A stretch of DNA of 64,000 nucleotides from NCBI GenBank assembly GCA_021850545.1, contig JAJZLU010000040.1, forward strand, positions 14,156 to 78,155. Direction: 5' to 3'. The first letter of the stretch is position 1; the number at the start of each line of letters is the position of its first letter. Source of the DNA: Thermoplasmata archaeon. GTDB taxonomy: Archaea; Thermoplasmatota; Thermoplasmata; Thermoplasmatales; Thermoplasmataceae. Below are positions 1 through 64,000 of the stretch, in pieces. The notes beneath the pieces are model-generated. The model was not told the DNA's origin. It was given only the letters and a program-made list of their open reading frames with translations, and did no database searches. The position numbers and the translations under genes are program-made.

Positions 1-25
1 AGTTCTTTGCAACGTTAAAGCGAAC

Positions 26-100
26 GGGCCCGTGGCCTAGTCTGGATAAGGCACCGTCCTTCTAAGTCGGTGATCGTGGGTCCGAATCCCACCGGGCCCG
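26..100 (+). tRNA. tRNA-Arg (anticodon TCT)
   Basis: A full cloverleaf can be folded. The 7-bp acceptor stem is GGGCCCG/CGGGCCC with discriminator G, the D-stem is GCCT/AGGC, the anticodon loop is CTTCTAA, and the T-arm is GTGGG-TCCGAAT-CCCAC. The anticodon TCT reads AGA codons. The anticodon stem has one U-U mismatch. No intron and no encoded CCA are seen. The 3' end of this gene is repeated at 4629-4648, so it appears to have served as the attachment site of the degraded element that follows it. Confidence 0.95.
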
Positions 101-101
101 T
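82..101 (+). repeat. attL-like direct repeat (tRNA-Arg 3' end)
   Basis: The 20 bases CCGAATCCCACCGGGCCCGT at the end of the tRNA (T-arm 3' half, acceptor, discriminator and one flanking base) recur at 4629-4648 in the same orientation with one mismatch. Tyrosine recombinases of archaeal elements commonly use tRNA 3' ends as att sites, and integrase relics lie just inside both copies. I infer that this is the left boundary of an integrated element. Confidence 0.75.
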
Positions 102-154
102 TCCCTATAGGGTACGGAAAATATATTAATTGTATCTATATCGTTTTTGATATC

Positions 155-484
155 ATGGGAAAAGAGAAGTACCCCGAACTCCGAAGGAGCAAGGAGGTAA
201 TGCGCTGGTATCAGGATGTTTGTCGGGGTTCCGCGACAACAGGGGATGTTTATCTGAGGCGGTTGGGATTCTTCTGCCAAAAGGTTGGCAAGGATCCCTT
301 GCAGTTAACCAAAATGAAGGATATGCCACTTGTTAATCTCATCACAGACTTTGTCACTCAAATGGAGAGGGCTAACAAGGCATGTGGTTATATCAACAGC
401 AATGTCAAGGCCATAAAGTCATGGCAAAAGCGTTCAATGAAAGCGTTGAAGCATCGGAGCCAACCTCAATTTTCTCTATATTGA
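155..484 (+). pseudogene. tyrosine recombinase (integrase) N-terminal relic, left end
   Basis: The reading frame encodes about 90 residues resembling the SAM-like core-binding N-terminal domain of archaeal tyrosine recombinases, including VYLRRLGFFCQ and a later VKAIKSW. It then loses the family pattern: the expected continuation after KSW (AFNESVEAS) lies in the next frame, so a frameshift is likely near position 423. No catalytic domain (R...HxxR...Y) follows. It starts 54 nt beyond the tRNA-Arg end, where an element's integrase is expected. The same N-terminal motifs appear in a second, inverted relic at 4240-4571. It is non-functional as an integrase. Assignment as an integrase is by motif pattern only. 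Confidence 0.6.
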
Positions 485-707
485 TGTTCTCGGGAATGTC
501 CACTTCAAAATCTGCCTTGAACGGTTTCCCGCATATGGGACGTCTGACTATTCTTGGTAATATTCGCGGTATTTCTCTCGGCGAGGTGATACCGTAAACG
601 GTGACATCATATCCACATCTGGCCACGTACTTATGGGTCATATTGTCGTACGGGCATTCATACTTGAGCTCTTTCGACCACTCCTTTGTGGCCGTTTTCT
701 TGTCCAT
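405..707 (-). CDS. hypothetical small protein, possible zinc binding
   Basis: This ORF of 100 codons starts at ATG and has a TATA-like CTTAAG stretch about 30 nt upstream. The N-terminal two thirds contains scattered cysteines (ECPYD, ARCGYD, RPICGKPF) that could form a metal site, though not a clean zinc ribbon. The last 20-25 residues are antisense to the integrase relic, so the native C-terminus was probably lost when the two sequences were joined. I do not recognise the family. It lies inside the degraded tRNA-Arg element and may itself be a remnant. Confidence 0.35.
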   Translation of the reverse strand: MDKKTATKEWSKELKYECPYDNMTHKYVARCGYDVTVYGITSPREIPRILPRIVRRPICGKPFKADFEVDIPENINIEKIEVGSDASTLSLNAFAMTLWP

Positions 708-888
708 AATTAAACACTAATTGTCCGCACTTAAGCCGACCCCCTTACTTCTCATATCCTTCCAATCAACTTCATTCCTCTACTCAGCGAAAAACAGGTT
801 ACGATCCTGGCAAAGTATCTCCAGATCTTCACAGGAACTGCAATTAACATTAACTGACAATCAGATTAGAATAGTTTTTAAAAACAAA

Positions 889-899
889 TTTTTATAAAG
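889..899 (+). promoter_or_regulatory. TATA box of the zinc-ribbon/LURP-one gene
   Basis: TTTTTATAAAG is centred about 26 nt upstream of the ATG at 920 and no ribosome binding site lies between them. This suggests a leaderless transcript and favours ATG 920 over the TTG at 905 used by the ORF track. Confidence 0.55.
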
Positions 900-919
900 A
901 TAAATTGTTTATTCCCTTT

Positions 920-1576
920 ATGAATTGCCCAACGTGCATGAAACCGGTTTCTGAAAGCGACGTCTTCTGCCAGAACTGTGGCACAAGACTGAAAGATGAC
1001 ACACAGACACAAACACAGGCATCTGGAGTCCAGGGTACAACAACGGACCTGAACTCCCTGAATCAGCTGCTCCTGACACATTCCAAGTTAGGTGCATTAA
1101 TGAATTTCACATTTTCCGACACCAGTGGAAACGTTGTTGCCACGACACAGGGACAGTTGAGCATACCCATAAAGTATACGGTTTTAGATTCGGTAAATCA
1201 ACCATTATTCGGAATAGGAGGACAGAGAGGAAGAGGGCTCATGTTCTACCACACCGTGGTTGATCAACAGGGCAATACGCTCGCGACAATAAAGCCGAAG
1301 TCAGGGTTTGGAAAGAAATACACGGTAGAGATAGGCGGAATGGAGCCACTCCTGTTGAAGAGTGACCTCAAGGGGCTCAATTATGAACTCCTCCTCAATG
1401 ATCAGTCGCCGGTTGCCCAGGCACACAGGCACATGATGGCAATGGTTACGGAGAGGACGGAAATAGAGATCACCGAAGGAACCCATGTAGATCGCAGGAT
1501 AGCGCTTGCATCCATGCTTCTTGTAGACGCATCCACCATCGGTTCGGGATTCATGTTCCAGTCATCAGGGATATGA
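920..1576 (+). CDS. zinc-ribbon protein with LURP-one/scramblase-like domain
   Basis: The 218-residue product opens with a zinc-ribbon pair (Cys3, Cys6, Cys17, Cys20, the last two in FCQNCG). A polar linker of about 25 residues follows, then a beta-rich domain of about 150 residues. Its pattern of short repeats (DTSGNVVATTQG, GLMFYHTVVDQQGN, TEIEITEG...LLVDAS) fits the LURP-one-related/tubby-like scramblase fold (PF04525). Family members are linked to phospholipid or membrane association, but no archaeal function is established. No membrane segment is evident. The start at ATG 920 is set by the TATA box. It is the only gene in the tRNA-Arg element that looks fully intact. Domain assignment is by eye. 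Confidence 0.65.
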   Translation: MNCPTCMKPVSESDVFCQNCGTRLKDDTQTQTQASGVQGTTTDLNSLNQLLLTHSKLGALMNFTFSDTSGNVVATTQGQLSIPIKYTVLDSVNQPLFGIGGQRGRGLMFYHTVVDQQGNTLATIKPKSGFGKKYTVEIGGMEPLLLKSDLKGLNYELLLNDQSPVAQAHRHMMAMVTERTEIEITEGTHVDRRIALASMLLVDASTIGSGFMFQSSGI

Positions 1577-1595
1577 AATTACTTTAATGAATCCC

Positions 1596-1617
1596 AAATC
1601 CCTCATCTGAGGGATTT
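1596..1617. terminator. perfect 10-bp inverted repeat with 2-nt loop
   Basis: AAATCCCTCA and TGAGGGATTT are separated by only TC, between the stop of the LURP-one-like gene and the ATG at 1621. It could end the upstream transcript. Because it sits directly before the RraA remnant's start codon, it could equally be an operator. No T-tract follows on the plus strand. Confidence 0.35.
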
Positions 1618-2293
1618 CAGATGGAAAATACGGATTTCAGCCAGGAGAATCTTGCCTCGAGCGAGGTTTCAGATGCACTGTTCAAGATGGGCATAAAAGG
1701 GGCAATTGATGGAATACATGAGACATACAGATCCCGGCCGGTAGCGGGACGGGCTCTTCCAGTACACCTCTGCAGGAAGCCTTCCTGGAGCCCAAGCAGT
1801 AAGACGAATTCACCTCCACCAACACCAAGGAAGGCTGCACCCGTAGAACTCCCAAACCGTCTCCTTGTCAATGATAGTATGAGAGTCAGAGTGGCAAATC
1901 CAGCTAACAGTTCGTAAAGGTTGGGCATATCCTGATTGAACCAGGTAGAGTAAGCGAAAACAAATGAAACGAGGAACATAAGGCCGTCATTCTAGTGGCA
2001 GGGGACCTGTGTGTCCTTAGATTGACAATTGTACTGGAAAGCATGAACATGGGGAGCAAGACATATGAGAATGCCAGGAAGGTCACAGCAAAAACCGCTA
2101 AACTCATATAGTTTCTTTGAAAAAGCATCTGGTGAAAAGTGTTGAATCGCAATGGGGTGGGGCCTGAAAATAAGCCGTTAGGAAATACGGTGTAGTAGAT
2201 GAAGATAATTACAAGTGAAAAAAAGTATGAATCTACTGTCAGTGCTAAACTGATGTAGCTCAGCGAAATCTCTGCCTTACGAGGTCTTGCCAT
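1617..2293 (-). pseudogene. integral membrane protein, frameshifted and 3' truncated
   Basis: Two minus-strand frames together make one membrane protein. The first (from ATG 2293) has hydrophobic segments near residues 12-35 and 60-85. The second, beginning near 1979, continues with VSFVFAYSTWF and LLAGFATLTLIL. They lie in different frames, so a one-base frameshift near 1980-1990 is needed to join them. The 3' end runs into RraA-like sequence on the opposite strand near 1780, so the C-terminus is lost. It starts 9 nt after the kinase gene ends, so the two were probably co-transcribed. I do not recognise the family. Confidence 0.5.
1621..1770 (+). pseudogene. RraA-like family protein, N-terminal fragment
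   Basis: The first 50 or so codons match the N-terminus of the RraA/4-hydroxy-4-methyl-2-oxoglutarate aldolase-like family (EVSDALFKMGIKGAIDGI, then a VAGRA turn). Homology stops abruptly near 1765-1790. The rest of the open frame, to 1917, is simply antisense to a broken membrane-protein gene, giving a low-complexity Ser/Pro-rich tail. Intact relatives are around 200 residues, so only about a quarter remains. The gene is disabled by a deletion or recombination joint. Family call is moderately confident. Confidence 0.5.
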
Positions 2294-2302
2294 AGTTTAA
2301 AA

Positions 2303-3979
2303 TTACCTCTCCAGGCACGAAATGAAACTTTCAATTTTCGAATTAACCTGTGTGGGATCAAGATTGAAGTGAACGACGGCTGTAAGGTTTGGCAATAGCT
2401 CATTTTCGAGGTGCTTAATGCAGTTGGGTTTCTTTTCCTTCAAATACTCGAAATTGTCTGTAAGCCAACCCAGAACAGTGTTGTAGTTCTTGGAACGGTA
2501 CAGTGTTCTCAGGTTATCAACAGCATACGACAGTGATCTTGTTACCTGGGGGTCTACCTTTCCTGTAGACCCATCAGTGCTTCCGCCCCGGGGTTCCAAG
2601 CGGTTGTTGTCTCCTGCTGCAACTTTGATGCTTATATTTATGTCCTGCTTTTCCTTTTCCTTATTACCATCTGATATCATCTTTCTTGCCTCTTCACCGG
2701 CAGTATCTTGGTTCCCCTCATACACTTCCCTGTCAGGATGTTCATCCAGTGTTGGAGGTACAATTTCCGGAACTATATCTTCAGTTGAAGCAACTTTGGA
2801 ACTGAATCCAAGCACCTTGCTGATTTCATTTCGCAGTTCACTTGCGCTGGAGTATCTGTCATTAGGATGTTTTTTCAGGCACTTGAGTGCAATAAGATCT
2901 ATGTCTTTCAATGAAGAAACGTGAGATGAAGGTGGGTTGGGTTCCTGTGTTAAAAGCCCTTCCACAAATCTGTCAGGTGAATCGTAATCAAGATTGAGGG
3001 GCAATTTTCCGGTTAGCGTCACATACATTATGGCCTCCATCTGATAGAGGTCTGTAGCTTTTGAAGGTGGGCCGAAATCGGTAACTACCTGTCCAGGGGC
3101 CGAATATGCAAGGGTGTAGCCAAGATTTCGGTCATTTTCAGACCTTCTGTCAGAATAGAATTTTGAAGGCCCCTATTCACTTAGCTTGGGAATTCCACTG
3201 CCCGTCAAGAGTATATTTGCAGGCTTAAGGTCTAGGTGGATAATATTCTGTTTGTGTGCAAACTCCAGGCCTTCGAGCAACCGGTAGATCAGGAACAATG
3301 CCTCTCTCTTTTTCAGCGGGAAGTTCTTGTCAGAGAGAGTTCCACCATCGATATACTCCATCTCCAGATATAGAACGGAATCTGGCTTTGGTTAAATGTT
3401 GGCATCACGGAATTCTACAATATTTGTATGACGTAGATACTTCCAAGTCACTACCTCATTGAGAAAAGAATGTCCTTCATATTCATTTTCATTATCTATG
3501 ATCTTAATCACAGACTTCTGCCCAGATTTGTTGTTAATGACACGGTAAACCTTCCTAAATCCGACTTCTCCAATTTTTCCGTCATAGGAATATTTTTCCC
3601 TCAGTGATGTTGGGAACCCAAAGTCCCTTTCTTTGGTATTCACAGGATTCCATACTATAGTTGTGACATTAGGGGTGATTTCCTTCTTGTATTTGTTCGC
3701 CAGGTCTATATAATTTTGGCTGTACGGTTCTCCCTTAACTCTCCTGCAAATGTCTAGGGTTCCTAATTTGTAAAGAGTGCTAACCAGCAACTGGACCCTA
3801 CCTTTGTAATCAAGATATGAACTCATGAGGTCCTTCAGATTGTTTGAAATTTCTCTTACGGTTGTTTCCTGCAGTGGATCCTTTCTAGCCTATTTCCTTA
3901 ATTCCCTTACATCCTGCCCAATAAGGTATATTAGGTTAGTTTTCTCCTGATCAAATGCGATCTTAGGCCCAATTATCAC
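2303..3979 (-). pseudogene. Ser/Thr protein kinase gene with three in-frame stops
   Basis: One continuous frame of about 558 codons from GTG 3979 encodes a Hanks-type kinase. Visible are a glycine-loop region (GKIGEVGFRKVYRV), the Lys of subdomain II (VIKII), the catalytic loop HLDLKPANILL and the subdomain IX-XI regions, then a charged non-membrane C-terminal extension. Three stops interrupt it: TAG at 3890-3892, TAA at 3392-3394 and TAG at 3173-3175. No frameshift is needed to join the parts. The last stop falls in the DFG motif (seen as E-stop-G), and the glycine loop is degenerate, so even readthrough would give a doubtful kinase. A TATA-like stretch lies upstream of 3986. Its likely partner is the adjacent broken membrane gene. 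Confidence 0.8.
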
Positions 3980-4239
3980 CTGTCATTCATTAAAGAATAT
4001 ATAGAATTTAAATTTTGGTCTTGTTTTATATATTTTCATGAAACTATGTGCGTCACTAATTCTCAAGTATACGTTGGGTGATGAAAACGCTGCTTTAGCA
4101 ATAAATAATTAAACCATTGTAAAAAAGGATGCTCATTTTAGAATAAGCATATCATACGATGATGGATTGACTCAAATTAAGATATCCTGTTTTATGTAAC
4201 AGATTGAAAAATAACGAATTTTTATGCATCAGAGATTCA

Positions 4240-4571
4240 AGAATGCCCCAGTAAACTTCTTTATCACATGATTTTCCCTGGTACTTTAATCCCATTGAAA
4301 GCAAACCGTGATTTAATGGATTTGATAATTGAGCCTCTATAGCCTCCAGAGTGTCCCTTATGCTAATGAAGGGATGCATTGGCACCAGCATTTGCCAACT
4401 GCATTCAATTCAAATTCAGCAAGTCTATGGGATTTTCCAAGTGATTTTGCAGAACAAGCCAAGCCTTCTCAAATAGACCTGTCCGGTGGTAATTGAAACT
4501 CTGGAAACAATATCATACTAACACCTTATTTCTGGATTTCTCCATAAGTCCCCATATTTCTCTTTTGCCAT
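4240..4571 (-). pseudogene. tyrosine recombinase (integrase) N-terminal relic, right end
   Basis: Reading the minus strand from ATG 4571 gives a start like that of the left relic (AKEKYGDL versus GKEKYPEL), a premature stop, then TTGQVYLRRLGLFC in the same frame. After a frame change comes KSLGKSHRLAEFELNA, and after another, SIIKSIKSRFAFNGIKVPGK. Together these follow the order of an archaeal integrase core-binding domain, but in at least three frames with stops. No catalytic domain is seen. The relic faces inward from the right att-like repeat, starting 58 nt from it. The 79-residue ORF at 4152-4391 is an out-of-frame product of this relic. Confidence 0.6.
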
Positions 4572-4628
4572 GCTAGTCAATATTTATAATGCAGATGCGA
4601 TAATAAAGCTTTTCAAACGCTGTTATGC

Positions 4629-4648
4629 CCGAATCACACCGGGCCCGT
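4629..4648 (+). repeat. attR-like direct repeat of the tRNA-Arg 3' end
   Basis: CCGAATCACACCGGGCCCGT matches 19 of 20 bases of 82-101 in the same orientation. It is not part of a tRNA here: the preceding bases do not form a D-arm or anticodon arm. It matches tRNA-Arg(TCT) better than tRNA-Arg(TCG) at 11572. It is the expected right boundary of an element inserted at the tRNA-Arg(TCT) 3' end. Confidence 0.75.
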
Positions 4649-4925
4649 ATCAATTTTAACACTGGACAGTTTCATATTTATAATCAATGGATGAAAATTA
4701 GGAGGAAGGAGACAGAACTTCTAGTCAATCTTGTAGCTTCAGTTGTGAAGACATCCATCAAAGGTCTACCTTTCAAGACTCAGGAGTTGAAGTGACCTTG
4801 CTCTGGGGTTCTGTTGAACAAGCGATCTTCTTCTAACCGACAGGAGAAAAATTTAATATCATTTTTTTGACTAATTGTTAAGGAACAGAAATTTGGAACA
4901 TAAGATTTGGAATAGTATAAAGTGC
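4649..4925. other. intergenic sequence beyond the att-like repeat
   Basis: No convincing gene is present. A 34-codon frame from ATG 4691 to 4795 has a TATA-like stretch just upstream and an amphipathic charged start, but it resembles nothing I know and could be a fragment. The rest is AT-rich and probably holds the promoter of the small membrane ORF at 4926. Confidence 0.4.
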
Positions 4926-5126
4926 ATGAGCAAGCGGAAATTAGTTCTATTAACAGGCGCTATGCTTGCTGTACTATTCTTTGCACCCATATACTCTGCT
5001 GTTCTGCCATCAGCCGCATATGTAACATCCATAAATGGACTTGCCTCACTTTCATTCATTCTATCAAAACAGGGCTTTATCATAATGGGCACTCACTTAT
5101 ATTGGGGAGTCCCACCTTTTGCGTAA
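4926..5126 (+). CDS. hypothetical small membrane protein
   Basis: From ATG 4926 the frame gives 66 residues. A basic start (MSKRK) leads into a hydrophobic helix (residues 5-25), and a second hydrophobic stretch lies around 30-55. The ORF track begins 17 codons earlier at TTG 4875; I prefer the ATG because the helix then has the usual positively charged N-terminus. No family is recognised. It is isolated, just outside the right att-like repeat. It could be a real small membrane protein or chance. Confidence 0.35.
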   Translation: MSKRKLVLLTGAMLAVLFFAPIYSAVLPSAAYVTSINGLASLSFILSKQGFIIMGTHLYWGVPPFA

Positions 5127-5243
5127 ATCCATATTCTTTAAAATGACTTTTTACCTGCATTTATTCTGCAACTCCCGGCAATTATGTCCCTTAGGATACA
5201 AGTATATATTTTGTGACAAATTGAAATTTATAAGGGGAATGAG

Positions 5244-5840
5244 GTGACTGCTTATTCAGACGCTAGAATCTATGGTGGAATTGGTTCAATATTGGTTATT
5301 CTAACAGTTGCACCAACAATTGGGTGGGTTCTAGGAATTGCGGGTTTCGTCCTTTTACTTATGGCCATAGATCGGCTTTCGACAGAACTGGGTGACCGAC
5401 ATATATTCACCAACGCCATACTGTCAGTGGTTTTTGCAATCATCGCTGTGGCAGTGTCAGCATTTTTCGTGATTGCGTTAGTTTTGCATTACGTTGGTGT
5501 GAACTACCCATATGGTTTTCCGAATATGATGGGTCCATACCAGAACCTTGGGGCAGTAAACTGGTCTGCGGTGGTAATCACCTTAATCCCCGCCTTACTT
5601 GCAACTTGGGTCCTCCTGGTATTTTCTGGCTACTTCATACGGCTAAGCTATGGAGCTATATCTCAGAGGCTGAATATTCCACTGTTTGAAACAGGCGCTC
5701 TGTTCTACTTCATAGGCGCAATTACTGTGGTAATCATGATAGGGTTCCTGTTGCTCCTTGTTGCCCAGATAATTATTGCAATCGCCTTTTTCTCAATTCC
5801 TGACAACCTCGCAGCCAGAAAAGGTGCAAGCCAGACATGA
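5244..5840 (+). CDS. DUF996 family integral membrane protein
   Basis: The 198-residue product has about four to five hydrophobic helices and the archaeal DUF996 look: an N-terminal RIYGGIGSILVIL helix, a loop with DRLSTELGDRHIF, and a C-terminal helix ending in AFFSIPDNL. The function of DUF996 proteins is unknown. The start is GTG 5244, embedded in GAGGTG and preceded by AAGGGGAATGAG, which could act as a ribosome binding site. The ATG five bases upstream is out of frame. It is a single gene, convergent with the pilin at 5875. Confidence 0.65.
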   Translation: MTAYSDARIYGGIGSILVILTVAPTIGWVLGIAGFVLLLMAIDRLSTELGDRHIFTNAILSVVFAIIAVAVSAFFVIALVLHYVGVNYPYGFPNMMGPYQNLGAVNWSAVVITLIPALLATWVLLVFSGYFIRLSYGAISQRLNIPLFETGALFYFIGAITVVIMIGFLLLLVAQIIIAIAFFSIPDNLAARKGASQT

Positions 5841-5874
5841 ACACAGTTTCGCTCTGATAAGCAACTATGGAAAA

Positions 5875-6390
5875 TTATTGGAATGTGGTGCTCCCTATTG
5901 ACCCGCCAGTAAATGTGTCAACCAGCGCAATTCTGGTTATGTGGCTCTGCGAGTTGTGCAGGTACAGCTCCACAAAGCTTGTGCTCGTCAGGTACCCGGC
6001 ACTGCTTTGCAAGGAAACCGTGATATAATTGCTGTAATTGAAAGAATCAGCATTGGCATATACCTGCCCCAGGCCAATTTCATCCACGGTGTTGTTTGAT
6101 AGCGTAACTATGAGATCCACATCACTGACAGAAACGTTTCCATTTAAGGAATTTATGTAAATTGTGTAATTTCCATAATTCAGGCTACCGATGGGTTGGG
6201 TGTTGTAGACCACCTTAAGTGCCGCGGTTGGAGTGTTCGGCACCGGATTTGGAATATAATTCTCCAGCAGGGTGTAAGCGGTGGCAATCATGGTAACTGT
6301 GATTGCAACAAGAAGGACTGTTGCTATAATTGGGGAGACAGCCTTATCCTCCCGGCTCACTATTTTCCTCATATGCAGGGTTTTAAGCAC
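5875..6390 (-). CDS. archaeal type IV pilin N-terminal domain protein
   Basis: This 171-residue protein (165 if it starts at the second ATG, 6372) has the class III signal peptide seen in archaeal pilins. A charged leader (RKIVSREDKAVSP) runs straight into a hydrophobic helix, IIATVLLVAITVTMIATAYTL, matching the Pilin_N pattern (PF07790). The rest is a Ser/Thr/Asn-rich beta domain typical of secreted pilin heads. It would be processed by an EppA/FlaK-like peptidase and exported by a TadA/FlaI-type machine. The only such machine visible here is the operon at 35510-40179, which is not linked. A second, larger pilin-like protein is at 13816. Confidence 0.75.
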   Translation of the reverse strand: MLKTLHMRKIVSREDKAVSPIIATVLLVAITVTMIATAYTLLENYIPNPVPNTPTAALKVVYNTQPIGSLNYGNYTIYINSLNGNVSVSDVDLIVTLSNNTVDEIGLGQVYANADSFNYSNYITVSLQSSAGYLTSTSFVELYLHNSQSHITRIALVDTFTGGSIGSTTFQ

Positions 6391-6480
6391 ACATCAAGAT
6401 TTAAAATTTATTACAGGCAGATGAACATGCATAATTTCATACATAATGGCAGGGAGTCCGTAAAATATTGAAAATTCGCA

Positions 6481-6491
6481 TAATATTTTAA
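6481..6491 (+). promoter_or_regulatory. TATA box of the PEBP-family gene
   Basis: TAATATTTTAA is centred about 27 nt before ATG 6514 with no Shine-Dalgarno between, consistent with a leaderless transcript. Confidence 0.5.
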
Positions 6492-6513
6492 CGTCCTAGC
6501 CATATGTGTTTCA

Positions 6514-6984
6514 ATGACATTCAATATTGAGCTTCCATCTGCAAAGCATGGAGAGCGTCTCAGCCAGAAATACACATGTGACGGCCAGGATTACTCCCCG
6601 GAGATTGTATGGTCAGATCCACCCTCCTCTACCAAATCATATATTCTTATTATGGAAGACCCCGATGCCCCAAGAGGTACTTTTGTGCACTGGGTTTTAT
6701 ATAATATCAAGCCCGAGGTGAAGCAACTTCCAGAAAACCTGCCGAAGGAAAAGGTTACAAACGATGGAATGGCACAGGGAGTAAACAGTTTCAATAAAAT
6801 AGGCTACAACGGGCCATGCCCTCCAAGGAAGAACGTTCACAGGTACTTTTTCTACCTCTATGCTGTGCTGCAGGGGCCAGAGCTTGAACCAGGGCTAACC
6901 AAGAAAGACCTATTGAAGATCATAGAGGACAAGACAGTAAAGCAAGCTTCCATTATGGTAAAATATGGCCGTTCATACGAATGA
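6514..6984 (+). CDS. YbhB/YbcL family PEBP-like protein
   Basis: The 156-residue product is a full-length member of the phosphatidylethanolamine-binding/Raf-kinase-inhibitor-like family. It has the ligand-site signatures MEDPDAPRGTFVHWVLYNI (about residues 46-64) and GYNGPCPPRKNVHRYFFYLYAV (about 102-123). Bacterial and archaeal relatives are small cytosolic ligand-binding proteins whose exact role is not established. No signal peptide is present. It has its own promoter and lies 30 nt before pyrD, so some co-transcription with the pyr genes is possible but not required. Confidence 0.85.
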   Translation: MTFNIELPSAKHGERLSQKYTCDGQDYSPEIVWSDPPSSTKSYILIMEDPDAPRGTFVHWVLYNIKPEVKQLPENLPKEKVTNDGMAQGVNSFNKIGYNGPCPPRKNVHRYFFYLYAVLQGPELEPGLTKKDLLKIIEDKTVKQASIMVKYGRSYE

Positions 6985-7014
6985 ACCCCTCCAGATTAGA
7001 ACCCAGGAGAATAA

Positions 7015-7917
7015 ATGCCTAGCCTAAAAACGACAATAACCGGAATAGGGCTTCAGAACCCTCTGATGCTTGCCTCCGGCATACTGGACGAGAATGGATA
7101 TACCATGAAAAACATTCTCGAATGTGGCGCAGCTGCAGTTGTAACAAAATCCATTGGCAGAGAGGAAAGGACTGGCTACCGTCCCCCAATAGTGGCTGAG
7201 GTTCCCGATGGACTTCTAAACGCAGTTGGACTTTCGAATCCCGGGATTGATAATTTTGGCAATGAGGTGGGGATAGCACTGCAGGCAGGCAAACCGGTCA
7301 TAGGAAGCATTTTCGGTGGCACAGCTGATGACTTTCTCTATGTTGGCAAAAAGATGGAGGAATACGGGGCAAACGCCCTTGAACTCAACCTCTCATGCCC
7401 ACATGTGCTCGGTGTGGGTTCTGAAGTAGGATCAGATCCTGAACTCGTTGAAGAGATCATTGGGGAACTGAAGAATAAAATCGAGATTCCCGTCTGGGCC
7501 AAGTTGAGCCCCAATGTCACAAACATCTTAGAAATTGCCAATGCTGCAAGCAAGGCAGATGCATTTGTAGTCATAAACACAGTCAGGGGAATGGCCATTG
7601 ATATATACGCAAGGCGCCCTGTACTGTCCAACGCATATGGCGGATTATCGGGCCGTGCAATCAAGAATGTGGGAATCAGATACGTCTACCAGCTTTACAA
7701 GGAAACAGGCAAGCCCATAATTGGCGTTGGAGGAATCGAGGCGTATGAGGATGCAATTGAATACCTCATGGCGGGGGCTTCTGCCCTCGAGATCGGAACG
7801 GGGGTCTATTCAAAGGGTAAAGGCATCTTTTCAGAGATCAATAGCGGCATTTCCTCATTCATGGAGTCAGAGGGGATCGCCAGCATTAAAGAGTTGGTAG
7901 GAGCGGCAGTCCAGTGA
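7015..7917 (+). CDS. pyrD: dihydroorotate dehydrogenase, catalytic subunit (type 1B)
   Basis: This flavoenzyme oxidises dihydroorotate to orotate in pyrimidine synthesis. The 300-residue TIM-barrel product has the N-terminal NPLMLASGILDENG motif, the catalytic-loop NLSCPHV (Cys128 in the active-base position of class 1 enzymes), KLSPNVTNI, the FMN-phosphate motif IIGVGGIE, and a terminal GTGVYSKG. The cysteine, rather than serine, marks class 1. Class 1B enzymes pass electrons to a PyrK partner, and pyrK follows here with a 4-nt overlap, so the two form a translationally coupled heteromer. Length is normal for the family. Confidence 0.95.
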   Translation: MPSLKTTITGIGLQNPLMLASGILDENGYTMKNILECGAAAVVTKSIGREERTGYRPPIVAEVPDGLLNAVGLSNPGIDNFGNEVGIALQAGKPVIGSIFGGTADDFLYVGKKMEEYGANALELNLSCPHVLGVGSEVGSDPELVEEIIGELKNKIEIPVWAKLSPNVTNILEIANAASKADAFVVINTVRGMAIDIYARRPVLSNAYGGLSGRAIKNVGIRYVYQLYKETGKPIIGVGGIEAYEDAIEYLMAGASALEIGTGVYSKGKGIFSEINSGISSFMESEGIASIKELVGAAVQ

Positions 7918-8657
7918 TTCATTCAGTGATTGAACGGGTAGACAGGGAAACCCCAACTACTGTCACAATTCTCTTCCCATGGGAAAAGGAAGTGCGCCCG
8001 GGGCAGTTCATAATGGTCTGGATTCCAGGCGTTGGCGAGATTCCAATATCACTTTCCTTCACTGGCCATACAAAAGGAATAACAGTGAAGAGTTACGGCC
8101 CAACTAGCACTGCGATCACGAAGCTTAGGGCTGGAGAGAAAATATTCTTCAGGGGGCCTTATGGAAATACTTTCAGGAAGCACGATGGGAAGGCCCTGAT
8201 AGTTGGCGGCGGCTCCGGAATGGCTGGCCTATTGCCGCTAATAACGCCTGAATCGCATGGTCTGGTTTCAGCTAGGACAAAGGCAGAACTGCTCTTTGCG
8301 GACAGGTTTTCTCCCGAGAAGCTCACCACTGTAACCGACGATGGCAGCAGTGGGATAAAAGGATTTGCTGTGGAAGGGCTTAAGAGCATGGACCTTGGAG
8401 AATTTTCCATGATGTATGTCTGTGGCCCGGAACTGATGCTTAAGTCTGTGCTGGATTACATTTCAGGCGATGGCATAGACGCTGATTTCTCTCTGGAGAG
8501 ACACATGAAATGTGGCATTGGGGTTTGTGATTCATGTTCAATAGATGGGTTGCAGCTCTGCACGCAGGGCCCCGTATTCACGAAATCTGCCCTGCTAAAT
8601 TCCAGGGAATTCGGCAGGGAGAGGCTCAGCGTGAGCGGCTTGAGGGTCAAACTTTAG
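7914..8657 (+). CDS. pyrK: dihydroorotate dehydrogenase electron-transfer subunit
   Basis: The 247-residue product is a ferredoxin-reductase-fold protein with an FAD-binding beta barrel (RPGQFIMVWIPG...PISLSF), a nucleotide-binding half (ALIVGGGSGMAGLLPL, YVCGPELMLKSV) and a C-terminal [2Fe-2S] cluster motif (MKCGIGVCDSCSIDGLQLC). It moves electrons from PyrD's FMN to an acceptor such as NAD. The GTG start overlaps the pyrD stop (GTGA), which argues for coupled translation. The product is full length with all four cluster cysteines. Confidence 0.93.
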   Translation: MIHSVIERVDRETPTTVTILFPWEKEVRPGQFIMVWIPGVGEIPISLSFTGHTKGITVKSYGPTSTAITKLRAGEKIFFRGPYGNTFRKHDGKALIVGGGSGMAGLLPLITPESHGLVSARTKAELLFADRFSPEKLTTVTDDGSSGIKGFAVEGLKSMDLGEFSMMYVCGPELMLKSVLDYISGDGIDADFSLERHMKCGIGVCDSCSIDGLQLCTQGPVFTKSALLNSREFGRERLSVSGLRVKL

Positions 8658-8700
8658 CTTAATGCCAAGATCCTGACCATGCAATGGGTACAAGAAATAA

Positions 8701-8710
8701 CTATTAAGTA
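8701..8710 (+). promoter_or_regulatory. TATA box of the P-loop/TPR ATPase gene
   Basis: CTATTAAGTA is centred about 29 nt before ATG 8734. This supports ATG 8734 over TTG 8725 as the start and implies a leaderless transcript. Confidence 0.5.
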
Positions 8711-8733
8711 CTCTAATCAATACTTTGTGGCAG

Positions 8734-11301
8734 ATGCAGAAGCTTTTCAATTACAGGGGCGCACACCAGTACTTTCTGGACATGCTTGCCAACGGCCAGC
8801 TTATGGGGCGCTCCTTCGTATTCCTGGGCAAAGAGGGCACTGGAAAAACGCAGATCCTCAATGAAATAGAGGTAAATGCAAAGGCCCAGGGCTTCAGAGT
8901 CTACAGGACACGGTCCTACGCTTCCAGTGAAGCCCTCATGTACCAGGCTTACAATGAACTGCTAAACCAGCTGCACAAACAGTTCAACGAAAGGTCCCTT
9001 CCTCAGATTGTAGAGGAATTTTCCACGCTAAATGAGGAAGTTGCATCACGAACTTTCTTCATTATAGATAACCTTGAAAACATGCTCCAGCATTCACGGG
9101 AACTTTTCATTTACATATCCAGGCTCGCCCCGAAGCTGGGGTTTTCAATTTTCGGAACTATAACTGAAGACAATGTAGAGGATGGCAGCTCAATTGTGAG
9201 ATTCCTGAATCTAGTGGGCGCTGAACCGGATATCCAGATAATCAATTATGAGAGGACCAACCTGGAGGACACAAGGGCCCTGCTCAAGAATATGAAGTAT
9301 AATCTGCCATCCAGCTTCATACAGGAACTTTTCCGACTGACAAACGGGAATATACGTTCCCTTGTATACACCCTGAAATACTATGAGGAACAGGGAATAA
9401 TAAATTCCAGCGGAGAACTTGAGGAAGTAACCTACAGGTATTTTCCAATCCCGCCAAGTTCAGAGATCCGGTTCGACAAAGCAATCAGGGACCTGAGCGA
9501 CGGAGAAAGGAAAGTAGTTGAGATCGTGGCACTCATTCCGGAAGAAATGTCCCCAACTTTCATATCTACACTTGCCCAGCTTGAGGTCAGCCAAGTTCTG
9601 GACGCACTTGAAAAGCTCCGGGACATCGGCCTTGTTACAGAGCGAGCTGCAAATTACAGCATGGTAAACAACCGTGTTTCAGACATCATAATGAACTCCG
9701 TCTATTCAAATGGCGGATACATCATCAGCGAAACTTTCCTAAAGCAGCCTGGATTTTCAAATCTGCCGTTCATTACCAAACTAAAGGTCTTCGAATTGAG
9801 GAAGGACCCCCAACGCATAGAGGAACTGGTCAACGGGAACTGGAGGAAATTCATAGACAAGTTGAGCTATGTCGGTTTTCCCCAGGATCTGTTCATGAAC
9901 CTTTCTAAGTTTGTATCCGGCAAGGAGGCAAAGGCTCACCTCGCAATCCTGTCCGCACAGTCGTACTTCAACCTTGGGAGGCTTGAGGACGCCATTGAAA
10001 TTTACAATGACCCAGACCTTCTTGCAGTTGAACCTGTCTTCACAAAGCTCAGTGCAGCGAAGCTGGCGCAGAGGACTGACCGTTACCAGGATGCTATTGA
10101 CATGTGCATGGACCTGCTCAGGGAAGAGCCACTGGAGCCTTATGACCGGGCTTCCGCATGGCTAACAATCGCAACTGGGCACTCTTTCCTTAACAACATT
10201 GAGGAAGGGGAAAAGGCGGCAGAAGAAACCATCAAGATAGCAAAGGAAAATAACATTTCAGAGCTCATTGCAGACGGATATGGGACTCTCGGCACTCTAA
10301 AGATCAAGAAATTTGACCTTAAGGGGGCTCTCAAGGAATACGAGGAAGCCCTGAAGCTATGCCAGGAATTCAAGTTCTACGATAGGGAGCTTCTCATGCT
10401 CAATAATATTGCCATCATTTACAGCTACTGGGGAGACTTTGAGCAATCAGCCAAGATGCTCACAGAAATCATCGAGAAATCATACATTTCAGGAGAACTG
10501 GTTTCAAGGGCATATGCAACTTACAACCTTTGCGAAATCTATTACAACATTGGCAGGAAGGAGGACTTCATGTCACACTTCCCCGGAGCCGCAGGCCTTG
10601 TGAGGATGCTTGGGGACAGCAATCTTTCTTACCCATTCTTCAGGTTTGCAACCATGGCTTCATTCGACATGATGAGTTATCCCAGTGGCGTCAAGTACGC
10701 AGAAGAGCTCCTCAAGATTTCAAAGTCCATAGGCAACAAAGCTAAGGAGAAACTGGCCAGAGGCTTGTATATAATTGTGCAGCCTACCCTGAATGAAGCG
10801 ATCAAGAAGGAGCTTGAATCCATAATGGATTTGGAAATAACGGAAGCGGATGACTTTCTCCCCACCTGGTATCTCCTTTCTGGCATACACCACAGCCTGA
10901 AAGCAGACATTGAAGGGGCTCATGCTGCTTTTGAAAGGCTCGTGAAAACTGCGGATTCCCTTGGTGACTCCATGGGATTTGCAATAGCACGCCTGGGGCA
11001 GGCTATCGAGCACCTCATTAAGGGAGACAAGGAAAAACTCCTTGAAGTTGTTGGAAACGGGTATACAATAGGCAAGGATACTGTGATTTACCAGAATATT
11101 ACCCAGATGTTCATGAAATATTGCAGTGATGAACTATCCAAGGAGGACAGGGAGAGCATGCCAGAGTCAACCATACATTTAGCGGTGATGGTCCTCATGG
11201 GACTGATGCCAGCTGGAATTGAGATGGAAGATGGCATGGACCGTTACTCATACTTTATTAAATGCAAGGAGATCATAGGCAAGAGGGTACCTTCTCTATG
11301 A
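8734..11301 (+). CDS. large P-loop ATPase with TPR-like helical repeats (STAND-like)
   Basis: The 855-residue product begins with an ORC/STAND-like ATPase module: Walker A LGKEGTGKTQ (residues 31-40), Walker B FFIIDN (about 108-113), then a helical lid and a winged-helix-like region around 250-320. From about residue 390 to the end it is almost all alpha-helical repeats resembling TPRs (pairs such as SYFNLGRLEDAIEIY and GTLKIKKFDLKGALKEYEEA). This architecture is used in signalling and regulatory ATPases that change state on binding a partner. The actual role here is unknown. No effector domain is visible. The stop overlaps the start of a small Cys-rich gene by 4 nt. Confidence 0.7.
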   Translation: MQKLFNYRGAHQYFLDMLANGQLMGRSFVFLGKEGTGKTQILNEIEVNAKAQGFRVYRTRSYASSEALMYQAYNELLNQLHKQFNERSLPQIVEEFSTLNEEVASRTFFIIDNLENMLQHSRELFIYISRLAPKLGFSIFGTITEDNVEDGSSIVRFLNLVGAEPDIQIINYERTNLEDTRALLKNMKYNLPSSFIQELFRLTNGNIRSLVYTLKYYEEQGIINSSGELEEVTYRYFPIPPSSEIRFDKAIRDLSDGERKVVEIVALIPEEMSPTFISTLAQLEVSQVLDALEKLRDIGLVTERAANYSMVNNRVSDIIMNSVYSNGGYIISETFLKQPGFSNLPFITKLKVFELRKDPQRIEELVNGNWRKFIDKLSYVGFPQDLFMNLSKFVSGKEAKAHLAILSAQSYFNLGRLEDAIEIYNDPDLLAVEPVFTKLSAAKLAQRTDRYQDAIDMCMDLLREEPLEPYDRASAWLTIATGHSFLNNIEEGEKAAEETIKIAKENNISELIADGYGTLGTLKIKKFDLKGALKEYEEALKLCQEFKFYDRELLMLNNIAIIYSYWGDFEQSAKMLTEIIEKSYISGELVSRAYATYNLCEIYYNIGRKEDFMSHFPGAAGLVRMLGDSNLSYPFFRFATMASFDMMSYPSGVKYAEELLKISKSIGNKAKEKLARGLYIIVQPTLNEAIKKELESIMDLEITEADDFLPTWYLLSGIHHSLKADIEGAHAAFERLVKTADSLGDSMGFAIARLGQAIEHLIKGDKEKLLEVVGNGYTIGKDTVIYQNITQMFMKYCSDELSKEDRESMPESTIHLAVMVLMGLMPAGIEMEDGMDRYSYFIKCKEIIGKRVPSL

Positions 11302-11528
11302 CTTCAGGCTCATTGCAGGCGCAGTGCATGTTCTATGAGGATGCCAGGTGCTATTTTCATGCAGGTTTTCCCACGGAATGCACACTCTGCTTCAACTTCT
11401 CGTCACCATACAAGGTTGTGGAAAAAGGCAAAGTAAAGGCAGTTTACACCCTGATGGACGTAATAAAATCAAGGAAAGACAATGAGCTATTCTTCCCCAG
11501 GAAAGAAGGATTCCAGAAAACACTTTAA
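11298..11528 (+). CDS. small cysteine-rich protein, possible zinc or Fe-S binding
   Basis: ATG 11298 overlaps the stop of the ATPase gene (ATGA), giving a 76-residue product. Four cysteines are clustered in the first third (AQCMFYEDARC and TECTLC, spacing C-x7-C-x9-C-x2-C), suggesting a metal site. The remainder is basic and has a KVKAVYTLMDVI segment. I recognise no family. The overlap argues for coupled translation and a physical or functional tie to the ATPase. The ORF track extends upstream to 11262, but the overlap start is more natural. Confidence 0.6.
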   Translation: MTSGSLQAQCMFYEDARCYFHAGFPTECTLCFNFSSPYKVVEKGKVKAVYTLMDVIKSRKDNELFFPRKEGFQKTL

Positions 11529-11571
11529 TCATATGGGGGTGTATTTTAATATTCCAATACCATTTCAAGTG

Positions 11572-11645
11572 GGGCCCGTGGGGTAGCTAGGATATCCTTA
11601 TGGCCTTCGAAGCCGGAGACCTGGGTTCGAATCCCAGCGGGCCCG
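11572..11645 (+). tRNA. tRNA-Arg (anticodon TCG)
   Basis: The acceptor stem GGGCCCG/CGGGCCC is identical to that of tRNA-Arg(TCT). The anticodon loop is CTTCGAA (anticodon TCG, codon CGA), and the T-arm is CTGGG-TTCGAAT-CCCAG. The D-stem GGGT/ATCC includes a G-U pair, and the outermost anticodon pair is mismatched. There is no intron. No integrase or repeated 3' end was found downstream, unlike at the other Arg tRNA. Confidence 0.93.
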
Positions 11646-11873
11646 TCCCAGAAATGGGTAATTTCTCTTTAAAAATGAGGAATAAATTGCCCATATTTTT
11701 GAAAGCAAGGCCCATTCTTTCTGGCAGGCAGTCTGGGCTATTTCAATTTATGTGCCATGTTCCTCGAAGTTTAGATTTTACTCCGGATTTTCTTGATCAC
11801 TGCGAATAATTATATGGGTGCCCCAGAAAAAATTGAATTCCCTTTAAATTCCTAATTACAGAAGGATGCCACT

Positions 11874-13136
11874 TTAAGTAGATTCTTTGCTGGAAAAATG
11901 CTCTGCCACATATTTTCCCGATGGGATGAGAAGCGAAGAAACAACTGTTCCAACTGACAGTATCAGAAGGAGGTACCAGATTAGCCTGAAATCTATTGTA
12001 AAGACATATGCAAATGGTATGCCGATCAAGATGAACGTAATTCCCACAAGGGTCCTCTGTATTGCGGCAAACATCCCCCTGTTTTCCTTCCCGATGATCT
12101 TCAGTTCGTAAGTCATTCCTCCAGCGACAAATATTGGGCCAGGGGCGGAGAATCCAAGGGAAAGGTAGAACAGGTAAGGCTGGGAAAAGTAAAATGCACC
12201 TGCAAGGAATGAATACATCCCAAGGTCCAGAAGTGAAAGGAGGACAACATATGCCTTGCCCATTGATGGGTGGGAATCAACAAATTTCTCCCCATAGAGG
12301 CCAAAGGGAACTGAAAGTGCAAACCCTATTCCAAGTGCTATTATGGCGAAAATCGGCGTTACATCGATTTTCTGGCCGCTAATAATGAAGAAATAGGATA
12401 CAACGTAAACGCCAATGGCCATGAATATTTTTGTAAGAAGAATAGGCGCCACAAATCGCTTTCTTGAGGAGAGGGCCCTAGCGCTCTCCATGAAACCGGG
12501 TCGTTTTGTCTTCCTCTCTGCCTCAACCATCATTTTCCTGTTTTCCGGAAACAGGATGAAGAAGGCTGCTAATGTGGCAAAAAGCAACGTTACTCCTGAA
12601 ATGAGGTAAATTATGCGGAAGGTTGAGAATACGACCGCGGCTGCAACAGTGAACATTGCAATTGCCCCGCCGAGCATTTCCATGAGAATTATCCTAGAAT
12701 AGTGCTTTCCCACTATGGAAAGCCTTACTGCTTTGCCTATGAATGAAGAAAGCGATGTTTTGAAGGTGTTCTGCGACACTAGCACAATTCCGATTCCTGC
12801 GGCCATCAGGATCCCTGAATAGAGCAACATGCCCAGGGAGTCAATGAACAGGAATATGATCATTATTCCATATACCGTTGCACCGAGTATCATCAGGCCG
12901 TATGCCTTCCCCCGGTCAATGAGCCTGCCCTGCGGGATCAGAATGAAAAGGAGGATTACCTGCCCTATGCTTGTTCCGAGGCCTCCGTATATAATGGAAA
13001 TGTTACTCCTTTCAAGGAGATAGAAAATGGTGTACCCGAAAACATTCATTGTCAGCGCAAAAAGAAAATTCAGGACCGAGAGGGATGATATGAACGGGCT
13101 TATTTTTTCTGATTTTTCCCCTTCGGAACTCAACAA
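11874..13136 (-). CDS. MFS transporter
   Basis: The 420-residue hydrophobic protein has about 12 predicted helices. A basic loop after helix 2-3 (PQGRLIDRGKAYGL, the family's motif-A position) and a long charged central loop (ENRKMMVEAERKTKRPG, about residues 200-220) split it into two six-helix halves, as in the major facilitator superfamily. The substrate cannot be read from sequence. The start is TTG 13136 (or the adjacent TTG 13133); a TATA box 25 nt upstream supports it. It is a single-gene unit converging toward tRNA-Arg(TCG). Confidence 0.75.
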   Translation of the reverse strand: MLSSEGEKSEKISPFISSLSVLNFLFALTMNVFGYTIFYLLERSNISIIYGGLGTSIGQVILLFILIPQGRLIDRGKAYGLMILGATVYGIMIIFLFIDSLGMLLYSGILMAAGIGIVLVSQNTFKTSLSSFIGKAVRLSIVGKHYSRIILMEMLGGAIAMFTVAAAVVFSTFRIIYLISGVTLLFATLAAFFILFPENRKMMVEAERKTKRPGFMESARALSSRKRFVAPILLTKIFMAIGVYVVSYFFIISGQKIDVTPIFAIIALGIGFALSVPFGLYGEKFVDSHPSMGKAYVVLLSLLDLGMYSFLAGAFYFSQPYLFYLSLGFSAPGPIFVAGGMTYELKIIGKENRGMFAAIQRTLVGITFILIGIPFAYVFTIDFRLIWYLLLILSVGTVVSSLLIPSGKYVAEHFSSKEST

Positions 13137-13156
13137 TTAACTTTTACTGATTTTTA

Positions 13157-13165
13157 CTATAAAAG
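13157..13165 (-). promoter_or_regulatory. TATA box deciding a leaderless TTG start
   Basis: CTTTTATAG on the minus strand is centred about 25 nt upstream of TTG 13136 of the MFS gene. No ATG or GTG lies at a suitable position, so a leaderless TTG start is the simplest reading. Confidence 0.5.
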
Positions 13166-13188
13166 TCTTGGGATTCTTTAGGTTCGAA

Positions 13189-13683
13189 TCATATATAGGG
13201 CAAAAGATTTTCTGGAAAATCCGAGACGTTGACATATGCGTCACCACTCAATTCAGGGCCTACATTGTAACATTTCCTGAAGTTTACATTCACCTGCCTG
13301 TCTGATATGATATACTTCCCCCCATTGTTCAGGAAGAAACCAAGATTCTCGCTCCTGTAGGGAAGAATTATATTCTCTGAAACCTCCAGCATCCTCTTCA
13401 ATGTTTCAGGGGCTTCATCAGGGCTTAGCACAACGCTGTAAGCCCCGGAGATAAGGGAATCCATGAGGTCTTCGATTCTGTTGGGGAAATTTACCACAAT
13501 AAGTTCGAAGAACTTTGCTACCCTATCGTATAGCTTGAAGTTGAACTTGCCCCGAAAGATGGCGTCATAGTCGCAGATCATGATTTCCTCACCCTCCATT
13601 TCCTCAAGGCCAATTCCGGGAGGGATTCCAGAAAGTTCGCTCCCTTGAATTGTTAAGCATTTGATTGACAACTGCATGGTCAT
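13189..13683 (-). CDS. HisA-related protein (shortened TIM-barrel-like)
   Basis: The 164-residue product resembles archaeal proteins distantly related to HisA (ProFAR isomerase; COG1411-like). It has a strand with ICDYDAIFRGKFNFKLY, a following EL IVVNFPNRIEDLMDSLISGAYSVVL unit and a later SENIILPY strand. That is roughly half the length of a complete barrel, so it is reduced or a half-barrel form. I do not see HisA catalytic aspartates clearly placed, so histidine biosynthesis is not implied. Starts at 13683 or 13677 are both possible; the former abuts the upstream ATG on the plus strand. Confidence 0.45.
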   Translation of the reverse strand: MTMQLSIKCLTIQGSELSGIPPGIGLEEMEGEEIMICDYDAIFRGKFNFKLYDRVAKFFELIVVNFPNRIEDLMDSLISGAYSVVLSPDEAPETLKRMLEVSENIILPYRSENLGFFLNNGGKYIISDRQVNVNFRKCYNVGPELSGDAYVNVSDFPENLLPYI

Positions 13684-13782
13684 ATGGAGAGGATAAAAAC
13701 ACTTTTCCCGGGAAACCTGTTCAGGGGGTCAAGCCGGCATCCCGTTCCAAGTAAAGTGAAATACAAAGCCCACGTGCCAAAA

Positions 13783-13790
13783 CTTATTAA
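13783..13790 (+). promoter_or_regulatory. TATA box upstream of the large pilin-like gene
   Basis: CTTATTAA is centred about 29 nt before GTG 13816. It supports that start and lets the divergent HisA-like gene keep its own promoter space. Confidence 0.45.
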
Positions 13791-13815
13791 GACATCCAGT
13801 TCATACCAAACAAGA

Positions 13816-14799
13816 GTGAAAAGAGGCAGGTTTTACAGCATTCCGTATAAAAAGGAAGACAAGGCGGTAGCGGAAGTTATAGGCGCTATTCTCCTATTTG
13901 CTGTCCTCATAACACTTTTCACCAGTTTCATGGTATGGTATATCCCTGCACAGGAAACTGCCAATGAAACGCATTACGAGACCCTGAATAAGGCAGCACT
14001 GGGAAGCCTGGTCTCTGATTTGCATTCACCATCAATAGCTGCCGGTTCAATTCTGAGTGCAACTGTTCCACTTGGGATCTCTGGTGTTTCTATATTCTCC
14101 CAGGCCAGTGACACACAGCTCTCCATACTGCCATCTAGTGCAGCCTTTAACGCGTCCATCACAGCGAGCCTACTGCTTAACCTCACCGGCACAGGAGGCA
14201 CGCACACTTCAAACTACGTCAATCTGTCCTACAGGATAGCCGGAGTCATGCTTTCAAATGGCAATACACAGTATATCACAGCAATAAATTACCTGGTGGA
14301 AGACGGCTCCCTATTCCAGTTATACGGGAACAACCAGCCGGCTGACAATCTCGGCCCGCTTCCTTTAGGCATTACAGGAGGGTCTTCAGGGCACTCCATT
14401 AGCTTGTCGGCCATGGGACTAACAGGTTCCTCTGAAATATTCTCCTCTACTGGCTCACAGGTTGTGAACCTACTGGCAAACACCAGTATTGTTGATTATT
14501 TCACAAACGGAACATCAGTTACATCCTCCGGTGCAGTATACACGGTAAATAACATGTCGCTGCACTCGCTGAACTATACGTTCAATGGCACTTTAGCCAA
14601 GACATGGGATTATGCATTCTTTTCCCAGTACAACAACAGCAGGGCCCCTTACGCCACTGCGGTGGCACTTCCAGGCTGGAGTTTTGCTGGAAGCCCATTT
14701 GTTGCATCTGCATCCAACACATCTTTCTCAGTAACCTTCAGCGGCAATCTTCTGTTAAACTCATTCAGCAGCCAGTATCTTCTTTTTCAGGGTGATTAA
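13816..14799 (+). CDS. large archaeal pilin-like secreted protein
   Basis: From GTG 13816 the product is 327 residues. A short basic leader (MKRGRFYSIPYKKEDKA) precedes the pilin-type helix EVIGAILLFAVLITLFTSFMVWY, the class III signal arrangement. A long Ser/Thr/Asn-rich ectodomain with many N-x-S/T sequons follows, as in glycosylated archaeal surface proteins. The ORF track's ATG 13684 would add 44 basic residues before the leader and is less likely given the TATA at 13783. It may be a minor pilin or pilus-linked surface protein. Its expected exporter is a TadA/FlaI-type system such as that at 35510-40179. Confidence 0.65.
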   Translation: MKRGRFYSIPYKKEDKAVAEVIGAILLFAVLITLFTSFMVWYIPAQETANETHYETLNKAALGSLVSDLHSPSIAAGSILSATVPLGISGVSIFSQASDTQLSILPSSAAFNASITASLLLNLTGTGGTHTSNYVNLSYRIAGVMLSNGNTQYITAINYLVEDGSLFQLYGNNQPADNLGPLPLGITGGSSGHSISLSAMGLTGSSEIFSSTGSQVVNLLANTSIVDYFTNGTSVTSSGAVYTVNNMSLHSLNYTFNGTLAKTWDYAFFSQYNNSRAPYATAVALPGWSFAGSPFVASASNTSFSVTFSGNLLLNSFSSQYLLFQGD

Positions 14800-14914
14800 A
14801 TCTCGTTGCTTTGAATTTTTCTTTCTTGGAAGTCATTATAGATGTACATTTCCTTTAGGGAGTTTTAACTCCGAAAACAATATAATTGAATTCTGGCATA
14901 CTCATTAGATAATA

Positions 14915-16516
14915 ATGACTGGGGACAAATATGAGCTCACCATCGACAAGATTTTCAGTTCTTCGGTAAGAAACAACCCTAAACAGATCATTTCTTACAT
15001 GGGCAAGGAAGAGGTGACCTATGAACGGTTCCGCCAAAGAGTCTATGAAATAGCAAGGGGACTGGTAAAACTTGGCATAAAAAAAGGAGACAAGGTGGCG
15101 GTTCTTGAGTGGGATTCTCTCAGGTATCTCGAGGCATATTATGCAATTCCACTGGCTGGAGGGGTACTGCACACGGTCAACATAAGATATCCACCTGACC
15201 TCATATTCTATACAATGCAGCACGCAGATGACAGGTATGTGATCATCCGCGATGAGTTTGTCCCCTTGATTGAGGGCAGCATTGGCCTCTTCGACTTCGT
15301 AAAGGGTTGGATAGTGTCTTCCGACCATCCGGATGGGGAACCTAAGCTGGACGGTTCACACCATTACCACAGTCTTGGGGAGGGCGCAGATTTGGTCCAG
15401 CTCCCAATACTTAACGAGGATGATCTTGCCACTATTTTCTACACTTCCGGAACAACGGGGCTCCCAAAGGGTGTCAGCTTCACCCACAGGCAACTCGTTC
15501 TCCATACTCTAACTATGGGAGTAGCCCTCGGCGATGAACCAATCAACCTCAAGAGCACAGACGTGGCCATGCCCCTTGTGCCCATGTTTCATGTGCATTC
15601 CTGGGGAATGCCGTACATGGCAATCCTCAAGGGCATGAAGTATGTCCTCCCAGGCAGGTATGATTTCAATGAAATACCCAAGATAATGAAGAAAGAGAAA
15701 GTCAATGTGAGCTTCATGGTCCCATCCATCCTTTATATGCTCATGAACAGCGAAAACAGAGATGACCTCAAATCCCTGAACCTGAGGGTAACTGTCGGTG
15801 GAGGTGCCTTGCCAAAGGGCCTTGCCGATAAGGCAAGGTCTATGAACATCATGGTAAACGCAGGGTACGGGATGTCGGAAACTGCGCCAATACTAACACT
15901 GGCGACTTATAACAAGTATGTTCACGAGCTCCCCGAAAAAGAAAGGGGAGAATTTGAGATCAAAACTGGGATTCCAATTCCTTTAGTGGATATGCGTGTC
16001 ATAGATTCTTCAAGGAAAGAGGTGCCGTGGGATTCCAAGTCAATCGGCGAGATAGTGGTCCGTGCACCATGGCTCACATCAAGCTATGTTAGGGATGAAA
16101 GCAACACAAAGAAACTCTGGATCGATGGCTGGATGCATACAGGAGACCTTGCAGTTGTTGATTCACATGGGTACATTTCCATCGTGGACAGGGAGAAGGA
16201 TGCAGTAAAGTCAGGAGGAGAGTTCATTCCGACAGTAATTCTGGAAGACCTAATCAGCACATTCCCGGGCATTGGTGAAGTGGCTGTGGTTGGAAGAGCC
16301 CATGACAAGTGGGGCGAGAGGCCAGTTGCATTCATTTCGGGGGCCAACAGCCTTGACCATGACAAGCTAAGGGCTCACCTGGAGCAGTTCGTTTCTGCAG
16401 GCAGGGTTGCAAAATTCTGGCTTCCAGACGAGTACATCCCAATTGACAGCTTTGAGAAAACCAGCACCGGGAAAATCGACAAGAAAGTACTGAGGGAGAA
16501 GTTAAAGAGAGCCTGA
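14915..16516 (+). CDS. acyl-CoA synthetase (AMP-binding enzyme)
   Basis: The 533-residue product belongs to the ANL adenylate-forming family. It shows the P-loop YTSGTTGLPKG (176-186), the A5 motif NAGYGMSET, the A7 motif HTGDLAV, a hinge region DREKDAVKSGGEFI, and a C-terminal catalytic lysine context STGKIDKK. These enzymes activate a fatty or organic acid with ATP and attach CoA. The pattern is closest to medium- or long-chain fatty acyl-CoA ligases; the exact substrate is unknown. A TATA-like AATATAATT lies about 30 nt upstream. The last 15 nt overlap the convergent epimerase gene. Confidence 0.9.
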   Translation: MTGDKYELTIDKIFSSSVRNNPKQIISYMGKEEVTYERFRQRVYEIARGLVKLGIKKGDKVAVLEWDSLRYLEAYYAIPLAGGVLHTVNIRYPPDLIFYTMQHADDRYVIIRDEFVPLIEGSIGLFDFVKGWIVSSDHPDGEPKLDGSHHYHSLGEGADLVQLPILNEDDLATIFYTSGTTGLPKGVSFTHRQLVLHTLTMGVALGDEPINLKSTDVAMPLVPMFHVHSWGMPYMAILKGMKYVLPGRYDFNEIPKIMKKEKVNVSFMVPSILYMLMNSENRDDLKSLNLRVTVGGGALPKGLADKARSMNIMVNAGYGMSETAPILTLATYNKYVHELPEKERGEFEIKTGIPIPLVDMRVIDSSRKEVPWDSKSIGEIVVRAPWLTSSYVRDESNTKKLWIDGWMHTGDLAVVDSHGYISIVDREKDAVKSGGEFIPTVILEDLISTFPGIGEVAVVGRAHDKWGERPVAFISGANSLDHDKLRAHLEQFVSAGRVAKFWLPDEYIPIDSFEKTSTGKIDKKVLREKLKRA

Positions 16517-17284
16517 TCTCTCTTTCTTCAATTCCTCCAATACCTCTTTTACCCCATCTTCAATTGGAATCGTTTCTTTCAGCAGTGGTTTCTTAGCATA
16601 AAGTGCTTCTGCCTCGGGAAGGATATATTCCCTGTGGGCAACTTCCAGTTTTACTCCTGTGGCATTTTCAACTATTTCTATGAGGCCATTGACAGAAGTT
16701 CCTTTTCCAGTGCCGATTTCGTGATGGCCCTCCTGTACTTTACCATCAAGGATGAGATCTATGCATCGCGAAACGTCATTGACATGAATAAAGTCCCTTA
16801 CATGGTTTCCGTCACCATACACAGTTACTGGCTCACCTTTAAGTGCAGCATTGCAGAACAGGTATACTGCCCCCTTCCTGCTGGTTGGGCCATATATGTT
16901 GTAGAATTTCAGTACGTGCCTTCTGAGGCCGTATAGGTTGTGGTAAAGCTCTATCCATTCAACCACCTGCTTTTTAGCCAGTGAATATGGGTTGGTGGCT
17001 TCGCTTTCAGATCCAGATGTGGGGTAAACAACTATTGAATCGTGTTTCCTTGCCAGCTCGAGTATCCTCATTGAAAGATCAAGGTTGTCCTGAAAATATT
17101 CATACGGCTTATCCTTGGAAAGCCTGATCAGGGTTCTCGCGCCAAGGTGAATGATATAATCATATTTCTTGTCGGGAATTTGGTCCCCAGCATCAATTCC
17201 GTCCACTTCTTGGTATTTCTTCCTGAAATTGGAATAAATAATGGCGCCAATGAAACCTTTGTGTCCTGTTACAAGAATCTTCAT
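16502..17284 (-). CDS. NAD-dependent sugar epimerase/dehydratase
   Basis: This is a 260-residue extended short-chain dehydrogenase: Rossmann motif VTGHKGFIG (5-13), a PTSGSESE stretch in place of the usual SS region, and the catalytic pair Tyr100/Lys104 in NPYSLAKK. Sugar-nucleotide features (FYNIYGP, VYGDGNHVRDFIHVNDV) follow. The profile matches UDP-glucose 4-epimerase-like or nucleotide-sugar dehydratase enzymes, somewhat shorter than the usual 310 residues. It sits divergently from a glycosyltransferase, so both may act in surface glycan synthesis. The exact sugar is unknown. Confidence 0.8.
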   Translation of the reverse strand: MKILVTGHKGFIGAIIYSNFRKKYQEVDGIDAGDQIPDKKYDYIIHLGARTLIRLSKDKPYEYFQDNLDLSMRILELARKHDSIVVYPTSGSESEATNPYSLAKKQVVEWIELYHNLYGLRRHVLKFYNIYGPTSRKGAVYLFCNAALKGEPVTVYGDGNHVRDFIHVNDVSRCIDLILDGKVQEGHHEIGTGKGTSVNGLIEIVENATGVKLEVAHREYILPEAEALYAKKPLLKETIPIEDGVKEVLEELKKERSGSL

Positions 17285-17358
17285 GGGTTGACAATTGTTC
17301 AGGAGTTATTCTAAATATCGTTATTTTTTCGCTCATGAATGCATTATTGAACCAATAA

Positions 17359-17367
17359 TTTTTAATA
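17359..17367 (+). promoter_or_regulatory. TATA box deciding a TTG start (glycosyltransferase)
   Basis: TTTTTAATA is centred about 28 nt upstream of TTG 17391, supporting a leaderless TTG start for the glycosyltransferase. Confidence 0.5.
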
Positions 17368-17390
17368 CCCACGAAAAATAAAACTCCAGA

Positions 17391-18608
17391 TTGCTGGTAA
17401 GAGAGGTTTACTTTGCCATTGGTCTTCTGACCCTGGCAACCGTTTTTTATTATCTGATAAATTCGTACAGTTCAATGAGATACATCTCTCAGACTGACTA
17501 TTCATTGGTGGATCCAAATAAAGCCACAATTGTAATTCCAGTTTACAATGAAAAGGAGAATATCTTCACAGAAGCAATTGACTCTGTTTCAAGGCAGGGC
17601 TGCAGCTTCGTCGTTGTTGGTGACTCCAGTTATGAACCATATAAGGCAATAACGGAAACAAGGGGTGGGCTCTTCGTGCACCAGAAATCCAGGCAGGGGA
17701 AGAAAAAGGCACTTGCACTGGCAATGGGCTACCTTAGCACGGAATATGTCATGTTCATGGACAGCGATACCATACTCCCTGAGAATGCGGTTTCAAGCAT
17801 GATGTCCCATTTCGTAAACAATGTGGGCGGAGTGGGGGCCAATCTCACAATTAAAAAGACAGGAGATCCCCTTTCATATGCATCGGAGTTCGTTGAGAGG
17901 TCCAGGGAAGTCATTTTCAGGGCCATGTCTGCCCATGGGAATGTAATGAACCTTGACGGTGCCTGCGTTATGTACAGGACTGACATAATCCGGCCCTTCA
18001 TAATGTCAAAGGAATTCTCAGATTTCTCAATCATGGGGAAGTCATCACCGCTTGGTGATGACTGGCAGATGACAGGATACATAATCAAGAACGGGTACAA
18101 GGCAGTGAAGGATTACACCACAAAGGTACAATGCTATCCTCAGGAAAACGTGAAAAAGTTCTTCAGGCAGAACCTCAGATGGTCACGTTCCAACTGGATC
18201 AGGTTTGGCAGGGAGCTCCGGGAAGGCACCATAATCAAGGCAGGAGGTTTCTATACTCTGGAAATGGTCTACACTTTCGCTCTTCCGTTCATTGCGCTGG
18301 GAATAGGAATTTTCAAGCTGTATTCATTCTTCCTCTTCAATCATGCATCTTTCCAAGCTGGAGATATCTTTGCTTTCGCATTATTTGGGGACCTGAACAC
18401 ATTAGGGTCTCATCTATTCATCAGGGTCGCAGTTGCACTTATGAACCTGGGCGGCTCAGCTATATTCCTTGGGGCGGTGGTGCAGAGAATGAGCGGCGAA
18501 AGGCTCAAAACAATAGCATATGGTGCACTTGCACTGGGTGTGCTGTTTGTGACAAGCATCTATGGGCTCCTCACTTTCTGGAAGGGGAACAGCTGGGGAA
18601 CAAGATAA
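17391..18608 (+). CDS. processive-type family 2 glycosyltransferase
   Basis: The 405-residue membrane protein has an N-terminal helix (residues 5-24), a GT-A catalytic domain, and at least three C-terminal helices. Catalytic signatures are ATIVIPVYNE, DSD (124-126), GDDW (222-225) and QNLRW (260-264), i.e. the D, DxD, D, QxxRW set of hyaluronan/cellulose synthase-like enzymes. It likely builds or exports a surface polysaccharide or glycolipid. It starts at TTG 17391 (TATA at 17359). It is divergent from the sugar epimerase and 83 nt upstream of ftsZ. Confidence 0.87.
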   Translation: MLVREVYFAIGLLTLATVFYYLINSYSSMRYISQTDYSLVDPNKATIVIPVYNEKENIFTEAIDSVSRQGCSFVVVGDSSYEPYKAITETRGGLFVHQKSRQGKKKALALAMGYLSTEYVMFMDSDTILPENAVSSMMSHFVNNVGGVGANLTIKKTGDPLSYASEFVERSREVIFRAMSAHGNVMNLDGACVMYRTDIIRPFIMSKEFSDFSIMGKSSPLGDDWQMTGYIIKNGYKAVKDYTTKVQCYPQENVKKFFRQNLRWSRSNWIRFGRELREGTIIKAGGFYTLEMVYTFALPFIALGIGIFKLYSFFLFNHASFQAGDIFAFALFGDLNTLGSHLFIRVAVALMNLGGSAIFLGAVVQRMSGERLKTIAYGALALGVLFVTSIYGLLTFWKGNSWGTR

Positions 18609-18691
18609 ACAATTGTTAAAATTCCATAAAAATAAAATTTTGAGGATATCTGACAAAAATTAATACATTATACACACTATCTTCTTGGAAA

Positions 18692-19765
18692 ATGAGTCAA
18701 CCCAACTATCCTGGCTATGAAGACCGTGAAGAAGACTTCAGCACATCAGACGAGGAGCTACAGAATTACCTGGAGCAGCTCAGGGTCAAGATCATGATCT
18801 TCGGGGCTGGAGGTGCAGGCTCTAATACAATTAACAGGCTAATGAAGGAAGGCATCAATGGTGCGACTATGATTGCTTGCAACACTGATGCCCCACACTT
18901 GCTCAAGACGAAAGCAAACCACAAGATTCTAATGGGAAAAAGCCTCACAAGGGGCCTTGGCTCTGGCGCTGACCCGAGGATAGGGGAACTAGCAGCCAAG
19001 GAATCTGACCAGGAGATTATGCGGTATATCGCGGGCACAGACATAGCTTTCATCACAGCTGGCCTTGGCGGGGGTACCGGAACAGGCTCTGCCCCCTATA
19101 TTGCATCAAGATCCAAGGACAGTGGCGCGCTCACAATATCCGTTGTTACACTCCCATTCAAGTCAGAAGGTAAGGTAAGAATGGAGAATGCCACGCAGGG
19201 GCTGTCCAGGCTTTCAAATTATTCAGACACCGTGATAATCATACCCAATGACAAGCTTCTTGAACTTGTGCCTGACCTGCCTCTTGAAAAAGCTTTCAGG
19301 TTTGCTGACGAAATCATTGTTAAGGCGATTACAGGAATTTCTGACCTGGTGACCAAACCTGGCCTCATAAATCTTGACTTTAACGACCTAAGGACCATCA
19401 TGAAAGATTCCGGAATTGCAATGATAGGCATAGGGATGTCGAGCGCCGAACCAGGCTTAAGGGTGGAGGAAGCAGTCCACAAAGCACTCAACTCGCCATT
19501 CCTCAAACTGGATATGAGCAATTCATCGGGAGTAATAATAAACATTACTGGCGGAACTGACCTCCAGCTAGAAGAGTCAAGCAGCGCTGCCGATATGATC
19601 AGGAAACTTGTTGGAAAGGGTACACAGATCATCTGGGGAGCCACGGTTGACCCAAAGTACACGGGGAGCGTCGAAGTGCTCGTAGTTGCAACCGGCCTTT
19701 CCTATACAGAGATACAGAATATGGGGCAGCAAACGAATAAGGACACTGGAGTAGATACAATCTGA
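18692..19765 (+). CDS. ftsZ: cell division protein FtsZ
   Basis: The 357-residue tubulin-like GTPase has an acidic N-terminal tail of about 30 residues, then IFGAGGAGSNTINRL, CNTDAPHL, the tubulin signature GGGTGTG (126-132) and a T7-loop-like NLDFNDLRTIM. It polymerises into the division ring. The C-terminal tail after about residue 340 is short and lacks an obvious conserved ZipA/FtsA-binding peptide, as is common in archaea. An AT-rich TATA-like stretch lies about 28 nt upstream. It appears to be monocistronic. Confidence 0.96.
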   Translation: MSQPNYPGYEDREEDFSTSDEELQNYLEQLRVKIMIFGAGGAGSNTINRLMKEGINGATMIACNTDAPHLLKTKANHKILMGKSLTRGLGSGADPRIGELAAKESDQEIMRYIAGTDIAFITAGLGGGTGTGSAPYIASRSKDSGALTISVVTLPFKSEGKVRMENATQGLSRLSNYSDTVIIIPNDKLLELVPDLPLEKAFRFADEIIVKAITGISDLVTKPGLINLDFNDLRTIMKDSGIAMIGIGMSSAEPGLRVEEAVHKALNSPFLKLDMSNSSGVIINITGGTDLQLEESSSAADMIRKLVGKGTQIIWGATVDPKYTGSVEVLVVATGLSYTEIQNMGQQTNKDTGVDTI

Positions 19766-19802
19766 AACTACAAAGCCAATGTTGCTAGGATGCCTAAAAA
19801 AC

Positions 19803-19823
19803 ATTTTTAATACTATTAAAAAT
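19803..19823. promoter_or_regulatory. palindromic TATA region before the transketolase operon
   Basis: ATTTTTAATA and TATTAAAAAT flank a single C, a perfect 21-nt palindrome containing a TATA-like core on both strands. It lies about 80 nt before the transketolase start, so transcription would begin near 19840-19850 and leave a leader with a GGAG element just before ATG 19894. It may be only a symmetric promoter or also a regulator site. Confidence 0.4.
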
Positions 19824-19893
19824 ACTGCTACGCTTAAGTGCCTCTCAAAACCTGCAGAGGGAATGTTGAGGGGAAAATTCTGGAGAAAGTTTA

Positions 19894-20721
19894 ATGGAGC
19901 AATATAAAGAGGCCGACCTGAAAAACATAGCAACTAGCATAAGAAGGAAGATTATAGAGATGGTCTACTCTGCCAAGAGCGGGCATCCAGGTGGATCTCT
20001 TAGCATCGCTGACATTCTTGCTGTGCTTTATTTCAAGGAAATGAACATCGATCCACTTGACCCGACAAATCCTGAGAGGGACAGGCTTGTGCTGAGCAAA
20101 GGGCATGCGTCCCCCGGCCTCTATGCAGCACTTTCAATTAGGGGTTTCTTCCCGGAATCTCTACTTTCGGGTTTCAGGAAGTTGAATTCTAAACTCGAGG
20201 GCCATGTCCACAGAGGCGTTCCAGGAGTTGAGGCTTCCACGGGTTCACTTGGCCAGGGCCTTGGCATAGGGGTTGGAATGGCTCTTGCCGGGAAACTTGA
20301 CTCAAAAAACTATCACGTATTCGTTATTGTTGGCGACGGAGAAATTGAAGAGGGTAGCATATGGGAAGCCATGATGGCCGGTTCAAAGTACAGGCTAAAC
20401 AACCTTATTGTCATACTTGATAAGAATGGCGTGCAACTGGACGGCTATACGAAGGACATAATGCCCATTGAAAACGTCAAGGAAATGGTATCAAGTTTTG
20501 GATGGAATGCCATTGAAATAGATGGCCACAATTTTGAGGAAATAATTTCTGCGATTGAAAAGGCCAAGAAGAGCAAGGAAAAGCCAACATTCATCATCGC
20601 AAATACAGTAAAAGGCAAGGGGGTAAGCTACATGGAAAACAATCCAAAGTACCATGGCGCACCTCCTGCTTCACAGGAAGAATACGAGAGGGCCCTCAGG
20701 GAAATAGGGGGTGAGGAGTAA
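19894..20721 (+). CDS. transketolase, N-terminal (thiamine diphosphate) subunit
   Basis: The 275-residue product carries the first half of transketolase: SGHPGGSLS, LSKGHASPGLYAAL, GSLGQGLGIGVGMA and the ThDP/Mg motif GDGEIEEGSIWEA (147 onward). In archaea transketolase is usually split into two chains, and the second chain gene starts at the next base after this stop. Together with transaldolase it interconverts pentose and hexose phosphates, supplying ribose 5-phosphate and erythrose 4-phosphate. A GGAG sequence lies about 8 nt before the ATG. Confidence 0.93.
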   Translation: MEQYKEADLKNIATSIRRKIIEMVYSAKSGHPGGSLSIADILAVLYFKEMNIDPLDPTNPERDRLVLSKGHASPGLYAALSIRGFFPESLLSGFRKLNSKLEGHVHRGVPGVEASTGSLGQGLGIGVGMALAGKLDSKNYHVFVIVGDGEIEEGSIWEAMMAGSKYRLNNLIVILDKNGVQLDGYTKDIMPIENVKEMVSSFGWNAIEIDGHNFEEIISAIEKAKKSKEKPTFIIANTVKGKGVSYMENNPKYHGAPPASQEEYERALREIGGEE

Positions 20722-21687
20722 ATGCTCAAGGGGCAGTCAGAAAGTTTAAGGGATGCCTATGGCGAGGAACTAAAGACTCTTGGCGCAAAGTACACCGAAC
20801 TGGTTGTTCTAGACGCGGACCTTTCTTCCTCAACCAAGACATCGATATTCGGCAAGGCATACCCTGACAGGTTCTTCAACATGGGCATTGCGGAGCAGTC
20901 CATGGTTGCCACTGCAGCAGGCCTCTCATTGAGCGGCAAGAGAGTCTTTGCATCCACATTTGCAGTATTTCTCATGAGGACGTACGAGCAGATGAGGCAG
21001 TCAGTATGCTACAACAACCTCGACGTTAACTTCGTTGTCACGCATTCCGGAATCACCGTTGGAGAAGACGGGGCTACCCACCAGATTGTCGAAGATGTAG
21101 GAATTATGTCAGGGCTGCCCAACATGAAGGTTTCTGTCCCTGTAGATTCAATAGAAACCAGGAGCGTTATAGATTTCCTTGCAGAAAGGGGGAGGGGTCC
21201 CAACTTTGTCAGGCTTTCCAGGGAAAAATTCCCTGTACTAAATGACAAGAATTATGAATTCAAGCAGGGAAAAGCACACACCTTCAAGGACGGGGACGAT
21301 GTCACAATCATTGGCATGGGCGTAATGGTGTCATTTGCCCTTGAGGCTGCTGAGCAGCTCAAGAACAAAGGCATTGATGCGCGTGTCATCAACATGAGTT
21401 CCATCAAGCCGATAGACAGGAATGCAATTGTCAAAGCTGCTAAGGAAACAGGGCATGTTGTAACTGTGGAAGAGCACTCGATTTACAATGGCCTTGGAAG
21501 CAGAGTCGCAGAAGTCACCTCTGAAGAATATCCAGTCCCGGTCTGGAGGCTTGGCATGAGAGATACCTTTGGAAAGTCTGGCAAGGGCTGGGAACTCTTT
21601 GATTACTTCCATATGGGAGTGGATGATATAGTGAAAATGACAGAAGGCTGTTTTAGGGAGGAACCAAGATATGAAAATTTTCCTTGA
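20722..21687 (+). CDS. transketolase, C-terminal subunit
   Basis: The 321-residue product contains the pyrimidine-binding and C-terminal domains of transketolase: [28 protein letters not shown], the catalytic Glu in [20 protein letters not shown] and a C-terminal [13 protein letters not shown]. It pairs with the N-terminal chain encoded directly upstream with no gap. The last 17 nt overlap the transaldolase start, so all three genes form one tightly coupled operon. Confidence 0.93.
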
Positions 21688-22342
21688 TACTTCAAACGTG
21701 GATGAGATAAAGGAAGGCGTGGAACTCGGATTGGTGGATGGCGTTACAACCAACCCAACATTGGCAGCAAAGGAAGCCGGGAAAGGCAAGACTTTCTCAG
21801 AGGTCATAAAGGAGATCCTTGCGATCACCCCTGGGCCAGTGAGTGTGGAAGTTGTAGCAACGGATTATGAGAACATGATGAAGCAGGCATTGAAGGTTAG
21901 CCAGCTTGGATCAAATGCAGTCGTAAAGATCCCAATGACACTTGACGGGCTGAAAGCAATAAAAAGCCTCAAGGAAAAGAGGATCCCAGTGAACTGCACC
22001 CTGATATTCAATCCATTGCAGGCGCTTCTTGCGGCCAAGAGCGGTGCAGAATATGTCTCGCCATTTGTTGGCAGGCTGGACGACATAGGGGAAGACGGAA
22101 TGCAGATCATTGACCAGATAAAGACCATGTTCGTGAACTACGGAATTGGCACTAAGATACTGGTCGCTTCCATCAGGAATCCTGTGCACGTCCTGAGGTC
22201 AGCTGTGATTGGGGCAGATGTTGTGACACTGCCCTTCGATGTGCTCAAGAAGCTTCCATCACATCCAAAAACAGACGAAGGCCTGAAAAGATTTCTGGAT
22301 GACTGGAAGAAAGTATCGCCAAGTGGAGAATTTCCACTTTAA
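21671..22342 (+). CDS. transaldolase / fructose-6-phosphate aldolase-like
   Basis: The 223-residue product is a short (MipB/TalC-type) transaldolase: [26 protein letters not shown], and the Schiff-base lysine in VVKIPMT (Lys86), followed by [19 protein letters not shown] and SPFVGRLDD. It transfers a dihydroxyacetone unit between sugar phosphates. The gene overlaps the end of the transketolase C-terminal subunit by 17 nt and completes the pentose-phosphate cassette. Family members of this size are either transaldolases or F6P aldolases; the linked transketolase favours transaldolase. Confidence 0.93.
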
Positions 22343-22512
22343 ACCATTTTTATTGAAACTCAAATCTCCTTTAATAAAAAAATACTCGGAAAGAAAGTTT
22401 TGTCTTGGAGGTTCCCAGTCATATTTCATTCGACCAGGCAGCACTGAAAAATTGGGGGAAGTGGTTCAGATTAAGAAAGAAATGAATAATGAGGGCTGTA
22501 GGTTCTCTTATA

Positions 22513-24435
22513 TTAGTACAGCCTCAAAGTCTCTAGATTTCTTAAAGCAACCGCGTCTATGCCAAACTTGGATCTTATCAATCTGGCAAACTCCGCAGCC
22601 TTTTCTCCGTCACCATGATTTACAAGTATCTTCTGTGGCTTTGGCTGCATAGTCGCTATGTAGGCAAGAAGCTGTCTCTTGTCAGAGTGCCCTGAGAATC
22701 CTTCTGAAGTTTCTACCGCCATTCGGATCTCATATCTTGTGGCCTTTCCGCCATCGGATAGAGTAATCTCTGAAGACCCCCTCTGTATTCTTCTCCCAAG
22801 GGTGCCCTCTGCCTGGTATCCAACAAATACGAGGGAATTCTCAGGTGATGGTGCCCAGGTTTTGAAGTACTCCATCACGGGGCCACCGTTCATCATTCCG
22901 GATGTGGCAAGAACGATTTTCTTCTCGTTGGAATCGCAGATATCCTGTCTCTGCTGCCTAGATTCAACCTTCTTGAATATCTTGCTCAGGAACGGGTTTT
23001 CCCTCTTGATCATTATGGATTCCCTGAGATTCTTGTTCAGATATTCTGGATATGCTGCATGTATAGCTGTGGCCTCCATGATCATACCATCAAGGTAAAC
23101 AGAGCACTCAGGTATCTTTCCCGTCCTTATGGCCTCTTCCACCACAAGCATGACTTCCTGGCTTCTTCCAACCGCGAACACAGGAACCAGCACAGAACCG
23201 CCTCTCTCAAAGGTCCTGTTCACAATGTCTGCAAAATTGTTTGATGCTTCTGCCCTTGGGTGGTGATAATCATCCCTGCCAGCATAAGTGGACTCAGTCA
23301 TGAATGCCTCTGCCCTTGGGAACTTGTTGTTTGCCTGGTTGAATAGCCAGGTTTTCTCAAATTTGACATCACCGCTGAGAACAATGTTGTAAAGCCCTTC
23401 CCCTATGTGTAGGTGCACTGACGAAGAGCCCAGAATGTGGCCAGCGTTGTAAAAAGTCAGTCTCATGTCCCTTGTAATATCTGTGGTTTCATTATATCTT
23501 AAGACAATGGAGCGTTTCAGGGCTTCCCTTACATGCTTTGATTCGTATGGGCCCTTGTGCCCCTCTATGTGGGCAACTTTAATGTAATCATTCTGTAAGA
23601 GAGCTGCGAGGTCTCTCGTGGGTGGTGTCATATAAACTGGACCCTCATAACCATACTTATAGAGAATTGGAAGGAGCCCTGAATGGTCAAGGTGGGCATG
23701 TGTCAGAATTACAGCATCCAGGCTACTGAATGGTTGTATTTCTGGAACGTAAAGATATGGGGCACTTGCCCATGGCTGGTTGTCATCCTCATTTATATTC
23801 ATCATTCCACAGTCTACTAGGACCTTGGAATTGTTTGTGGAAATAAGTGTGGCGCTCCTTCCCACTTCCCTATGGCCCCCGAGTGCAGTTACCCTGACCC
23901 AGGTTTCCCCCGGCATGGTGGGCACATTGAGCTTCTCACCAAGGTTATGCAGGAAAACCTTTCTTTCCTGCTTGACTTCCCTGAGAAACTCCCGCATCTC
24001 CTTTACGGTTCTTGAGTGCATTGGGGGTGCCCTAACCACCCTTGGAGACCATTTTGTCTGTTCCTTGATAGACATAATATATTCTGAATCCCTAGAAGTG
24101 ATTATGGAAGGCTCCTCCGCCTCTATTACGACCTCTCCAGTATCCGATTCAAAATAAAGGTCCTTGAATCCGGCTGATTCAGGGATTATCTCCTTTATGA
24201 TCTTCTCTGCTTCCTCCTCCGGGAGCATTATTGAAGGATCTGGCCTTATGGCTATTCTTCTTCTCATTTCCTGTGCTATCTGCTTGGCTAGATCCTCTCT
24301 CTTTGAGAAAAGTTCAAGATTCTTTGTGTAGACAACTATGGTTGGCCCTTCGTAATCTACCTCTGTTATCTCGTGCTCTGGATATAGCTTATCGAAAATA
24401 GCTCTTGCTTCTGATAGGTAATCTCTAAAAGACAT
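22513..24435 (-). CDS. aCPSF1/FttA-type KH beta-CASP ribonuclease
   Basis: The 640-residue product has N-terminal KH-like domains (1-150), a metallo-beta-lactamase core (HAHLDHSG at 246-253, SGDVKFE, TESTYAGRDDYH) and the beta-CASP insert (VPVFAVGRSQEVMLV, ATSGMMNGGPVMEYF, SGHSDKRQLLAY). This archaeal CPSF73 homologue cleaves RNA 3' ends and is known in some archaea to mediate factor-dependent transcription termination. All metal ligands appear present. Length is normal. The TATA-like GATTAAATTTAAT upstream fits a leaderless or near-leaderless start. Confidence 0.95.
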   Translation of the reverse strand: MSFRDYLSEARAIFDKLYPEHEITEVDYEGPTIVVYTKNLELFSKREDLAKQIAQEMRRRIAIRPDPSIMLPEEEAEKIIKEIIPESAGFKDLYFESDTGEVVIEAEEPSIITSRDSEYIMSIKEQTKWSPRVVRAPPMHSRTVKEMREFLREVKQERKVFLHNLGEKLNVPTMPGETWVRVTALGGHREVGRSATLISTNNSKVLVDCGMMNINEDDNQPWASAPYLYVPEIQPFSSLDAVILTHAHLDHSGLLPILYKYGYEGPVYMTPPTRDLAALLQNDYIKVAHIEGHKGPYESKHVREALKRSIVLRYNETTDITRDMRLTFYNAGHILGSSSVHLHIGEGLYNIVLSGDVKFEKTWLFNQANNKFPRAEAFMTESTYAGRDDYHHPRAEASNNFADIVNRTFERGGSVLVPVFAVGRSQEVMLVVEEAIRTGKIPECSVYLDGMIMEATAIHAAYPEYLNKNLRESIMIKRENPFLSKIFKKVESRQQRQDICDSNEKKIVLATSGMMNGGPVMEYFKTWAPSPENSLVFVGYQAEGTLGRRIQRGSSEITLSDGGKATRYEIRMAVETSEGFSGHSDKRQLLAYIATMQPKPQKILVNHGDGEKAAEFARLIRSKFGIDAVALRNLETLRLY

Positions 24436-24480
24436 CGCTGGGAACGCCCCGATTAAATTTAATAATAGTAGGGATTAAAT

Positions 24481-25116
24481 TTATACTACTAATTTATATT
24501 TTTTTATTCTCTCTAATATTTCTTCCTCTGGAACTTGTTTGAAACCACTCTTTTTGTCGATGATAGCTACATCAATCATTCCGCCGGAAGCAGAGTCTCT
24601 TGCCTTGGCTGCTGAAATTGCCCTTATGACCAGTTCAATTCCCTCATCAACGCTCATATCCTTCCTGAATCCATTCTCAAGGACACCGTACACGAATGGT
24701 GAACCGGATCCTGTGCTTGCGTAAACATCCTCCACTGAACCTCCTGCAGCATCAACTGAGAAGATATGGGGTGCCTTGTCGTACCCTCCCACGAGGAGCT
24801 GGACCATATAGGGGTAGAACTTTGACTGGTTAAGGATGTTGGAGAGAAGTGTGGCTGCTGCTTCAATGGGCATGTTAACTCTTCTCTGAAGTCTGTAAAG
24901 CTCAAGTTCTGCAGACATATACCTGACGAGAACCTGGGCATCTCCTACCAGGCCTGCTATTGTCATGGCTGCGTGGGTATCAATCTGATGTAGTTTCTTT
25001 CCATCTTTGTGCATGATAAAATGGTCCATGGTAACTCTCCTTTCAGTTGCCATGATCACAGCGTCTTTTACCGTAATTCCAACTGTTGTTGTACCGGTGT
25101 GTAAAGTTTGATCCAT
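24481..25116 (-). CDS. psmB: proteasome beta subunit
   Basis: This is the 211-residue catalytic subunit of the 20S proteasome. A short propeptide of 8 residues precedes the processing site HTG/TTTVG, exposing Thr9 as nucleophile after autocleavage. The conserved base lysine is seen in the [23 protein letters not shown] region, and the C-terminal [16 protein letters not shown] lies near the active site. No alpha subunit gene is in the window. It lies 45 nt downstream of the aCPSF1 start region on the same strand, with its own AT-rich promoter. Confidence 0.96.
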
Positions 25117-25262
25117 AAGTTCACTTCCTTTAATAACTGGCTTAAGCAGAATTTTCTTTTGCTATTAAAGCCCTTTGATCGCTATTTGGTGATTGGTAAT
25201 ATGCTTTATGCTGGTTCTCTTGAATAATTTCTGATATATGGCATTGTTGCGTGAATTATTTG

Positions 25263-26047
25263 TTATATAATATTTACAAGGAATCCCACAAGAAAGCCTC
25301 CCAGTAGCCCAAGGTAAACTTCGGAGTTCGCTCCAATGGGGGAGAATACAGATTTGAGCATTGGCAGCAGAACATACAGGATTGATCCTATAGCAAGAGC
25401 ATCAAATGCGACATTAAGATAGGAATTGCTGTAGAAATAACCGAGAACACTTCCAAGGATGGTTGGAACAGCACCGACAAGAAAGAGCAGTGAAAGGACG
25501 AACGCCTTCGGCCTTGCAGTTCTGAGAAATGGAGAAACGATGGGAAAACCCTCCGTGAAGTTCTGGAGCACAAAACCTACAAAGATGACTAGTGCTAAGC
25601 TTGAAAGGCCTATTGCCCAAGCAGCGCCAAACACAAGCCCCTCGGTCAGGTTCTGGAATCCTATTGCAACTGCAACTATCAGGGACACATGCATTGGTTC
25701 ACTTGATTCGCTGGATTTTCTTCTGTTCTGCATTCCATAAAGAAAGAGGAAAGAAGCGCTCATGGATACTATGAATATTGCAGAAAGTCCGGCATTGGCT
25801 ACATATGATCCGGCTGGGTAAATCGTGGCGGCCACATCACCAAAAATGTCGGCCAAGAGGAAAAAGAGGATACCAATGGCCAGAGCTGTAAGAAGGGCCA
25901 GAGTTTTCCTGTTCAGTTTCTTTGCGTAGACAACGGGAAATGAGATAAAGATGGAAAATCCGATAATTATGGTGAGAATTATCAGTTCAGAAAAGTGCGA
26001 TAGGATTATGTCTATCCCACTCCTTGCGGGTAGGTTTTCATGAACAT
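25263..26047 (-). CDS. ZIP family metal transporter, N-terminus frame problem
   Basis: The main frame (25263-25856, 197 codons from TTG) encodes helices of a ZIP divalent-metal transporter, with VAVAIGFQNLTEGLVFGAAW (the conserved H/N-x-x-E metal-site helix) and VLQNFTEGFPI (second metal-site helix). The open frame continues upstream to about 26013 and encodes a first helix and KKLNRKTLALLTALAIGILFFL, but no ATG, GTG or TTG. An ATG at 26047, 26 nt from a TATA box, is in another frame and reaches a stop after 11 codons. One extra base in the G-run near 26018 would join them. Either a frameshift is present or a rare start is used. A DtxR-like operator lies upstream. Confidence 0.7.
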
Positions 26048-26067
26048 GATATGAGGTAATTTAGCAT

Positions 26068-26098
26068 ACCTATATGAAATTTTTTTAGGCACACCTAA
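26068..26098 (-). promoter_or_regulatory. TATA box and DtxR/IdeR-like operator of the ZIP gene
   Basis: On the minus strand TTAGGTGTGCCTAA (arms TTAGG and CCTAA, positions 26085-26098) sits just upstream of the TATA-like CATATAGG centred near 26073. Arms of this form are typical of DtxR/IdeR/MntR-type metal-responsive repressor sites. Its position immediately before a metal-transporter promoter makes metal-dependent control likely. No regulator gene of this type is in the window. Confidence 0.55.
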
Positions 26099-26251
26099 TA
26101 AACGGTAAGTCTAATTTAACCTTCTTGTCCCCTTTCAAACTAATTTATCTGTGCTAGGGTCGAATTACTTTCAAGGCAGTTTCACTTACAGTGGGATCGG
26201 TTGAAATATCCGGTGGAATATTTACAAATAATGCTTCTTCCAACCGAATAA

Positions 26252-26263
26252 TTAAATTATATA
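26252..26263 (+). promoter_or_regulatory. TATA box of the CBS-domain gene
   Basis: TTAAATTATATA is centred about 26 nt before ATG 26284. This favours that ATG over the upstream start used in the ORF track (26191). Confidence 0.5.
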
Positions 26264-26283
26264 CGTTGGCGCTATACTCAACC

Positions 26284-26706
26284 ATGGTACTTTATGCAAG
26301 AGACATCATGAAGGAATACACATTCATGCTCGGGGAAGAAGTCTCTGCCAGCGAAGCCGCAAAGATCATGAGCAACGATCATGTGGGTTTCGTCATTGTC
26401 AAGGTTGACGACAAGCCTCATGGTATTGTAACAGAGTGGGACTTTGTCAATAAGATCATAGCAAAGGACCTAGACCCCAAAAACGTGAAGCTCAAGGAGA
26501 TCATGAATGCACCCCTGATGTCTGTAGATCCAAAAACCCCAACAGATCACGTTACTGTCCTGATGAACAAGCATGGTGTCAGGAGAGTTCCAGTTGTTGA
26601 AAACGGCAAACTAATTGGAGTCATCACCTCCAGGGACGTCCTTAGAATCTTCAAGGATTACATGGACAATCTTTCAGACGTAATTGCCAGGTTTGGCAAC
26701 TTCTGA
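26284..26706 (+). CDS. CBS-domain pair protein
   Basis: From ATG 26284 the product is 140 residues and is essentially a tandem CBS (Bateman) module: first repeat MKEYTFMLGEEVSASEAAKIMSN to GIVTEWDFV, second repeat LMSVDPKTPTDHVTVLMNKHGVRRVPVVENGKLIGVITSRDVL. Such modules bind adenine nucleotides or related ligands and regulate a partner. No catalytic domain is fused here. The ORF-track start at 26191 would add 31 non-conserved residues that overlap the promoter. The target is unknown. Confidence 0.85.
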   Translation: MVLYARDIMKEYTFMLGEEVSASEAAKIMSNDHVGFVIVKVDDKPHGIVTEWDFVNKIIAKDLDPKNVKLKEIMNAPLMSVDPKTPTDHVTVLMNKHGVRRVPVVENGKLIGVITSRDVLRIFKDYMDNLSDVIARFGNF

Positions 26707-26727
26707 AACAATTTTATTATTCAAAAA

Positions 26728-27375
26728 TCATGGGGAACCAAAAATATCTCTGAAAATCGTGAAGATGTCCCTGGTATCTCCACGGCAGTATTCCAAGAAA
26801 TCTGGTGACTGGGATCGCCATAGCTCCTCTATCACTTCTCCAATGTTTTTCCCGTCCCTTATGACAACACCCTTCTTCCTGTCAAGCGGCAGGTGGCTGA
26901 AACCGTCGTGAATAACAACATCAGAGAGCTTCCTGAACCGGTAATCACCATCTATGGCTGCAAGATAGTCTGATATTACCGGCATCATGTCGAGGCAGTA
27001 GGCCACAGAAAGAAAATACTTAAGATTCCAAAGTTGCCGGGAGTAGGTTCTCTTCCTCATCTTCAGCCTAAGTAAAGGTATATCATATCCGCACTGGTTA
27101 TAACCGATGATTATTGAAGGTTTGAAATTCAACATGAACTGGTCCAGCTCATTAAGGATCCTATCCTCCTCGGAGTCTGAATCATTTCCAGCAATGAAGA
27201 GTTCTGTTTTCAGCCCTTCATTGTAGTAGGAGACAGAAACAGCGATAATCCTTTCTCCCGTTAGAAAGTCATTCTGGTTCCTTATTATGGTCTCAAGGTC
27301 GATCGAGAGCACAGACTCAAACCCATGGTTGGCTATGAATGGCTTCACAATCTGGCTGTACATTGAGTCTCTCAA
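26728..27375 (-). CDS. DEDD-family 3'-5' exonuclease (PolB-exonuclease-like)
   Basis: The 215-residue product contains the three exonuclease motifs of the DEDDy superfamily: ExoI SIDLET (Asp26, Glu28), ExoII IIGYNQCGYDIPLL and ExoIII YCRGDTRDI. It matches the stand-alone exonucleases related to the proofreading domain of family B DNA polymerases. There is no polymerase domain. It may act on DNA or RNA ends; the substrate is not known. The start is TTG 27375, with CACTTTAAG centred 25 nt upstream, or ATG 27363. Confidence 0.75.
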   Translation of the reverse strand: MRDSMYSQIVKPFIANHGFESVLSIDLETIIRNQNDFLTGERIIAVSVSYYNEGLKTELFIAGNDSDSEEDRILNELDQFMLNFKPSIIIGYNQCGYDIPLLRLKMRKRTYSRQLWNLKYFLSVAYCLDMMPVISDYLAAIDGDYRFRKLSDVVIHDGFSHLPLDRKKGVVIRDGKNIGEVIEELWRSQSPDFLEYCRGDTRDIFTIFRDIFGSP

Positions 27376-27428
27376 TATATGAACATGCCATGCCCCTTAA
27401 AGTGTTATCTGTTAATAATTGCTGAAGC

Positions 27429-27438
27429 CTTTAAATTG
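27429..27438 (+). promoter_or_regulatory. TATA box of the 131-aa hypothetical gene
   Basis: CTTTAAATTG is centred about 25 nt before ATG 27458 and supports a leaderless start. Confidence 0.45.
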
Positions 27439-27457
27439 AATATGGCAATAGCCCGTT

Positions 27458-27853
27458 ATGAAATATGCACAAAGAGACTATGTTGGAAAGAATGCCAACC
27501 TGGATAAACTTGAAGCTCTAGTTGAGGAATTCTTTAAGGAAGAGGGTTTCAGGCTCCAGTCATCAAAGCATCCAAACGGATACCTGATTCAGGCCAAGAA
27601 AGGAGGCATTTTCAGGACATTGCTCGCAGGAGAGCGTGCATATACAGTTCTCATTGAAGGCACATCCTCCAATTTCAAGATTAAGGTTGGAGTCGGTGAG
27701 TGGCTGAAGAACCTTGGAGTCGCCGCACTGGAGTCTTTTTTCCTGACCCCACTGCTCGCATTCGTTGAAGTGCCAGAAGCACTCTGGTCATATGAAATAG
27801 AACATCATTTGTGGCACTATATTGAGACCCAGATAGAACTGGGCATCCAATAA
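27458..27853 (+). CDS. conserved-looking hypothetical protein
   Basis: The 131-residue product has an amphipathic N-terminal half (KLEALVEEFFKEEGFRLQSS), a beta segment typical of small alpha/beta proteins (NGYLIQAKKGGIFRTLLAGERAYTVLIEG), then VGVGEWLKNLGVAALESFFLTPLLAFVEVPEALW, which may be membrane-associated. I do not recognise a family with confidence. Regular codon use and a good promoter indicate a real gene. It is convergent with purC (4-nt gap). Confidence 0.55.
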   Translation: MKYAQRDYVGKNANLDKLEALVEEFFKEEGFRLQSSKHPNGYLIQAKKGGIFRTLLAGERAYTVLIEGTSSNFKIKVGVGEWLKNLGVAALESFFLTPLLAFVEVPEALWSYEIEHHLWHYIETQIELGIQ

Positions 27854-27857
27854 ATTT

Positions 27858-28748
27858 TTACCATTTTTCTCCGGTTATCCTTTCAAACATTGTGACATAA
27901 AGGTCAGAAGTCTTTTTCACCATGTCATCTGGCAATGCTGGGATTTCCGGTTCAGTTTTACTGTATTCCCTAGCATCATAAAGATCTTTATGGTATCCTA
28001 TCGAACGGTAATACTGCCTGACAAATTCCTTGCTCAATTCAACAATCTTGCCGCTATCGTAGTCCTTCCTGTCCCAGAAGCGGTCCTCGTCAGCGGTGCC
28101 GAACGTGTCTATGACAATGGGCTCTCTTCCTGCACCAAAGGCGAATTCCTTTTTTCCATCCACATGAATCAGGCCGCGGGTAAGTACCTGTTTGTTGAGC
28201 CTCCTGTCAATTTTCAGTATGCTCTCCCTTATATTGTTCAGCTCCGACCCGGATAATCCGCCTATCTCAATAGCTTCACCCTTTGTCAGCACTCTGTCAT
28301 ATTTCTCGTACTTTGTGGTGACCTCAAAATAGGGGTCATCAAGTTCCTCCCCGTATTTGGGGTCGTGGGTAAGGCCAATATCGTCATGTGTAAGCTTGCC
28401 TGCCTTCAGCCTGTCAAAGAGCGAACCCGCAACGTAGTATCTTACAACGAATTCCAGTGGTATCACGTATTCCACTTCATAGGGGTTCCCCTTACCCTCG
28501 GGGACATAGAATTTCCTCACTCGCATTTCGTTCGGGGCTGGGCATTCGATGAAATGCGTTGATACCTTGGCTGATTCCTGAGCCATCTTGAACCAGTGGG
28601 CAGCAGTTCTGCACAGGGATTCCCCCTTGTGCGGGATTAGGTTCGGGATCATTTTGTCAAAAACAGAAATTTTGTCTGTGAACTTGAAAAGAAGGGTTTC
28701 TCCCTCATCGTATACCTCCTTGACCTTGCCTACTCGAATTGGTTCCAT
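27858..28748 (-). CDS. purC: SAICAR synthetase
   Basis: Phosphoribosylaminoimidazole-succinocarboxamide synthase joins CAIR and aspartate with ATP in purine synthesis. The 296-residue product shows the family start GKVKEVYDEGETLLFKFTDKISVFD, then IPHKGESLCRTAAHWF, the IPLEFVVRYYVAGS motif, GLIHVDGKKEFAFG and the terminal VIDTFGTADEDRFW with ISVFD-type ATP-site residues. Length is normal for the longer (eukaryote/archaea-like) form. No other pur genes are adjacent. Confidence 0.95.
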   Translation of the reverse strand: MEPIRVGKVKEVYDEGETLLFKFTDKISVFDKMIPNLIPHKGESLCRTAAHWFKMAQESAKVSTHFIECPAPNEMRVRKFYVPEGKGNPYEVEYVIPLEFVVRYYVAGSLFDRLKAGKLTHDDIGLTHDPKYGEELDDPYFEVTTKYEKYDRVLTKGEAIEIGGLSGSELNNIRESILKIDRRLNKQVLTRGLIHVDGKKEFAFGAGREPIVIDTFGTADEDRFWDRKDYDSGKIVELSKEFVRQYYRSIGYHKDLYDAREYSKTEPEIPALPDDMVKKTSDLYVTMFERITGEKW

Positions 28749-28882
28749 TTGCCTTCAATCGCTCAGATGAGATATTAAATTTGTGCATTATAACGGAGGC
28801 TCTTAAACAAGCTTCGCTGTGGTAAACAGGTATTGTTTACAACTCGTATTCACCCAATAGGTTAGATATATGGAAAAGGTAT

Positions 28883-30088
28883 TTGGAGACATTGAGCAGA
28901 ACCGAAGACTGGGCAAGATTTATGGACAGGGCACTCAAGGACAGCAAATTCAAAGATTTGACAAATCAAAGAATTGGCCAATGCATTGAGCTCATCAGAA
29001 ATGGCTATGGCCTTAACGAGGTCCAGAAGGCACTCTCACTGGGCAAGAAGGAAACCTCTATTATCTTCGAACTTGCCCATTCTAGGATTAACCTGAATGG
29101 AAAATTCCAGAACTGGGACAAGCTCTGGATGGATCAGTACCTTTCCAGGTATTCAACCCCGGAAATAGTTTGCAAATATAGGTCAGAGAGAATACAGGGA
29201 TATAATGTCGTTGAGGCAGGCACAGGGGCAGGTATGCAGGGAATATTCCTGTCAAATACAAATGAATCCACCATAAGCGTGGAGGTTCAGCCCGACCGAT
29301 ACAGGATGGCCAGGCTTAACGCCATGGAATATAAGGCCGGTAACTTGAAAATCTTAAATGGGGATATTTACGCCCTTTCACAGGATTTTGAAATTGATGA
29401 AGACACGGTAATTTTTAGCGATCCTGCAAGGCCCCCGAACGAACTGAAAAGAACAATGGACACGCTCATTCCATCGCCGCTCTCTCTGGTCAGGATTTTT
29501 GGAGAAAGGACACATAACTTCGTTTTTGACCTTCCGCCTCAGATGGAATGGAACCAGATCACGCTGGATGGAGAAAAAGAATACCTCTCTATCGACGGAA
29601 GCCTTAACCGTTTGACCCTATACTGTGGCAGGCTGAAATCTTCTGAGGTTTCAGCAGCCATATTGCCACAGAACATTCGCATGAGCGGGTCGCCCAGGGA
29701 CACCCCTTTCCCGGAAGCTTCCAGGCTAGACGATTTCATACTCATACCGGATGTGTCAATTGCATATGCAAAACTTCTGTGGCTAATTGAGGAAAATTAC
29801 CAGGCAAGACCTGCCTGGAAAGACAGCAGGAGAAGGTTTTACACATCAAATGCACAAATGAAGGATTTCCCTGGAGAGCAGTTTGAGATTATGGCTGCAT
29901 CCAGGAGAGAAAACCTTTCCAACTCGCTGATGGAGGCAGGCGCTGGGAGGGTAATACCTAGGTTCTCGCTGCCAGAAGCACAATACTATGCCTTCAAATC
30001 TGAACTGGAAGTCAATCTGCAGGGAAAGGAAGATTTGTACATATTCAAAAAGGATGAAGTCTATTACCTGGCCAAAAAGATCAAATAG
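28883..30088 (+). CDS. THUMP-like class I SAM-dependent methyltransferase
   Basis: The 401-residue product has an N-terminal helical region (1-90), then a SAM-binding fold with VEAGTGAGMQGIFL (about 111-124), the acidic VEVQPDR ribose-binding site and an NPPY-equivalent motif FSDPARPP (about 182-189). A C-terminal beta-rich extension fits the THUMP-like methyltransferase group, presumed to act on RNA. No ATG is in frame near the start: TTG 28883 or TTG 28892 is used. The TATA-like GTTAGATATA (28861-28870) is 27 nt before 28892 and favours the second. Confidence 0.7.
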   Translation: METLSRTEDWARFMDRALKDSKFKDLTNQRIGQCIELIRNGYGLNEVQKALSLGKKETSIIFELAHSRINLNGKFQNWDKLWMDQYLSRYSTPEIVCKYRSERIQGYNVVEAGTGAGMQGIFLSNTNESTISVEVQPDRYRMARLNAMEYKAGNLKILNGDIYALSQDFEIDEDTVIFSDPARPPNELKRTMDTLIPSPLSLVRIFGERTHNFVFDLPPQMEWNQITLDGEKEYLSIDGSLNRLTLYCGRLKSSEVSAAILPQNIRMSGSPRDTPFPEASRLDDFILIPDVSIAYAKLLWLIEENYQARPAWKDSRRRFYTSNAQMKDFPGEQFEIMAASRRENLSNSLMEAGAGRVIPRFSLPEAQYYAFKSELEVNLQGKEDLYIFKKDEVYYLAKKIK

Positions 30089-30146
30089 CAAGGCTAATTT
30101 TTATGCATCTTTTTATATCACTACAAAATTATTGCCCTGAAACTAA

Positions 30147-30725
30147 ATGCTTGAGTTAAACGCCAAGGCTAAACTTCCGACCATATTCGGTGACTTTGAA
30201 ATTTACACATTTAAATTCCCCAATGAAGAGGAACACGCTGTAGTGGTAAAGGGAGAAATACAAGGGAAGCAGGATATTCCTGTCAGGATACACTCCGAGT
30301 GCCTCACAGGCGATGTGCTGGGCTCAAAGAGGTGCGACTGCAGAGACCAGCTTATAACTTCCCTTAAGTTCCTGGGGAAGCAGGAAGCTGGCATGCTGAT
30401 TTATCTCAGGCAGGAAGGGCGAGGAATTGGCCTTCTTAACAAGATTAAGGCATACAGCCTTCAGGATCAAGGATATGACACTGTAGAAGCCAATCTCATG
30501 CTCGGACTGCCCATTGACAAGAGAGACTACTCATTCGCAGTAGAGGTGCTGAAGTATTTCGGAATAACGTCTATAAGGCTTATGACAAACAACCCAGCAA
30601 AGATGGATTTCCTGACAGACAACGACATAAACGTTTCAGAAAGAATACCCATAAAGAGTGAACCCACCCCGTACGATGAATTCTACCTTTCCACCAAGAA
30701 AATCAGGATGGGCCACCAATTATAA
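30147..30725 (+). CDS. ribA: GTP cyclohydrolase II
   Basis: This enzyme converts GTP to 2,5-diamino-6-ribosylamino-pyrimidinone phosphate at the start of riboflavin synthesis. The 192-residue product has the zinc triad Cys52, Cys63, Cys65 in [17 protein letters not shown], the substrate loop [14 protein letters not shown] and the RLMTNNPAK motif. This is the bacterial-type RibA, whereas many euryarchaea use the unrelated GTP cyclohydrolase III (ArfA), so an ancient transfer is possible. It is a full-length stand-alone enzyme, not fused to RibB. It stands just before the glucose dehydrogenase gene. Confidence 0.93.
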
Positions 30726-30763
30726 TTCCTCAATTTTAAATATTTTGACCCTATAACTAAAAT

Positions 30764-31852
30764 ATGGCTTTTTACAGGGGGATTACTACCAATGCTCCCT
30801 CCGGTGGAGTGAATTATGAGAAGCTTGAGTTAGACCTTGATGGATTCGAGGTAAGGCTAAAACCACTACTTACAGGAATTTGCGGAACTGACCGCGGAAT
30901 TGTGAATGGAGCCCTCCCTTTCGCGTATAACCCCCATGGTTTTTCCAGGCTGGTAATCGGTCACGAAAGCCTCTGCAAAGTTGAAGATGCCCCAAAGAAT
31001 GATTTTGGAATAAGCAGTGGAGATTATGTTGTTCCGATGGTGAGAAGGCCAGGGAAATGCATCAATTGCTTTGCAGGCAGGTCCGACAACTGCTCTGACG
31101 GGGACAAGCATGAAGCAGGAATCACAGGATTGCATGGCTTTATGAGGGAAGAATTTGGAGATAGTGCACAGTATCTTGTCAAGGTCCCGGATCCTTCCAT
31201 AGGAGACGTTGCGGTACTCACCGAACCACTTAAAAATGTAGAAAAGGCCTTTGAAATGTTCGATGTGGTATCAAAAAAGTCTATCTTCACCGATGGGGCA
31301 GGTTCATACCACGAGAAAAACAGCCTGGTAGTAGGAACCGGCAGCGAAGCTTTCCTTTATGCCCTTAAATCTATGGACTATGGTTTCAACACTTACCTTA
31401 CAAACAGGCACGACCTTGATGTAACAAAAAATGAGCTCATAGACAAAACAGGGATCAACTTTTACAACTATAACAACAACGACCCGCTTGAGAAAAATGG
31501 CCTTGACCTTGTCATAGACACCAGCGGGGACCCTGCAACAATATTCAGGTTTATGAGGAGAATGAAAGAGAACGGGATCCTCATACTTTTCGGCACAAAT
31601 GGCAAGGCTCCGGCAACACAGGTTGATGGAATGGACATCGATTACATCATAGAGCGAAATATTTCCATAATAGGCTCAGTAGATGGCTCAAGAATCCATT
31701 ACGAAAGGGCAATTCAGGACATAACCAGATGGAAACACCAGTATCATGGTGCACTTGAAACCATGATAACAGAGAAGGTTTCTCCCGATCATACTGAAAT
31801 ATTCACAAAGAAACCATCCAATGAGATCAAGACTGTAATTCAATGGAGCTGA
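30764..31852 (+). CDS. zinc-dependent glucose 1-dehydrogenase
   Basis: The 362-residue medium-chain dehydrogenase has catalytic-zinc ligands Cys40 (GICGTDRG), His67 and Glu68 (VIGHES), and a structural lobe with CINCFAGRSDNC. The third lobe position is Gly, as I recall for some Thermoplasma-type enzymes. Substrate motifs KHEAGITGLHGFM and EPLKNVEKA match archaeal glucose/galactose dehydrogenases. It oxidises glucose with NAD(P) as the first step of the non-phosphorylative Entner-Doudoroff pathway. The last 10 nt overlap folD, so the two are co-transcribed. Confidence 0.9.
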   Translation: MAFYRGITTNAPSGGVNYEKLELDLDGFEVRLKPLLTGICGTDRGIVNGALPFAYNPHGFSRLVIGHESLCKVEDAPKNDFGISSGDYVVPMVRRPGKCINCFAGRSDNCSDGDKHEAGITGLHGFMREEFGDSAQYLVKVPDPSIGDVAVLTEPLKNVEKAFEMFDVVSKKSIFTDGAGSYHEKNSLVVGTGSEAFLYALKSMDYGFNTYLTNRHDLDVTKNELIDKTGINFYNYNNNDPLEKNGLDLVIDTSGDPATIFRFMRRMKENGILILFGTNGKAPATQVDGMDIDYIIERNISIIGSVDGSRIHYERAIQDITRWKHQYHGALETMITEKVSPDHTEIFTKKPSNEIKTVIQWS

Positions 31853-32703
31853 TTCACATAGCAGTGATAGGGGCAAAACCTCTCCTTGAAGGAATTAGGG
31901 CCCGCATTGAAAAGTCAATCAGTGATCAGAGGGACAAGGGCAAATCCCCCGCCATGGCAATCATGAGAATTGGCAAAGATCCTGCATCAGAATTCTATTT
32001 CAGGGCAAAACTCAAGAAAGGTTCAGAACTTGGGGTAGAGACCAGGGCCATAACCATGGAGGAAGACGCAACGCCACAGGAAGTTCAGGAGCGCCTGGAC
32101 CAGGTGGTCAAGGATCCAATGATACATGGAATAATTATTGAATCACCCGTTCCCCATCATCTGGACTATAAGAAAATTGTGAACACAATCCCATGGCACA
32201 AGGATATAGACGGTGCTTCCTATGAGAACCTCGGAAGGCTGATGTCTGGTATGCCTTCGCTTGTCGCTGCAACTCCCTTAGCAGTTATGGAATACGTATC
32301 AAGCCTTGAAATTCCACAGGGGAGCACGGTTGCAGTCATCAACAGGACAATCACTGTAGGGAGGCCACTTACTCAGCTTCTCCTCAACAACAATTATACG
32401 CCCATAGTTTGCCATAGCAGGACTAGAAATATCAGGGAATTGTGCAAGGCATCAGATGTTATCGTGGTTGCGGCTGGAAAGCCCGGTTTCCTTGGCCAGG
32501 AAATGGTCAGCAGGGATTCAATAGTTATAGATGTCGGCATCAACTCTGTAAATGGAAAAATAGTGGGGGACGCCAGAATCGATGAGATAAAGGATTTGGT
32601 GAAAGCTGTCACTCCAGTTCCGGGTGGAGTCGGTTCGCTCACCAGCACCCTGATTTTTTCAAACCTCATCCAGGCCATGGATTACCAGGAAGAATTGAAA
32701 TAG
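31843..32703 (+). CDS. folD: methylene-THF dehydrogenase / methenyl-THF cyclohydrolase
   Basis: The 286-residue bifunctional enzyme interconverts methylene-, methenyl- and formyl-tetrahydrofolate. Diagnostic blocks are RIGKDPASEFYFRAKLKKG (with catalytic Lys), GIIIESPVPHH, KDIDGASYENLGRL, the Rossmann motif VINRTITVGRPL and VTPVPGGVGSLTSTLIFSN. Here NRTI replaces the more common GRSxxVG start. It starts 10 nt inside the glucose dehydrogenase gene. Folate one-carbon units feed the purine pathway represented by purC. Length is normal. Confidence 0.93.
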   Translation: MELIHIAVIGAKPLLEGIRARIEKSISDQRDKGKSPAMAIMRIGKDPASEFYFRAKLKKGSELGVETRAITMEEDATPQEVQERLDQVVKDPMIHGIIIESPVPHHLDYKKIVNTIPWHKDIDGASYENLGRLMSGMPSLVAATPLAVMEYVSSLEIPQGSTVAVINRTITVGRPLTQLLLNNNYTPIVCHSRTRNIRELCKASDVIVVAAGKPGFLGQEMVSRDSIVIDVGINSVNGKIVGDARIDEIKDLVKAVTPVPGGVGSLTSTLIFSNLIQAMDYQEELK

Positions 32704-32762
32704 CGAGGCCATTGAGGATCCTGAAAATAGGCATTTATCAGTGGCTCAAGTTGTTCGATGGC

Positions 32763-33117
32763 TCAAATTTTTGATATTTGGGCTTTACTGTTTTTTCGCA
32801 TTTTTCTGACGGAAAAACGCATTTCTCTAGACCAGATATAAATCATAACTAGTATGATGGCAGAAGGAATGGCAACGCCTGTCATAAACCAATTAAAAGC
32901 CATAATGCCAGCCACCACCTGGATGCCCGTATCCTGCCGTCTCCCATGGGATAATGAGATCTCTTGCTGCAGCCCGGACACTTAACTGCAAAACGATTTG
33001 TCCTTCGCGCCAGAACTTCCCGGGAACTTCTCGGTCGGAGAAGCTATTCAGCTGTTCGCAGTTCAGAACAAATTCATGCCGGCATTTTGGGCACTGCAAC
33101 TTATACTCTGATGCCAT
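32763..33117 (-). pseudogene. zinc-ribbon membrane protein broken by two frameshifts
   Basis: Three minus-strand frames must be joined to restore one protein. The first, from ATG 33117, has YKLQCPKCRHEFVLNC. The middle frame has FAVKCPGCSKRSHYPM, the second CxxC knuckle. The third gives VAGIMAFNWFMTGVAIPSAIILVMIYIW plus a basic tail. The breaks fall near 33010-33030 and 32930-32960. Restored, it would be about 115 residues: zinc ribbon, linker, two hydrophobic helices. The two ORF-track entries here are its outer pieces. Either a recent pseudogene or sequencing errors. Confidence 0.65.
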
Positions 33118-33466
33118 ACGTCATCATTATTTTTATACAAATATCATTAATTAACTTATCCATTCCAGTAGAAAAGGAAACAGTAATAAATCTCTTCCAT
33201 GAGTTTATAAATATATTTTGCTCAAATTAAAAAAAGTGCCCCCCGTCAACTACCATTTTTGTCTTTTGAGCCAATAAAGAACCTTTTAAGCATAAGTGCT
33301 GGAAAAGCACATTATTCTGATTATGTTAATCCCAAAATAAAAAATGAACTCATCCTCATGATCTTATAGATTGGATAATGGTTTCTCCAATGAAAGCGAA
33401 ATCGATGAACAATTTAGTGCGGGAATATTTATTTATGTACCACAGATAAAGCTTAGATTAGCAAAT

Positions 33467-34189
33467 ATGCAGGTTCGGGAAGAGATCAAGAGAATAACAG
33501 CATTTCTACAGGATCATGTAGGAAACAGGGTTCCTGTTATAGGCATAAGCGGCGGTATCGACAGTGCCGTGACTTTAATGCTGCTCAAGGAAGCATTTCC
33601 GGACCGCCAAATCAGGGCTATTTTCATGCCGGATTCACAAACCCCGCAGGCAGATTATGGTGATGTGCAGGAACTCCAGAAAGTGTCGGGAGTAGAAATA
33701 AGAACTGTATTGATCGATTCGCCGGTCAATGCCTTCAAGGCCCTCCTTAACGTGGAATCGAAACAGGCGCTGGGCAATATAAAGTCCAGAACCAGAATGA
33801 TAATTCTCTACCATGAGGCCAATGTAAACAATGGAATCGTGGTCGGAACTACAAACCGTTCCGAGTTTGTAGTGGGATATTACACGAAATTCGGCGATGG
33901 CGGATGCGACATTGAGCCCATAATGCATCTCCTCAAACGGGAAGTCAGGGAGTTGGCTTCTGCACTGAATGTACCAAAAGACATAATGATGAAAAAGCCT
34001 TCAGCAGGTCTGTGGGAGTCACAGACTGATGAATCTGAGCTTGGAATGACCTATGAAGAGCTTGATGACACCATTGTTGCCTTGTTCGACCAAAAACGTG
34101 AGGAAAAGGGTCTAAGGTTCAACAGGGTGATGGAGCTTTACACGGGTTCTGAACACAAGAGGAGAATGCCGGTATCGATGCTGGAATGA
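33467..34189 (+). CDS. nadE: ammonia-dependent NAD synthetase
   Basis: NadE amidates deamido-NAD using ATP. From ATG 33467 the 240-residue product begins MQVREEIKRITAFLQDHV, as expected for the family, followed by the ATP pyrophosphatase loop GISGGIDSAVT (26-36), NIKSRTRMIILYHEAN, GTTNRSEFVVGYYTKFGDGG and KKPSAGLWESQTDESELGMTYEELD. There is no glutaminase domain, so ammonia is the nitrogen source. The ORF track adds 32 N-terminal residues without family support. It is followed 10 nt later by the antiporter gene. Confidence 0.92.
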   Translation: MQVREEIKRITAFLQDHVGNRVPVIGISGGIDSAVTLMLLKEAFPDRQIRAIFMPDSQTPQADYGDVQELQKVSGVEIRTVLIDSPVNAFKALLNVESKQALGNIKSRTRMIILYHEANVNNGIVVGTTNRSEFVVGYYTKFGDGGCDIEPIMHLLKREVRELASALNVPKDIMMKKPSAGLWESQTDESELGMTYEELDDTIVALFDQKREEKGLRFNRVMELYTGSEHKRRMPVSMLE

Positions 34190-34199
34190 GAGTGGACAG

Positions 34200-35516
34200 A
34201 TGGATGTAACAGTAGCTGCACAATACTATCAGATAAGTCTGATTTTAATACTTGCAGCCTTTGCTATACCTATCTCCAGGAAAATTGCAGTTGCCGATAT
34301 CCCTATCCTGATCATTTTGGGCATATTCTTTGGGCCCGTCCTTGAAATCATTAACCATGTCTTTGCCTCCAGTTTCCTGACTCAGTTTGGGAATGTAGGG
34401 GTTGGCCTCCTTGGGGTTATGATCATACTTTACTATGAGAGCCACTATATGAATTTCCGTGTTATCAGGCGCCATTTACTGAGAATCATTTCACTTGACA
34501 CCCTAGGTGTCATTATCACTGCACTTGTGGGCGGTGCCCTATTTTCACTCATATTTGGTGCCCCCATAAGCATAGGTTTCCTATTTGGCGCCATAATATC
34601 TCCGACTGATCCTGCCACACTGATACCTCTATTCAAGAGGACCAATATCAAGGAGGACATATCGGGCACACTTGTGGGGGAGAGCCTTTTCAACGACCCG
34701 ATTGGCATTATCCTGGTGTCCATAGCGATCCTATTCATAGATCCAACTTCCAGCTACATTTCGGGTTTCTCAGGCATTGTGAACTCAATCGGGATAGTGG
34801 GTGGAGCCATTGCTTATTTCATCATACAGGTCAGCATACCTGCATTTATCGGCATAATAGTTGGATTCAGCGTCATCATACTGAACAGGTTCCTGAACTT
34901 TGAGAACCTCATCGTAGGGTTGCTCCTGGGGATAGTGATTTTAGAATTTACTGCGCTGGAAGCCACTGGACTGACTCCATTTCCGGCCATAATTGCTACT
35001 GGCGCAATTGTTGGCAACTTCTCTGACAAGAGCATATTCTGGAACAGGGAAGCCAATTTCCAGGAGAATATGTCGTTCCTGTCGCAGGCCATCATATTCC
35101 TGACTCTAGGGAGCATGCTTACCAGGGCACAGCTTGGAACATTTGCACTTGTAGGCATCGCCATGACCATCCTTATAATTTTTGTTGCCCGGCCTGCCGC
35201 AGTATTGGGTTCACTGCTTCCACTTTTCGGGAGAAACAAGAGGTCAGTAAACCTCAAGACCATGACTTTCTTTTCAATGGTTGGACCGAGAGGGGTAGTA
35301 TCAGTGGTTATGGCGACAGTCCCCTATGCTGTCGGCCTCACTTCCAATAATGCGCAATTGATCAAGTATGGCCCGACCATAGCAGTAGTTGTGTCATTCA
35401 TTGTACTTTTCTCCATTATACTTCAGACCATATACGTTCCATACTTGTCCAGGAAGCTCTTTGTAGAACCGGCATTGAACAATACTGAACATCAGCAACA
35501 GAATTCAACTCAGTGA
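34200..35516 (+). CDS. cation:proton antiporter (CPA family)
   Basis: The 438-residue membrane protein has 12 or so helices and the core motifs of NhaP-like exchangers: GAIISPTDPATLIPLF (unwound helix, Asp137) and LVGESLFNDPIGIIL with the electroneutral Asn165-Asp166 pair. MVGPRGVVSVVMATVPYAVGL is in the C-terminal half. It likely swaps Na+ or K+ for H+, relevant to pH homeostasis if the host is an acidophile. No RCK or TrkA domain is attached. The last 7 nt overlap the convergent pilus ATPase gene. Confidence 0.88.
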   Translation: MDVTVAAQYYQISLILILAAFAIPISRKIAVADIPILIILGIFFGPVLEIINHVFASSFLTQFGNVGVGLLGVMIILYYESHYMNFRVIRRHLLRIISLDTLGVIITALVGGALFSLIFGAPISIGFLFGAIISPTDPATLIPLFKRTNIKEDISGTLVGESLFNDPIGIILVSIAILFIDPTSSYISGFSGIVNSIGIVGGAIAYFIIQVSIPAFIGIIVGFSVIILNRFLNFENLIVGLLLGIVILEFTALEATGLTPFPAIIATGAIVGNFSDKSIFWNREANFQENMSFLSQAIIFLTLGSMLTRAQLGTFALVGIAMTILIIFVARPAAVLGSLLPLFGRNKRSVNLKTMTFFSMVGPRGVVSVVMATVPYAVGLTSNNAQLIKYGPTIAVVVSFIVLFSIILQTIYVPYLSRKLFVEPALNNTEHQQQNSTQ

Positions 35517-36958
35517 ATCCCTAGCTGGTCCAGCAAAAGTTTCTCATTAGTTTTCATGAGTGCAAAGACCTTTCTAGCGGAATCGAACTTCCTTATTCCG
35601 CTCTCCGCCATTCTGTCCAGGATTTTCTTTCTGAGGCCCATCTGCCTTACAATCTCGTCATATGGAACTCCTTCCCTTGCTGAAATTGTCCTGAAAACAT
35701 GGCTGTCAAAAGAATCAGGGCTGATGTTTTGAAGATTCTTTCCAGAAACCATGTTCACTATCAATTCTCCTGTCCCAGGATCTACATTGACGATTTCCGC
35801 AATTTCCTTCACCCTTCTCATCAACTTCCCTCCTGAATAATATGTATCCAGGATAACTGCAGTATTCAGGGAGGCAATAAGGGTCCTCGGTATGGAAATG
35901 GGCCTGGCTTCCAGCCTGTGGATGAATGTTTCAATATCATCTGCATGGAAAGTGCCCATCCCAAAACGGCCTGCTAGCATTGCCTGGAAAACTGTGAAGG
36001 TTTCCGGTCCCCTCACTTCCCCAACCACAATATAGTTTGGCCTGTGGCGAAGTGCAGATTCCAGAAGATCAAACATGTCTATCCTGGACAAGTTTGAATC
36101 ATCCGTGCCTGAAATCCCGCTGCTGTTCCTTGCGACTGTCGAGATCCAGTTCTCATGCATGAGGTTGAGCTCCTTAGTATCCTCTATGGTAACAATCTTG
36201 TTGTCGGGTGATACAAAACTCAGGATTGCGTTCAGGAAAGTGGTTTTTCCAGTTGCGGTTCCTCCAACAACCATTATGTTCGCCCCATAGTCTATAGTGG
36301 TCCAGAGGTAAGCAAGAATGGTTGAGTTCACTGATCCAAGCTCCATGAGATCAATGGGGCTTATTGGAACCTCCCTGAATCTCCTGATGGAAAAGCTTGG
36401 ACCCCTGGTGGTAACATAGCGCCCAAGAGAAGCGGATACCCTTGATCCGTCTTTAAGGGCAGTTTCAACTACAGGAACCGATACGGAAATCTGTTTGCCG
36501 CCATCCTGCACAATTTTCCTTATGAAGAAGTTAAGGCTGTCTTCGGTGTTGAACCTGATGTTTGTTTCAATATGGCCATATTCCTTTATGAAGACAAATA
36601 TTGACTCATTTGCACCGTCGCAGGAAATATCCTCGATGCGCGGGTCAACCATTAAAGGCTGGATTATCCCGTAGCCCAGGTAGTACCTGTCCAGGAAGTA
36701 CAAACCCCTGCGGTCCAGGGACTTGTATGTTCCGTCCTTGCTCGCGTACTCAACAAAATCATCAGTTGAACCCTTGAGTTTTTCTTCGCGGTACTTGCTT
36801 ATAATGGAATCTATGGCCTTCCTTTCAGATTCAAATGGGCGCTCTTCTGAAACTACGTACTTGACGGTGGATGCTTCACTAATAATTCTCACCTGGACCA
36901 GGGAGTCAAGGAGTTCGTATTTTTCAAGTATATTTTCCTCTTTTTCCACCATGGTCAA
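35510..36958 (-). CDS. type II/IV secretion-type ATPase B (FlaI/TadA-like)
   Basis: The 482-residue product is a hexameric pilus/secretion ATPase: archaeal signature PRIEDISCDGANESIFV (about 106-122), Walker A GGTATGKTT (232-240), Asp box IVTIEDTKELNL, Walker B YIVVGEVRGPE and His box GTFHADDIETF. All catalytic boxes are intact. It starts at TTG 36958 (4-nt overlap with the platform gene) or ATG 36952. It is the fourth gene of an operon that already holds a paralogous ATPase (38686-40179), differing in Walker A sequence. It powers assembly or possibly another pilus step. Confidence 0.88.
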   Translation of the reverse strand: MTMVEKEENILEKYELLDSLVQVRIISEASTVKYVVSEERPFESERKAIDSIISKYREEKLKGSTDDFVEYASKDGTYKSLDRRGLYFLDRYYLGYGIIQPLMVDPRIEDISCDGANESIFVFIKEYGHIETNIRFNTEDSLNFFIRKIVQDGGKQISVSVPVVETALKDGSRVSASLGRYVTTRGPSFSIRRFREVPISPIDLMELGSVNSTILAYLWTTIDYGANIMVVGGTATGKTTFLNAILSFVSPDNKIVTIEDTKELNLMHENWISTVARNSSGISGTDDSNLSRIDMFDLLESALRHRPNYIVVGEVRGPETFTVFQAMLAGRFGMGTFHADDIETFIHRLEARPISIPRTLIASLNTAVILDTYYSGGKLMRRVKEIAEIVNVDPGTGELIVNMVSGKNLQNISPDSFDSHVFRTISAREGVPYDEIVRQMGLRKKILDRMAESGIRKFDSARKVFALMKTNEKLLLDQLGIH

Positions 36959-37779
36959 AGTGCCCCCGCTATGAGAAGGATAATTGCGCTGACAAACAGC
37001 ATTGCCCCTGTCTCCATGAATCCTGTTACCAGGTTTCTGTCCTTTATAAGCCCTATTATGAACCCAATCCCTGCTGCTTCAACATATATCCCGGTATTGA
37101 AAATGTTCTTCAGGACTTTCGCCCCTGCGGACTGGAAAAGGAATCCGCCTGTGTTCTGCAAGTGGATGGCATTGAAGAATCTCACATCGATCACAAGCAT
37201 AACTATGAGGAAAACTGAAAATGAAACCAACAGTATAAGGTTGTAATTCTTCATCTCTGCATTTCTCTCCTCATCGAGCAGCTGCATCTGGGAACTGAAC
37301 CTGGACACTAGTGCGATTACGTCCGAAGTGTTGCTTCCAGATTCCCCGGATTTCTGCAGTATGATTCCAAACCTCTGGATCTCCGGATCCTTCAGGTTGC
37401 CCCCGAAGTGTCTCAGTGCTTCCTCAACCGGGGTCCCAACTGAAACGCTTGACACAAGAGATCTCACTTCAGGGTTCAGTGCGCCATAGTCATTTCTTGA
37501 AACCAGAATCACAGCCTCAGATAGGGGTGTCCCATACATGGTGTACTCGGAAAGGTCTCTCAGAAAATCTGAAACTCTCTTTCTGGCTTCTGAAATCCTT
37601 GAATTTATAGTCCGCCTGGCAAAACCAGTTGGAATCATGAAAATCGCAAGAGCTACTGGGATTGCAAAAGCAAGATTTCCGAGGGTTGAATCCACCCTTC
37701 CAATGGCAAATTCACTCATGGCAAAGTAAGCAACGGCTACAATCGAGGAAAGGATGGCCATGTATCTTGTGCTCATCAT
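36955..37779 (-). CDS. pilus platform membrane protein (T2SF/TadC-like) 2
   Basis: The 274-residue protein has N-terminal helices, a cytosolic T2SF-like domain (SDFLRDLSEYTMYGTPLSEAVIL, then a FGIILQKSGESGSNTSDVI turn typical of GspF folds) and at least three C-terminal helices. It is one of two separate platform proteins here; archaellum FlaJ carries both halves in one chain, whereas Tad-type systems split them into TadB and TadC. The start ATGATG overlaps the upstream stop by 4 nt. It should anchor the ATPase ring in the membrane. Confidence 0.8.
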   Translation of the reverse strand: MMSTRYMAILSSIVAVAYFAMSEFAIGRVDSTLGNLAFAIPVALAIFMIPTGFARRTINSRISEARKRVSDFLRDLSEYTMYGTPLSEAVILVSRNDYGALNPEVRSLVSSVSVGTPVEEALRHFGGNLKDPEIQRFGIILQKSGESGSNTSDVIALVSRFSSQMQLLDEERNAEMKNYNLILLVSFSVFLIVMLVIDVRFFNAIHLQNTGGFLFQSAGAKVLKNIFNTGIYVEAAGIGFIIGLIKDRNLVTGFMETGAMLFVSAIILLIAGAL

Positions 37780-38693
37780 AACTCGATCTCCCCCATTGTG
37801 CTGCTGAAAAAGTATCCAAAAACTGCGAGTATTGCGGGTATTATCAATGCGACCGTTAAGACCATTAGTGAGATGAGCCCCGATGGCGAACCGGGGGACA
37901 GGAATGCCACAATGCCCACAATAATAAGTAAAATCAGGGGAAAAGCAACCGCAACAGTTACAAAACTTTCGGCAAGTATGCCCATTGAATTGGAATTCTG
38001 CTTTATGATTGTGCTTAATTCCCCTTGGTACTGGGTTGCCTTTGAAATGAAGTACTGTTTCAGGTCTCCGCCAGAATTAACGCTGGTTACAATTCCCTGA
38101 AGAAATTCTGCGAATTTCTGCGAGGCCGAAGTGCGAATGCTCTCTTTTATGGATGAAATTATATCCACGCCAAAGAGTTCTGACCTGATCCAAATGGCCC
38201 GTGCCTCACGAGATATCTCGCCATATTGCCTGCTTTCACCGAGATCCTTCATTATGATGTCAATGGGGATGTCGGCGGAAGACATGGTGGCAAAGAAGCC
38301 AGATGCAATTGTTAGCATGGAATCAATCCTTCTCCTCCTAGTCCTGATAATTGTATTTGGGGTCTCAAGGAGAATTGCTAGGACAGCAGCAAGCGCAAGG
38401 AATGTAATGGAGCCTATAAGGAAGGCAAGATGTGGCCTCGAAAGCAAAATAATGATGTCAAGGGCAACCGCGACTATTGCCGCGATGGTAAGGATCATTG
38501 CAGTTTGCGAATAAAATTCCACCCGGCTCATCCCAAGCTTTGACCTCCTAAGATTCAGATCGATGTTTCCTCCGTTGAACCTCTGGCTAAAGAATTTGCC
38601 AAACATCTTGAGTGAAATCTGCCTGAAGAGCGGAATCCTGAAAAACTCAGCCTTCTTTGTGCCTTTTGCCCCAAAACCCCGCAGATCACTCAC
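37776..38693 (-). CDS. pilus platform membrane protein (T2SF/TadB-like) 1
   Basis: The 305-residue product has a basic N-terminal region (FGAKGTKKAEFFRIPLFRQ), helices around residues 65-110, a cytosolic T2SF-type domain (LTIASGFFATMSSADIPIDIIMKDL and EFLQGIVTSVNSGGDLKQYF) and two C-terminal helices. It is the first of two platform proteins in the operon. The GTG start overlaps the stop of ATPase A by 8 nt. With the second platform protein it forms the TadB/TadC-like pair of an archaeal pilus assembly machine. Confidence 0.8.
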   Translation of the reverse strand: MSDLRGFGAKGTKKAEFFRIPLFRQISLKMFGKFFSQRFNGGNIDLNLRRSKLGMSRVEFYSQTAMILTIAAIVAVALDIIILLSRPHLAFLIGSITFLALAAVLAILLETPNTIIRTRRRRIDSMLTIASGFFATMSSADIPIDIIMKDLGESRQYGEISREARAIWIRSELFGVDIISSIKESIRTSASQKFAEFLQGIVTSVNSGGDLKQYFISKATQYQGELSTIIKQNSNSMGILAESFVTVAVAFPLILLIIVGIVAFLSPGSPSGLISLMVLTVALIIPAILAVFGYFFSSTMGEIEL

Positions 38694-40179
38694 CCCTGAT
38701 CCATTCCCACTGCCTCTTCCTTATCTCTCCAGATATCTCTTCTATGTCAGCTTCCTTCTTCTGGGAAAGAGTAAGAAGCAGTCCGGTTCTCTTTCGAACT
38801 TCCTCCAGAAGTTTCGAATTCGTTACCCCTCTACGCTCTGCTATTCGATCATAGAGTTTGCTGGATCCAGCATAAGAGAATTTGTCGGAATAAGGGTCGT
38901 AGTGGAAGACTCTGTTGTAAAGGATCTCATCGGTCTTTCCATCTATTCCAATTATCTCATCTACTTCAGTGATCCTTCTTACCATTTTACCTTCAAGGCG
39001 TACGAAATTGATGAAGATCACAATGTTAAGGTAGGACACAAGCACTCTTGGAATATTCATTGGTTCGTTTTCGAGCCTGTTCAGGAGGGATTCCATGGAA
39101 TCCGCATGAATTGTTGAGTATGTGGTATGGCCGGTTGCCATTGCCTGGAAAAGGGCATAGGTTTCCTTGCCTCTTACTTCTCCTACAACTATGTATGTTG
39201 GCCTCTGCCTCATTGCCATTGAAACCAGGTCATACATGTTCAACCTTTCAACACCCCTTTGCCCTTCTATCGTATTCTTTCCCCTGGTTTCAGCAGCTAC
39301 CCAGTTTTCATGCGGAATTTTCAGTTCCCGGGTCTCCTCAATGCTGAACACCTTGGTATTCGAAGGCGCGAAGAGGAGTATGGAATTAAGCGTGGATGTT
39401 TTTCCGGCGCCAGGGGCACCCACGATAAGGGCAGAATTGAAACCTTCTGTCATGAACCAAAGGTAGGTCATGAGGTCGGGGGAGGCAGTGCCGCTCTTGA
39501 TGAGGTCAACAGGGGTGAAGGGTCTGTCTCTGAAAAGCCTCATTGTAAAAACCGGCCCTCTGCTGGAAATTTCACTTCCATAAACCGCCTGGACCCTGTG
39601 GCCATCCCGTGTGATGGAATCCAGTATTGGAGCATTTATTGAAACGGACTTGCCGCTAATCTGTGCTAGCCTTATGATATACGAATCTAAGTTCTCTGTG
39701 TTGGGAAATGAAATATTTGTCTTTACGGAACCAAAATCCTTGTGGTAGACGAATATTGGCATCTCCGGGCCATCACATGAAATATCCTCTACTTTCTGGT
39801 CCCTGACAATAGGGTCTATGATCCCATATCCCTGAAAATCCCTCGCGAGGTAATAATTTATCTTGAAAATTGATTCGCCTTTAAGCCAAGGCCTTCTCTG
39901 GTTAACGAAAGAGGAGAGCATATTGTTCAGGTTGAAGCCATCGACGCCAGACAGCACCAGAATATCGGGAAGATAGTCATTGATCTCGGCCTTGAGCGCA
40001 AAGAATTCCTCCAGTTCGCGCTTACTAAGCTTCGGCTCTTCTACCAAGTAAATCAGTTCCGAAGTTCCAGCCATCTCCACAACCCTTATCCTGACGTTTT
40101 CATGATTGAGGGTGTACTGGGAAAGGATGTGATTCCCTGAAGCTTTCTCACTCTGGACCGGCGGCTGTTCCTCTACCAT
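38686..40179 (-). CDS. type II/IV secretion-type ATPase A (FlaI/TadA-like)
   Basis: The 497-residue product heads the operon. After a variable N-terminal domain comes QKVEDISCDGPEMPIFVYHKDFG, Walker A GAPGAGKTS (254-262), VFSIEETRELKIPHENWV, Walker B YIVVGEVRGKE and the His box YSTIHADSMESL. It is a complete TadA/FlaI-family ATPase. Compared with ATPase B it has a canonical Walker A and a longer N-terminus. A TATA-like AATATTTAG stretch is not at the usual distance, so the promoter is uncertain. It likely drives export of class III signal-peptide proteins such as those at 5875 and 13816. Confidence 0.9.
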   Translation of the reverse strand: MVEEQPPVQSEKASGNHILSQYTLNHENVRIRVVEMAGTSELIYLVEEPKLSKRELEEFFALKAEINDYLPDILVLSGVDGFNLNNMLSSFVNQRRPWLKGESIFKINYYLARDFQGYGIIDPIVRDQKVEDISCDGPEMPIFVYHKDFGSVKTNISFPNTENLDSYIIRLAQISGKSVSINAPILDSITRDGHRVQAVYGSEISSRGPVFTMRLFRDRPFTPVDLIKSGTASPDLMTYLWFMTEGFNSALIVGAPGAGKTSTLNSILLFAPSNTKVFSIEETRELKIPHENWVAAETRGKNTIEGQRGVERLNMYDLVSMAMRQRPTYIVVGEVRGKETYALFQAMATGHTTYSTIHADSMESLLNRLENEPMNIPRVLVSYLNIVIFINFVRLEGKMVRRITEVDEIIGIDGKTDEILYNRVFHYDPYSDKFSYAGSSKLYDRIAERRGVTNSKLLEEVRKRTGLLLTLSQKKEADIEEISGEIRKRQWEWIRGE

Positions 40180-40306
40180 TATCTGTGAGAATAAGGCATA
40201 GGATGGGTATAATATTTAGTGGTGTTGGCTCTAAAATCGCTCTTTTTCACCAGAATCAGGGACAATTTCCCGATATATTTTTAAGAGGGCTGGGCTTCAA
40301 AGGTTC

Positions 40307-41158
40307 ATGGCAGAAAAGATCCCTTTTGGAAAATCTGATTTTAAAGTATCACAGATGGGCATGGGGACCTATTATGATCCAGGATGGATATTTTCTGCAA
40401 AGCTGCTTAAGAGACAGGCAAACTGGGAAAATAAGGTAGCAGCTATAAAGGCCGGGGTAGAGAATGGTGTAAACCTCATCGATACCGCAGAACTTTATGA
40501 GTCCGAGAATTTAGTTGAAAAGGCAATTAAGCCATTCGACCGGGAGGATTTATTCATAGCCACAAAGGTCTGGCCATCACATTTCAGTTACGACAAAGTC
40601 ATCAAGTCTTGCGAACGGAGTCTGAAGAAACTCGGACTGGACTATGTTGACCTATATCAACTTCACTTTCCAAGCCGGATCCGGGATATATCTGGAACAA
40701 TGAAGGCGATGGAGCACCTCATGGATCAGGGCAAAATTAGAAACATAGGGATAAGCAACTTTGACCTTGAGAGAACGAAGAAGGCTGTGGAATCCCTCAA
40801 GAAATATGAGATCGCTTCAACCCAGATGAATTTCAGCGTCGCACATAGGGACATTGAGAATGACCTTATCCCATACTGTAAGGAGAACAAAATAGCAATC
40901 CTTGCATATTACCCACTTGGCCATGGAAGGTTGGTTTCACCAGATTCCAAGACTGCCATCGTTCTTAAGGAAATAAGTGAGAACCATGGTGGCAAGAGCG
41001 CACCACAGATAGCCTTGAATTGGTTCATTAGCAAATATGATTTTGTCTTTCCCATCCCTAGGGCATCAAATGCCGATCATGTCGTGGAGAACTCGGGCTC
41101 AATGGGATGGAAGATGTCTGAAGAGGAAATACGGAAACTGGAACAGTCCTTCAACTGA
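40307..41158 (+). CDS. aldo/keto reductase
   Basis: The 283-residue TIM-barrel oxidoreductase has the family active-site set: Asp and Tyr in LIDTAELYESENLVEKAI, Lys in FIATKVWPSHF and His in DLYQLHFPS. The NADPH motif FPIPRASNADHVVEN is at the C-terminal end. It reduces carbonyl substrates; the specific one is unknown. A TATA-like GATATATTTTTAAG precedes it at leaderless distance. It stands alone between the pilus operon and tRNA-Ala. Confidence 0.9.
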   Translation: MAEKIPFGKSDFKVSQMGMGTYYDPGWIFSAKLLKRQANWENKVAAIKAGVENGVNLIDTAELYESENLVEKAIKPFDREDLFIATKVWPSHFSYDKVIKSCERSLKKLGLDYVDLYQLHFPSRIRDISGTMKAMEHLMDQGKIRNIGISNFDLERTKKAVESLKKYEIASTQMNFSVAHRDIENDLIPYCKENKIAILAYYPLGHGRLVSPDSKTAIVLKEISENHGGKSAPQIALNWFISKYDFVFPIPRASNADHVVENSGSMGWKMSEEEIRKLEQSFN

Positions 41159-41220
41159 TTGAAGTAATATTTATAGGATTACCTACAATACAGGGCTTGC
41201 ACTTTTGCCCATAAAGCAAA

Positions 41221-41292
41221 GGGCCGGTAGATCAGAGGTAGATCGCTTCCTTGGCATGGAAGAGGCCTGGGGTTCAAATCCCCACCGGTCCA
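41221..41292 (+). tRNA. tRNA-Ala (anticodon GGC)
   Basis: Acceptor GGGCCGG/CCGGTCC with one G-U pair, D-stem GATC/GATC, anticodon stem CTTCC/GGAAG with loop TTGGCAT (anticodon GGC, codon GCC), T-arm TGGGG-TTCAAAT-CCCCA, discriminator A. The 72 nt account for all arms. No intron and no encoded CCA. No integrase or repeated 3' end is seen downstream. Confidence 0.96.
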
Positions 41293-41599
41293 TATTAGTT
41301 TCATTGATTTTTCCTTTGAAGGGCCATAGAAAACGATCCCTCGGCCAGGCGTGAATGACTTTAATGGGCACTGGGGGTATAAGCCAATTCAAGTCAAGAA
41401 ATATTGTTTTATCTAATACGTTTTATTCGGCATTTTCTAAGGCGCACGTTTCGTTGTAAAAACACCTTCCAGGCAAAGTGCAAGCTATTTCTATTTAAAG
41501 CAATATTCACTAGGCTGTTTCAAATATGCCCAATATTCTGAATTCTTAAAATAGTCTCAATTTAATAAAAGCTAAATACTGGTTTCATACTACTATTTA
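41293..41599. other. intergenic region after tRNA-Ala
   Basis: Roughly 300 bases with no plausible gene; stops are frequent on both strands. The last 50 bases are AT-rich (including a TTTAATAAAAG stretch) and presumably contain the promoter of the surface-protein gene at 41600. I see no tRNA, repeat or stable hairpin. Confidence 0.4.
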
Positions 41600-42595
41600 A
41601 TGGCTGCTTCTAAAATATTTTTTTTATTAACCTTAATGCTGATAATATTGCTCGGAATTTCGGCGGTTAATGTGGCTGGTACCGCACATTTCCCATTAAA
41701 GAAAGTGACAAATGCAAATCTTGTGACGAACTCCGATGGCACGTCCACGATAAACCTCGGCGCGAGTTCCCTTTCCATTACATCAGGGAGCTCAGGAAAA
41801 GTCTCTTACACAGTTAAATTGAGCTCGGGAACCACTTGGGGAACGTCCATATCGGCCAGTGAACCTAGTGGCTTTTCAACAGCATTCAGCGATTCAAGCG
41901 GTGATCCCACTTTCTCCGGGACTGCAACTATAAGTGTGGCCAATACGGTAAAGAATGGCACGTACACCATTTCATTCTCAGCATCTGGTGATGACCCATC
42001 CTCTTCCTCTGCGGAACTTACGGTTCATGTAACCGGTTATTCTTCTTCCACACCTCCAAGCAAGACAACAACTACAACTTCCACATCGAAATTAACTGAT
42101 CAGGTGTATGTGGGGTCAGGCATCTTTGTGCTTTTCCTCCTGGCTGCATTTATTCCTCTTGCAATTAGGAAGCGGAGCCAGATGCTAGGATATTCTTCCT
42201 TTGGCATCGCAGTCGCTTCTGCGATTTACCTTGCGGCTGCAGACAATGTCCTTCGAAGTTCAGGCTACACTCACTGGATAATATTGCTGGTGTTCATAGC
42301 ATTGGACATTATTGCACTCATGGGCACGCTCGCTTTAAAGGGCCCCTCGCAGAAGTCTTTCAGAATATTTCTCGCCATCGGCTCATTCATAATGTCTCTG
42401 GCCATGATTGCAGATGCCGCCCTTGGCCTACCGCTAAGTTCAGTACAGGATATTGGTAGCACCTCTGGGTTTACCTACCTTTTTGGTTTTGGTTCTGCTT
42501 CAGGTGCCACATTGGGGGTCAGCATTGCCTTCGTTCTGTTGCTAATATTCAACGGGCTAGTTTTCTCAAGTTTCTTGAGGGATCCAAAGAAGTAA
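41600..42595 (+). CDS. surface protein with signal peptide, beta domain and membrane helices
   Basis: The 331-residue product starts with a signal-anchor sequence (KIFFLLTLMLIILLGISAV). It continues with a Ser/Thr/Gly-rich beta domain (about 35-145, with SSGDPTFSGTATISV and NGTYTISFSASG, Ig-like in look) and a Thr/Ser linker (PPSKTTTTTSTSK). Five or so C-terminal helices follow (about 175-325). The outward domain is followed by a polytopic membrane module, which is unusual for simple S-layer proteins. Function is unknown. A hairpin just after the stop is a likely terminator. Confidence 0.55.
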   Translation: MAASKIFFLLTLMLIILLGISAVNVAGTAHFPLKKVTNANLVTNSDGTSTINLGASSLSITSGSSGKVSYTVKLSSGTTWGTSISASEPSGFSTAFSDSSGDPTFSGTATISVANTVKNGTYTISFSASGDDPSSSSAELTVHVTGYSSSTPPSKTTTTTSTSKLTDQVYVGSGIFVLFLLAAFIPLAIRKRSQMLGYSSFGIAVASAIYLAAADNVLRSSGYTHWIILLVFIALDIIALMGTLALKGPSQKSFRIFLAIGSFIMSLAMIADAALGLPLSSVQDIGSTSGFTYLFGFGSASGATLGVSIAFVLLLIFNGLVFSSFLRDPKK

Positions 42596-42604
42596 TAATT
42601 AAAC

Positions 42605-42625
42605 AGCAGGGACAAAATCCCTGCT
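42605..42625 (+). terminator. hairpin after the surface-protein gene
   Basis: AGCAGGGA and TCCCTGCT form a perfect 8-bp stem with the 5-nt loop CAAAA, 10 nt downstream of the stop at 42595. No strong T-tract follows, so its role as terminator or mRNA end-stabiliser is inferred. Confidence 0.45.
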
Positions 42626-42962
42626 CACACTATAATACTTCATGGATAACTAATAAAATAAGCCCTATTTACGCCTAAAAGAGCCTGCCTTAAGCTTACC
42701 ATGGGAAAAGCAAGCAGGCAGTGTTGGCCTACCATAAATATTGGAACCTAATGTTTCCCGGGGAACCTGTTTACAAACTTGTAAATTGCCCATCCAACCC
42801 TAGATAATTTGGACTTTCTCAAGCAGACCACCTATTGTAACCATGAATATAAGAGAAATGGTATAAGGGCGCCAGAACATCAAGTCTGTACCTAAGCTCC
42901 ATTTCTCTTCTGCGCCTTAGAAAAAATAGGGTCTTGCCAAATATTTGGCATTACGAAAATAT
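42626..42962. other. gene-free region with inverted repeats
   Basis: No supported gene lies here. Besides the hairpins listed separately, AAGAGAAATGG (42849-42859) and CCATTTCTCTT (42899-42909) form an 11-bp inverted repeat with a 39-nt loop, and GCCTGC/GCAGGC forms a weaker pair near 42690-42720. The 102-codon plus-strand ORF from 42934 is a shadow of the ABC permease gene. Confidence 0.4.
42935..42950 (-). terminator. palindrome plus T-run after the ABC permease gene
   Basis: TGCCAAATATTTGGCA is a perfect 16-nt palindrome 13 nt beyond the permease stop. On the minus strand it is followed by ACCCTATTTTTTC, so hairpin plus T-run would suit transcript release. Confidence 0.5.
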
Positions 42963-43688
42963 TTATTTGCCCCAGGAAATGAGTATGCTCTCCCTTCTGA
43001 ACGCTTTAACGCTGATGAAAAATATGACTATGGCTGCGGCCAGGAATCCAACACCTGCACCCAAATTGATAATAAGGTCAGACCCGGACGCTATAATCGG
43101 AAGAAACACAAGCAATAGAAGCGGGAGGACAACAAGGGCGGAGACTTGCTGCGCTGCCCTTACATCCTTCATCTTCGAAGAGACGAGAAGAGTGAGAAAA
43201 GTGCCAAGCATACCAGTAACTGGGGCTAGGAAGAACATCTGAACCAGTGTCAAATCTGTTGGGAACAATAAGTATCCCAGACGTCCATATGTCAGTGCAT
43301 CCATAATTGCAATATAAAGTGTGAAAGCAATCCAGGAGAGCAAAACTCCAATTGAAAGAGGGGCAAGAGCTTTCCCTGCAAACAGTTCCGAATCTGTGAT
43401 AGGAGTTGCAAGAAGCGGTTCTAGGCTGTGGTTGTTCTTCTCGAGTATCACGCTGGTAGATCCGATCAGGGAAGTGACTATTGCAGGAATGAAGACCATG
43501 ATTGTAGAGAAAGTGGAAAGCAGTGGGCTCGAACTCCCTCCAGTGGAAAGGGCAACAGCAAAGGAATCAATCACGCTAATTACAACAAGCATTATCGGGA
43601 GGAGCAGAAGGGAAAAGAATACGTACCCGTTTTTTCTAACTTCCTGCAAGTCTTTGCGCATCATTTCCCTTACAAGATTGAAATTCAA
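42963..43688 (-). CDS. ABC-2 type transporter permease
   Basis: The 241-residue product has six hydrophobic helices, an N-terminal cytosolic stretch (REMMRKDLQEVRKNGYVFF) and the ABC-2 signature after helix 2: EKNNHSLEPLLATPITDSELFAGKALAPLSIG. It belongs to the exporter permeases that dimerise and pair with a separate ATPase. The ATP-binding gene lies immediately upstream with a 4-nt overlap. Substrate is unknown; candidates include drugs, lipids or polysaccharides. Confidence 0.85.
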   Translation of the reverse strand: MNFNLVREMMRKDLQEVRKNGYVFFSLLLLPIMLVVISVIDSFAVALSTGGSSSPLLSTFSTIMVFIPAIVTSLIGSTSVILEKNNHSLEPLLATPITDSELFAGKALAPLSIGVLLSWIAFTLYIAIMDALTYGRLGYLLFPTDLTLVQMFFLAPVTGMLGTFLTLLVSSKMKDVRAAQQVSALVVLPLLLLVFLPIIASGSDLIINLGAGVGFLAAAIVIFFISVKAFRRESILISWGK

Positions 43689-44620
43689 AGTTTTCCCTCC
43701 CGGGATTTCTCCACTATAGAAAGATAGACATCTTCAAGAGAGCGACGGATTTCTCCGATGAACTGTATCCTGAAACCCTTTCCAACAAGATAGGCAGTTA
43801 TGTCAGGGTTGTTCTGTTCCGGAGAATCCACTTCCATTACAAGTGACTCCTTGGAAATTTTAGCGGAATTTACGAAGGTCATTGCCTCAATCTCTTTAAT
43901 GTCAAGCCCCTGGAGGCTTTCGAGATGGAATACAATAGTCCTCTTGAAAGCCTGCGCCTTAAGGGCACTGGGGGAATCTATGGCAAGAAGGCGGTTCCTA
44001 ACCACCGCGACACGGTCACTTAGCTTGTCTGCGTCATCAAGGTCATGTGTTGAAAGGATAACGGTCTTGCCGCTTTCCTTCAGGCTTTTCATATAATCCC
44101 TGACAAATTTGGATGATTCAGGGTCCAACCCTGACAGGGGCTCATCAAGGAAAACATACTTCGGGTCATGTATGACTGTCCGCAATATTGCCAGCTTCTG
44201 TTTCATTCCCTTTGAGAAGGTGGCTACTGGAGCTTCCTTTTTGTCCCAGAGTTCGAATTCAACCATCAAATCCTTAATCCTAGATTCAATGGCACGATCG
44301 TTCATGCCATACATTCGGCCGTAAAACTGGAGATTCCTGTAAGCAGTGAGGTTTTCATAATGCCCAGGGACTTCAGGCAAAATCCCGATTTTCCTGTGAA
44401 TGTCAGGAAGTCTCTGCATCTGGTCAGTTCTTATGTCATCTACAGAAACGAACCCGTTTGTGGGTGAAATCATTCCCGTCATCAATCTCAGTGTAGTGGT
44501 CTTTCCTGATCCATTGGGACCAAGCAATGCAAAAATTTCGGCCTCGTGTATTTCAAAATTTAAATCTTCTACCCCGACGGTGTTGCCGTATACCCGGGTA
44601 AGCCCGGACACCTTGATCAA
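43685..44620 (-). CDS. ABC transporter ATP-binding protein
   Basis: The 311-residue product has Walker A GPNGSGKTTTL (about 34-44), Q-loop near LPEVPGHYENLT, the signature ATFSKGMKQKLAIL, Walker B YVFLDEPLSGLDPESS and the switch His in LSTHDLDDADKLS. An extra C-terminal domain of about 100 residues is typical of ABC-2 export ATPases. It overlaps the permease gene by 4 nt and directly follows a zinc-ribbon gene, so the three form an operon. Confidence 0.92.
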   Translation of the reverse strand: MIKVSGLTRVYGNTVGVEDLNFEIHEAEIFALLGPNGSGKTTTLRLMTGMISPTNGFVSVDDIRTDQMQRLPDIHRKIGILPEVPGHYENLTAYRNLQFYGRMYGMNDRAIESRIKDLMVEFELWDKKEAPVATFSKGMKQKLAILRTVIHDPKYVFLDEPLSGLDPESSKFVRDYMKSLKESGKTVILSTHDLDDADKLSDRVAVVRNRLLAIDSPSALKAQAFKRTIVFHLESLQGLDIKEIEAMTFVNSAKISKESLVMEVDSPEQNNPDITAYLVGKGFRIQFIGEIRRSLEDVYLSIVEKSREGKL

Positions 44621-44890
44621 TCACTCATCCTCGTACTTTGAATCTTCTATGAGGTCCGGTTCTGAAGCCGGTTTTGTCTCAGTTGTCTCATCAGCATTTG
44701 TGGCACTATTTTTAGACAGGTCAGACTCTTGGGCCTTTTTATAGTGCCTTCTCATCTTTTCTTCCTTGCATTGTGGGCACCTTACCACGCCAGTCCCCGG
44801 GATCGTCCATCCAAGGTGAGAGAATTTCATATCCATTAGCGGGGCCTTGAATACAAACCCACAGTTGGGGCATGATAGATATTTAACCAT
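44621..44890 (-). CDS. small zinc-ribbon protein
   Basis: From ATG 44890 the product is 89 residues. A zinc ribbon (YLSCPNCGFVF and VVRCPQCKEEKMR, C-x2-C...C-x2-C) is followed by an acidic, Ser/Thr-rich tail with low complexity. The ORF track's GTG 44899 is an alternative; a TATA-like AGATATTAAT about 26 nt upstream of 44890 favours the ATG. It ends one base before the ABC ATPase start, so it is the first gene of that operon and may regulate it or be unrelated. Confidence 0.65.
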   Translation of the reverse strand: MVKYLSCPNCGFVFKAPLMDMKFSHLGWTIPGTGVVRCPQCKEEKMRRHYKKAQESDLSKNSATNADETTETKPASEPDLIEDSKYEDE

Positions 44891-44997
44891 GGAAATCACA
44901 TTTCCATTAATATCTAGTTAAATAATTTGATCTTCACCAAAAAAATTTATTTCTATGTGCGGGAATCTTAATGTAGGATAATGCAGATTCCAAAATA

Positions 44998-46014
44998 ATG
45001 CGTGCTGTTCTTTATAGCATTTCCCGCAAGGAACTTTCAAGCCGGGATTTAACCAGCATTGAAGATTTGAAGGCCCTGTCAGCCCAGGAATCTTACTGGC
45101 TTGATGTGCAGGATTTTGACGCAGAGTCCATAAAGGCCATCGGGGAATTTTTCACACTTGATCCATTGACTCTAGAGGATATCGGCACTGGAAAACAGAG
45201 GATCAAGACAGAAGATTACCAGAACTATATTTTTTCAGTATCCAAAGGAGTTGCCAAATCCAGCGGCGGCAATTTTGAATATTCCGTTGAGGAAATCTTC
45301 CTGGTACTTTTTGAAAAGAACATCGTGACGTTTCATAAGGACAGTTCTACAATAGTGAACCACTCACTGGATTCCCTGAAGAACCGGGCAAAGACCCTGA
45401 AGAAAGAGTCCTTGCTCAATTCTGTTGTCTTCCACACAATCTATGATTTTTCAGTGGATTCATTCTACACAGTTCTCTCTGAAATTGAGAACTGGCTCGT
45501 TTCCATGAGAAGCGAAGTCCTTGATTTTGATTCCCTGAAAGCAAGTGACATTTCAGACGTAAAGGGGCTGCTTGCGCTGATATCCAAGGCAAGAAGGGAA
45601 ATGAGTGAGCTCAGGATAATGCTTTCACAGCACCGTGATGTGGTTTCCCTTGCCGAGAGAGGTTCAGTCAAGTTTCTTTCGGTGGACCTTATGCCTGCTT
45701 TCAGAGACGTTTACGACCATACATTCCAACTAATAGAAACAGTGGATTCATACACCCTAAGAACTGGGGATGTGCGGGATCTCTACTTTACCATGAGAGC
45801 AGCATTCACTGACAATATTCTCAGGCTCCTGACCATTGTGGCGACCATCTTCCTCCCTTTGACTTTCCTTACTGGCTTCTATGGAATGAATTTTACAGCA
45901 GGCTTCACTCAGCCAGGCTCTGGATCATTTGTAGGTTTTTGGGCTCTTGTCGCGGGCATGGTTGCGCTTGCTTCCGTGTTGATGGTGCTCTTCAAGAAAC
46001 GTGGCTGGCTCTAG
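44998..46014 (+). CDS. corA: CorA-type magnesium/divalent cation transporter
   Basis: The 338-residue product has a long alpha/beta cytosolic domain, a long stalk helix ending near residue 275 and two C-terminal helices. The pore signature YGMNF follows LTFLTGF. Archaeal CorA forms a pentameric Mg2+ channel. The charged loop after GMN is short, and the last residues (FKKRGWL) are basic as usual. The ATG at 44998 follows an AT-rich stretch. Confidence 0.93.
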   Translation: MRAVLYSISRKELSSRDLTSIEDLKALSAQESYWLDVQDFDAESIKAIGEFFTLDPLTLEDIGTGKQRIKTEDYQNYIFSVSKGVAKSSGGNFEYSVEEIFLVLFEKNIVTFHKDSSTIVNHSLDSLKNRAKTLKKESLLNSVVFHTIYDFSVDSFYTVLSEIENWLVSMRSEVLDFDSLKASDISDVKGLLALISKARREMSELRIMLSQHRDVVSLAERGSVKFLSVDLMPAFRDVYDHTFQLIETVDSYTLRTGDVRDLYFTMRAAFTDNILRLLTIVATIFLPLTFLTGFYGMNFTAGFTQPGSGSFVGFWALVAGMVALASVLMVLFKKRGWL

Positions 46015-46069
46015 AAAATATTAAAGCCTTTTATTGAGGTAAGCATAAGGGTAAACAGGGTAAATCCAA

Positions 46070-46465
46070 TTGAAGAGGAGCATAAGCACATCAGTGATCA
46101 TTCTGGCTGTATATGCAGCACTATTCATCCTTTTTGATTTCATCATTCCCACATACTTCAGGAGCCTTTCCTATTACGGGGGGTTCTTTCCGTTCTTCTT
46201 CTTTTTCCCGTTCTTGTTCGGCAGGGGCTTGAGGTCTGGAAGCAGGAATTATGGCAACTCAAAGAACAGCAAGCAGCCTGAAGACGATGTGCTCAACGGG
46301 AACTATAGCGCATCAGAATGGGAGAAAAAAAATCGTGCTGAATATGATGAGTTTGGCATTCCCGTGAGGAAGGTTCCTTCCAGAACCTGGTATTACATCG
46401 GAATAGCCGTTATATTTGCGGTCTCCATAGGTCTCCTAATTTACAGGGGCTTCATGGGCCTCTGA
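46070..46465 (+). CDS. hypothetical two-helix membrane protein
   Basis: The 131-residue product has an N-terminal hydrophobic region (about 7-50, rich in Phe/Tyr: FFPFFFFFPFLFG) and a C-terminal helix (WYYIGIAVIFAVSIGLLIYRG). They are separated by a charged, Asn/Ser-rich loop containing YDEFGIPVRK. No family is recognised. The start is TTG 46070 with no ATG available nearby. It lies 55 nt after corA on the same strand; a functional tie is not evident. Confidence 0.5.
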   Translation: MKRSISTSVIILAVYAALFILFDFIIPTYFRSLSYYGGFFPFFFFFPFLFGRGLRSGSRNYGNSKNSKQPEDDVLNGNYSASEWEKKNRAEYDEFGIPVRKVPSRTWYYIGIAVIFAVSIGLLIYRGFMGL

Positions 46466-46545
46466 TCTCATAATGGTTATGGCTTTCCTTGCCCAAAGCA
46501 GTCTACCTCGGAATACCTTAATTAAAGATGCGCCATTATTGAATC

Positions 46546-47274
46546 ATGGTTGATTTAATCAGGGATTCATTGGCCGGAAAAGTTGCCGTCGTCATAGGAG
46601 TTGGCCCGGGACAAGGCATATCAGCAGTCAGGATGCTCATCAATTTCGGAGCCAAGGTCGCAATTGTATCAAGGTCGGGAAACATGTTCGGGCTCGTTGA
46701 ATCATCAACAGTCAAGGCTTACAAGGCAGATGCAACAAAAGAAGAAGAGCTGAAGGCAGTAAGGGACAAAATACTTGCTGATTATGGAAGCATCTTTACA
46801 GTGGTTTCAAACGTCGGTACATGGGAATCTTTCAAGGGACTATTCCCGGAAAGGTCGGACTTCCAAAAGATGCTTGACATCAACCTGATTTCACAGCTGA
46901 GCGTCCTGAAGGTCTTCTCAGAGCCGATGCTGACCAAGGGAGGTACATTCGTTCTGGTTGGGGCTTCAAGGCACATCTTCCGGGGGAATGATCTGGCATA
47001 CAACGTTTCAAAGTCGGCATTGGAGGAACTTGTAAGAAAATCTGCGGAAAATCTGAGGAAATATAACATAAGGGTAAACGCAGTGCTACCGGGCAGTGTC
47101 AGCAAAGAAGACAACTACTACAAAGTGTTTCCATTTAACGTGACGAAATTCTCGGAAAAGACTCAGTTGGAACCAATTGAGGTTGCCATGGTAAACGCAT
47201 TCCTGGCCAGTGAAATGTCACTGGGAATCAACGGGCAGTGCATCTCAGTGGACAGGGGCCTAAACACTGTTTAG
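46546..47274 (+). CDS. short-chain dehydrogenase/reductase
   Basis: The 242-residue Rossmann-fold enzyme has the cofactor loop VIGVGPGQGIS (a GxGxGxG variant of TGxxxGIG), VSNVG in place of NNAG, an active-site region VGASRHIFRGNDLAYNVSKSALE with the Tyr-x3-Lys pair, and RVNAVLPGSV. The missing Ser13-Tyr spacing region looks normal. It reduces or oxidises an unidentified carbonyl substrate. A TATA-like CCTTAATTAAAG precedes the ATG. The next gene encodes an aldehyde dehydrogenase 59 nt downstream. Confidence 0.85.
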   Translation: MVDLIRDSLAGKVAVVIGVGPGQGISAVRMLINFGAKVAIVSRSGNMFGLVESSTVKAYKADATKEEELKAVRDKILADYGSIFTVVSNVGTWESFKGLFPERSDFQKMLDINLISQLSVLKVFSEPMLTKGGTFVLVGASRHIFRGNDLAYNVSKSALEELVRKSAENLRKYNIRVNAVLPGSVSKEDNYYKVFPFNVTKFSEKTQLEPIEVAMVNAFLASEMSLGINGQCISVDRGLNTV

Positions 47275-47333
47275 GCTAAAATCAATTTACATTTTAATCA
47301 CATTTTTAATGTACGAGCAAACAATATTCTATT

Positions 47334-48881
47334 ATGTTTGAGAATGAAGTGACTTTTGTTAAAATGGCAAAAGCGGGCAAGGAAGATGAGTTCCACAGAC
47401 TCTACGAAGAAGCCCTCAAGGAAGTCCCAAAATATCTCGGCAAAGAATATCCCAACCTTATAGCCGGGGAAGTTAAGGAAGCCAAGAAAATAATGGAAAT
47501 TTCTCCTGTTGATGGAAAAGAGCTTGCAACTTTCCAGCTCTCATCTCAGGAATCCCTGGAAAAGGCATTGAAAATGCTTAATGGCTCATACAGGAAATGG
47601 TATAATATGGGCTATGTCCACAGGGCAAAAGTAATGCTCAAAGTTGCAGACAAGATAAGTGAAAAGAAGTATTTCTTTTCAGCACTGCTTGCCTATGAAA
47701 ATGGGAAGAACAGGACGGAGGCAATGGCAGATGTGGATGAGGGAATTGACTTCCTGAGATATTATGCACTTAACATGATTGAGAACAACGGTTTCGTGCA
47801 TCTTACGGGCAAGGGATATGACAACGAGGAAAGCTTCAGTGTGATGAAACCATACGGGGTATTCGCTGTAATTCCCCCATTCAACTTCTATGCAATAACC
47901 GTGGGAATGGTGGCTGGCCCCCTTACAGTGGGGAATGCAGTTCTGCTCAAACCATCAAGTGATATTCCGCTCATTTCTTACCTGACAGTGAAGCTAATGC
48001 ATGAATGCGGTGTGCCAGAGGATGTACTTGTTTTCCTCTCCGGATCTGGCAGCACAATCGGCAGCAAGATCGTTGAGAATGATGGAATAGCAGGCATTGT
48101 ATTCACTGGCTCCAGGGAAGTTGGCCTGAACATGTACCACAAGGCACAGGCAAAGAGGCCAAAGCCTGTCATTACGGAAATGGGCGGTAAGGATGCTGTC
48201 ATCGTTACTGCAAAGGCAGACCTGAAAAAGGCGGTCGAAGGAGTTTTCAGGGGAGCTTTCGGCTTTTCTGGCCAGAAGTGCAGCGCAACATCGCTTGTCT
48301 ATGTAGAGGAGCCAATCTATGACAAGTTTGTAGATGCCCTTGCAGAGAGAACAAAAGGAGTGGTCCCGGCAGACCCGAAGAAGAAAGACACATTCATAGG
48401 GCCAGTGATAAACAAGGATGCGTTCGAGAAATTCAAGGCGCTTTCTTCAAAATTCCCGCAGTATGGAAAAGTTGTAGCTGGAGGCCATGCCCTTGAGCAA
48501 CCCGGGTTTTTCGTTGAGCCAACAATCATAAAGGATGTGGCAAAGGACTGTGAACTTGTAAAGAATGAACTTTTCCTCCCGGTTCTTGGAATTATAAAAG
48601 TCAAGAGCCTAAAGGAGGCAGTTGAAGAGATTAACAAGTCCGAGTACGGTCTTACTGGCGGAATAATCACCGAAGATCCGGAGGAGATAAGGTACTACTT
48701 CGACAATGCAGATGTGGGCGTAATATATGCAAACAGGGCAAGAGGAGCATCAACTGGAGCAGTAGTAGGCTCACAGCCATTCGTCGGGTGGAAGATGAGT
48801 GGAATCAGCGGAAAAGGCACAGGCTCATACTACTACCTACAGCAGTTCCTCAGGGAGCAGTCCCAGACCATTGCCCACTGA
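47334..48881 (+). CDS. aldehyde dehydrogenase, P5C-dehydrogenase-like
   Basis: The 515-residue ALDH-superfamily enzyme has catalytic Cys316 in GFSGQKCSATS and general base Glu282 in ITEMGGKD. Its length and the PFNFYAITVGMVAGPLTVGNAVLLKPSSD motif fit 1-pyrroline-5-carboxylate dehydrogenases (RocA/PutA-like), which turn glutamate semialdehyde to glutamate in proline or arginine breakdown. A proline dehydrogenase is not present here. The last 45 nt overlap the convergent lipB gene. Confidence 0.82.
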   Translation: MFENEVTFVKMAKAGKEDEFHRLYEEALKEVPKYLGKEYPNLIAGEVKEAKKIMEISPVDGKELATFQLSSQESLEKALKMLNGSYRKWYNMGYVHRAKVMLKVADKISEKKYFFSALLAYENGKNRTEAMADVDEGIDFLRYYALNMIENNGFVHLTGKGYDNEESFSVMKPYGVFAVIPPFNFYAITVGMVAGPLTVGNAVLLKPSSDIPLISYLTVKLMHECGVPEDVLVFLSGSGSTIGSKIVENDGIAGIVFTGSREVGLNMYHKAQAKRPKPVITEMGGKDAVIVTAKADLKKAVEGVFRGAFGFSGQKCSATSLVYVEEPIYDKFVDALAERTKGVVPADPKKKDTFIGPVINKDAFEKFKALSSKFPQYGKVVAGGHALEQPGFFVEPTIIKDVAKDCELVKNELFLPVLGIIKVKSLKEAVEEINKSEYGLTGGIITEDPEEIRYYFDNADVGVIYANRARGASTGAVVGSQPFVGWKMSGISGKGTGSYYYLQQFLREQSQTIAH

Positions 48882-49574
48882 ATAGGACTTTAATTCATCC
48901 AATGAATTAAACTCCATATATTTATTTATTCTAAGTTTTTCTAAAAACCTATTTTTCAGGCCATTTTTGACGCTTGCTAATTCAACTTCCCTTCCAAGTT
49001 CACTTTCCATGCTGGTCATAATGGAAGCCTGCATGCCACAGGGCATTATGTTCTGGAATTTAGTGAGGTCGGTTGAAATGTTGAGTCCCACGCCGTGAAG
49101 TGTGGTAAAACCCTTGATTGCGAAGCCGATAGAGCAGATCTTCCTGTCTTCTACCCACACTCCAGTTTCCCCGTGCAACCTGCCTTGAGCTTTGATGTTG
49201 AACCCATCGAGGAGAGATATCATTGATGCCTGTACCATTTCTATGAGGTCTCTAATGTTTATTCCTCTATTCTTCATATTTACAATGAAGTATGCTACGA
49301 GCTGCCCAGGGCCGTGATATGTTGCCGAGCCGCCTCTTTCAACCTCAAAGGGAACTATTCCCGGAGCAATTATTTCATTCTGGTTTCTGTGTATTCCCAG
49401 TGTATAGACATCAGGATGTTCAAGTATCATGACAGTGTCACCAAGTTCATCGTTGTTCACCATTGAGTTCAGGTGGCGCTGCAGCATTAGAATTGGAAGG
49501 TAGTCCACAAGGCCAAGGTCCAGCACCATGGAAGGTGAAGGCCTGTTTCCATCCTGCATTTCCTCTCCCAGCAT
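48837..49574 (-). CDS. lipB: lipoyl(octanoyl) transferase
   Basis: The 245-residue product shows LipB motifs: ERGGSATYHGPGQLVAYFI, GETGVWV, the catalytic lysine in KICSIGFAI (Lys145), HGVGLNIS and the acyl-accepting Cys179 in NIMPCGM. It moves octanoate from acyl-ACP to lipoate-dependent proteins. Archaea more often rely on LplA-type salvage, so its presence, with no ACP in view, is notable. No lipA is adjacent. It overlaps the P5C-like ALDH by 45 nt at the 3' ends. Confidence 0.88.
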   Translation of the reverse strand: MLGEEMQDGNRPSPSMVLDLGLVDYLPILMLQRHLNSMVNNDELGDTVMILEHPDVYTLGIHRNQNEIIAPGIVPFEVERGGSATYHGPGQLVAYFIVNMKNRGINIRDLIEMVQASMISLLDGFNIKAQGRLHGETGVWVEDRKICSIGFAIKGFTTLHGVGLNISTDLTKFQNIMPCGMQASIMTSMESELGREVELASVKNGLKNRFLEKLRINKYMEFNSLDELKSYSVGNGLGLLPEELL

Positions 49575-49593
49575 AGTGTGGTTATGCGCTAAC

Positions 49594-49604
49594 CTAATAA
49601 ATAG
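49594..49604 (+). promoter_or_regulatory. TATA box of the HTH regulator gene
   Basis: CTAATAAATAG is centred 25 nt before ATG 49623, supporting that start over TTG 49614. It also lies between the divergent lipB and regulator genes. Confidence 0.45.
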
Positions 49605-49622
49605 TGCTGAGTTTTGGATTTG

Positions 49623-50381
49623 ATGGTTCTGGATCAGGGGGAGTTAACCCAACTCATGATTATGGTCGAACTCTTTGACGGGGTTGACAAACCTGCCAGT
49701 ATCGCCAAGAGTGTTGGAATAACCGTACAGGGGGTAAACTATCACCTCAAGATTCTCAGGAAAAAAGGGCTTGTCACTGAAACAAACGAGATTTCCAAGG
49801 AGGGTTACAGTTTCCTAGAATCCGGATTAGGTTCTCTCCGGGAATTTGTGTCGGAGAATCTTGCAAAGATAGACAACATCGTTACCTGGGAAGCAATTGC
49901 AGATACGCCGGTGGAAAAAGGAGATGGAGTCGGTGTCTACATGTCTGGGGGGTATCTCCATGCCGGAAAGCAGAACGGCAAGTCAAGCGGTGTTGCCAGA
50001 AACAGCGCAAAGAAAGGGGAGATCGTGGTTGCTTCAATTAATGGCATCATTGGAGTCGAATTCGGAAAGATACAGATATGCGTTCTCCCTTCTGCAGAAG
50101 ACATATGGGACAAGGAGAATCTTGCCTCAAGGTTATCGGAAGAATTTGAGTCTGGATCAAAAATTGCAGTGGTTGGAGAAGAAGCATTTTATGCAGTTCT
50201 GGCCGCAGGCAGAGAGCCCAATATTGAATATGCCTCATTGGACGGTGTATTTGAAGCCGCAACTCGCGGGCTCGATTCAGTGCTTTTCATATCGCCCAGG
50301 AGGTTCCACTACCTCCTCCCTCAGCTTAAGATTCTCCAGAACAGATATAAGGAAATAGGGCTCAAAATCAAATATTTGTGA
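49623..50381 (+). CDS. winged-helix transcriptional regulator (COG1497-like)
   Basis: From ATG 49623 the product is 252 residues. The N-terminal 70 form a winged helix-turn-helix (KPASIAKSVGITVQGVNYHLKILRKKGLVTE). The larger C-terminal part contains GDGVGVYMSGGYLHAG, a KKGEIVVASINGIIGVEFGKI segment and a final alpha/beta region, resembling the archaeal COG1497-type regulators with a ligand-sensing domain. The ligand is unknown. It is divergent from lipB with little space between, so it could regulate that gene. Confidence 0.6.
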   Translation: MVLDQGELTQLMIMVELFDGVDKPASIAKSVGITVQGVNYHLKILRKKGLVTETNEISKEGYSFLESGLGSLREFVSENLAKIDNIVTWEAIADTPVEKGDGVGVYMSGGYLHAGKQNGKSSGVARNSAKKGEIVVASINGIIGVEFGKIQICVLPSAEDIWDKENLASRLSEEFESGSKIAVVGEEAFYAVLAAGREPNIEYASLDGVFEAATRGLDSVLFISPRRFHYLLPQLKILQNRYKEIGLKIKYL

Positions 50382-50491
50382 CACCTTTAATATATATTGA
50401 AAAAAATATTGAACTGAATATGAAGTTCTCCCAATTGAAAAATATGAAATTATAATGAAATATCGATAAATATCAAACTCTCAGAACATTA

Positions 50492-50559
50492 TAAATATTT
50501 AAATACAACATATTAATAGAGTGTCCTAACAACCCCTGAGGTGGAATATATGGAGGAAG
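50492..50559 (+). promoter_or_regulatory. promoter and leader of the speH gene
   Basis: The TATA-like ATATTTAAATA (about 50492-50502) predicts a start near 50525 and a leader of about 35 nt with two SD-like elements, GAGGTGG and GGAGG. The second sits 4 nt before ATG 50560 and overlaps a different-frame ATG at 50550 that opens a 28-codon ORF running into speH. Confidence 0.4.
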
Positions 50560-50958
50560 ATGGTAGTGGCAGTAGGTTTTCAGATTTTGGCAGATCTTTA
50601 TGGTGTAGATTCGGATATAATAGCAAAGGCAGATAGCATATACCCGATTATTGAGGAAGCAGTAAGGGTAGGTAACCTGACAAAGATATCGTCAGATTAT
50701 TACCAGTTCCAGCCTAAGGGGGCAAGTGGTGTAGTATTGCTTGCAGAGTCCCATCTCTCTTTCCATACTTGGCCAGAACATGGACTGGTGACACTTGACG
50801 TATATACTTGCGGGGACCCGAAAGGAGCTGAAATGGCCCTTGATTATATCGTGGACCAGCTCAGGCCGGACACCATGGATTGCAAAAGGCTCAGAAGGGG
50901 CGTTTCCATAACTGAAGAAGTGAAAGTGGAAAGCCCGGAGCACGTAATCATCCCGTGA
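50560..50958 (+). CDS. speH: S-adenosylmethionine decarboxylase proenzyme
   Basis: The 132-residue product is the prokaryotic class 1B AdoMet decarboxylase: autocleavage between Glu63 and Ser64 in LAESHLSFHTWPE gives the pyruvoyl group, with His69 and the Cys in DVYTCGDP as processing and proton-donor residues. It makes decarboxylated AdoMet for spermidine synthesis. Length is normal. It ends 4 nt before the exchanger gene, suggesting co-transcription. Unlike many genes here, it is preceded by an SD-like GGAGG. Confidence 0.95.
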   Translation: MVVAVGFQILADLYGVDSDIIAKADSIYPIIEEAVRVGNLTKISSDYYQFQPKGASGVVLLAESHLSFHTWPEHGLVTLDVYTCGDPKGAEMALDYIVDQLRPDTMDCKRLRRGVSITEEVKVESPEHVIIP

Positions 50959-50962
50959 TTTT

Positions 50963-51943
50963 TTGTCACGGAACCTTTTTTTCTTAGTATCTTTTTTGTT
51001 TTCAGTTTACTTTATAGTATTTTCCATCGTCGTTAAAATTGTCCCAATCCCACTCGAGCTAGTGGGGATACTCCTTGCACTTGTGAGCCTTTATCTCGGT
51101 GGGGATAGCTTCCTGGACAATGCGAGGGAGTTTGGAAACAGGCGCAGGATTTCCTCAAAATCCATTGGAGCTTACCTTCTTTCCCTAGGGGCAGTGATCG
51201 ACGAATTTTCTGTCATTTTCGTCGCCTCTTTTCACCGATATGGTGAGATAAGCTTCGGAACACTGCAGGGCTCTAACATCATTACAATGGTAGTTTTCCT
51301 TGCAGTTCTTCCTCTCGTTTTCCTAGGAAGCTACAGGAAGTTCTTCAGGGATGGCGTCATCCTGCTGGTGGCCTCTACGCTTCTCGAAGTTCTCTCTCTG
51401 GTTTATCCGGTGGTCCCTTGGTATATTGGAATAATCATGGCGCTACTCTTCCTCGTTTACATGTATACAGGCAGGGGAGAAGCACCCCCGATCGAGGAGG
51501 AATATGTCCACATGGAATACAGCCCCGTCTCAATGATAGTGGCCCTGGTTCTTCTGGGGCTCGCATCAGAAGCAATTGTAAATTATACTAACGGCGTTTC
51601 CGTTGATTTTAACATCCCACCATTCATTTCTGGATTCATAGTTACAGGAGTTGCCGGTTCACTCCCAGAGATTATCATGTTTTATCTTGGAATAAGGAAG
51701 CAGGATCAGGACATTACTCTCGGAATAGTGGCAGGCAGTACACTATACAAAGCCACGCTAATAATGGGGGTCACAATGCTGTTTGGCATTGTTGACCTCA
51801 GGGCAGGAGCCTGGTCAATTTACCTTATGATACTTTTGTCAGGGGTTTTCCTGCTTTTCACGCTGATAAAAATGAAAAGGGTAATGGCTATAATACCCGT
51901 GGCGGCAACTGCACTATTCTTCGCGGCTTACCTGCTGTTTTAG
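50963..51943 (+). CDS. CaCA-family cation exchanger (Na+/Ca2+-exchanger-like)
   Basis: The 326-residue membrane protein has about ten helices arranged as two halves. Each half has an alpha-repeat: SLGAVIDEFSVIFVASFHRYGEISFGTLQGSNI and GVAGSLPEIIMFYLGIRKQDQDITLGIVAGSTLYKA. The first repeat is atypical in having VIDEFSV where GTSLPEL is common, so ion selectivity may differ. The start is TTG 50963, 4 nt after speH. The protein likely moves Ca2+ or another cation against Na+ or H+. Confidence 0.8.
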   Translation: MSRNLFFLVSFLFSVYFIVFSIVVKIVPIPLELVGILLALVSLYLGGDSFLDNAREFGNRRRISSKSIGAYLLSLGAVIDEFSVIFVASFHRYGEISFGTLQGSNIITMVVFLAVLPLVFLGSYRKFFRDGVILLVASTLLEVLSLVYPVVPWYIGIIMALLFLVYMYTGRGEAPPIEEEYVHMEYSPVSMIVALVLLGLASEAIVNYTNGVSVDFNIPPFISGFIVTGVAGSLPEIIMFYLGIRKQDQDITLGIVAGSTLYKATLIMGVTMLFGIVDLRAGAWSIYLMILLSGVFLLFTLIKMKRVMAIIPVAATALFFAAYLLF

Positions 51944-53694
51944 GTCTTTGTGCCCCAGAACATATTCTCTTTTCTCTTGATCTTTATAATTTCTTCAAGT
52001 GTAAGCATTGTGTTTTCATCCATCTTTTCTTCACGCAGCTCCTTGACAACTGATTCTGGAATGTCTACGTACAGTGGCTCTTCAGGGAATATTTGCCTGT
52101 GGAGCGTAACCCCTTCTATGGATACTGCAACTTCAGCAGGTGCTTCTGCAAACTGCTTTGAAACCTCACCATCTCTGATGCTCTTGATGGTGCCTGCATA
52201 CCTTCCATCTGATTTTATGAGCGTGTCGCCGACCTTGATTCTTCCGGAAAATACTTTTATACCCACAATCACAGGTTTCGCAGCCCTGAAAATATATTCC
52301 GGCATGATGGAAAGCTTAGATGGAATTGCCATTCGCTTTTTCCTGCCCTCATCAAGCTCATGTTTCCTGTCCTTCAGCCATTTTTCAGTATCTTCAACAA
52401 GCGAATAGATAACATCCCCAACTTTGACGCCAACATCGCTGGTCAGCGTGGTTTCTTGGGCCTCCTGGGTTATTCCAACATTAAAGCCGATAATGATTCG
52501 GTCAAGTGGCTCATTCAATGTGGCAACATCGGTAATGTCTCTCCTGGAAATGTCGCCTATTTGGGCTGACCTGATTGAGATTTCCTTCTGTTCAAGCTCA
52601 TATGAGACGGCTTCCAGGGAGCCCAGTGCGTCTGCCTTTATGGTCACTCCATGTTCGCTGAGGGGTATGTTTGCCTGTGACTCCTTCAGGATTTCTTCAA
52701 ACGCGTCTTGTGGCCCGTTGTTGACAACTATGATTGGAGATCCTGAAACGACTTCCAGCTTATCTGTGATAAGAATCCTGACTCCAGAAGCTGAGTAAAC
52801 AGTATCCCTTTCCAGAAGCTTCTTTGCCCTACCCCTGGAGTTGACAAGCATGGCTTTAATCTTGGTTGTGGCCGGGCCGCTTCTTGTGTTCAGGGCAATA
52901 GTGTCACCTTTGCGAAGGCTGCCTTGGTAAAGCACAGTATCGAGAGTGAGGCCAAGGGACTCTTCCTTCATAAGTTCTATGATGGTTCCTCTTCCTTCAA
53001 TGTCCTTGAATTCGATCTCTTTCTCAAGGTATCTCTGTGCAAGTCCGGCTATGACCATTAGCATATCTGGAATTCCGATATTGAGCTTTGCGCTCATTGG
53101 AACTATAGCAATATTCTTTGAAAAATCAGTTATCCTGTCGTACCTTTCGGTCGGAAGCCCATATTCATAAAATTTGTTGACAAGGTTGTAGAGCCTTGTA
53201 TCAAGTTCTGTTACGAATTCGTCCCTCTGCCTTTTCAGCATCTGCTGAAAATTGCAGTCCCGGATTTGCGTAAACAGTGGAATCAGATCCACCTTGTTTG
53301 CTGCAACCACGAACGGTGTCTTGAATTTTTTCAGGATATTGATGGACTCAATAGTTTGTGGCTTGAATCCTTCATTGATGTCCACTACAAGGATGGCCAT
53401 GTCTGCAAGGGCTCCTCCTCTGGCCCTCATATTGGAGAAGGCCACATGGCCGGGTGTATCAATAAAGAGCAGCCCAGGTATGGTGAGCTTGCTTTTTCCC
53501 GTGGGGATGTTTGCCCTTTTTTCTATGTCAGATAGGGCAATGTCTGTTGCACCGATTCTCTGTGTAATTCCTCCTGCCTCTTTCTTGGCAACAGTGGTGC
53601 CCCTAATTGAATCTAAAATTGAAGTTTTGCCATGATCGACATGGCCAAGTACACACACAATTGGCTGCCTGTACTCTTTGGTATCCATAACCAC
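51940..53694 (-). CDS. infB: translation initiation factor aIF5B (IF2-like)
   Basis: The 584-residue GTPase has G1 GHVDHGKTS (17-25), G3 DTPGHVAF and G4 NKVDL, followed by domains II-IV (GRGTIIELMKEESLGLTLD, IKADALGSLEAVSYEL, a C-terminal EEPLYVDIPESVVKEL). It lacks the long N-terminal extension of eukaryotic eIF5B, as is normal for archaea. It promotes subunit joining at initiation. It lies 1 nt after ndk and is the last gene of the ribosomal-protein operon. Its 3' end overlaps the convergent exchanger gene by 4 nt. Confidence 0.96.
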   Translation of the reverse strand: MVMDTKEYRQPIVCVLGHVDHGKTSILDSIRGTTVAKKEAGGITQRIGATDIALSDIEKRANIPTGKSKLTIPGLLFIDTPGHVAFSNMRARGGALADMAILVVDINEGFKPQTIESINILKKFKTPFVVAANKVDLIPLFTQIRDCNFQQMLKRQRDEFVTELDTRLYNLVNKFYEYGLPTERYDRITDFSKNIAIVPMSAKLNIGIPDMLMVIAGLAQRYLEKEIEFKDIEGRGTIIELMKEESLGLTLDTVLYQGSLRKGDTIALNTRSGPATTKIKAMLVNSRGRAKKLLERDTVYSASGVRILITDKLEVVSGSPIIVVNNGPQDAFEEILKESQANIPLSEHGVTIKADALGSLEAVSYELEQKEISIRSAQIGDISRRDITDVATLNEPLDRIIIGFNVGITQEAQETTLTSDVGVKVGDVIYSLVEDTEKWLKDRKHELDEGRKKRMAIPSKLSIMPEYIFRAAKPVIVGIKVFSGRIKVGDTLIKSDGRYAGTIKSIRDGEVSKQFAEAPAEVAVSIEGVTLHRQIFPEEPLYVDIPESVVKELREEKMDENTMLTLEEIIKIKRKENMFWGTKT

Positions 53695-53695
53695 C

Positions 53696-54154
53696 TCAGA
53701 AGATGTGTGGTTCGTCGCCGTATTGTGCTTCTAATATTTCGTTTTCACTGAAATATATGGGAAACTCATGCTTGTATGATTCAGGGGAATCTGATGCATG
53801 GACGATGTTCTTTTCTATTCCCATGGAATAATCGCCTCTGATAGTCCCAGGCTGCGCCTTTGATCCATCTGTGGCTCCAAGAAGATTTCTGGTAGCGTTG
53901 ATGCAGTTCGTTCCCTCAAGGACGGCGGCGATTATTGGTCCAGAAGTTATGTAATTCACAAGGTCCCTGAAAAATGGTTTTTCTTTATGTACAGAGTAAT
54001 GCAGTTCTGCCTTTTCAGTGCTTAATTGAAGCATCTTAAGGGCGACGATCTTCATTCCCTTTTCTTCAAATCGAGCTAAAATTTTTCCGGAGAGGCGCCT
54101 TTTGACGCCATCCGGTTTAACTAAAATAAGAGTTCTTTCCAATGATATCACCAT
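53696..54154 (-). CDS. ndk: nucleoside diphosphate kinase
   Basis: From ATG 54154 the 152-residue product begins [20 protein letters not shown] and carries the active-site His in NIVHASDSPES, with the RNLLGATDGSKAQPGTIRGDY motif before it. The enzyme balances nucleoside triphosphates. The ATG overlaps the L24e stop by one base (TGATG), so the ORF-track start at 54211, inside L24e, is not needed. Order rpl24e-ndk-infB is conserved across archaea. Confidence 0.95.
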   Translation of the reverse strand: MVISLERTLILVKPDGVKRRLSGKILARFEEKGMKIVALKMLQLSTEKAELHYSVHKEKPFFRDLVNYITSGPIIAAVLEGTNCINATRNLLGATDGSKAQPGTIRGDYSMGIEKNIVHASDSPESYKHEFPIYFSENEILEAQYGDEPHIF

Positions 54155-54363
54155 CAATTTTTGGTGCTCTGCTTCTTCATTTCCTTGATGTTGTGGTATT
54201 CGTTGGTCCACCTAACTCTTCTCGGAACCCTGTGCATCTCAATCATGTTTACTTCGCACTTCCTGCTGCAGAAGTTCATGACGTTTCCATCCTTCCTTAC
54301 AAACAGTATGCCAGTGCCAGGTTCTATTTGAGAGCCACAAAAGTTGCAGTTTCTAGTTGCCAT
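54154..54363 (-). CDS. rpl24e: ribosomal protein L24e
   Basis: The 69-residue large-subunit protein has the four-cysteine zinc site [18 protein letters not shown] and FCSRKCEVN, and the motif [11 protein letters not shown] near the C-terminus. Length matches archaeal L24e. It lies 4 nt after S28e and overlaps the ndk start codon by one base. Confidence 0.95.
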
Positions 54364-54367
54364 TTTA

Positions 54368-54577
54368 TCACCGTATGGAGAGCCTCTTGGCCTCTCTGGC
54401 GGTTTCTCTGAGCATCAGGATGTCGCCTACTCTAACCGGGCCAAGGACATTTCTGGCGATGATTCTTCCCTGGTCCCTGCCTGAGAGTACTCTAACTTTT
54501 ACTGTAGTGGCTTCGCCAGTCATTCCGGTTCTGCCCATCAGTTCGACTACTTCTGCAGGGGTGCCTTCATCTGCCAA
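54368..54577 (-). CDS. rps28e: ribosomal protein S28e
   Basis: The 69-residue small-subunit OB-fold protein shows [32 protein letters not shown] and the terminal [11 protein letters not shown] of archaeal S28e. It starts 11 nt after L7Ae. The order L7Ae-S28e-L24e is an archaeal hallmark. Confidence 0.95.
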
Positions 54578-54588
54578 TTCTTTTCACC

Positions 54589-54957
54589 TTACTTCTTTAT
54601 TTCAGACAGTTCTGATACAATCTGCTTGTATACGTCTTCGCCCTTTCCATAGTCCACTACGGATATGGATGCTGCAGATGCAATTCCGACCTTTGCGCCT
54701 AGATCGCTTCTTTTCTTGACGTATGCATAGGGTACCTTTCTCTCTTCGCAAAGCATTGGAAGGTAGTATACCACTTCAGGTGGTGTAACATCCTCTGCAA
54801 TAACGACTATCTTGCTTTCTCCTCGTTCAATGGATTTGATAACTTCGTTAGTTCCCTTCTTGATCTTTCCACTTCTGAAAGAATTCTCGACAAGATCCAA
54901 CAATTTCTTTTCCACGGACTCGGGAGTTTCAAATTTCACGTAACTATTTTTATCCAT
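54589..54957 (-). CDS. rpl7ae: ribosomal protein L7Ae
   Basis: The 122-residue kink-turn-binding protein contains KKGTNEVIKSIERGESKIVVIAEDVTPPE, HxPxLCEE-like LPMLCEERKVPYAYV and KKRSDLGAKVGIASAASISVV. In archaea it serves the ribosome, C/D and H/ACA snoRNPs and RNase P. It is the first gene of the operon, with an AT-rich promoter region and a GGAGG-like stretch (TTCCTCC on the plus strand) just before the ATG at 54957. Confidence 0.95.
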   Translation of the reverse strand: MDKNSYVKFETPESVEKKLLDLVENSFRSGKIKKGTNEVIKSIERGESKIVVIAEDVTPPEVVYYLPMLCEERKVPYAYVKKRSDLGAKVGIASAASISVVDYGKGEDVYKQIVSELSEIKK

Positions 54958-55019
54958 TTAGGAACCTCCTTCACTAAGGTAACAGGGAAAGCCAAGAGTT
55001 TATTTATAGTTTATTGGAG

Positions 55020-55892
55020 CTATTCAGGATTCAATGCTACTGATATCTTATGTTTCTTATCATCAGTGGGCTCAAGCATGGGCGACCTGAACCCGCCCTC
55101 CTTGATTCCAAACTTGCTGTAAAACGCAAAATAATACCCTGAGGGGAAGGTCGTGCCTAGAAGGATGTGGAGCAGAGGGTCAATCTGCTTTACCTGTATC
55201 TCGGAGGCTTTGGATCGGCTCCCTTCATAGTATTCATTGTAAGCATTGACTACTGCGGATGAGAAATTGGAAAGGCCGCATACTCCTCCATCTGCACCAA
55301 TTGACATGGAAGGCACAAGGAGGTCATCCTGGCCTTGAAGGATGCTGAAGTCGTTTCCAGAAAATTCCATGAGCATTGAAAAATATCGCATATCGGCAGA
55401 ACTTTCCTTGATTCCCACTATGTGGGAATACTGACCTTTAAGTTTCCTGATAGTGTCAAGCTCTATTCTGGCCCCGCATAGCTGTGGTATATTGTAAATG
55501 AACATTTCCTTGTCAATGCTATTGAGGAAATCAGAGAAATGCCTTGTTATCTCTGGCTGACCAGGAGTTATGTAATAGGTTGGCATCAGGACCAATGCAT
55601 CGGCTCCTGCATCAGCCATGGACTTACCAAGTGAAATGGCCTCTTGGGTCGAGGAAGAACCAACGCCAGCAAGTACCTTCAGGCCATCAGCATTTTCTAT
55701 TACGAATTTCATGAACTTGTCCCGTTCCTCAAATGACAGGAATGGAAAGAGGCCTGTGCTCCCACAAGGGAAAAGTCCTGTTACCCCTATCCCTTTGAGG
55801 TACTCAATCAAGGTCTTTGTGGCGTCATAATCAATTGTGCCGTCAGATTTGAACGGAGTCAGCATTGGCGTGATTATTCCCCTGTATTTCAT
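55020..55892 (-). CDS. dihydrodipicolinate synthase family / KDG aldolase
   Basis: From ATG 55892 the 290-residue product begins MKYRGIITPMLTPFKSDG. It has the phosphate/carboxylate motif FPCGSTGLF, the catalytic Tyr in MFIYNIPQ and the Schiff-base Lys in HIVGIKESSAD. It looks like archaeal 2-keto-3-deoxygluconate aldolases, which split KDG to pyruvate and glyceraldehyde and complement the glucose dehydrogenase at 30764. A DHDPS role is less likely given the sequence resemblance. The ORF-track start adds 27 unconserved residues; a TATA-like TTTTTATGATT lies 26 nt upstream of the ATG. Confidence 0.82.
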   Translation of the reverse strand: MKYRGIITPMLTPFKSDGTIDYDATKTLIEYLKGIGVTGLFPCGSTGLFPFLSFEERDKFMKFVIENADGLKVLAGVGSSSTQEAISLGKSMADAGADALVLMPTYYITPGQPEITRHFSDFLNSIDKEMFIYNIPQLCGARIELDTIRKLKGQYSHIVGIKESSADMRYFSMLMEFSGNDFSILQGQDDLLVPSMSIGADGGVCGLSNFSSAVVNAYNEYYEGSRSKASEIQVKQIDPLLHILLGTTFPSGYYFAFYSKFGIKEGGFRSPMLEPTDDKKHKISVALNPE

Positions 55893-55999
55893 AATTGTAA
55901 AGACAAAGCAATCATAAAAAAGGTTACCATCAAGCACTGAAACAGAATTCTGATATTTTTCAGATCTGCTCAATGTTTATGCCGCAATCAGAGATAAAT

Positions 56000-56602
56000 T
56001 CAAAGTGTGGAATCCAAGTTTTCAGCTTTGATGAGGTCCACAAGTGGTTTTGGTAGCCCTCTCGCAACCAGGTAGTCCCAGTCTGGTATTGTACCTCTTG
56101 CGATTGCGAGGTTAATTATCTCATTGATTGGCATATATAGTGTCCCAGGTGCATATGGTGTGCCCATTATCCATGGGGGGTAGTCAAAGTAATCCTTGAC
56201 TCTGCCAGGGACCGCATCCTTGAGGATGTCATTCAGCAGCGACGAAATCTTCCTGTTGAAATACCACCGCTTGACGGGGGAATTCGCAAAACCGGGATTT
56301 GGGCCATATATCTTCCATTCTATTCCAAAGGCACTTTCAGCTCCAAGGAATTCTGATGTATTGCCAAAATTGTCAAGTTCAGATTTTGGAGGGAGTTCTT
56401 CCCTGCCAGTTGATGAATTTACAACTTTCAGGCTGAATCGGTTATACAGGTTCAGTTGCCTGTTAAGTACTCGTTCAAGCTCAGCGGCCTCAGCAGAAGA
56501 GATGAAGGGGTCGTTCTCAAACTGCTCATTTATCAATGGCAAATCTTCCAGAATAGAATTCATTATTATTTTGAGGTAATAATTAAAACGGTCCCCAGAC
56601 AT
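56000..56602 (-). CDS. hypothetical protein, family not recognised
   Basis: The 200-residue product is soluble and mixed alpha/beta, with an N-terminal helical part (FNYYLKIIMNSILEDLPLINEQF), a central WKIYGPNPGFANSPVKRWYF stretch and a Pro/Tyr-rich segment DYPPWIMGTPYAPGTLYMPINEI. No signal peptide, helix anchor or known catalytic motif. Normal codon use and isolated position between KDG aldolase and a divergent gene point to a real gene. I assign no function. Confidence 0.55.
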   Translation of the reverse strand: MSGDRFNYYLKIIMNSILEDLPLINEQFENDPFISSAEAAELERVLNRQLNLYNRFSLKVVNSSTGREELPPKSELDNFGNTSEFLGAESAFGIEWKIYGPNPGFANSPVKRWYFNRKISSLLNDILKDAVPGRVKDYFDYPPWIMGTPYAPGTLYMPINEIINLAIARGTIPDWDYLVARGLPKPLVDLIKAENLDSTL

Positions 56603-56762
56603 TGAAATCCTGCCTCACAGGTTAATGTTAGCTAATAAGTTACCTTTCTATTTATATCTAGCTGATGAAGGGTTGAAAATTGGAAATTTTGGGTAATTCG
56701 CTCCATGGGCTTGAAAGAGCTTAAATTTCAGGTTACTATGGCAATATACTGGAGAAACAACA

Positions 56763-57728
56763 ATGGATGCTAAAAACCAGATACTGAAGTACCTCAATGA
56801 CACTTATTCCATAAGGAATATCCTAGAGAACTTTTTACCTCTTAATCCGGACGAACCGGGTGCAGGTAAATCTGTCCTGGCCCCCTGGTCTATTAGCTCA
56901 ATTTCCATTAATACGGGATTTTCAGAGGACGCTGTCCTAGAAGAGCTAGAGGAAATACCTGACGCAAAGGTTGAGCCAATCGTAAAAGATGGTGTACAGT
57001 TAATGGTGCTCAGAATGAGGGAGTCCCTTGGAGTGCAGGCTCACGCCTCCCACGATTCCCATGACATTAAAACAATGATGGTTAAGGATGCAATGAATCT
57101 TCATCTGTATCAGTTCTCGATCGAAAAGGTCGCCCAGAATGACAGGCCAGTTAAGATTGAAGAAGCTATATTTGACCTTAAGAATAATGCATTCCTGCCT
57201 GACGATTTCATGCCGGAACATATGATGGGTATGGTTGAGGGAGATCTTGCTATGTCAACAGAGGGAATTCACAGAGCATTCTTGTTAAATTCAGATGTTC
57301 GCATCCTATATCTGTTTCACGAGCTAAAAGGCAACTCCGCGGGTCGGGTAAGGTTCATATATCCAGCCAAGGCAAATTTCTCTGTTCCCATCCCTGAAAA
57401 CGGAAGGATAAGGGAAATACTGGCGGCAAGCTTTTCCGGCCTGCGGGAAAATGAAAAGTACAAGGATTTCGAAAACAGCAGGCTGCTGAAAACTGTCCTC
57501 TACAATCTTGAGACAAAGAATTCACGTGAACTGAAAAGGCCAGCTTTTGACCCAAGGAAAATACGCATTCTTGAAACCTTGGGTCTTGTCGAAAAGACTG
57601 GAGATGCAGCAATGATAAGGGACAGTGTTTCAGCTGGCCAATTGAAAACCAACTACAACATGATGAAGAAACACGGGGAAGAACTTGCAAACGAGTGGCT
57701 CCATTCAAAGGTTGACTTGGTGCAATAA
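56763..57728 (+). CDS. hypothetical protein, family not recognised
   Basis: The 321-residue soluble product starts with a region that may be a winged helix (DAKNQILKYLNDTYSIRNI, then SSISINTGFSEDAVLEELEEI). It continues with an MNLHLYQFSIEKVAQNDRPVKIEEAIF part, a possible helical middle and a C-terminal helical stretch that also looks wHTH-like (DPRKIRILETLGLVEKTG). It could be a DNA-binding protein, but I recognise no family. It is divergent from the other unknown gene and ends 2 nt before the MFS gene, so it may regulate or be co-expressed with that transporter. Confidence 0.55.
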   Translation: MDAKNQILKYLNDTYSIRNILENFLPLNPDEPGAGKSVLAPWSISSISINTGFSEDAVLEELEEIPDAKVEPIVKDGVQLMVLRMRESLGVQAHASHDSHDIKTMMVKDAMNLHLYQFSIEKVAQNDRPVKIEEAIFDLKNNAFLPDDFMPEHMMGMVEGDLAMSTEGIHRAFLLNSDVRILYLFHELKGNSAGRVRFIYPAKANFSVPIPENGRIREILAASFSGLRENEKYKDFENSRLLKTVLYNLETKNSRELKRPAFDPRKIRILETLGLVEKTGDAAMIRDSVSAGQLKTNYNMMKKHGEELANEWLHSKVDLVQ

Positions 57729-57730
57729 AA

Positions 57731-59170
57731 ATGGGTTCACACAGGAATCTGGTACTGTTGAGCGTACTTATTGGAACCCTGATGTCAGCAATAGACACCA
57801 CAATTGTCATTCTTGCACTACCAACAATTACGTCTAGCCTGTCTGCAAATCTTTTCATCTCAATCTGGATAATCATAATCTACCTGCTTATTGTGGCCGT
57901 GCTAACAACTCAGCTTGGCGGGCTGGGTGACATATATGGCAGGGGAAGAATCTTCAACGCTGGTTTCGTGATATTCACTGCCGGGTCGGCAGCCTGCGGA
58001 TTTTCACCGGGGATTTACTACCTGGTTACTTTCAGAGGGATTCAGGCTATCGGAGCTGCCCTCATGCAGGCAAACAGCAATGCCATAATTGCAGATTACT
58101 TCGGTCCGAAAGAAAGGGGAAAGGCATTCGGATATACCTCCATGGGCTGGAGCATTGGTGGTACCCTTGGAATAGTACTCGGGGGGATAATAACAACTTT
58201 TCTAGGGTGGCAGTATATATTTTTCATAAATATCCCAATAGGCCTTATAGGATTCATTCTTGGAATTACATTCATCCGAGACAACAACAAGAAAGACGCA
58301 AAAATCGACTATGTTGGAATGGGGCTTCTTACCGCGTCCCTTACCCTTGCATCTTACGGGGCCACTGACATTGCTGGCAGAGGGATCAACTCGTTCAACC
58401 TGTCTCTTATAGCCATCGGAGGAGCGCTAATAATTCCATTCATAATTTACGAAAGGTACCCAAGCAATCCCGTCATCAGGCTGGAAGCCTTCAAGGTGCA
58501 CTCACTTTCGCTCTCTCTTCTTGCATCTCTCATGCAGGCACTTGGTTATCTTGCGGTGGTCTTTCTGCTCATTATGTATCTTCAGGGAATAAGAGGATAC
58601 GATCCGCTTGACGCTTCCCTTCTGCTTGTCCCGGGATACATTATTTCGAGCCTGGTTTCTCCAAAGATGGGAGGCCTCTCTGACAGATTCGGGGCCTCAA
58701 TAGTTGCATCCATTGGCATTTTCATGATGGCAGTTGCTGTGCTGATATACCTGCAGCTTCAGGTGAACACCGGCATTCTAGTCTTGATTGTTGCTTCCGT
58801 TATTTCAGGCATAGGTGGGGCCATGTTCTGGCCCTCCAACAGCAGTGCCGTCATGTCCAGCACACCAAGGAACCTTTATGGCTCTATCTCAGGGCTTCTG
58901 AGAACACTATCGTCCATAGGCACACTGCTAAGCTACGTCATATCTATCTCAGTTGCTTCTTTAAGCGTTCCGAGGTACGTGGCATTCAAGGTTTTTCTCG
59001 GGGAAGGTTCTTTGGATGGTGGAGTTTCCAGGCAGTTCCTTGGTGGAATCCATTCTGCCCTATGGCTCTGCCTTGCATTTTTGATTCTTGCAGGCGTAAT
59101 GTCATTTTTCCGTGGCTCCGAAAGGAAAAAAGGCCTCGAGCTTGAGTCAGAGTCATCTGCAACAAGTTAA
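57731..59170 (+). CDS. MFS transporter, DHA2 (14-helix) type
   Basis: The 479-residue protein has about 14 helices and the DHA2 drug:H+ antiporter motifs: motif D1-like LIGTLMSAIDTTIVILALP, motif A GGLGDIYGRGRIF, motif C-like GWSIGGTLGIVLGGIITTFLGWQYIFFINIPIG and a central loop NNKKDAKIDYVGM. It probably exports a hydrophobic compound or metabolite. It starts 2 nt after the unknown gene at 56763, so the two share an operon. Confidence 0.88.
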   Translation: MGSHRNLVLLSVLIGTLMSAIDTTIVILALPTITSSLSANLFISIWIIIIYLLIVAVLTTQLGGLGDIYGRGRIFNAGFVIFTAGSAACGFSPGIYYLVTFRGIQAIGAALMQANSNAIIADYFGPKERGKAFGYTSMGWSIGGTLGIVLGGIITTFLGWQYIFFINIPIGLIGFILGITFIRDNNKKDAKIDYVGMGLLTASLTLASYGATDIAGRGINSFNLSLIAIGGALIIPFIIYERYPSNPVIRLEAFKVHSLSLSLLASLMQALGYLAVVFLLIMYLQGIRGYDPLDASLLLVPGYIISSLVSPKMGGLSDRFGASIVASIGIFMMAVAVLIYLQLQVNTGILVLIVASVISGIGGAMFWPSNSSAVMSSTPRNLYGSISGLLRTLSSIGTLLSYVISISVASLSVPRYVAFKVFLGEGSLDGGVSRQFLGGIHSALWLCLAFLILAGVMSFFRGSERKKGLELESESSATS

Positions 59171-59255
59171 AGGCGGTACATAGAATAGGATCGATCCTGA
59201 AATAAGTGGCCCGATTTGAGACTTATTAACATACTTCTTGACTTTTTTCACAAAG

Positions 59256-59606
59256 CTATCTAATGACGAAATCAGCCTTCATGAAATTTGACTTGGTTAC
59301 AAAATGGAGGTTATCCCCGGCAGCGATGGAAAATCCTACTGATTCCCCGGGTGCAACATCCAGCACAAGCTGTGTATTCTTCCACTCTTCATACTGCCTG
59401 CTGTCAATGTAGACAGGAGTGCCGTCTACTTTGCCTAGAAAGATATCGTTTTCACCGATTATAAATTCCACTAGTTTGAAGCAGATCGGGAGGCTGCCGT
59501 CGAAGCAGCCGCCGGGCTGGTAGAACATTATTGGCCCTACTTCTCTCTTCAGCCTTTGTATTGCCTCCCTGGCTTCAGGCGTTGCCGTCACGCGCTCTCC
59601 TGTCAT
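59256..59606 (-). CDS. DUF779 family protein
   Basis: The 116-residue product matches DUF779: TPEAREAIQRLKREVGPIMFYQPGGCFDGSLPICF, then IGENDIFLGKVDGTPVYID and a C-terminal FVTKSNF. DUF779 genes are typically next to acetaldehyde/aldehyde dehydrogenases, as here (12 nt downstream of one). The biochemical role is not established; the conserved Cys pair (GGCFDG...PICF) may bind a metal. An SD-like GAGGAGAG stands before its ATG. Confidence 0.85.
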   Translation of the reverse strand: MTGERVTATPEAREAIQRLKREVGPIMFYQPGGCFDGSLPICFKLVEFIIGENDIFLGKVDGTPVYIDSRQYEEWKNTQLVLDVAPGESVGFSIAAGDNLHFVTKSNFMKADFVIR

Positions 59607-59618
59607 TCTCTCCTCATT

Positions 59619-61178
59619 TCAGAACAGCCCCATTGGCTTAGAATTGTAGCTTATGAGCAGATTCTTTGTCTGCGTGTATTGATCAAGCATCATTTTGTGG
59701 TTCTCCCCTCCAATCCCTGAAATCCTGTATCCGCTGAAAGCAGGCCCAGCAGGATAGATATGGTAGTTGTTTATCCAGACTCTTCCAGCTTTTATGGCTC
59801 TTCCTATTCTGTAGGCCCTCATAGAATCTCTTGTCCAGACCCCTGCACCGAGGCCAAAGGCAGAGTCGTTAGCGATACGTACTGCATCAGCTTCATCCTT
59901 GAATGTGGTGACTGAAAGGACTGGGCCGAAGATTTCCTCCTGGAAAATCCTCATTCTGTTGTCCCCTTCAAACACTGTTGGCTCAAAGTAGTATCCGTCC
60001 TTAATGGACTCGGCTACCTTTGCCCTGTGGCCACCAATAAGAAGTTTTGCACCTTCCTGCTTTCCAATGTCAACATAGGCCATTACTTTCTCTAGTTGCT
60101 GTTCGGAAGCCTGGGGGCCAACCTGGGTTGATGTGTCAAATGGGTTTCCTTCCTTGATGCGCCTGATCTTGTCAAGTGCGAGGTCCATGAACTCATGGTA
60201 AACCGACTCCTGGATCAATGCCCTGGAGGGGCATGTGGAAACCTCTCCCTTGTTGAATGCATACAACACCAGGCCCTCTATTGCTTTCTCACGGAATTCA
60301 TCATCTTTTGACATTACATCCTCGAAGAATATGTTCGGCGACTTCCCTCCCAGTTCTGTAGTGGAAGGGATGAGGTTTTCGGCAGTGTATTGCATTATGA
60401 GCTTTCCTGTAACTGTTTTTCCCGTGAACGCAACCTTTGCAACTCTCCTGTTGCTGGCAAGGGCCCTGCCGATTTCAGGGCCCGGCCCGGTAATCACGTT
60501 CACAACACCTGGGGGCACAATATCCTGTATAAGTTCCATGAGTTTCAGTATGGACCAGGGCGTAGAGGAAGAGGGCTTGACTATTGTGCAGTTGCCAGCA
60601 GCAAGGGCTGGGGCTATCTTCCATGCCGCCAAGAGGATTGGAAAGTTAAAGGGTATGATCTGGGCAACTACTCCAACTGGCTCATGGAAGTGATAGGAGA
60701 CTGTGTCCCTGTCAATCTCCGTGATTGATCCTTCAAGGGTACGGGTGGCTCCGGCGAAGTACCTGAAATGGTCCGCAGCCAGTGGTATGTCCTGATTGAG
60801 TGTTTCCCTTACTGGCTTCCCGCTTTCGTAGGTTTCAGCTACTGAAAGCATCTCAAGGTTCAATTCAATGGCATCAGCAATTCTATTCAGCACCATGGCA
60901 CGATCTGCAAGGGAAGTCTCTGCCCAAGCATCCTTATCTTCATGCGCCGCATCTAGCGCCAGCTCAACGTCTTCCATGGTGGATCTAGGGACCTTTGTGA
61001 TTCGCCTCCCATTCACCGGGGACAGGTCGTCCATGTAATGCCCCATTGAGGGCTTTATCCACCTTCCTCCTATGAAGTTCTCATATTTCGCCTTCACGGA
61101 TACAATGCTCCCAGGCTGCCCCGGCATGGCATATATTCTCCTTGTCCTTAGAGACTTATGTTCCACTAATGTTTCCAT
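59619..61178 (-). CDS. NAD-dependent aldehyde dehydrogenase (acetaldehyde type)
   Basis: The 519-residue ALDH has PFNFPILLAAWKIAPALAAGNCTIVKPSSSTPWS, the Glu in TELGGKSPNI, the catalytic Cys in KGEVSTCPSRAL, and a terminal HKMMLDQYTQTKNLLISYNSKPMGLF typical of AcoD/ExaC-like acetaldehyde dehydrogenases. It oxidises short aldehydes to acids. It is coupled to DUF779, its usual partner. A GGTGAGGAG ribosome binding site immediately before ATG 61178 fixes the start; such an SD is rare in this window. M18 is an alternative. Confidence 0.9.
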   Translation of the reverse strand: METLVEHKSLRTRRIYAMPGQPGSIVSVKAKYENFIGGRWIKPSMGHYMDDLSPVNGRRITKVPRSTMEDVELALDAAHEDKDAWAETSLADRAMVLNRIADAIELNLEMLSVAETYESGKPVRETLNQDIPLAADHFRYFAGATRTLEGSITEIDRDTVSYHFHEPVGVVAQIIPFNFPILLAAWKIAPALAAGNCTIVKPSSSTPWSILKLMELIQDIVPPGVVNVITGPGPEIGRALASNRRVAKVAFTGKTVTGKLIMQYTAENLIPSTTELGGKSPNIFFEDVMSKDDEFREKAIEGLVLYAFNKGEVSTCPSRALIQESVYHEFMDLALDKIRRIKEGNPFDTSTQVGPQASEQQLEKVMAYVDIGKQEGAKLLIGGHRAKVAESIKDGYYFEPTVFEGDNRMRIFQEEIFGPVLSVTTFKDEADAVRIANDSAFGLGAGVWTRDSMRAYRIGRAIKAGRVWINNYHIYPAGPAFSGYRISGIGGENHKMMLDQYTQTKNLLISYNSKPMGLF

Positions 61179-61369
61179 CTCCTCACCTGTTCATTTTAAG
61201 GTGAACCAAGAAAAAGTGGTTCACTGTGTTTTAAATTAATAATGTGCCTGACTTAACCATAAAACCTAAAGTATTAGATATAACAGAAAAACCGTTTTTC
61301 AGAATGCGTTTAGGGATTCTTGTGGTAATGAGTTCATCGGGATAAATTAAGGCCTGGGGGATGAAAAAG

Positions 61370-61915
61370 TTACTTGATAATATAAGCATAACTGTCCTCA
61401 CTAAGGCCTGTTACTTCAAGGTAACGTTTCCTGCCGAAAGACTCGATTACGCTGGATGCTTCAAGCTTTGCAGACTTGAGTTCCCTTACTCCAATGGATT
61501 TCCAGTGTGGAAAAACAGAGGCGTCCTCCTTGTCATTGTGTTCCTGAAGAAGCCTGAAGTAAAGGGGAAACCTGGATTTGAAATTGGCAATGTCCTGCCT
61601 TTCAGACCATCTGGCCAGGTTCTCGAACAGGGCCTGAATAAGCTTGTGGTCTGCCATGATTCGCTTCGCCTCTTCCTTGAAGCCAGGATCGCTTTCTGAT
61701 GGATTGTCAAGAAGGATGGGAAATAGTATTTTCTCCTCAATTTCAATGTGGCATCTCTTCAGGTAGTCATGAAATTCATCGAGCATCTGGTAATCGGGTT
61801 TTCTTTCCACTTTATTCCTGATATGCCTTATCGCCATGTGTTCGATCATGAGTATTTCTGCCAGATCTGCCATGATTTTTTCAAACCCCCTGATCCCCGA
61901 GGTGGAAGGCGGCAC
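61370..61915 (-). CDS. hemerythrin-like HHE-domain protein
   Basis: The product (181 residues from GTG 61915, 167 from ATG 61873) is a four-helix bundle with the HHE metal-binding pattern: LMIEHMAIRHI, FHDYLKRCHIEIEEKILFPIL, IMADHKLIQALF and RLLQEHNDKEDASVFPHW, giving five His plus acidic ligands. These proteins bind a di-iron centre and are linked to oxygen, NO or iron handling. It is upstream of, and same-strand as, the ALDH-DUF779 pair, 190 nt away. The start is uncertain; the ATG gives the cleaner domain boundary. Confidence 0.8.
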   Translation of the reverse strand: MPPSTSGIRGFEKIMADLAEILMIEHMAIRHIRNKVERKPDYQMLDEFHDYLKRCHIEIEEKILFPILLDNPSESDPGFKEEAKRIMADHKLIQALFENLARWSERQDIANFKSRFPLYFRLLQEHNDKEDASVFPHWKSIGVRELKSAKLEASSVIESFGRKRYLEVTGLSEDSYAYIIK

Positions 61916-62054
61916 TGTATTCTCTGGGTGCCGCTCTCTTCAAGGAATCTAAAGCTTTAGAATGATTATTGACTTTAAATATTTATAAATACAGTTTATA
62001 ACATATTAGGACAGACGTTTATACTTTTGACTTGTATTTTTAATCAGTGAGATT

Positions 62055-62147
62055 ATGAACTATTACATGTTCAGGCGCTTCATTCTTGTTTTCATTTATG
62101 GAATAATAGCGCTGTTCCTTCTTTCCATGATTCTAGGCAACCCATGA
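62055..62147 (+). CDS. candidate 30-residue single-helix membrane peptide
   Basis: An ORF too short for the track encodes 30 residues: a short basic start (MNYYMFRRF), a hydrophobic helix of about 18 residues (ILVFIYGIIALFLLSMIL) and GNP at the end. A TATA-like TTTATACTTTT lies about 33 nt before the ATG, giving a leader of only a few nucleotides. The layout fits small membrane subunits or regulators, but I cannot assign a partner. It could be chance, though the charge-then-helix pattern argues otherwise. Confidence 0.4.
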   Translation: MNYYMFRRFILVFIYGIIALFLLSMILGNP

Positions 62148-62179
62148 CATTTTCTTGCTGAATTAAATTAAGTTGCACC

Positions 62180-63553
62180 TCAGTGCAACATGAATGCTTT
62201 GTAAGCCTTGTAGCAACTGTACAGGTCTGCCTTGCTCGCAATCTCGAATGGCGCATGCATTCCTAGCACAGGGGCACCGGCATCAACCACATTCATTCCA
62301 TGTCTTGCGAAATCCTGGGCCACAGTGCCTCCTCCGCCTTCGTCAACCTTGCCAAGGGTCCCGAACTGGTATGGCACATTATGCTTCTCAAAGATTTTCC
62401 TGACAAATGCAACAAACTCTCCAGGAGCTTCCGAGCCTTCAAACTTCCCCCCGTATCCGGAATATTTTGCAATGACTATGCCAGAACCTAGCTTTGCAGC
62501 GTTGTGTGCGTCATGGGCATTCTTGAAGCTTGGGTCCATTGCCGCATCCACATCGGAACTGATGACATTGCTTCTTCTCAGGAGTGAGAGAAGATGGTAG
62601 TTGTCAGATTGCCCGGTGAGCTTGTGGAGAAGCATTGTTGCAACGTATTCAAGGAAATTTGACTGGGAGCCTGAAGTTCCCTGGCTTCCAATCTCCTCCT
62701 TGTCGAAGAACATAACAAGGACAGTGTCATCAGGTTCGCCCACATCCTGGAATGCTTTGAAGGAAGTGTAAGCTGAAGCCTTGTCGTCATGCCCGTAGCC
62801 AATGACAAGGGAGGAATCAAATCCACCAGCCCTTGCTTTTCCCGCAGGAACAAGGGCAAGCTCTGCGGATGCGAAGTCTTCTTCTTCAACGTTATACCTG
62901 TCCTTTAGCAGTTTGAGCATATGGCTCTTGAATTTCTCTTCTTTGTAGTCTCCGGGCCTGCTGCCAGCAACTGCATTCAGTTCCTCTGCCTCGATTCCCT
63001 CAAACAGTTTCCTGTCTCTTTGCATCTTCGATATGTGGGGCAACAGATCGGGAATCAGCAGGACCGGGTCATCCTCCTCCTCTCCAAGATTCACCTTAAC
63101 TACTCTGCCGTCCTTTGTGAAGATTCTGCCGTGCAATGCAAGGGGAATGTTGACCCATTGGTATTTTTTCACCCCGCCATAATATTGCGTCTTGAGCAGG
63201 GCAGTATTTGTTTCTGAATCTTCGTATAGTGGCTTTGGCTTAAGGTCAAGGCGGGGAGAGTCTATGTGTGAGGCAATTATGTACAACCCGTTATTCAGCC
63301 CATTCTTTCCAACAATTCCTGCTGCAAGTGCCCTTCCAATATGGTTGTAATAGAATTTCGTACCAGGTTTGAGAATCTCCAGTTTTTCCAGGTCCTGGAA
63401 ACCGTTTTGCCCTAAATGTTCCATGAAATAATCCACTGCCTCTGCTTCAGTCTTTGCCCTGCAGAGGAAATCTATGTATCCTGACGAGACCGATTCCAGT
63501 TTCTTTTCCTCATCAGGCTTCAGATTTTCCCATATAGTCTTCCCACCAGTCAT
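62180..63553 (-). CDS. M18 family aminopeptidase (aspartyl aminopeptidase-like)
   Basis: The 457-residue metallopeptidase has the M18 di-zinc site: ASHIDSPRLDLKP (first His and Asp), VMFFDKEEIGSQGTSG (catalytic Glu pair), SSDVDAAMDPSF (Asp) and GAPVLGMHAPFEIASKADL (second His). The GYGHDDKASAYTSF bridging Asp is also present. It removes N-terminal residues from peptides, likely acting after the proteasome. Length is typical. No signal peptide, so it is cytosolic. Confidence 0.93.
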   Translation of the reverse strand: MTGGKTIWENLKPDEEKKLESVSSGYIDFLCRAKTEAEAVDYFMEHLGQNGFQDLEKLEILKPGTKFYYNHIGRALAAGIVGKNGLNNGLYIIASHIDSPRLDLKPKPLYEDSETNTALLKTQYYGGVKKYQWVNIPLALHGRIFTKDGRVVKVNLGEEEDDPVLLIPDLLPHISKMQRDRKLFEGIEAEELNAVAGSRPGDYKEEKFKSHMLKLLKDRYNVEEEDFASAELALVPAGKARAGGFDSSLVIGYGHDDKASAYTSFKAFQDVGEPDDTVLVMFFDKEEIGSQGTSGSQSNFLEYVATMLLHKLTGQSDNYHLLSLLRRSNVISSDVDAAMDPSFKNAHDAHNAAKLGSGIVIAKYSGYGGKFEGSEAPGEFVAFVRKIFEKHNVPYQFGTLGKVDEGGGGTVAQDFARHGMNVVDAGAPVLGMHAPFEIASKADLYSCYKAYKAFMLH

Positions 63554-63682
63554 TGCAATGCTATAGGAAAGTTAAAATTAAAAGGTTCTGCAAGCTCAGA
63601 GTCAAAAATTTTGGCCACAGGCTTTCAATTTAAAAATAAGTAAAGAAAATGGTTCAATTTTATGATAATGCGCATCTATTTC

Positions 63683-64000
63683 TCAAGAGCCGGATTCCTG
63701 CGCCTTGCCAGCTTCTATTGGTTCATTGGCAAGTTCCTCCAATGTCTTTCCCTTTGCCTCGGGCAGCGCAAAATACATCAGGACACTTGAACCAACTGCA
63801 ATTATGGCGTATAGGAGAATCATGATTCCCAGCCCGAAGAATTTGAGAAGGAGTGGGAAAAGGCTAATGAATGCAGCGGCAGAAATCCTGTCTATAAAGA
63901 CATTAAGGGCCTGTCCGCTTGCCCTGACCTTAGTAGGGATCAGTTCCGGGACGATTACGGTTCCGCCAATTATGGTTGCGGGGCCAACAGCAGAGAAGAG
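63683..64000 (-). CDS. MFS sugar-porter-like transporter, C-terminal part (cut by window edge)
   Basis: The minus strand reads open from the window edge to a TGA at 63683-63685, about 105 codons. It shows the last helices of a major facilitator protein (IIGGTVIVPELIPTKVRASG, then LLLKFFGLGIMILLYAIIAVGSSVLMYF) and the sugar-porter C-terminal motif PEAKGKTLEELA, ending in a short hydrophilic tail. The N-terminus is outside the window. Substrate unknown; sugar or organic acid is likely. Confidence 0.75.
   Translation of the reverse strand, partial: LFSAVGPATIIGGTVIVPELIPTKVRASGQALNVFIDRISAAAFISLFPLLLKFFGLGIMILLYAIIAVGSSVLMYFALPEAKGKTLEELANEPIEAGKAQESGS

Follow-up and report, generated by a model that had tools for sequence, protein, structure and literature searches.

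The window analysed here is a 64,000-nt stretch of an archaeal genome (G000) from the class Thermoplasmata, and its first base corresponds to C44:14156, directly after a 10-N scaffold gap (G000:C44:14146-14155). It opens with a tRNA-Arg(TCT) gene, followed by a 4.5-kb part that ends in a second copy of the tRNA 3' end; an intact element, E1, is found on the other side of the gap. The features, in window coordinates unless C44 is given, are as follows.

25..101, plus strand: tRNA-Arg(TCT), left boundary and target of all integrations (ARAGORN, flank comparison)
82..101, plus strand: att copy 1, the tRNA 3' end CCGAATCCCACCGGGCCCGT (direct reading)
89..102, plus strand: 14-bp core CCACCGGGCCCGTT (attB), common to E1 attL (C44:4821-4834) and attR (C44:14113-14126)
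158..430, plus strand: integrase relic A, N-terminal ~92 positions only (HMM model 3-94, iE 2.9e-25)
905..1576, plus strand: open 223-aa ORF, ATG at 920, zinc ribbon and LURP-one-related body (Pfam, distant homologues)
2303..4024, minus strand: Ser/Thr protein kinase pseudogene, three in-frame stops within the homologous part
4270..4571, minus strand: relic B of an integrase, covering residues ~1-112 split over two frames (HMM iE 2.3e-8 for 4425-4568)
4629..4648, plus strand: att copy 2 (attR) CCGAATCACACCGGGCCCGT, 19/20 identity to the tRNA 3' end
5244..5840, plus strand: 198-aa membrane protein, the nearest conserved chromosomal gene on the array's right side (tblastn synteny), adjoining the tRNA in the congener G004
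C44 4821-14126: element E1, intact, 9.29 kb, from tRNA-Arg(TCT) to CCACCGGGCCCGTT
C44 14056-12701, minus strand: E1 tyrosine integrase, 451 aa, intact, same family as the relics

The recurrence of the tRNA-Arg 3' end at 4629-4648 with one mismatch, first pointed out in an earlier note on this DNA, can be read directly, and the tRNA itself is found by ARAGORN. A search of the whole 1.73-Mb assembly with the 20-mer at 82-101, allowing up to two mismatches, gave only four matches: the two copies of tRNA-Arg(TCT), the site at 4629-4648, and the 3' end of a tRNA-Arg(TCG) at 11627-11646. The reversed pattern had no match in the assembly under the same conditions, which excludes a chance origin of the repeat. 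The tRNA-Arg(TCG) gene itself (11572-11645) carries no insertion in the window. A complete tRNA followed by a displaced 3' copy in the same orientation, 4.5 kb downstream, is the arrangement by which islands of 2-200 kb are recognised. A search for a third att copy inside 484-4270 gave none.

Has DNA been inserted at this tRNA gene? By tblastn synteny, gene order upstream of the tRNA and downstream of 5244 is conserved in relatives, and the congener G004 has an empty site: the neighbouring genes match on both sides, the repeat has no second copy, the stretch is free of Ns, and 186 bp separate the tRNA from the conserved gene, against 5142 bp in the window. The empty site therefore supports the insertion at tRNA-Arg that had been proposed.

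The claim that each repeat copy has the remnant of an integrase N-terminus next to it on the inner side was borne out by an HMM made from 52 long intact integrases of the family. The start codon of relic A is at 155, 53 bp past the end of the tRNA, and the gene is co-directional with it (DIR anatomy). Relic B is composed of 4425-4568 (minus strand), which corresponds to model positions 3-50, and of 4365-4270 in another frame, which corresponds to positions 73-104; about 57 bp separate its start codon from the nearer edge of att copy 2, and the core is inverted with respect to the gene (INV anatomy). Both relics point inward, both lack the catalytic part, and they share 54% identity over 48 aa. 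Each matches best to a subclade rich in INV integrases. There is thus no intact integrase ORF in the 4.5-kb part. The observation that nearly all genes between the repeats are broken applies to the integrases and to the kinase gene (4006-2303, minus strand); the 223-aa zinc-ribbon ORF is open.

For the most part the kinase pseudogene keeps to a single frame, and across 577 aa it shares 48% identity with an open gene of 555 aa found at another locus in G005. No relatives of the zinc-ribbon protein were detected in a scan of the genome contigs, and a class-wide search yielded four to five remote homologues from other families within the class. The LOR domain (PF04525) has no match in the window protein itself but is matched by two of the five aligned members (best E 2.1e-11), and by way of its homologues the LURP-one label given to this gene is probably right. 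A fold of the window protein predicted from one sequence was uninformative, with a mean pLDDT of 33. It had also been suggested that the gene may be under selection, as it is intact. At the stop rate of the neighbouring pseudogene (3 per 568 codons), 223 codons should carry about 1.2 stops, and the frame would stay intact by chance with P ~0.3. Intactness is therefore no evidence of selection, although selection on this gene is possible. Neither the zinc-ribbon gene nor the kinase has a link to known mobile elements.

What kind of integrase do the relics derive from? In the E1 integrase and nine relatives, the catalytic residues R150, K195, Y272xxR275, H302, and Y310 are invariant, giving the R-K-[HY]xxR-H-Y signature of tyrosine recombinases, and there is similarity to known members of this class: XerA (NF040815, E 1.2e-8; structure 5hxy, E 3.4e-5 by profile) and the phrog_1 integrase (E 3.5e-5). 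No Pfam domain was detected in the family integrase. Relatives are encoded at 197 loci, whose record titles name Thermoplasmata, Nitrososphaeria, Bathyarchaeota, Hadesarchaea, and Methanomassiliicoccales.

Both anatomies seen in the relics are found among intact members of the family, with similar start-codon spacing. A tRNA-derived core could be scored at 52 integrase starts. At 41 of these the tRNA 3' end faces the gene (DIR), usually as a complete tRNA and in most cases at 48-51 bp from the ATG; the other 11 have an inverted partial tRNA end (INV), its near edge 47-61 bp and its 3' terminus 68-79 bp before the ATG. In the shuffle null a core score of 10 was reached once in 440 and 11 never; weak calls (score 8-9), which lie inside this null, were left out of the final count of orientation switches. 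On the tree of 52 integrases, the 47 robust labels need five changes of orientation, and with all labels kept the well-supported branches still force at least five. We tentatively suggest, as a proposal somewhat less likely to hold than to fail, that the recombination site of this family accepts the tRNA 3' end either way round in much the same stretch, about -50 to -70 relative to the start codon, with some five switches, and that relics A and B and E1 are products of such freedom, possibly aided by the self-complementary CGGGCCCG in the core. This is the only part of the analysis that may be new; no statement of an either-orientation core was found in a limited literature on archaeal integrases and islands. 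If confirmed, it would make testable what fixes the direction of insertion in archaeal integrases that target tRNA genes.

One relic is DIR and the other INV, so the two ends of the 4.5 kb, left and right, most likely stem from different elements that have become joined, and a fusion of at least two elements is the most likely origin. The whole is probably best read as a repeatedly used attB at tRNA-Arg(TCT), where the 4.5 kb is the decayed fusion of an element A and an element B, and E1 arrived later. We infer the fusion, since no internal attR of element A survives. According to the earlier note, the 4.5 kb is a single element. This is unlikely because the anatomies of the two relics are opposite and each is found intact in other elements. 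Under such a reading there would have been a single integration of one element with an integrase at one end, and the second relic would be foreign or a captured fragment. It would account for a single pair of direct repeats and a single empty site, and it agrees with the placement of both relics in the same integrase subclade. However, both relics are real, mirrored, and similar in sequence, and each lies at the family-typical distance from its core, and the intact elements that could be delimited (E1 and one at G001:C70) hold one family integrase each. We therefore consider a single element improbable.

Under the favoured history of fusion, an INV-type element B would have integrated first, leaving the order tRNA, cargo, integrase reading away from attR, and the tRNA 3' copy at 4629-4648. 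A DIR-type element A would then have entered the same tRNA and placed an inward-reading integrase behind the tRNA and 53 bp. Point mutations and internal deletions may subsequently have removed the catalytic parts of both integrases, the attR of A, and the remaining genes of B, and the outcome would be a fused 4.5-kb scar that cannot excise itself. At a later time the intact 9.29-kb E1 would have entered this tRNA at the 14-bp core, in a fraction of the population. Each integration would be of the ordinary tyrosine-recombinase kind, which restores the tRNA.

As the 4.5-kb part has no integrase ORF and E1 has one of 451 aa, the former is called a decayed island and the latter an intact one. E1 consists of a tRNA and a displaced 3' fragment at 9.29 kb with an integrase. 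It encodes a primase-like protein with Prim-Pol and zinc-ribbon domains, an AbrB/MazE-like ORF (below the Pfam cut-off), and many small ORFs; a large ORF without a family match is presumably helicase-like, judging from its motif. Plasmid, phage, and viral collections contained no relatives of this ORF or of the integrase, and no attP sequence was found in viral contigs. The E1 integrase has INV anatomy. In integrases of the SSV type, att lies within the integrase gene and integration splits the gene. The locus resembles such suicidal systems in its tRNA target and in the N-terminal integrase fragments adjoining the tRNA. By contrast, att is here about 50-60 bp upstream of the start codon (for E1, the core is 50-70 bp upstream of the ATG), and the intact gene is unsplit. 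E1 is probably a live element, and its att junctions, all of which are readable, make it suited to excision tests. The proposal that loss of the recombinase fixed the old integration holds as far as the recombinase is decayed. It is incomplete, however: the same tRNA has an intact family integrase at a distance of about 0.1 kb, and the genome contains at least two more. These two open family integrases are at G000:C26:110319-111617 and G000:C30:1259-2533; the core is inverted in one, and the other follows a tRNA-Ala end.

The relationship between E1 and the window depends on the scaffold gap. A second copy of tRNA-Arg(TCT) is located at C44:4757-4833, 9.4 kb further left, and has a nearly identical upstream flank; the first 102 bases of the window are a copy of C44:4733-4834 apart from one mismatch. 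Window 85-121 recurs on the left of the gap, and the post-core sequence CCCTATAGGGTACGGAAAA at the right end of E1 is that which follows the window's own tRNA. The tRNA at 25-101 is probably the empty-site allele of E1, duplicated by scaffolding across the gap, and for this reason the integration is probably polymorphic. E1 seems to be present in only part of the population, and the simplest account would be that strains with and without E1 were scaffolded into one path. Could the window tRNA instead be a genuine second tRNA-Arg(TCT) gene, so that E1 and the scar are flanked by independent tRNAs? The copies do share a scaffold, and their 24-bp upstream flanks differ at a single base; a true local duplication of the tRNA is compatible with the gap, whose length is nominal. 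Against this, the repeats just described meet at a 10-N junction, and integration at a tRNA 3' end leaves the 5' part of the tRNA and its promoter unduplicated. Congeners with a high-identity match have one such tRNA copy each. Two independent genes therefore appear quite unlikely.

Relatives differ in what follows the tRNA. In G005 and G003 the site holds other cargo and no second att copy, and together with the empty site of G004 the comparison supports an insertion that would have occurred in the lineage of the window, at a site that is variable in general. That the interval is nothing but variable chromosome, with a repeat made by chance or gene conversion, might be argued from the unrelated, non-mobile-looking genes of these relatives, but is very hard to believe given a 19/20 match at the exact end of the tRNA and integrase relics at family-typical spacing at both ends. 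To the right of att copy 2 there are 0.6 kb (4649-5243) that no relative matches along the full stretch; this further part of the right end, not explained by the two elements, is possibly the scar of a still older event. A match of window 4630-4686 to G001:C57, a contig binned with G001, was discarded: 20 of its ~58 bp are tRNA, and the proteins flanking it on that contig resemble another genus (G016), so the contig was probably binned in error. Elsewhere in the order, family integrases or relics of other families of archaea lie directly 3' of tRNA-Arg-like genes (G039:C20:7297-7746, G043:C9:47634-48785, and G045:C21:6743-7368), which suggests a long-lived hotspot.

The locus is a well-preserved mobile-DNA hotspot of an ordinary kind: an uncultured, acid-loving Thermoplasmata archaeon carries what are most likely at least two old decayed elements in 4.5 kb of mostly broken genes. 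Islander catalogues tRNA-targeted islands and contains 125 tandem cases (PMC4383910). As in those, there is a complete tRNA, a displaced 3' fragment in the same orientation, an island between them, and several islands per tRNA; unlike those, the 4.5-kb part lacks an intact integrase and would not pass the integrase filter, and the inner element boundary is lost. An empty site in a relative, as seen in G004, lends support but is no filter of Islander. Integrated elements of Thaumarchaeota are likewise cryptic, with att at tRNA genes and tandem use of one site (PMC6563490), although the hosts are different and the present array is mostly decayed. In its account of target sites, a 2021 review lists tRNA-Arg(TCT) among the most used archaeal targets and describes a preference for tRNA 3' ends and tandem integration (PMC8371274). 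The non-suicidal tyrosine integrases that it treats share with the present family an attB at the tRNA 3' end, the absence of a Pfam domain, and occurrence in several archaeal phyla. By contrast, its target inventory does not name Thermoplasmata, and its sections on these integrases do not discuss the orientation of the core relative to the gene. The layered record of one tRNA gene used repeatedly comes from a group absent from those named there. The review also describes fam30-08, an integrase family that is Pfam-less and multi-phylum (PMC8371274). Perhaps the present family is fam30-08, as lack of a Pfam domain and wide archaeal spread agree; membership as defined by Badel et al. calls for an identity of 30% or more to listed members across 60% of the protein.

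An E1-like element is present in G001 (L104 6548-14291), and its integrase is 90% identical to that of E1. The two elements have the same type of integrase, but different tRNA targets and different replication genes. They also have in common small proteins (L005 10264-10497 in E1, L104 10920-11171 in G001) with a weak resemblance to Hfq/Sm-like proteins, below the cut-off for Pfam Hfq (E 0.062 and 0.013). The G001 element is bounded by a complete tRNA-Arg(TCG) and an attR of inverted anatomy, CCAGCGGGCCCGT, and this target tRNA is the orthologue of the tRNA-Arg(TCG) that is empty in the window.
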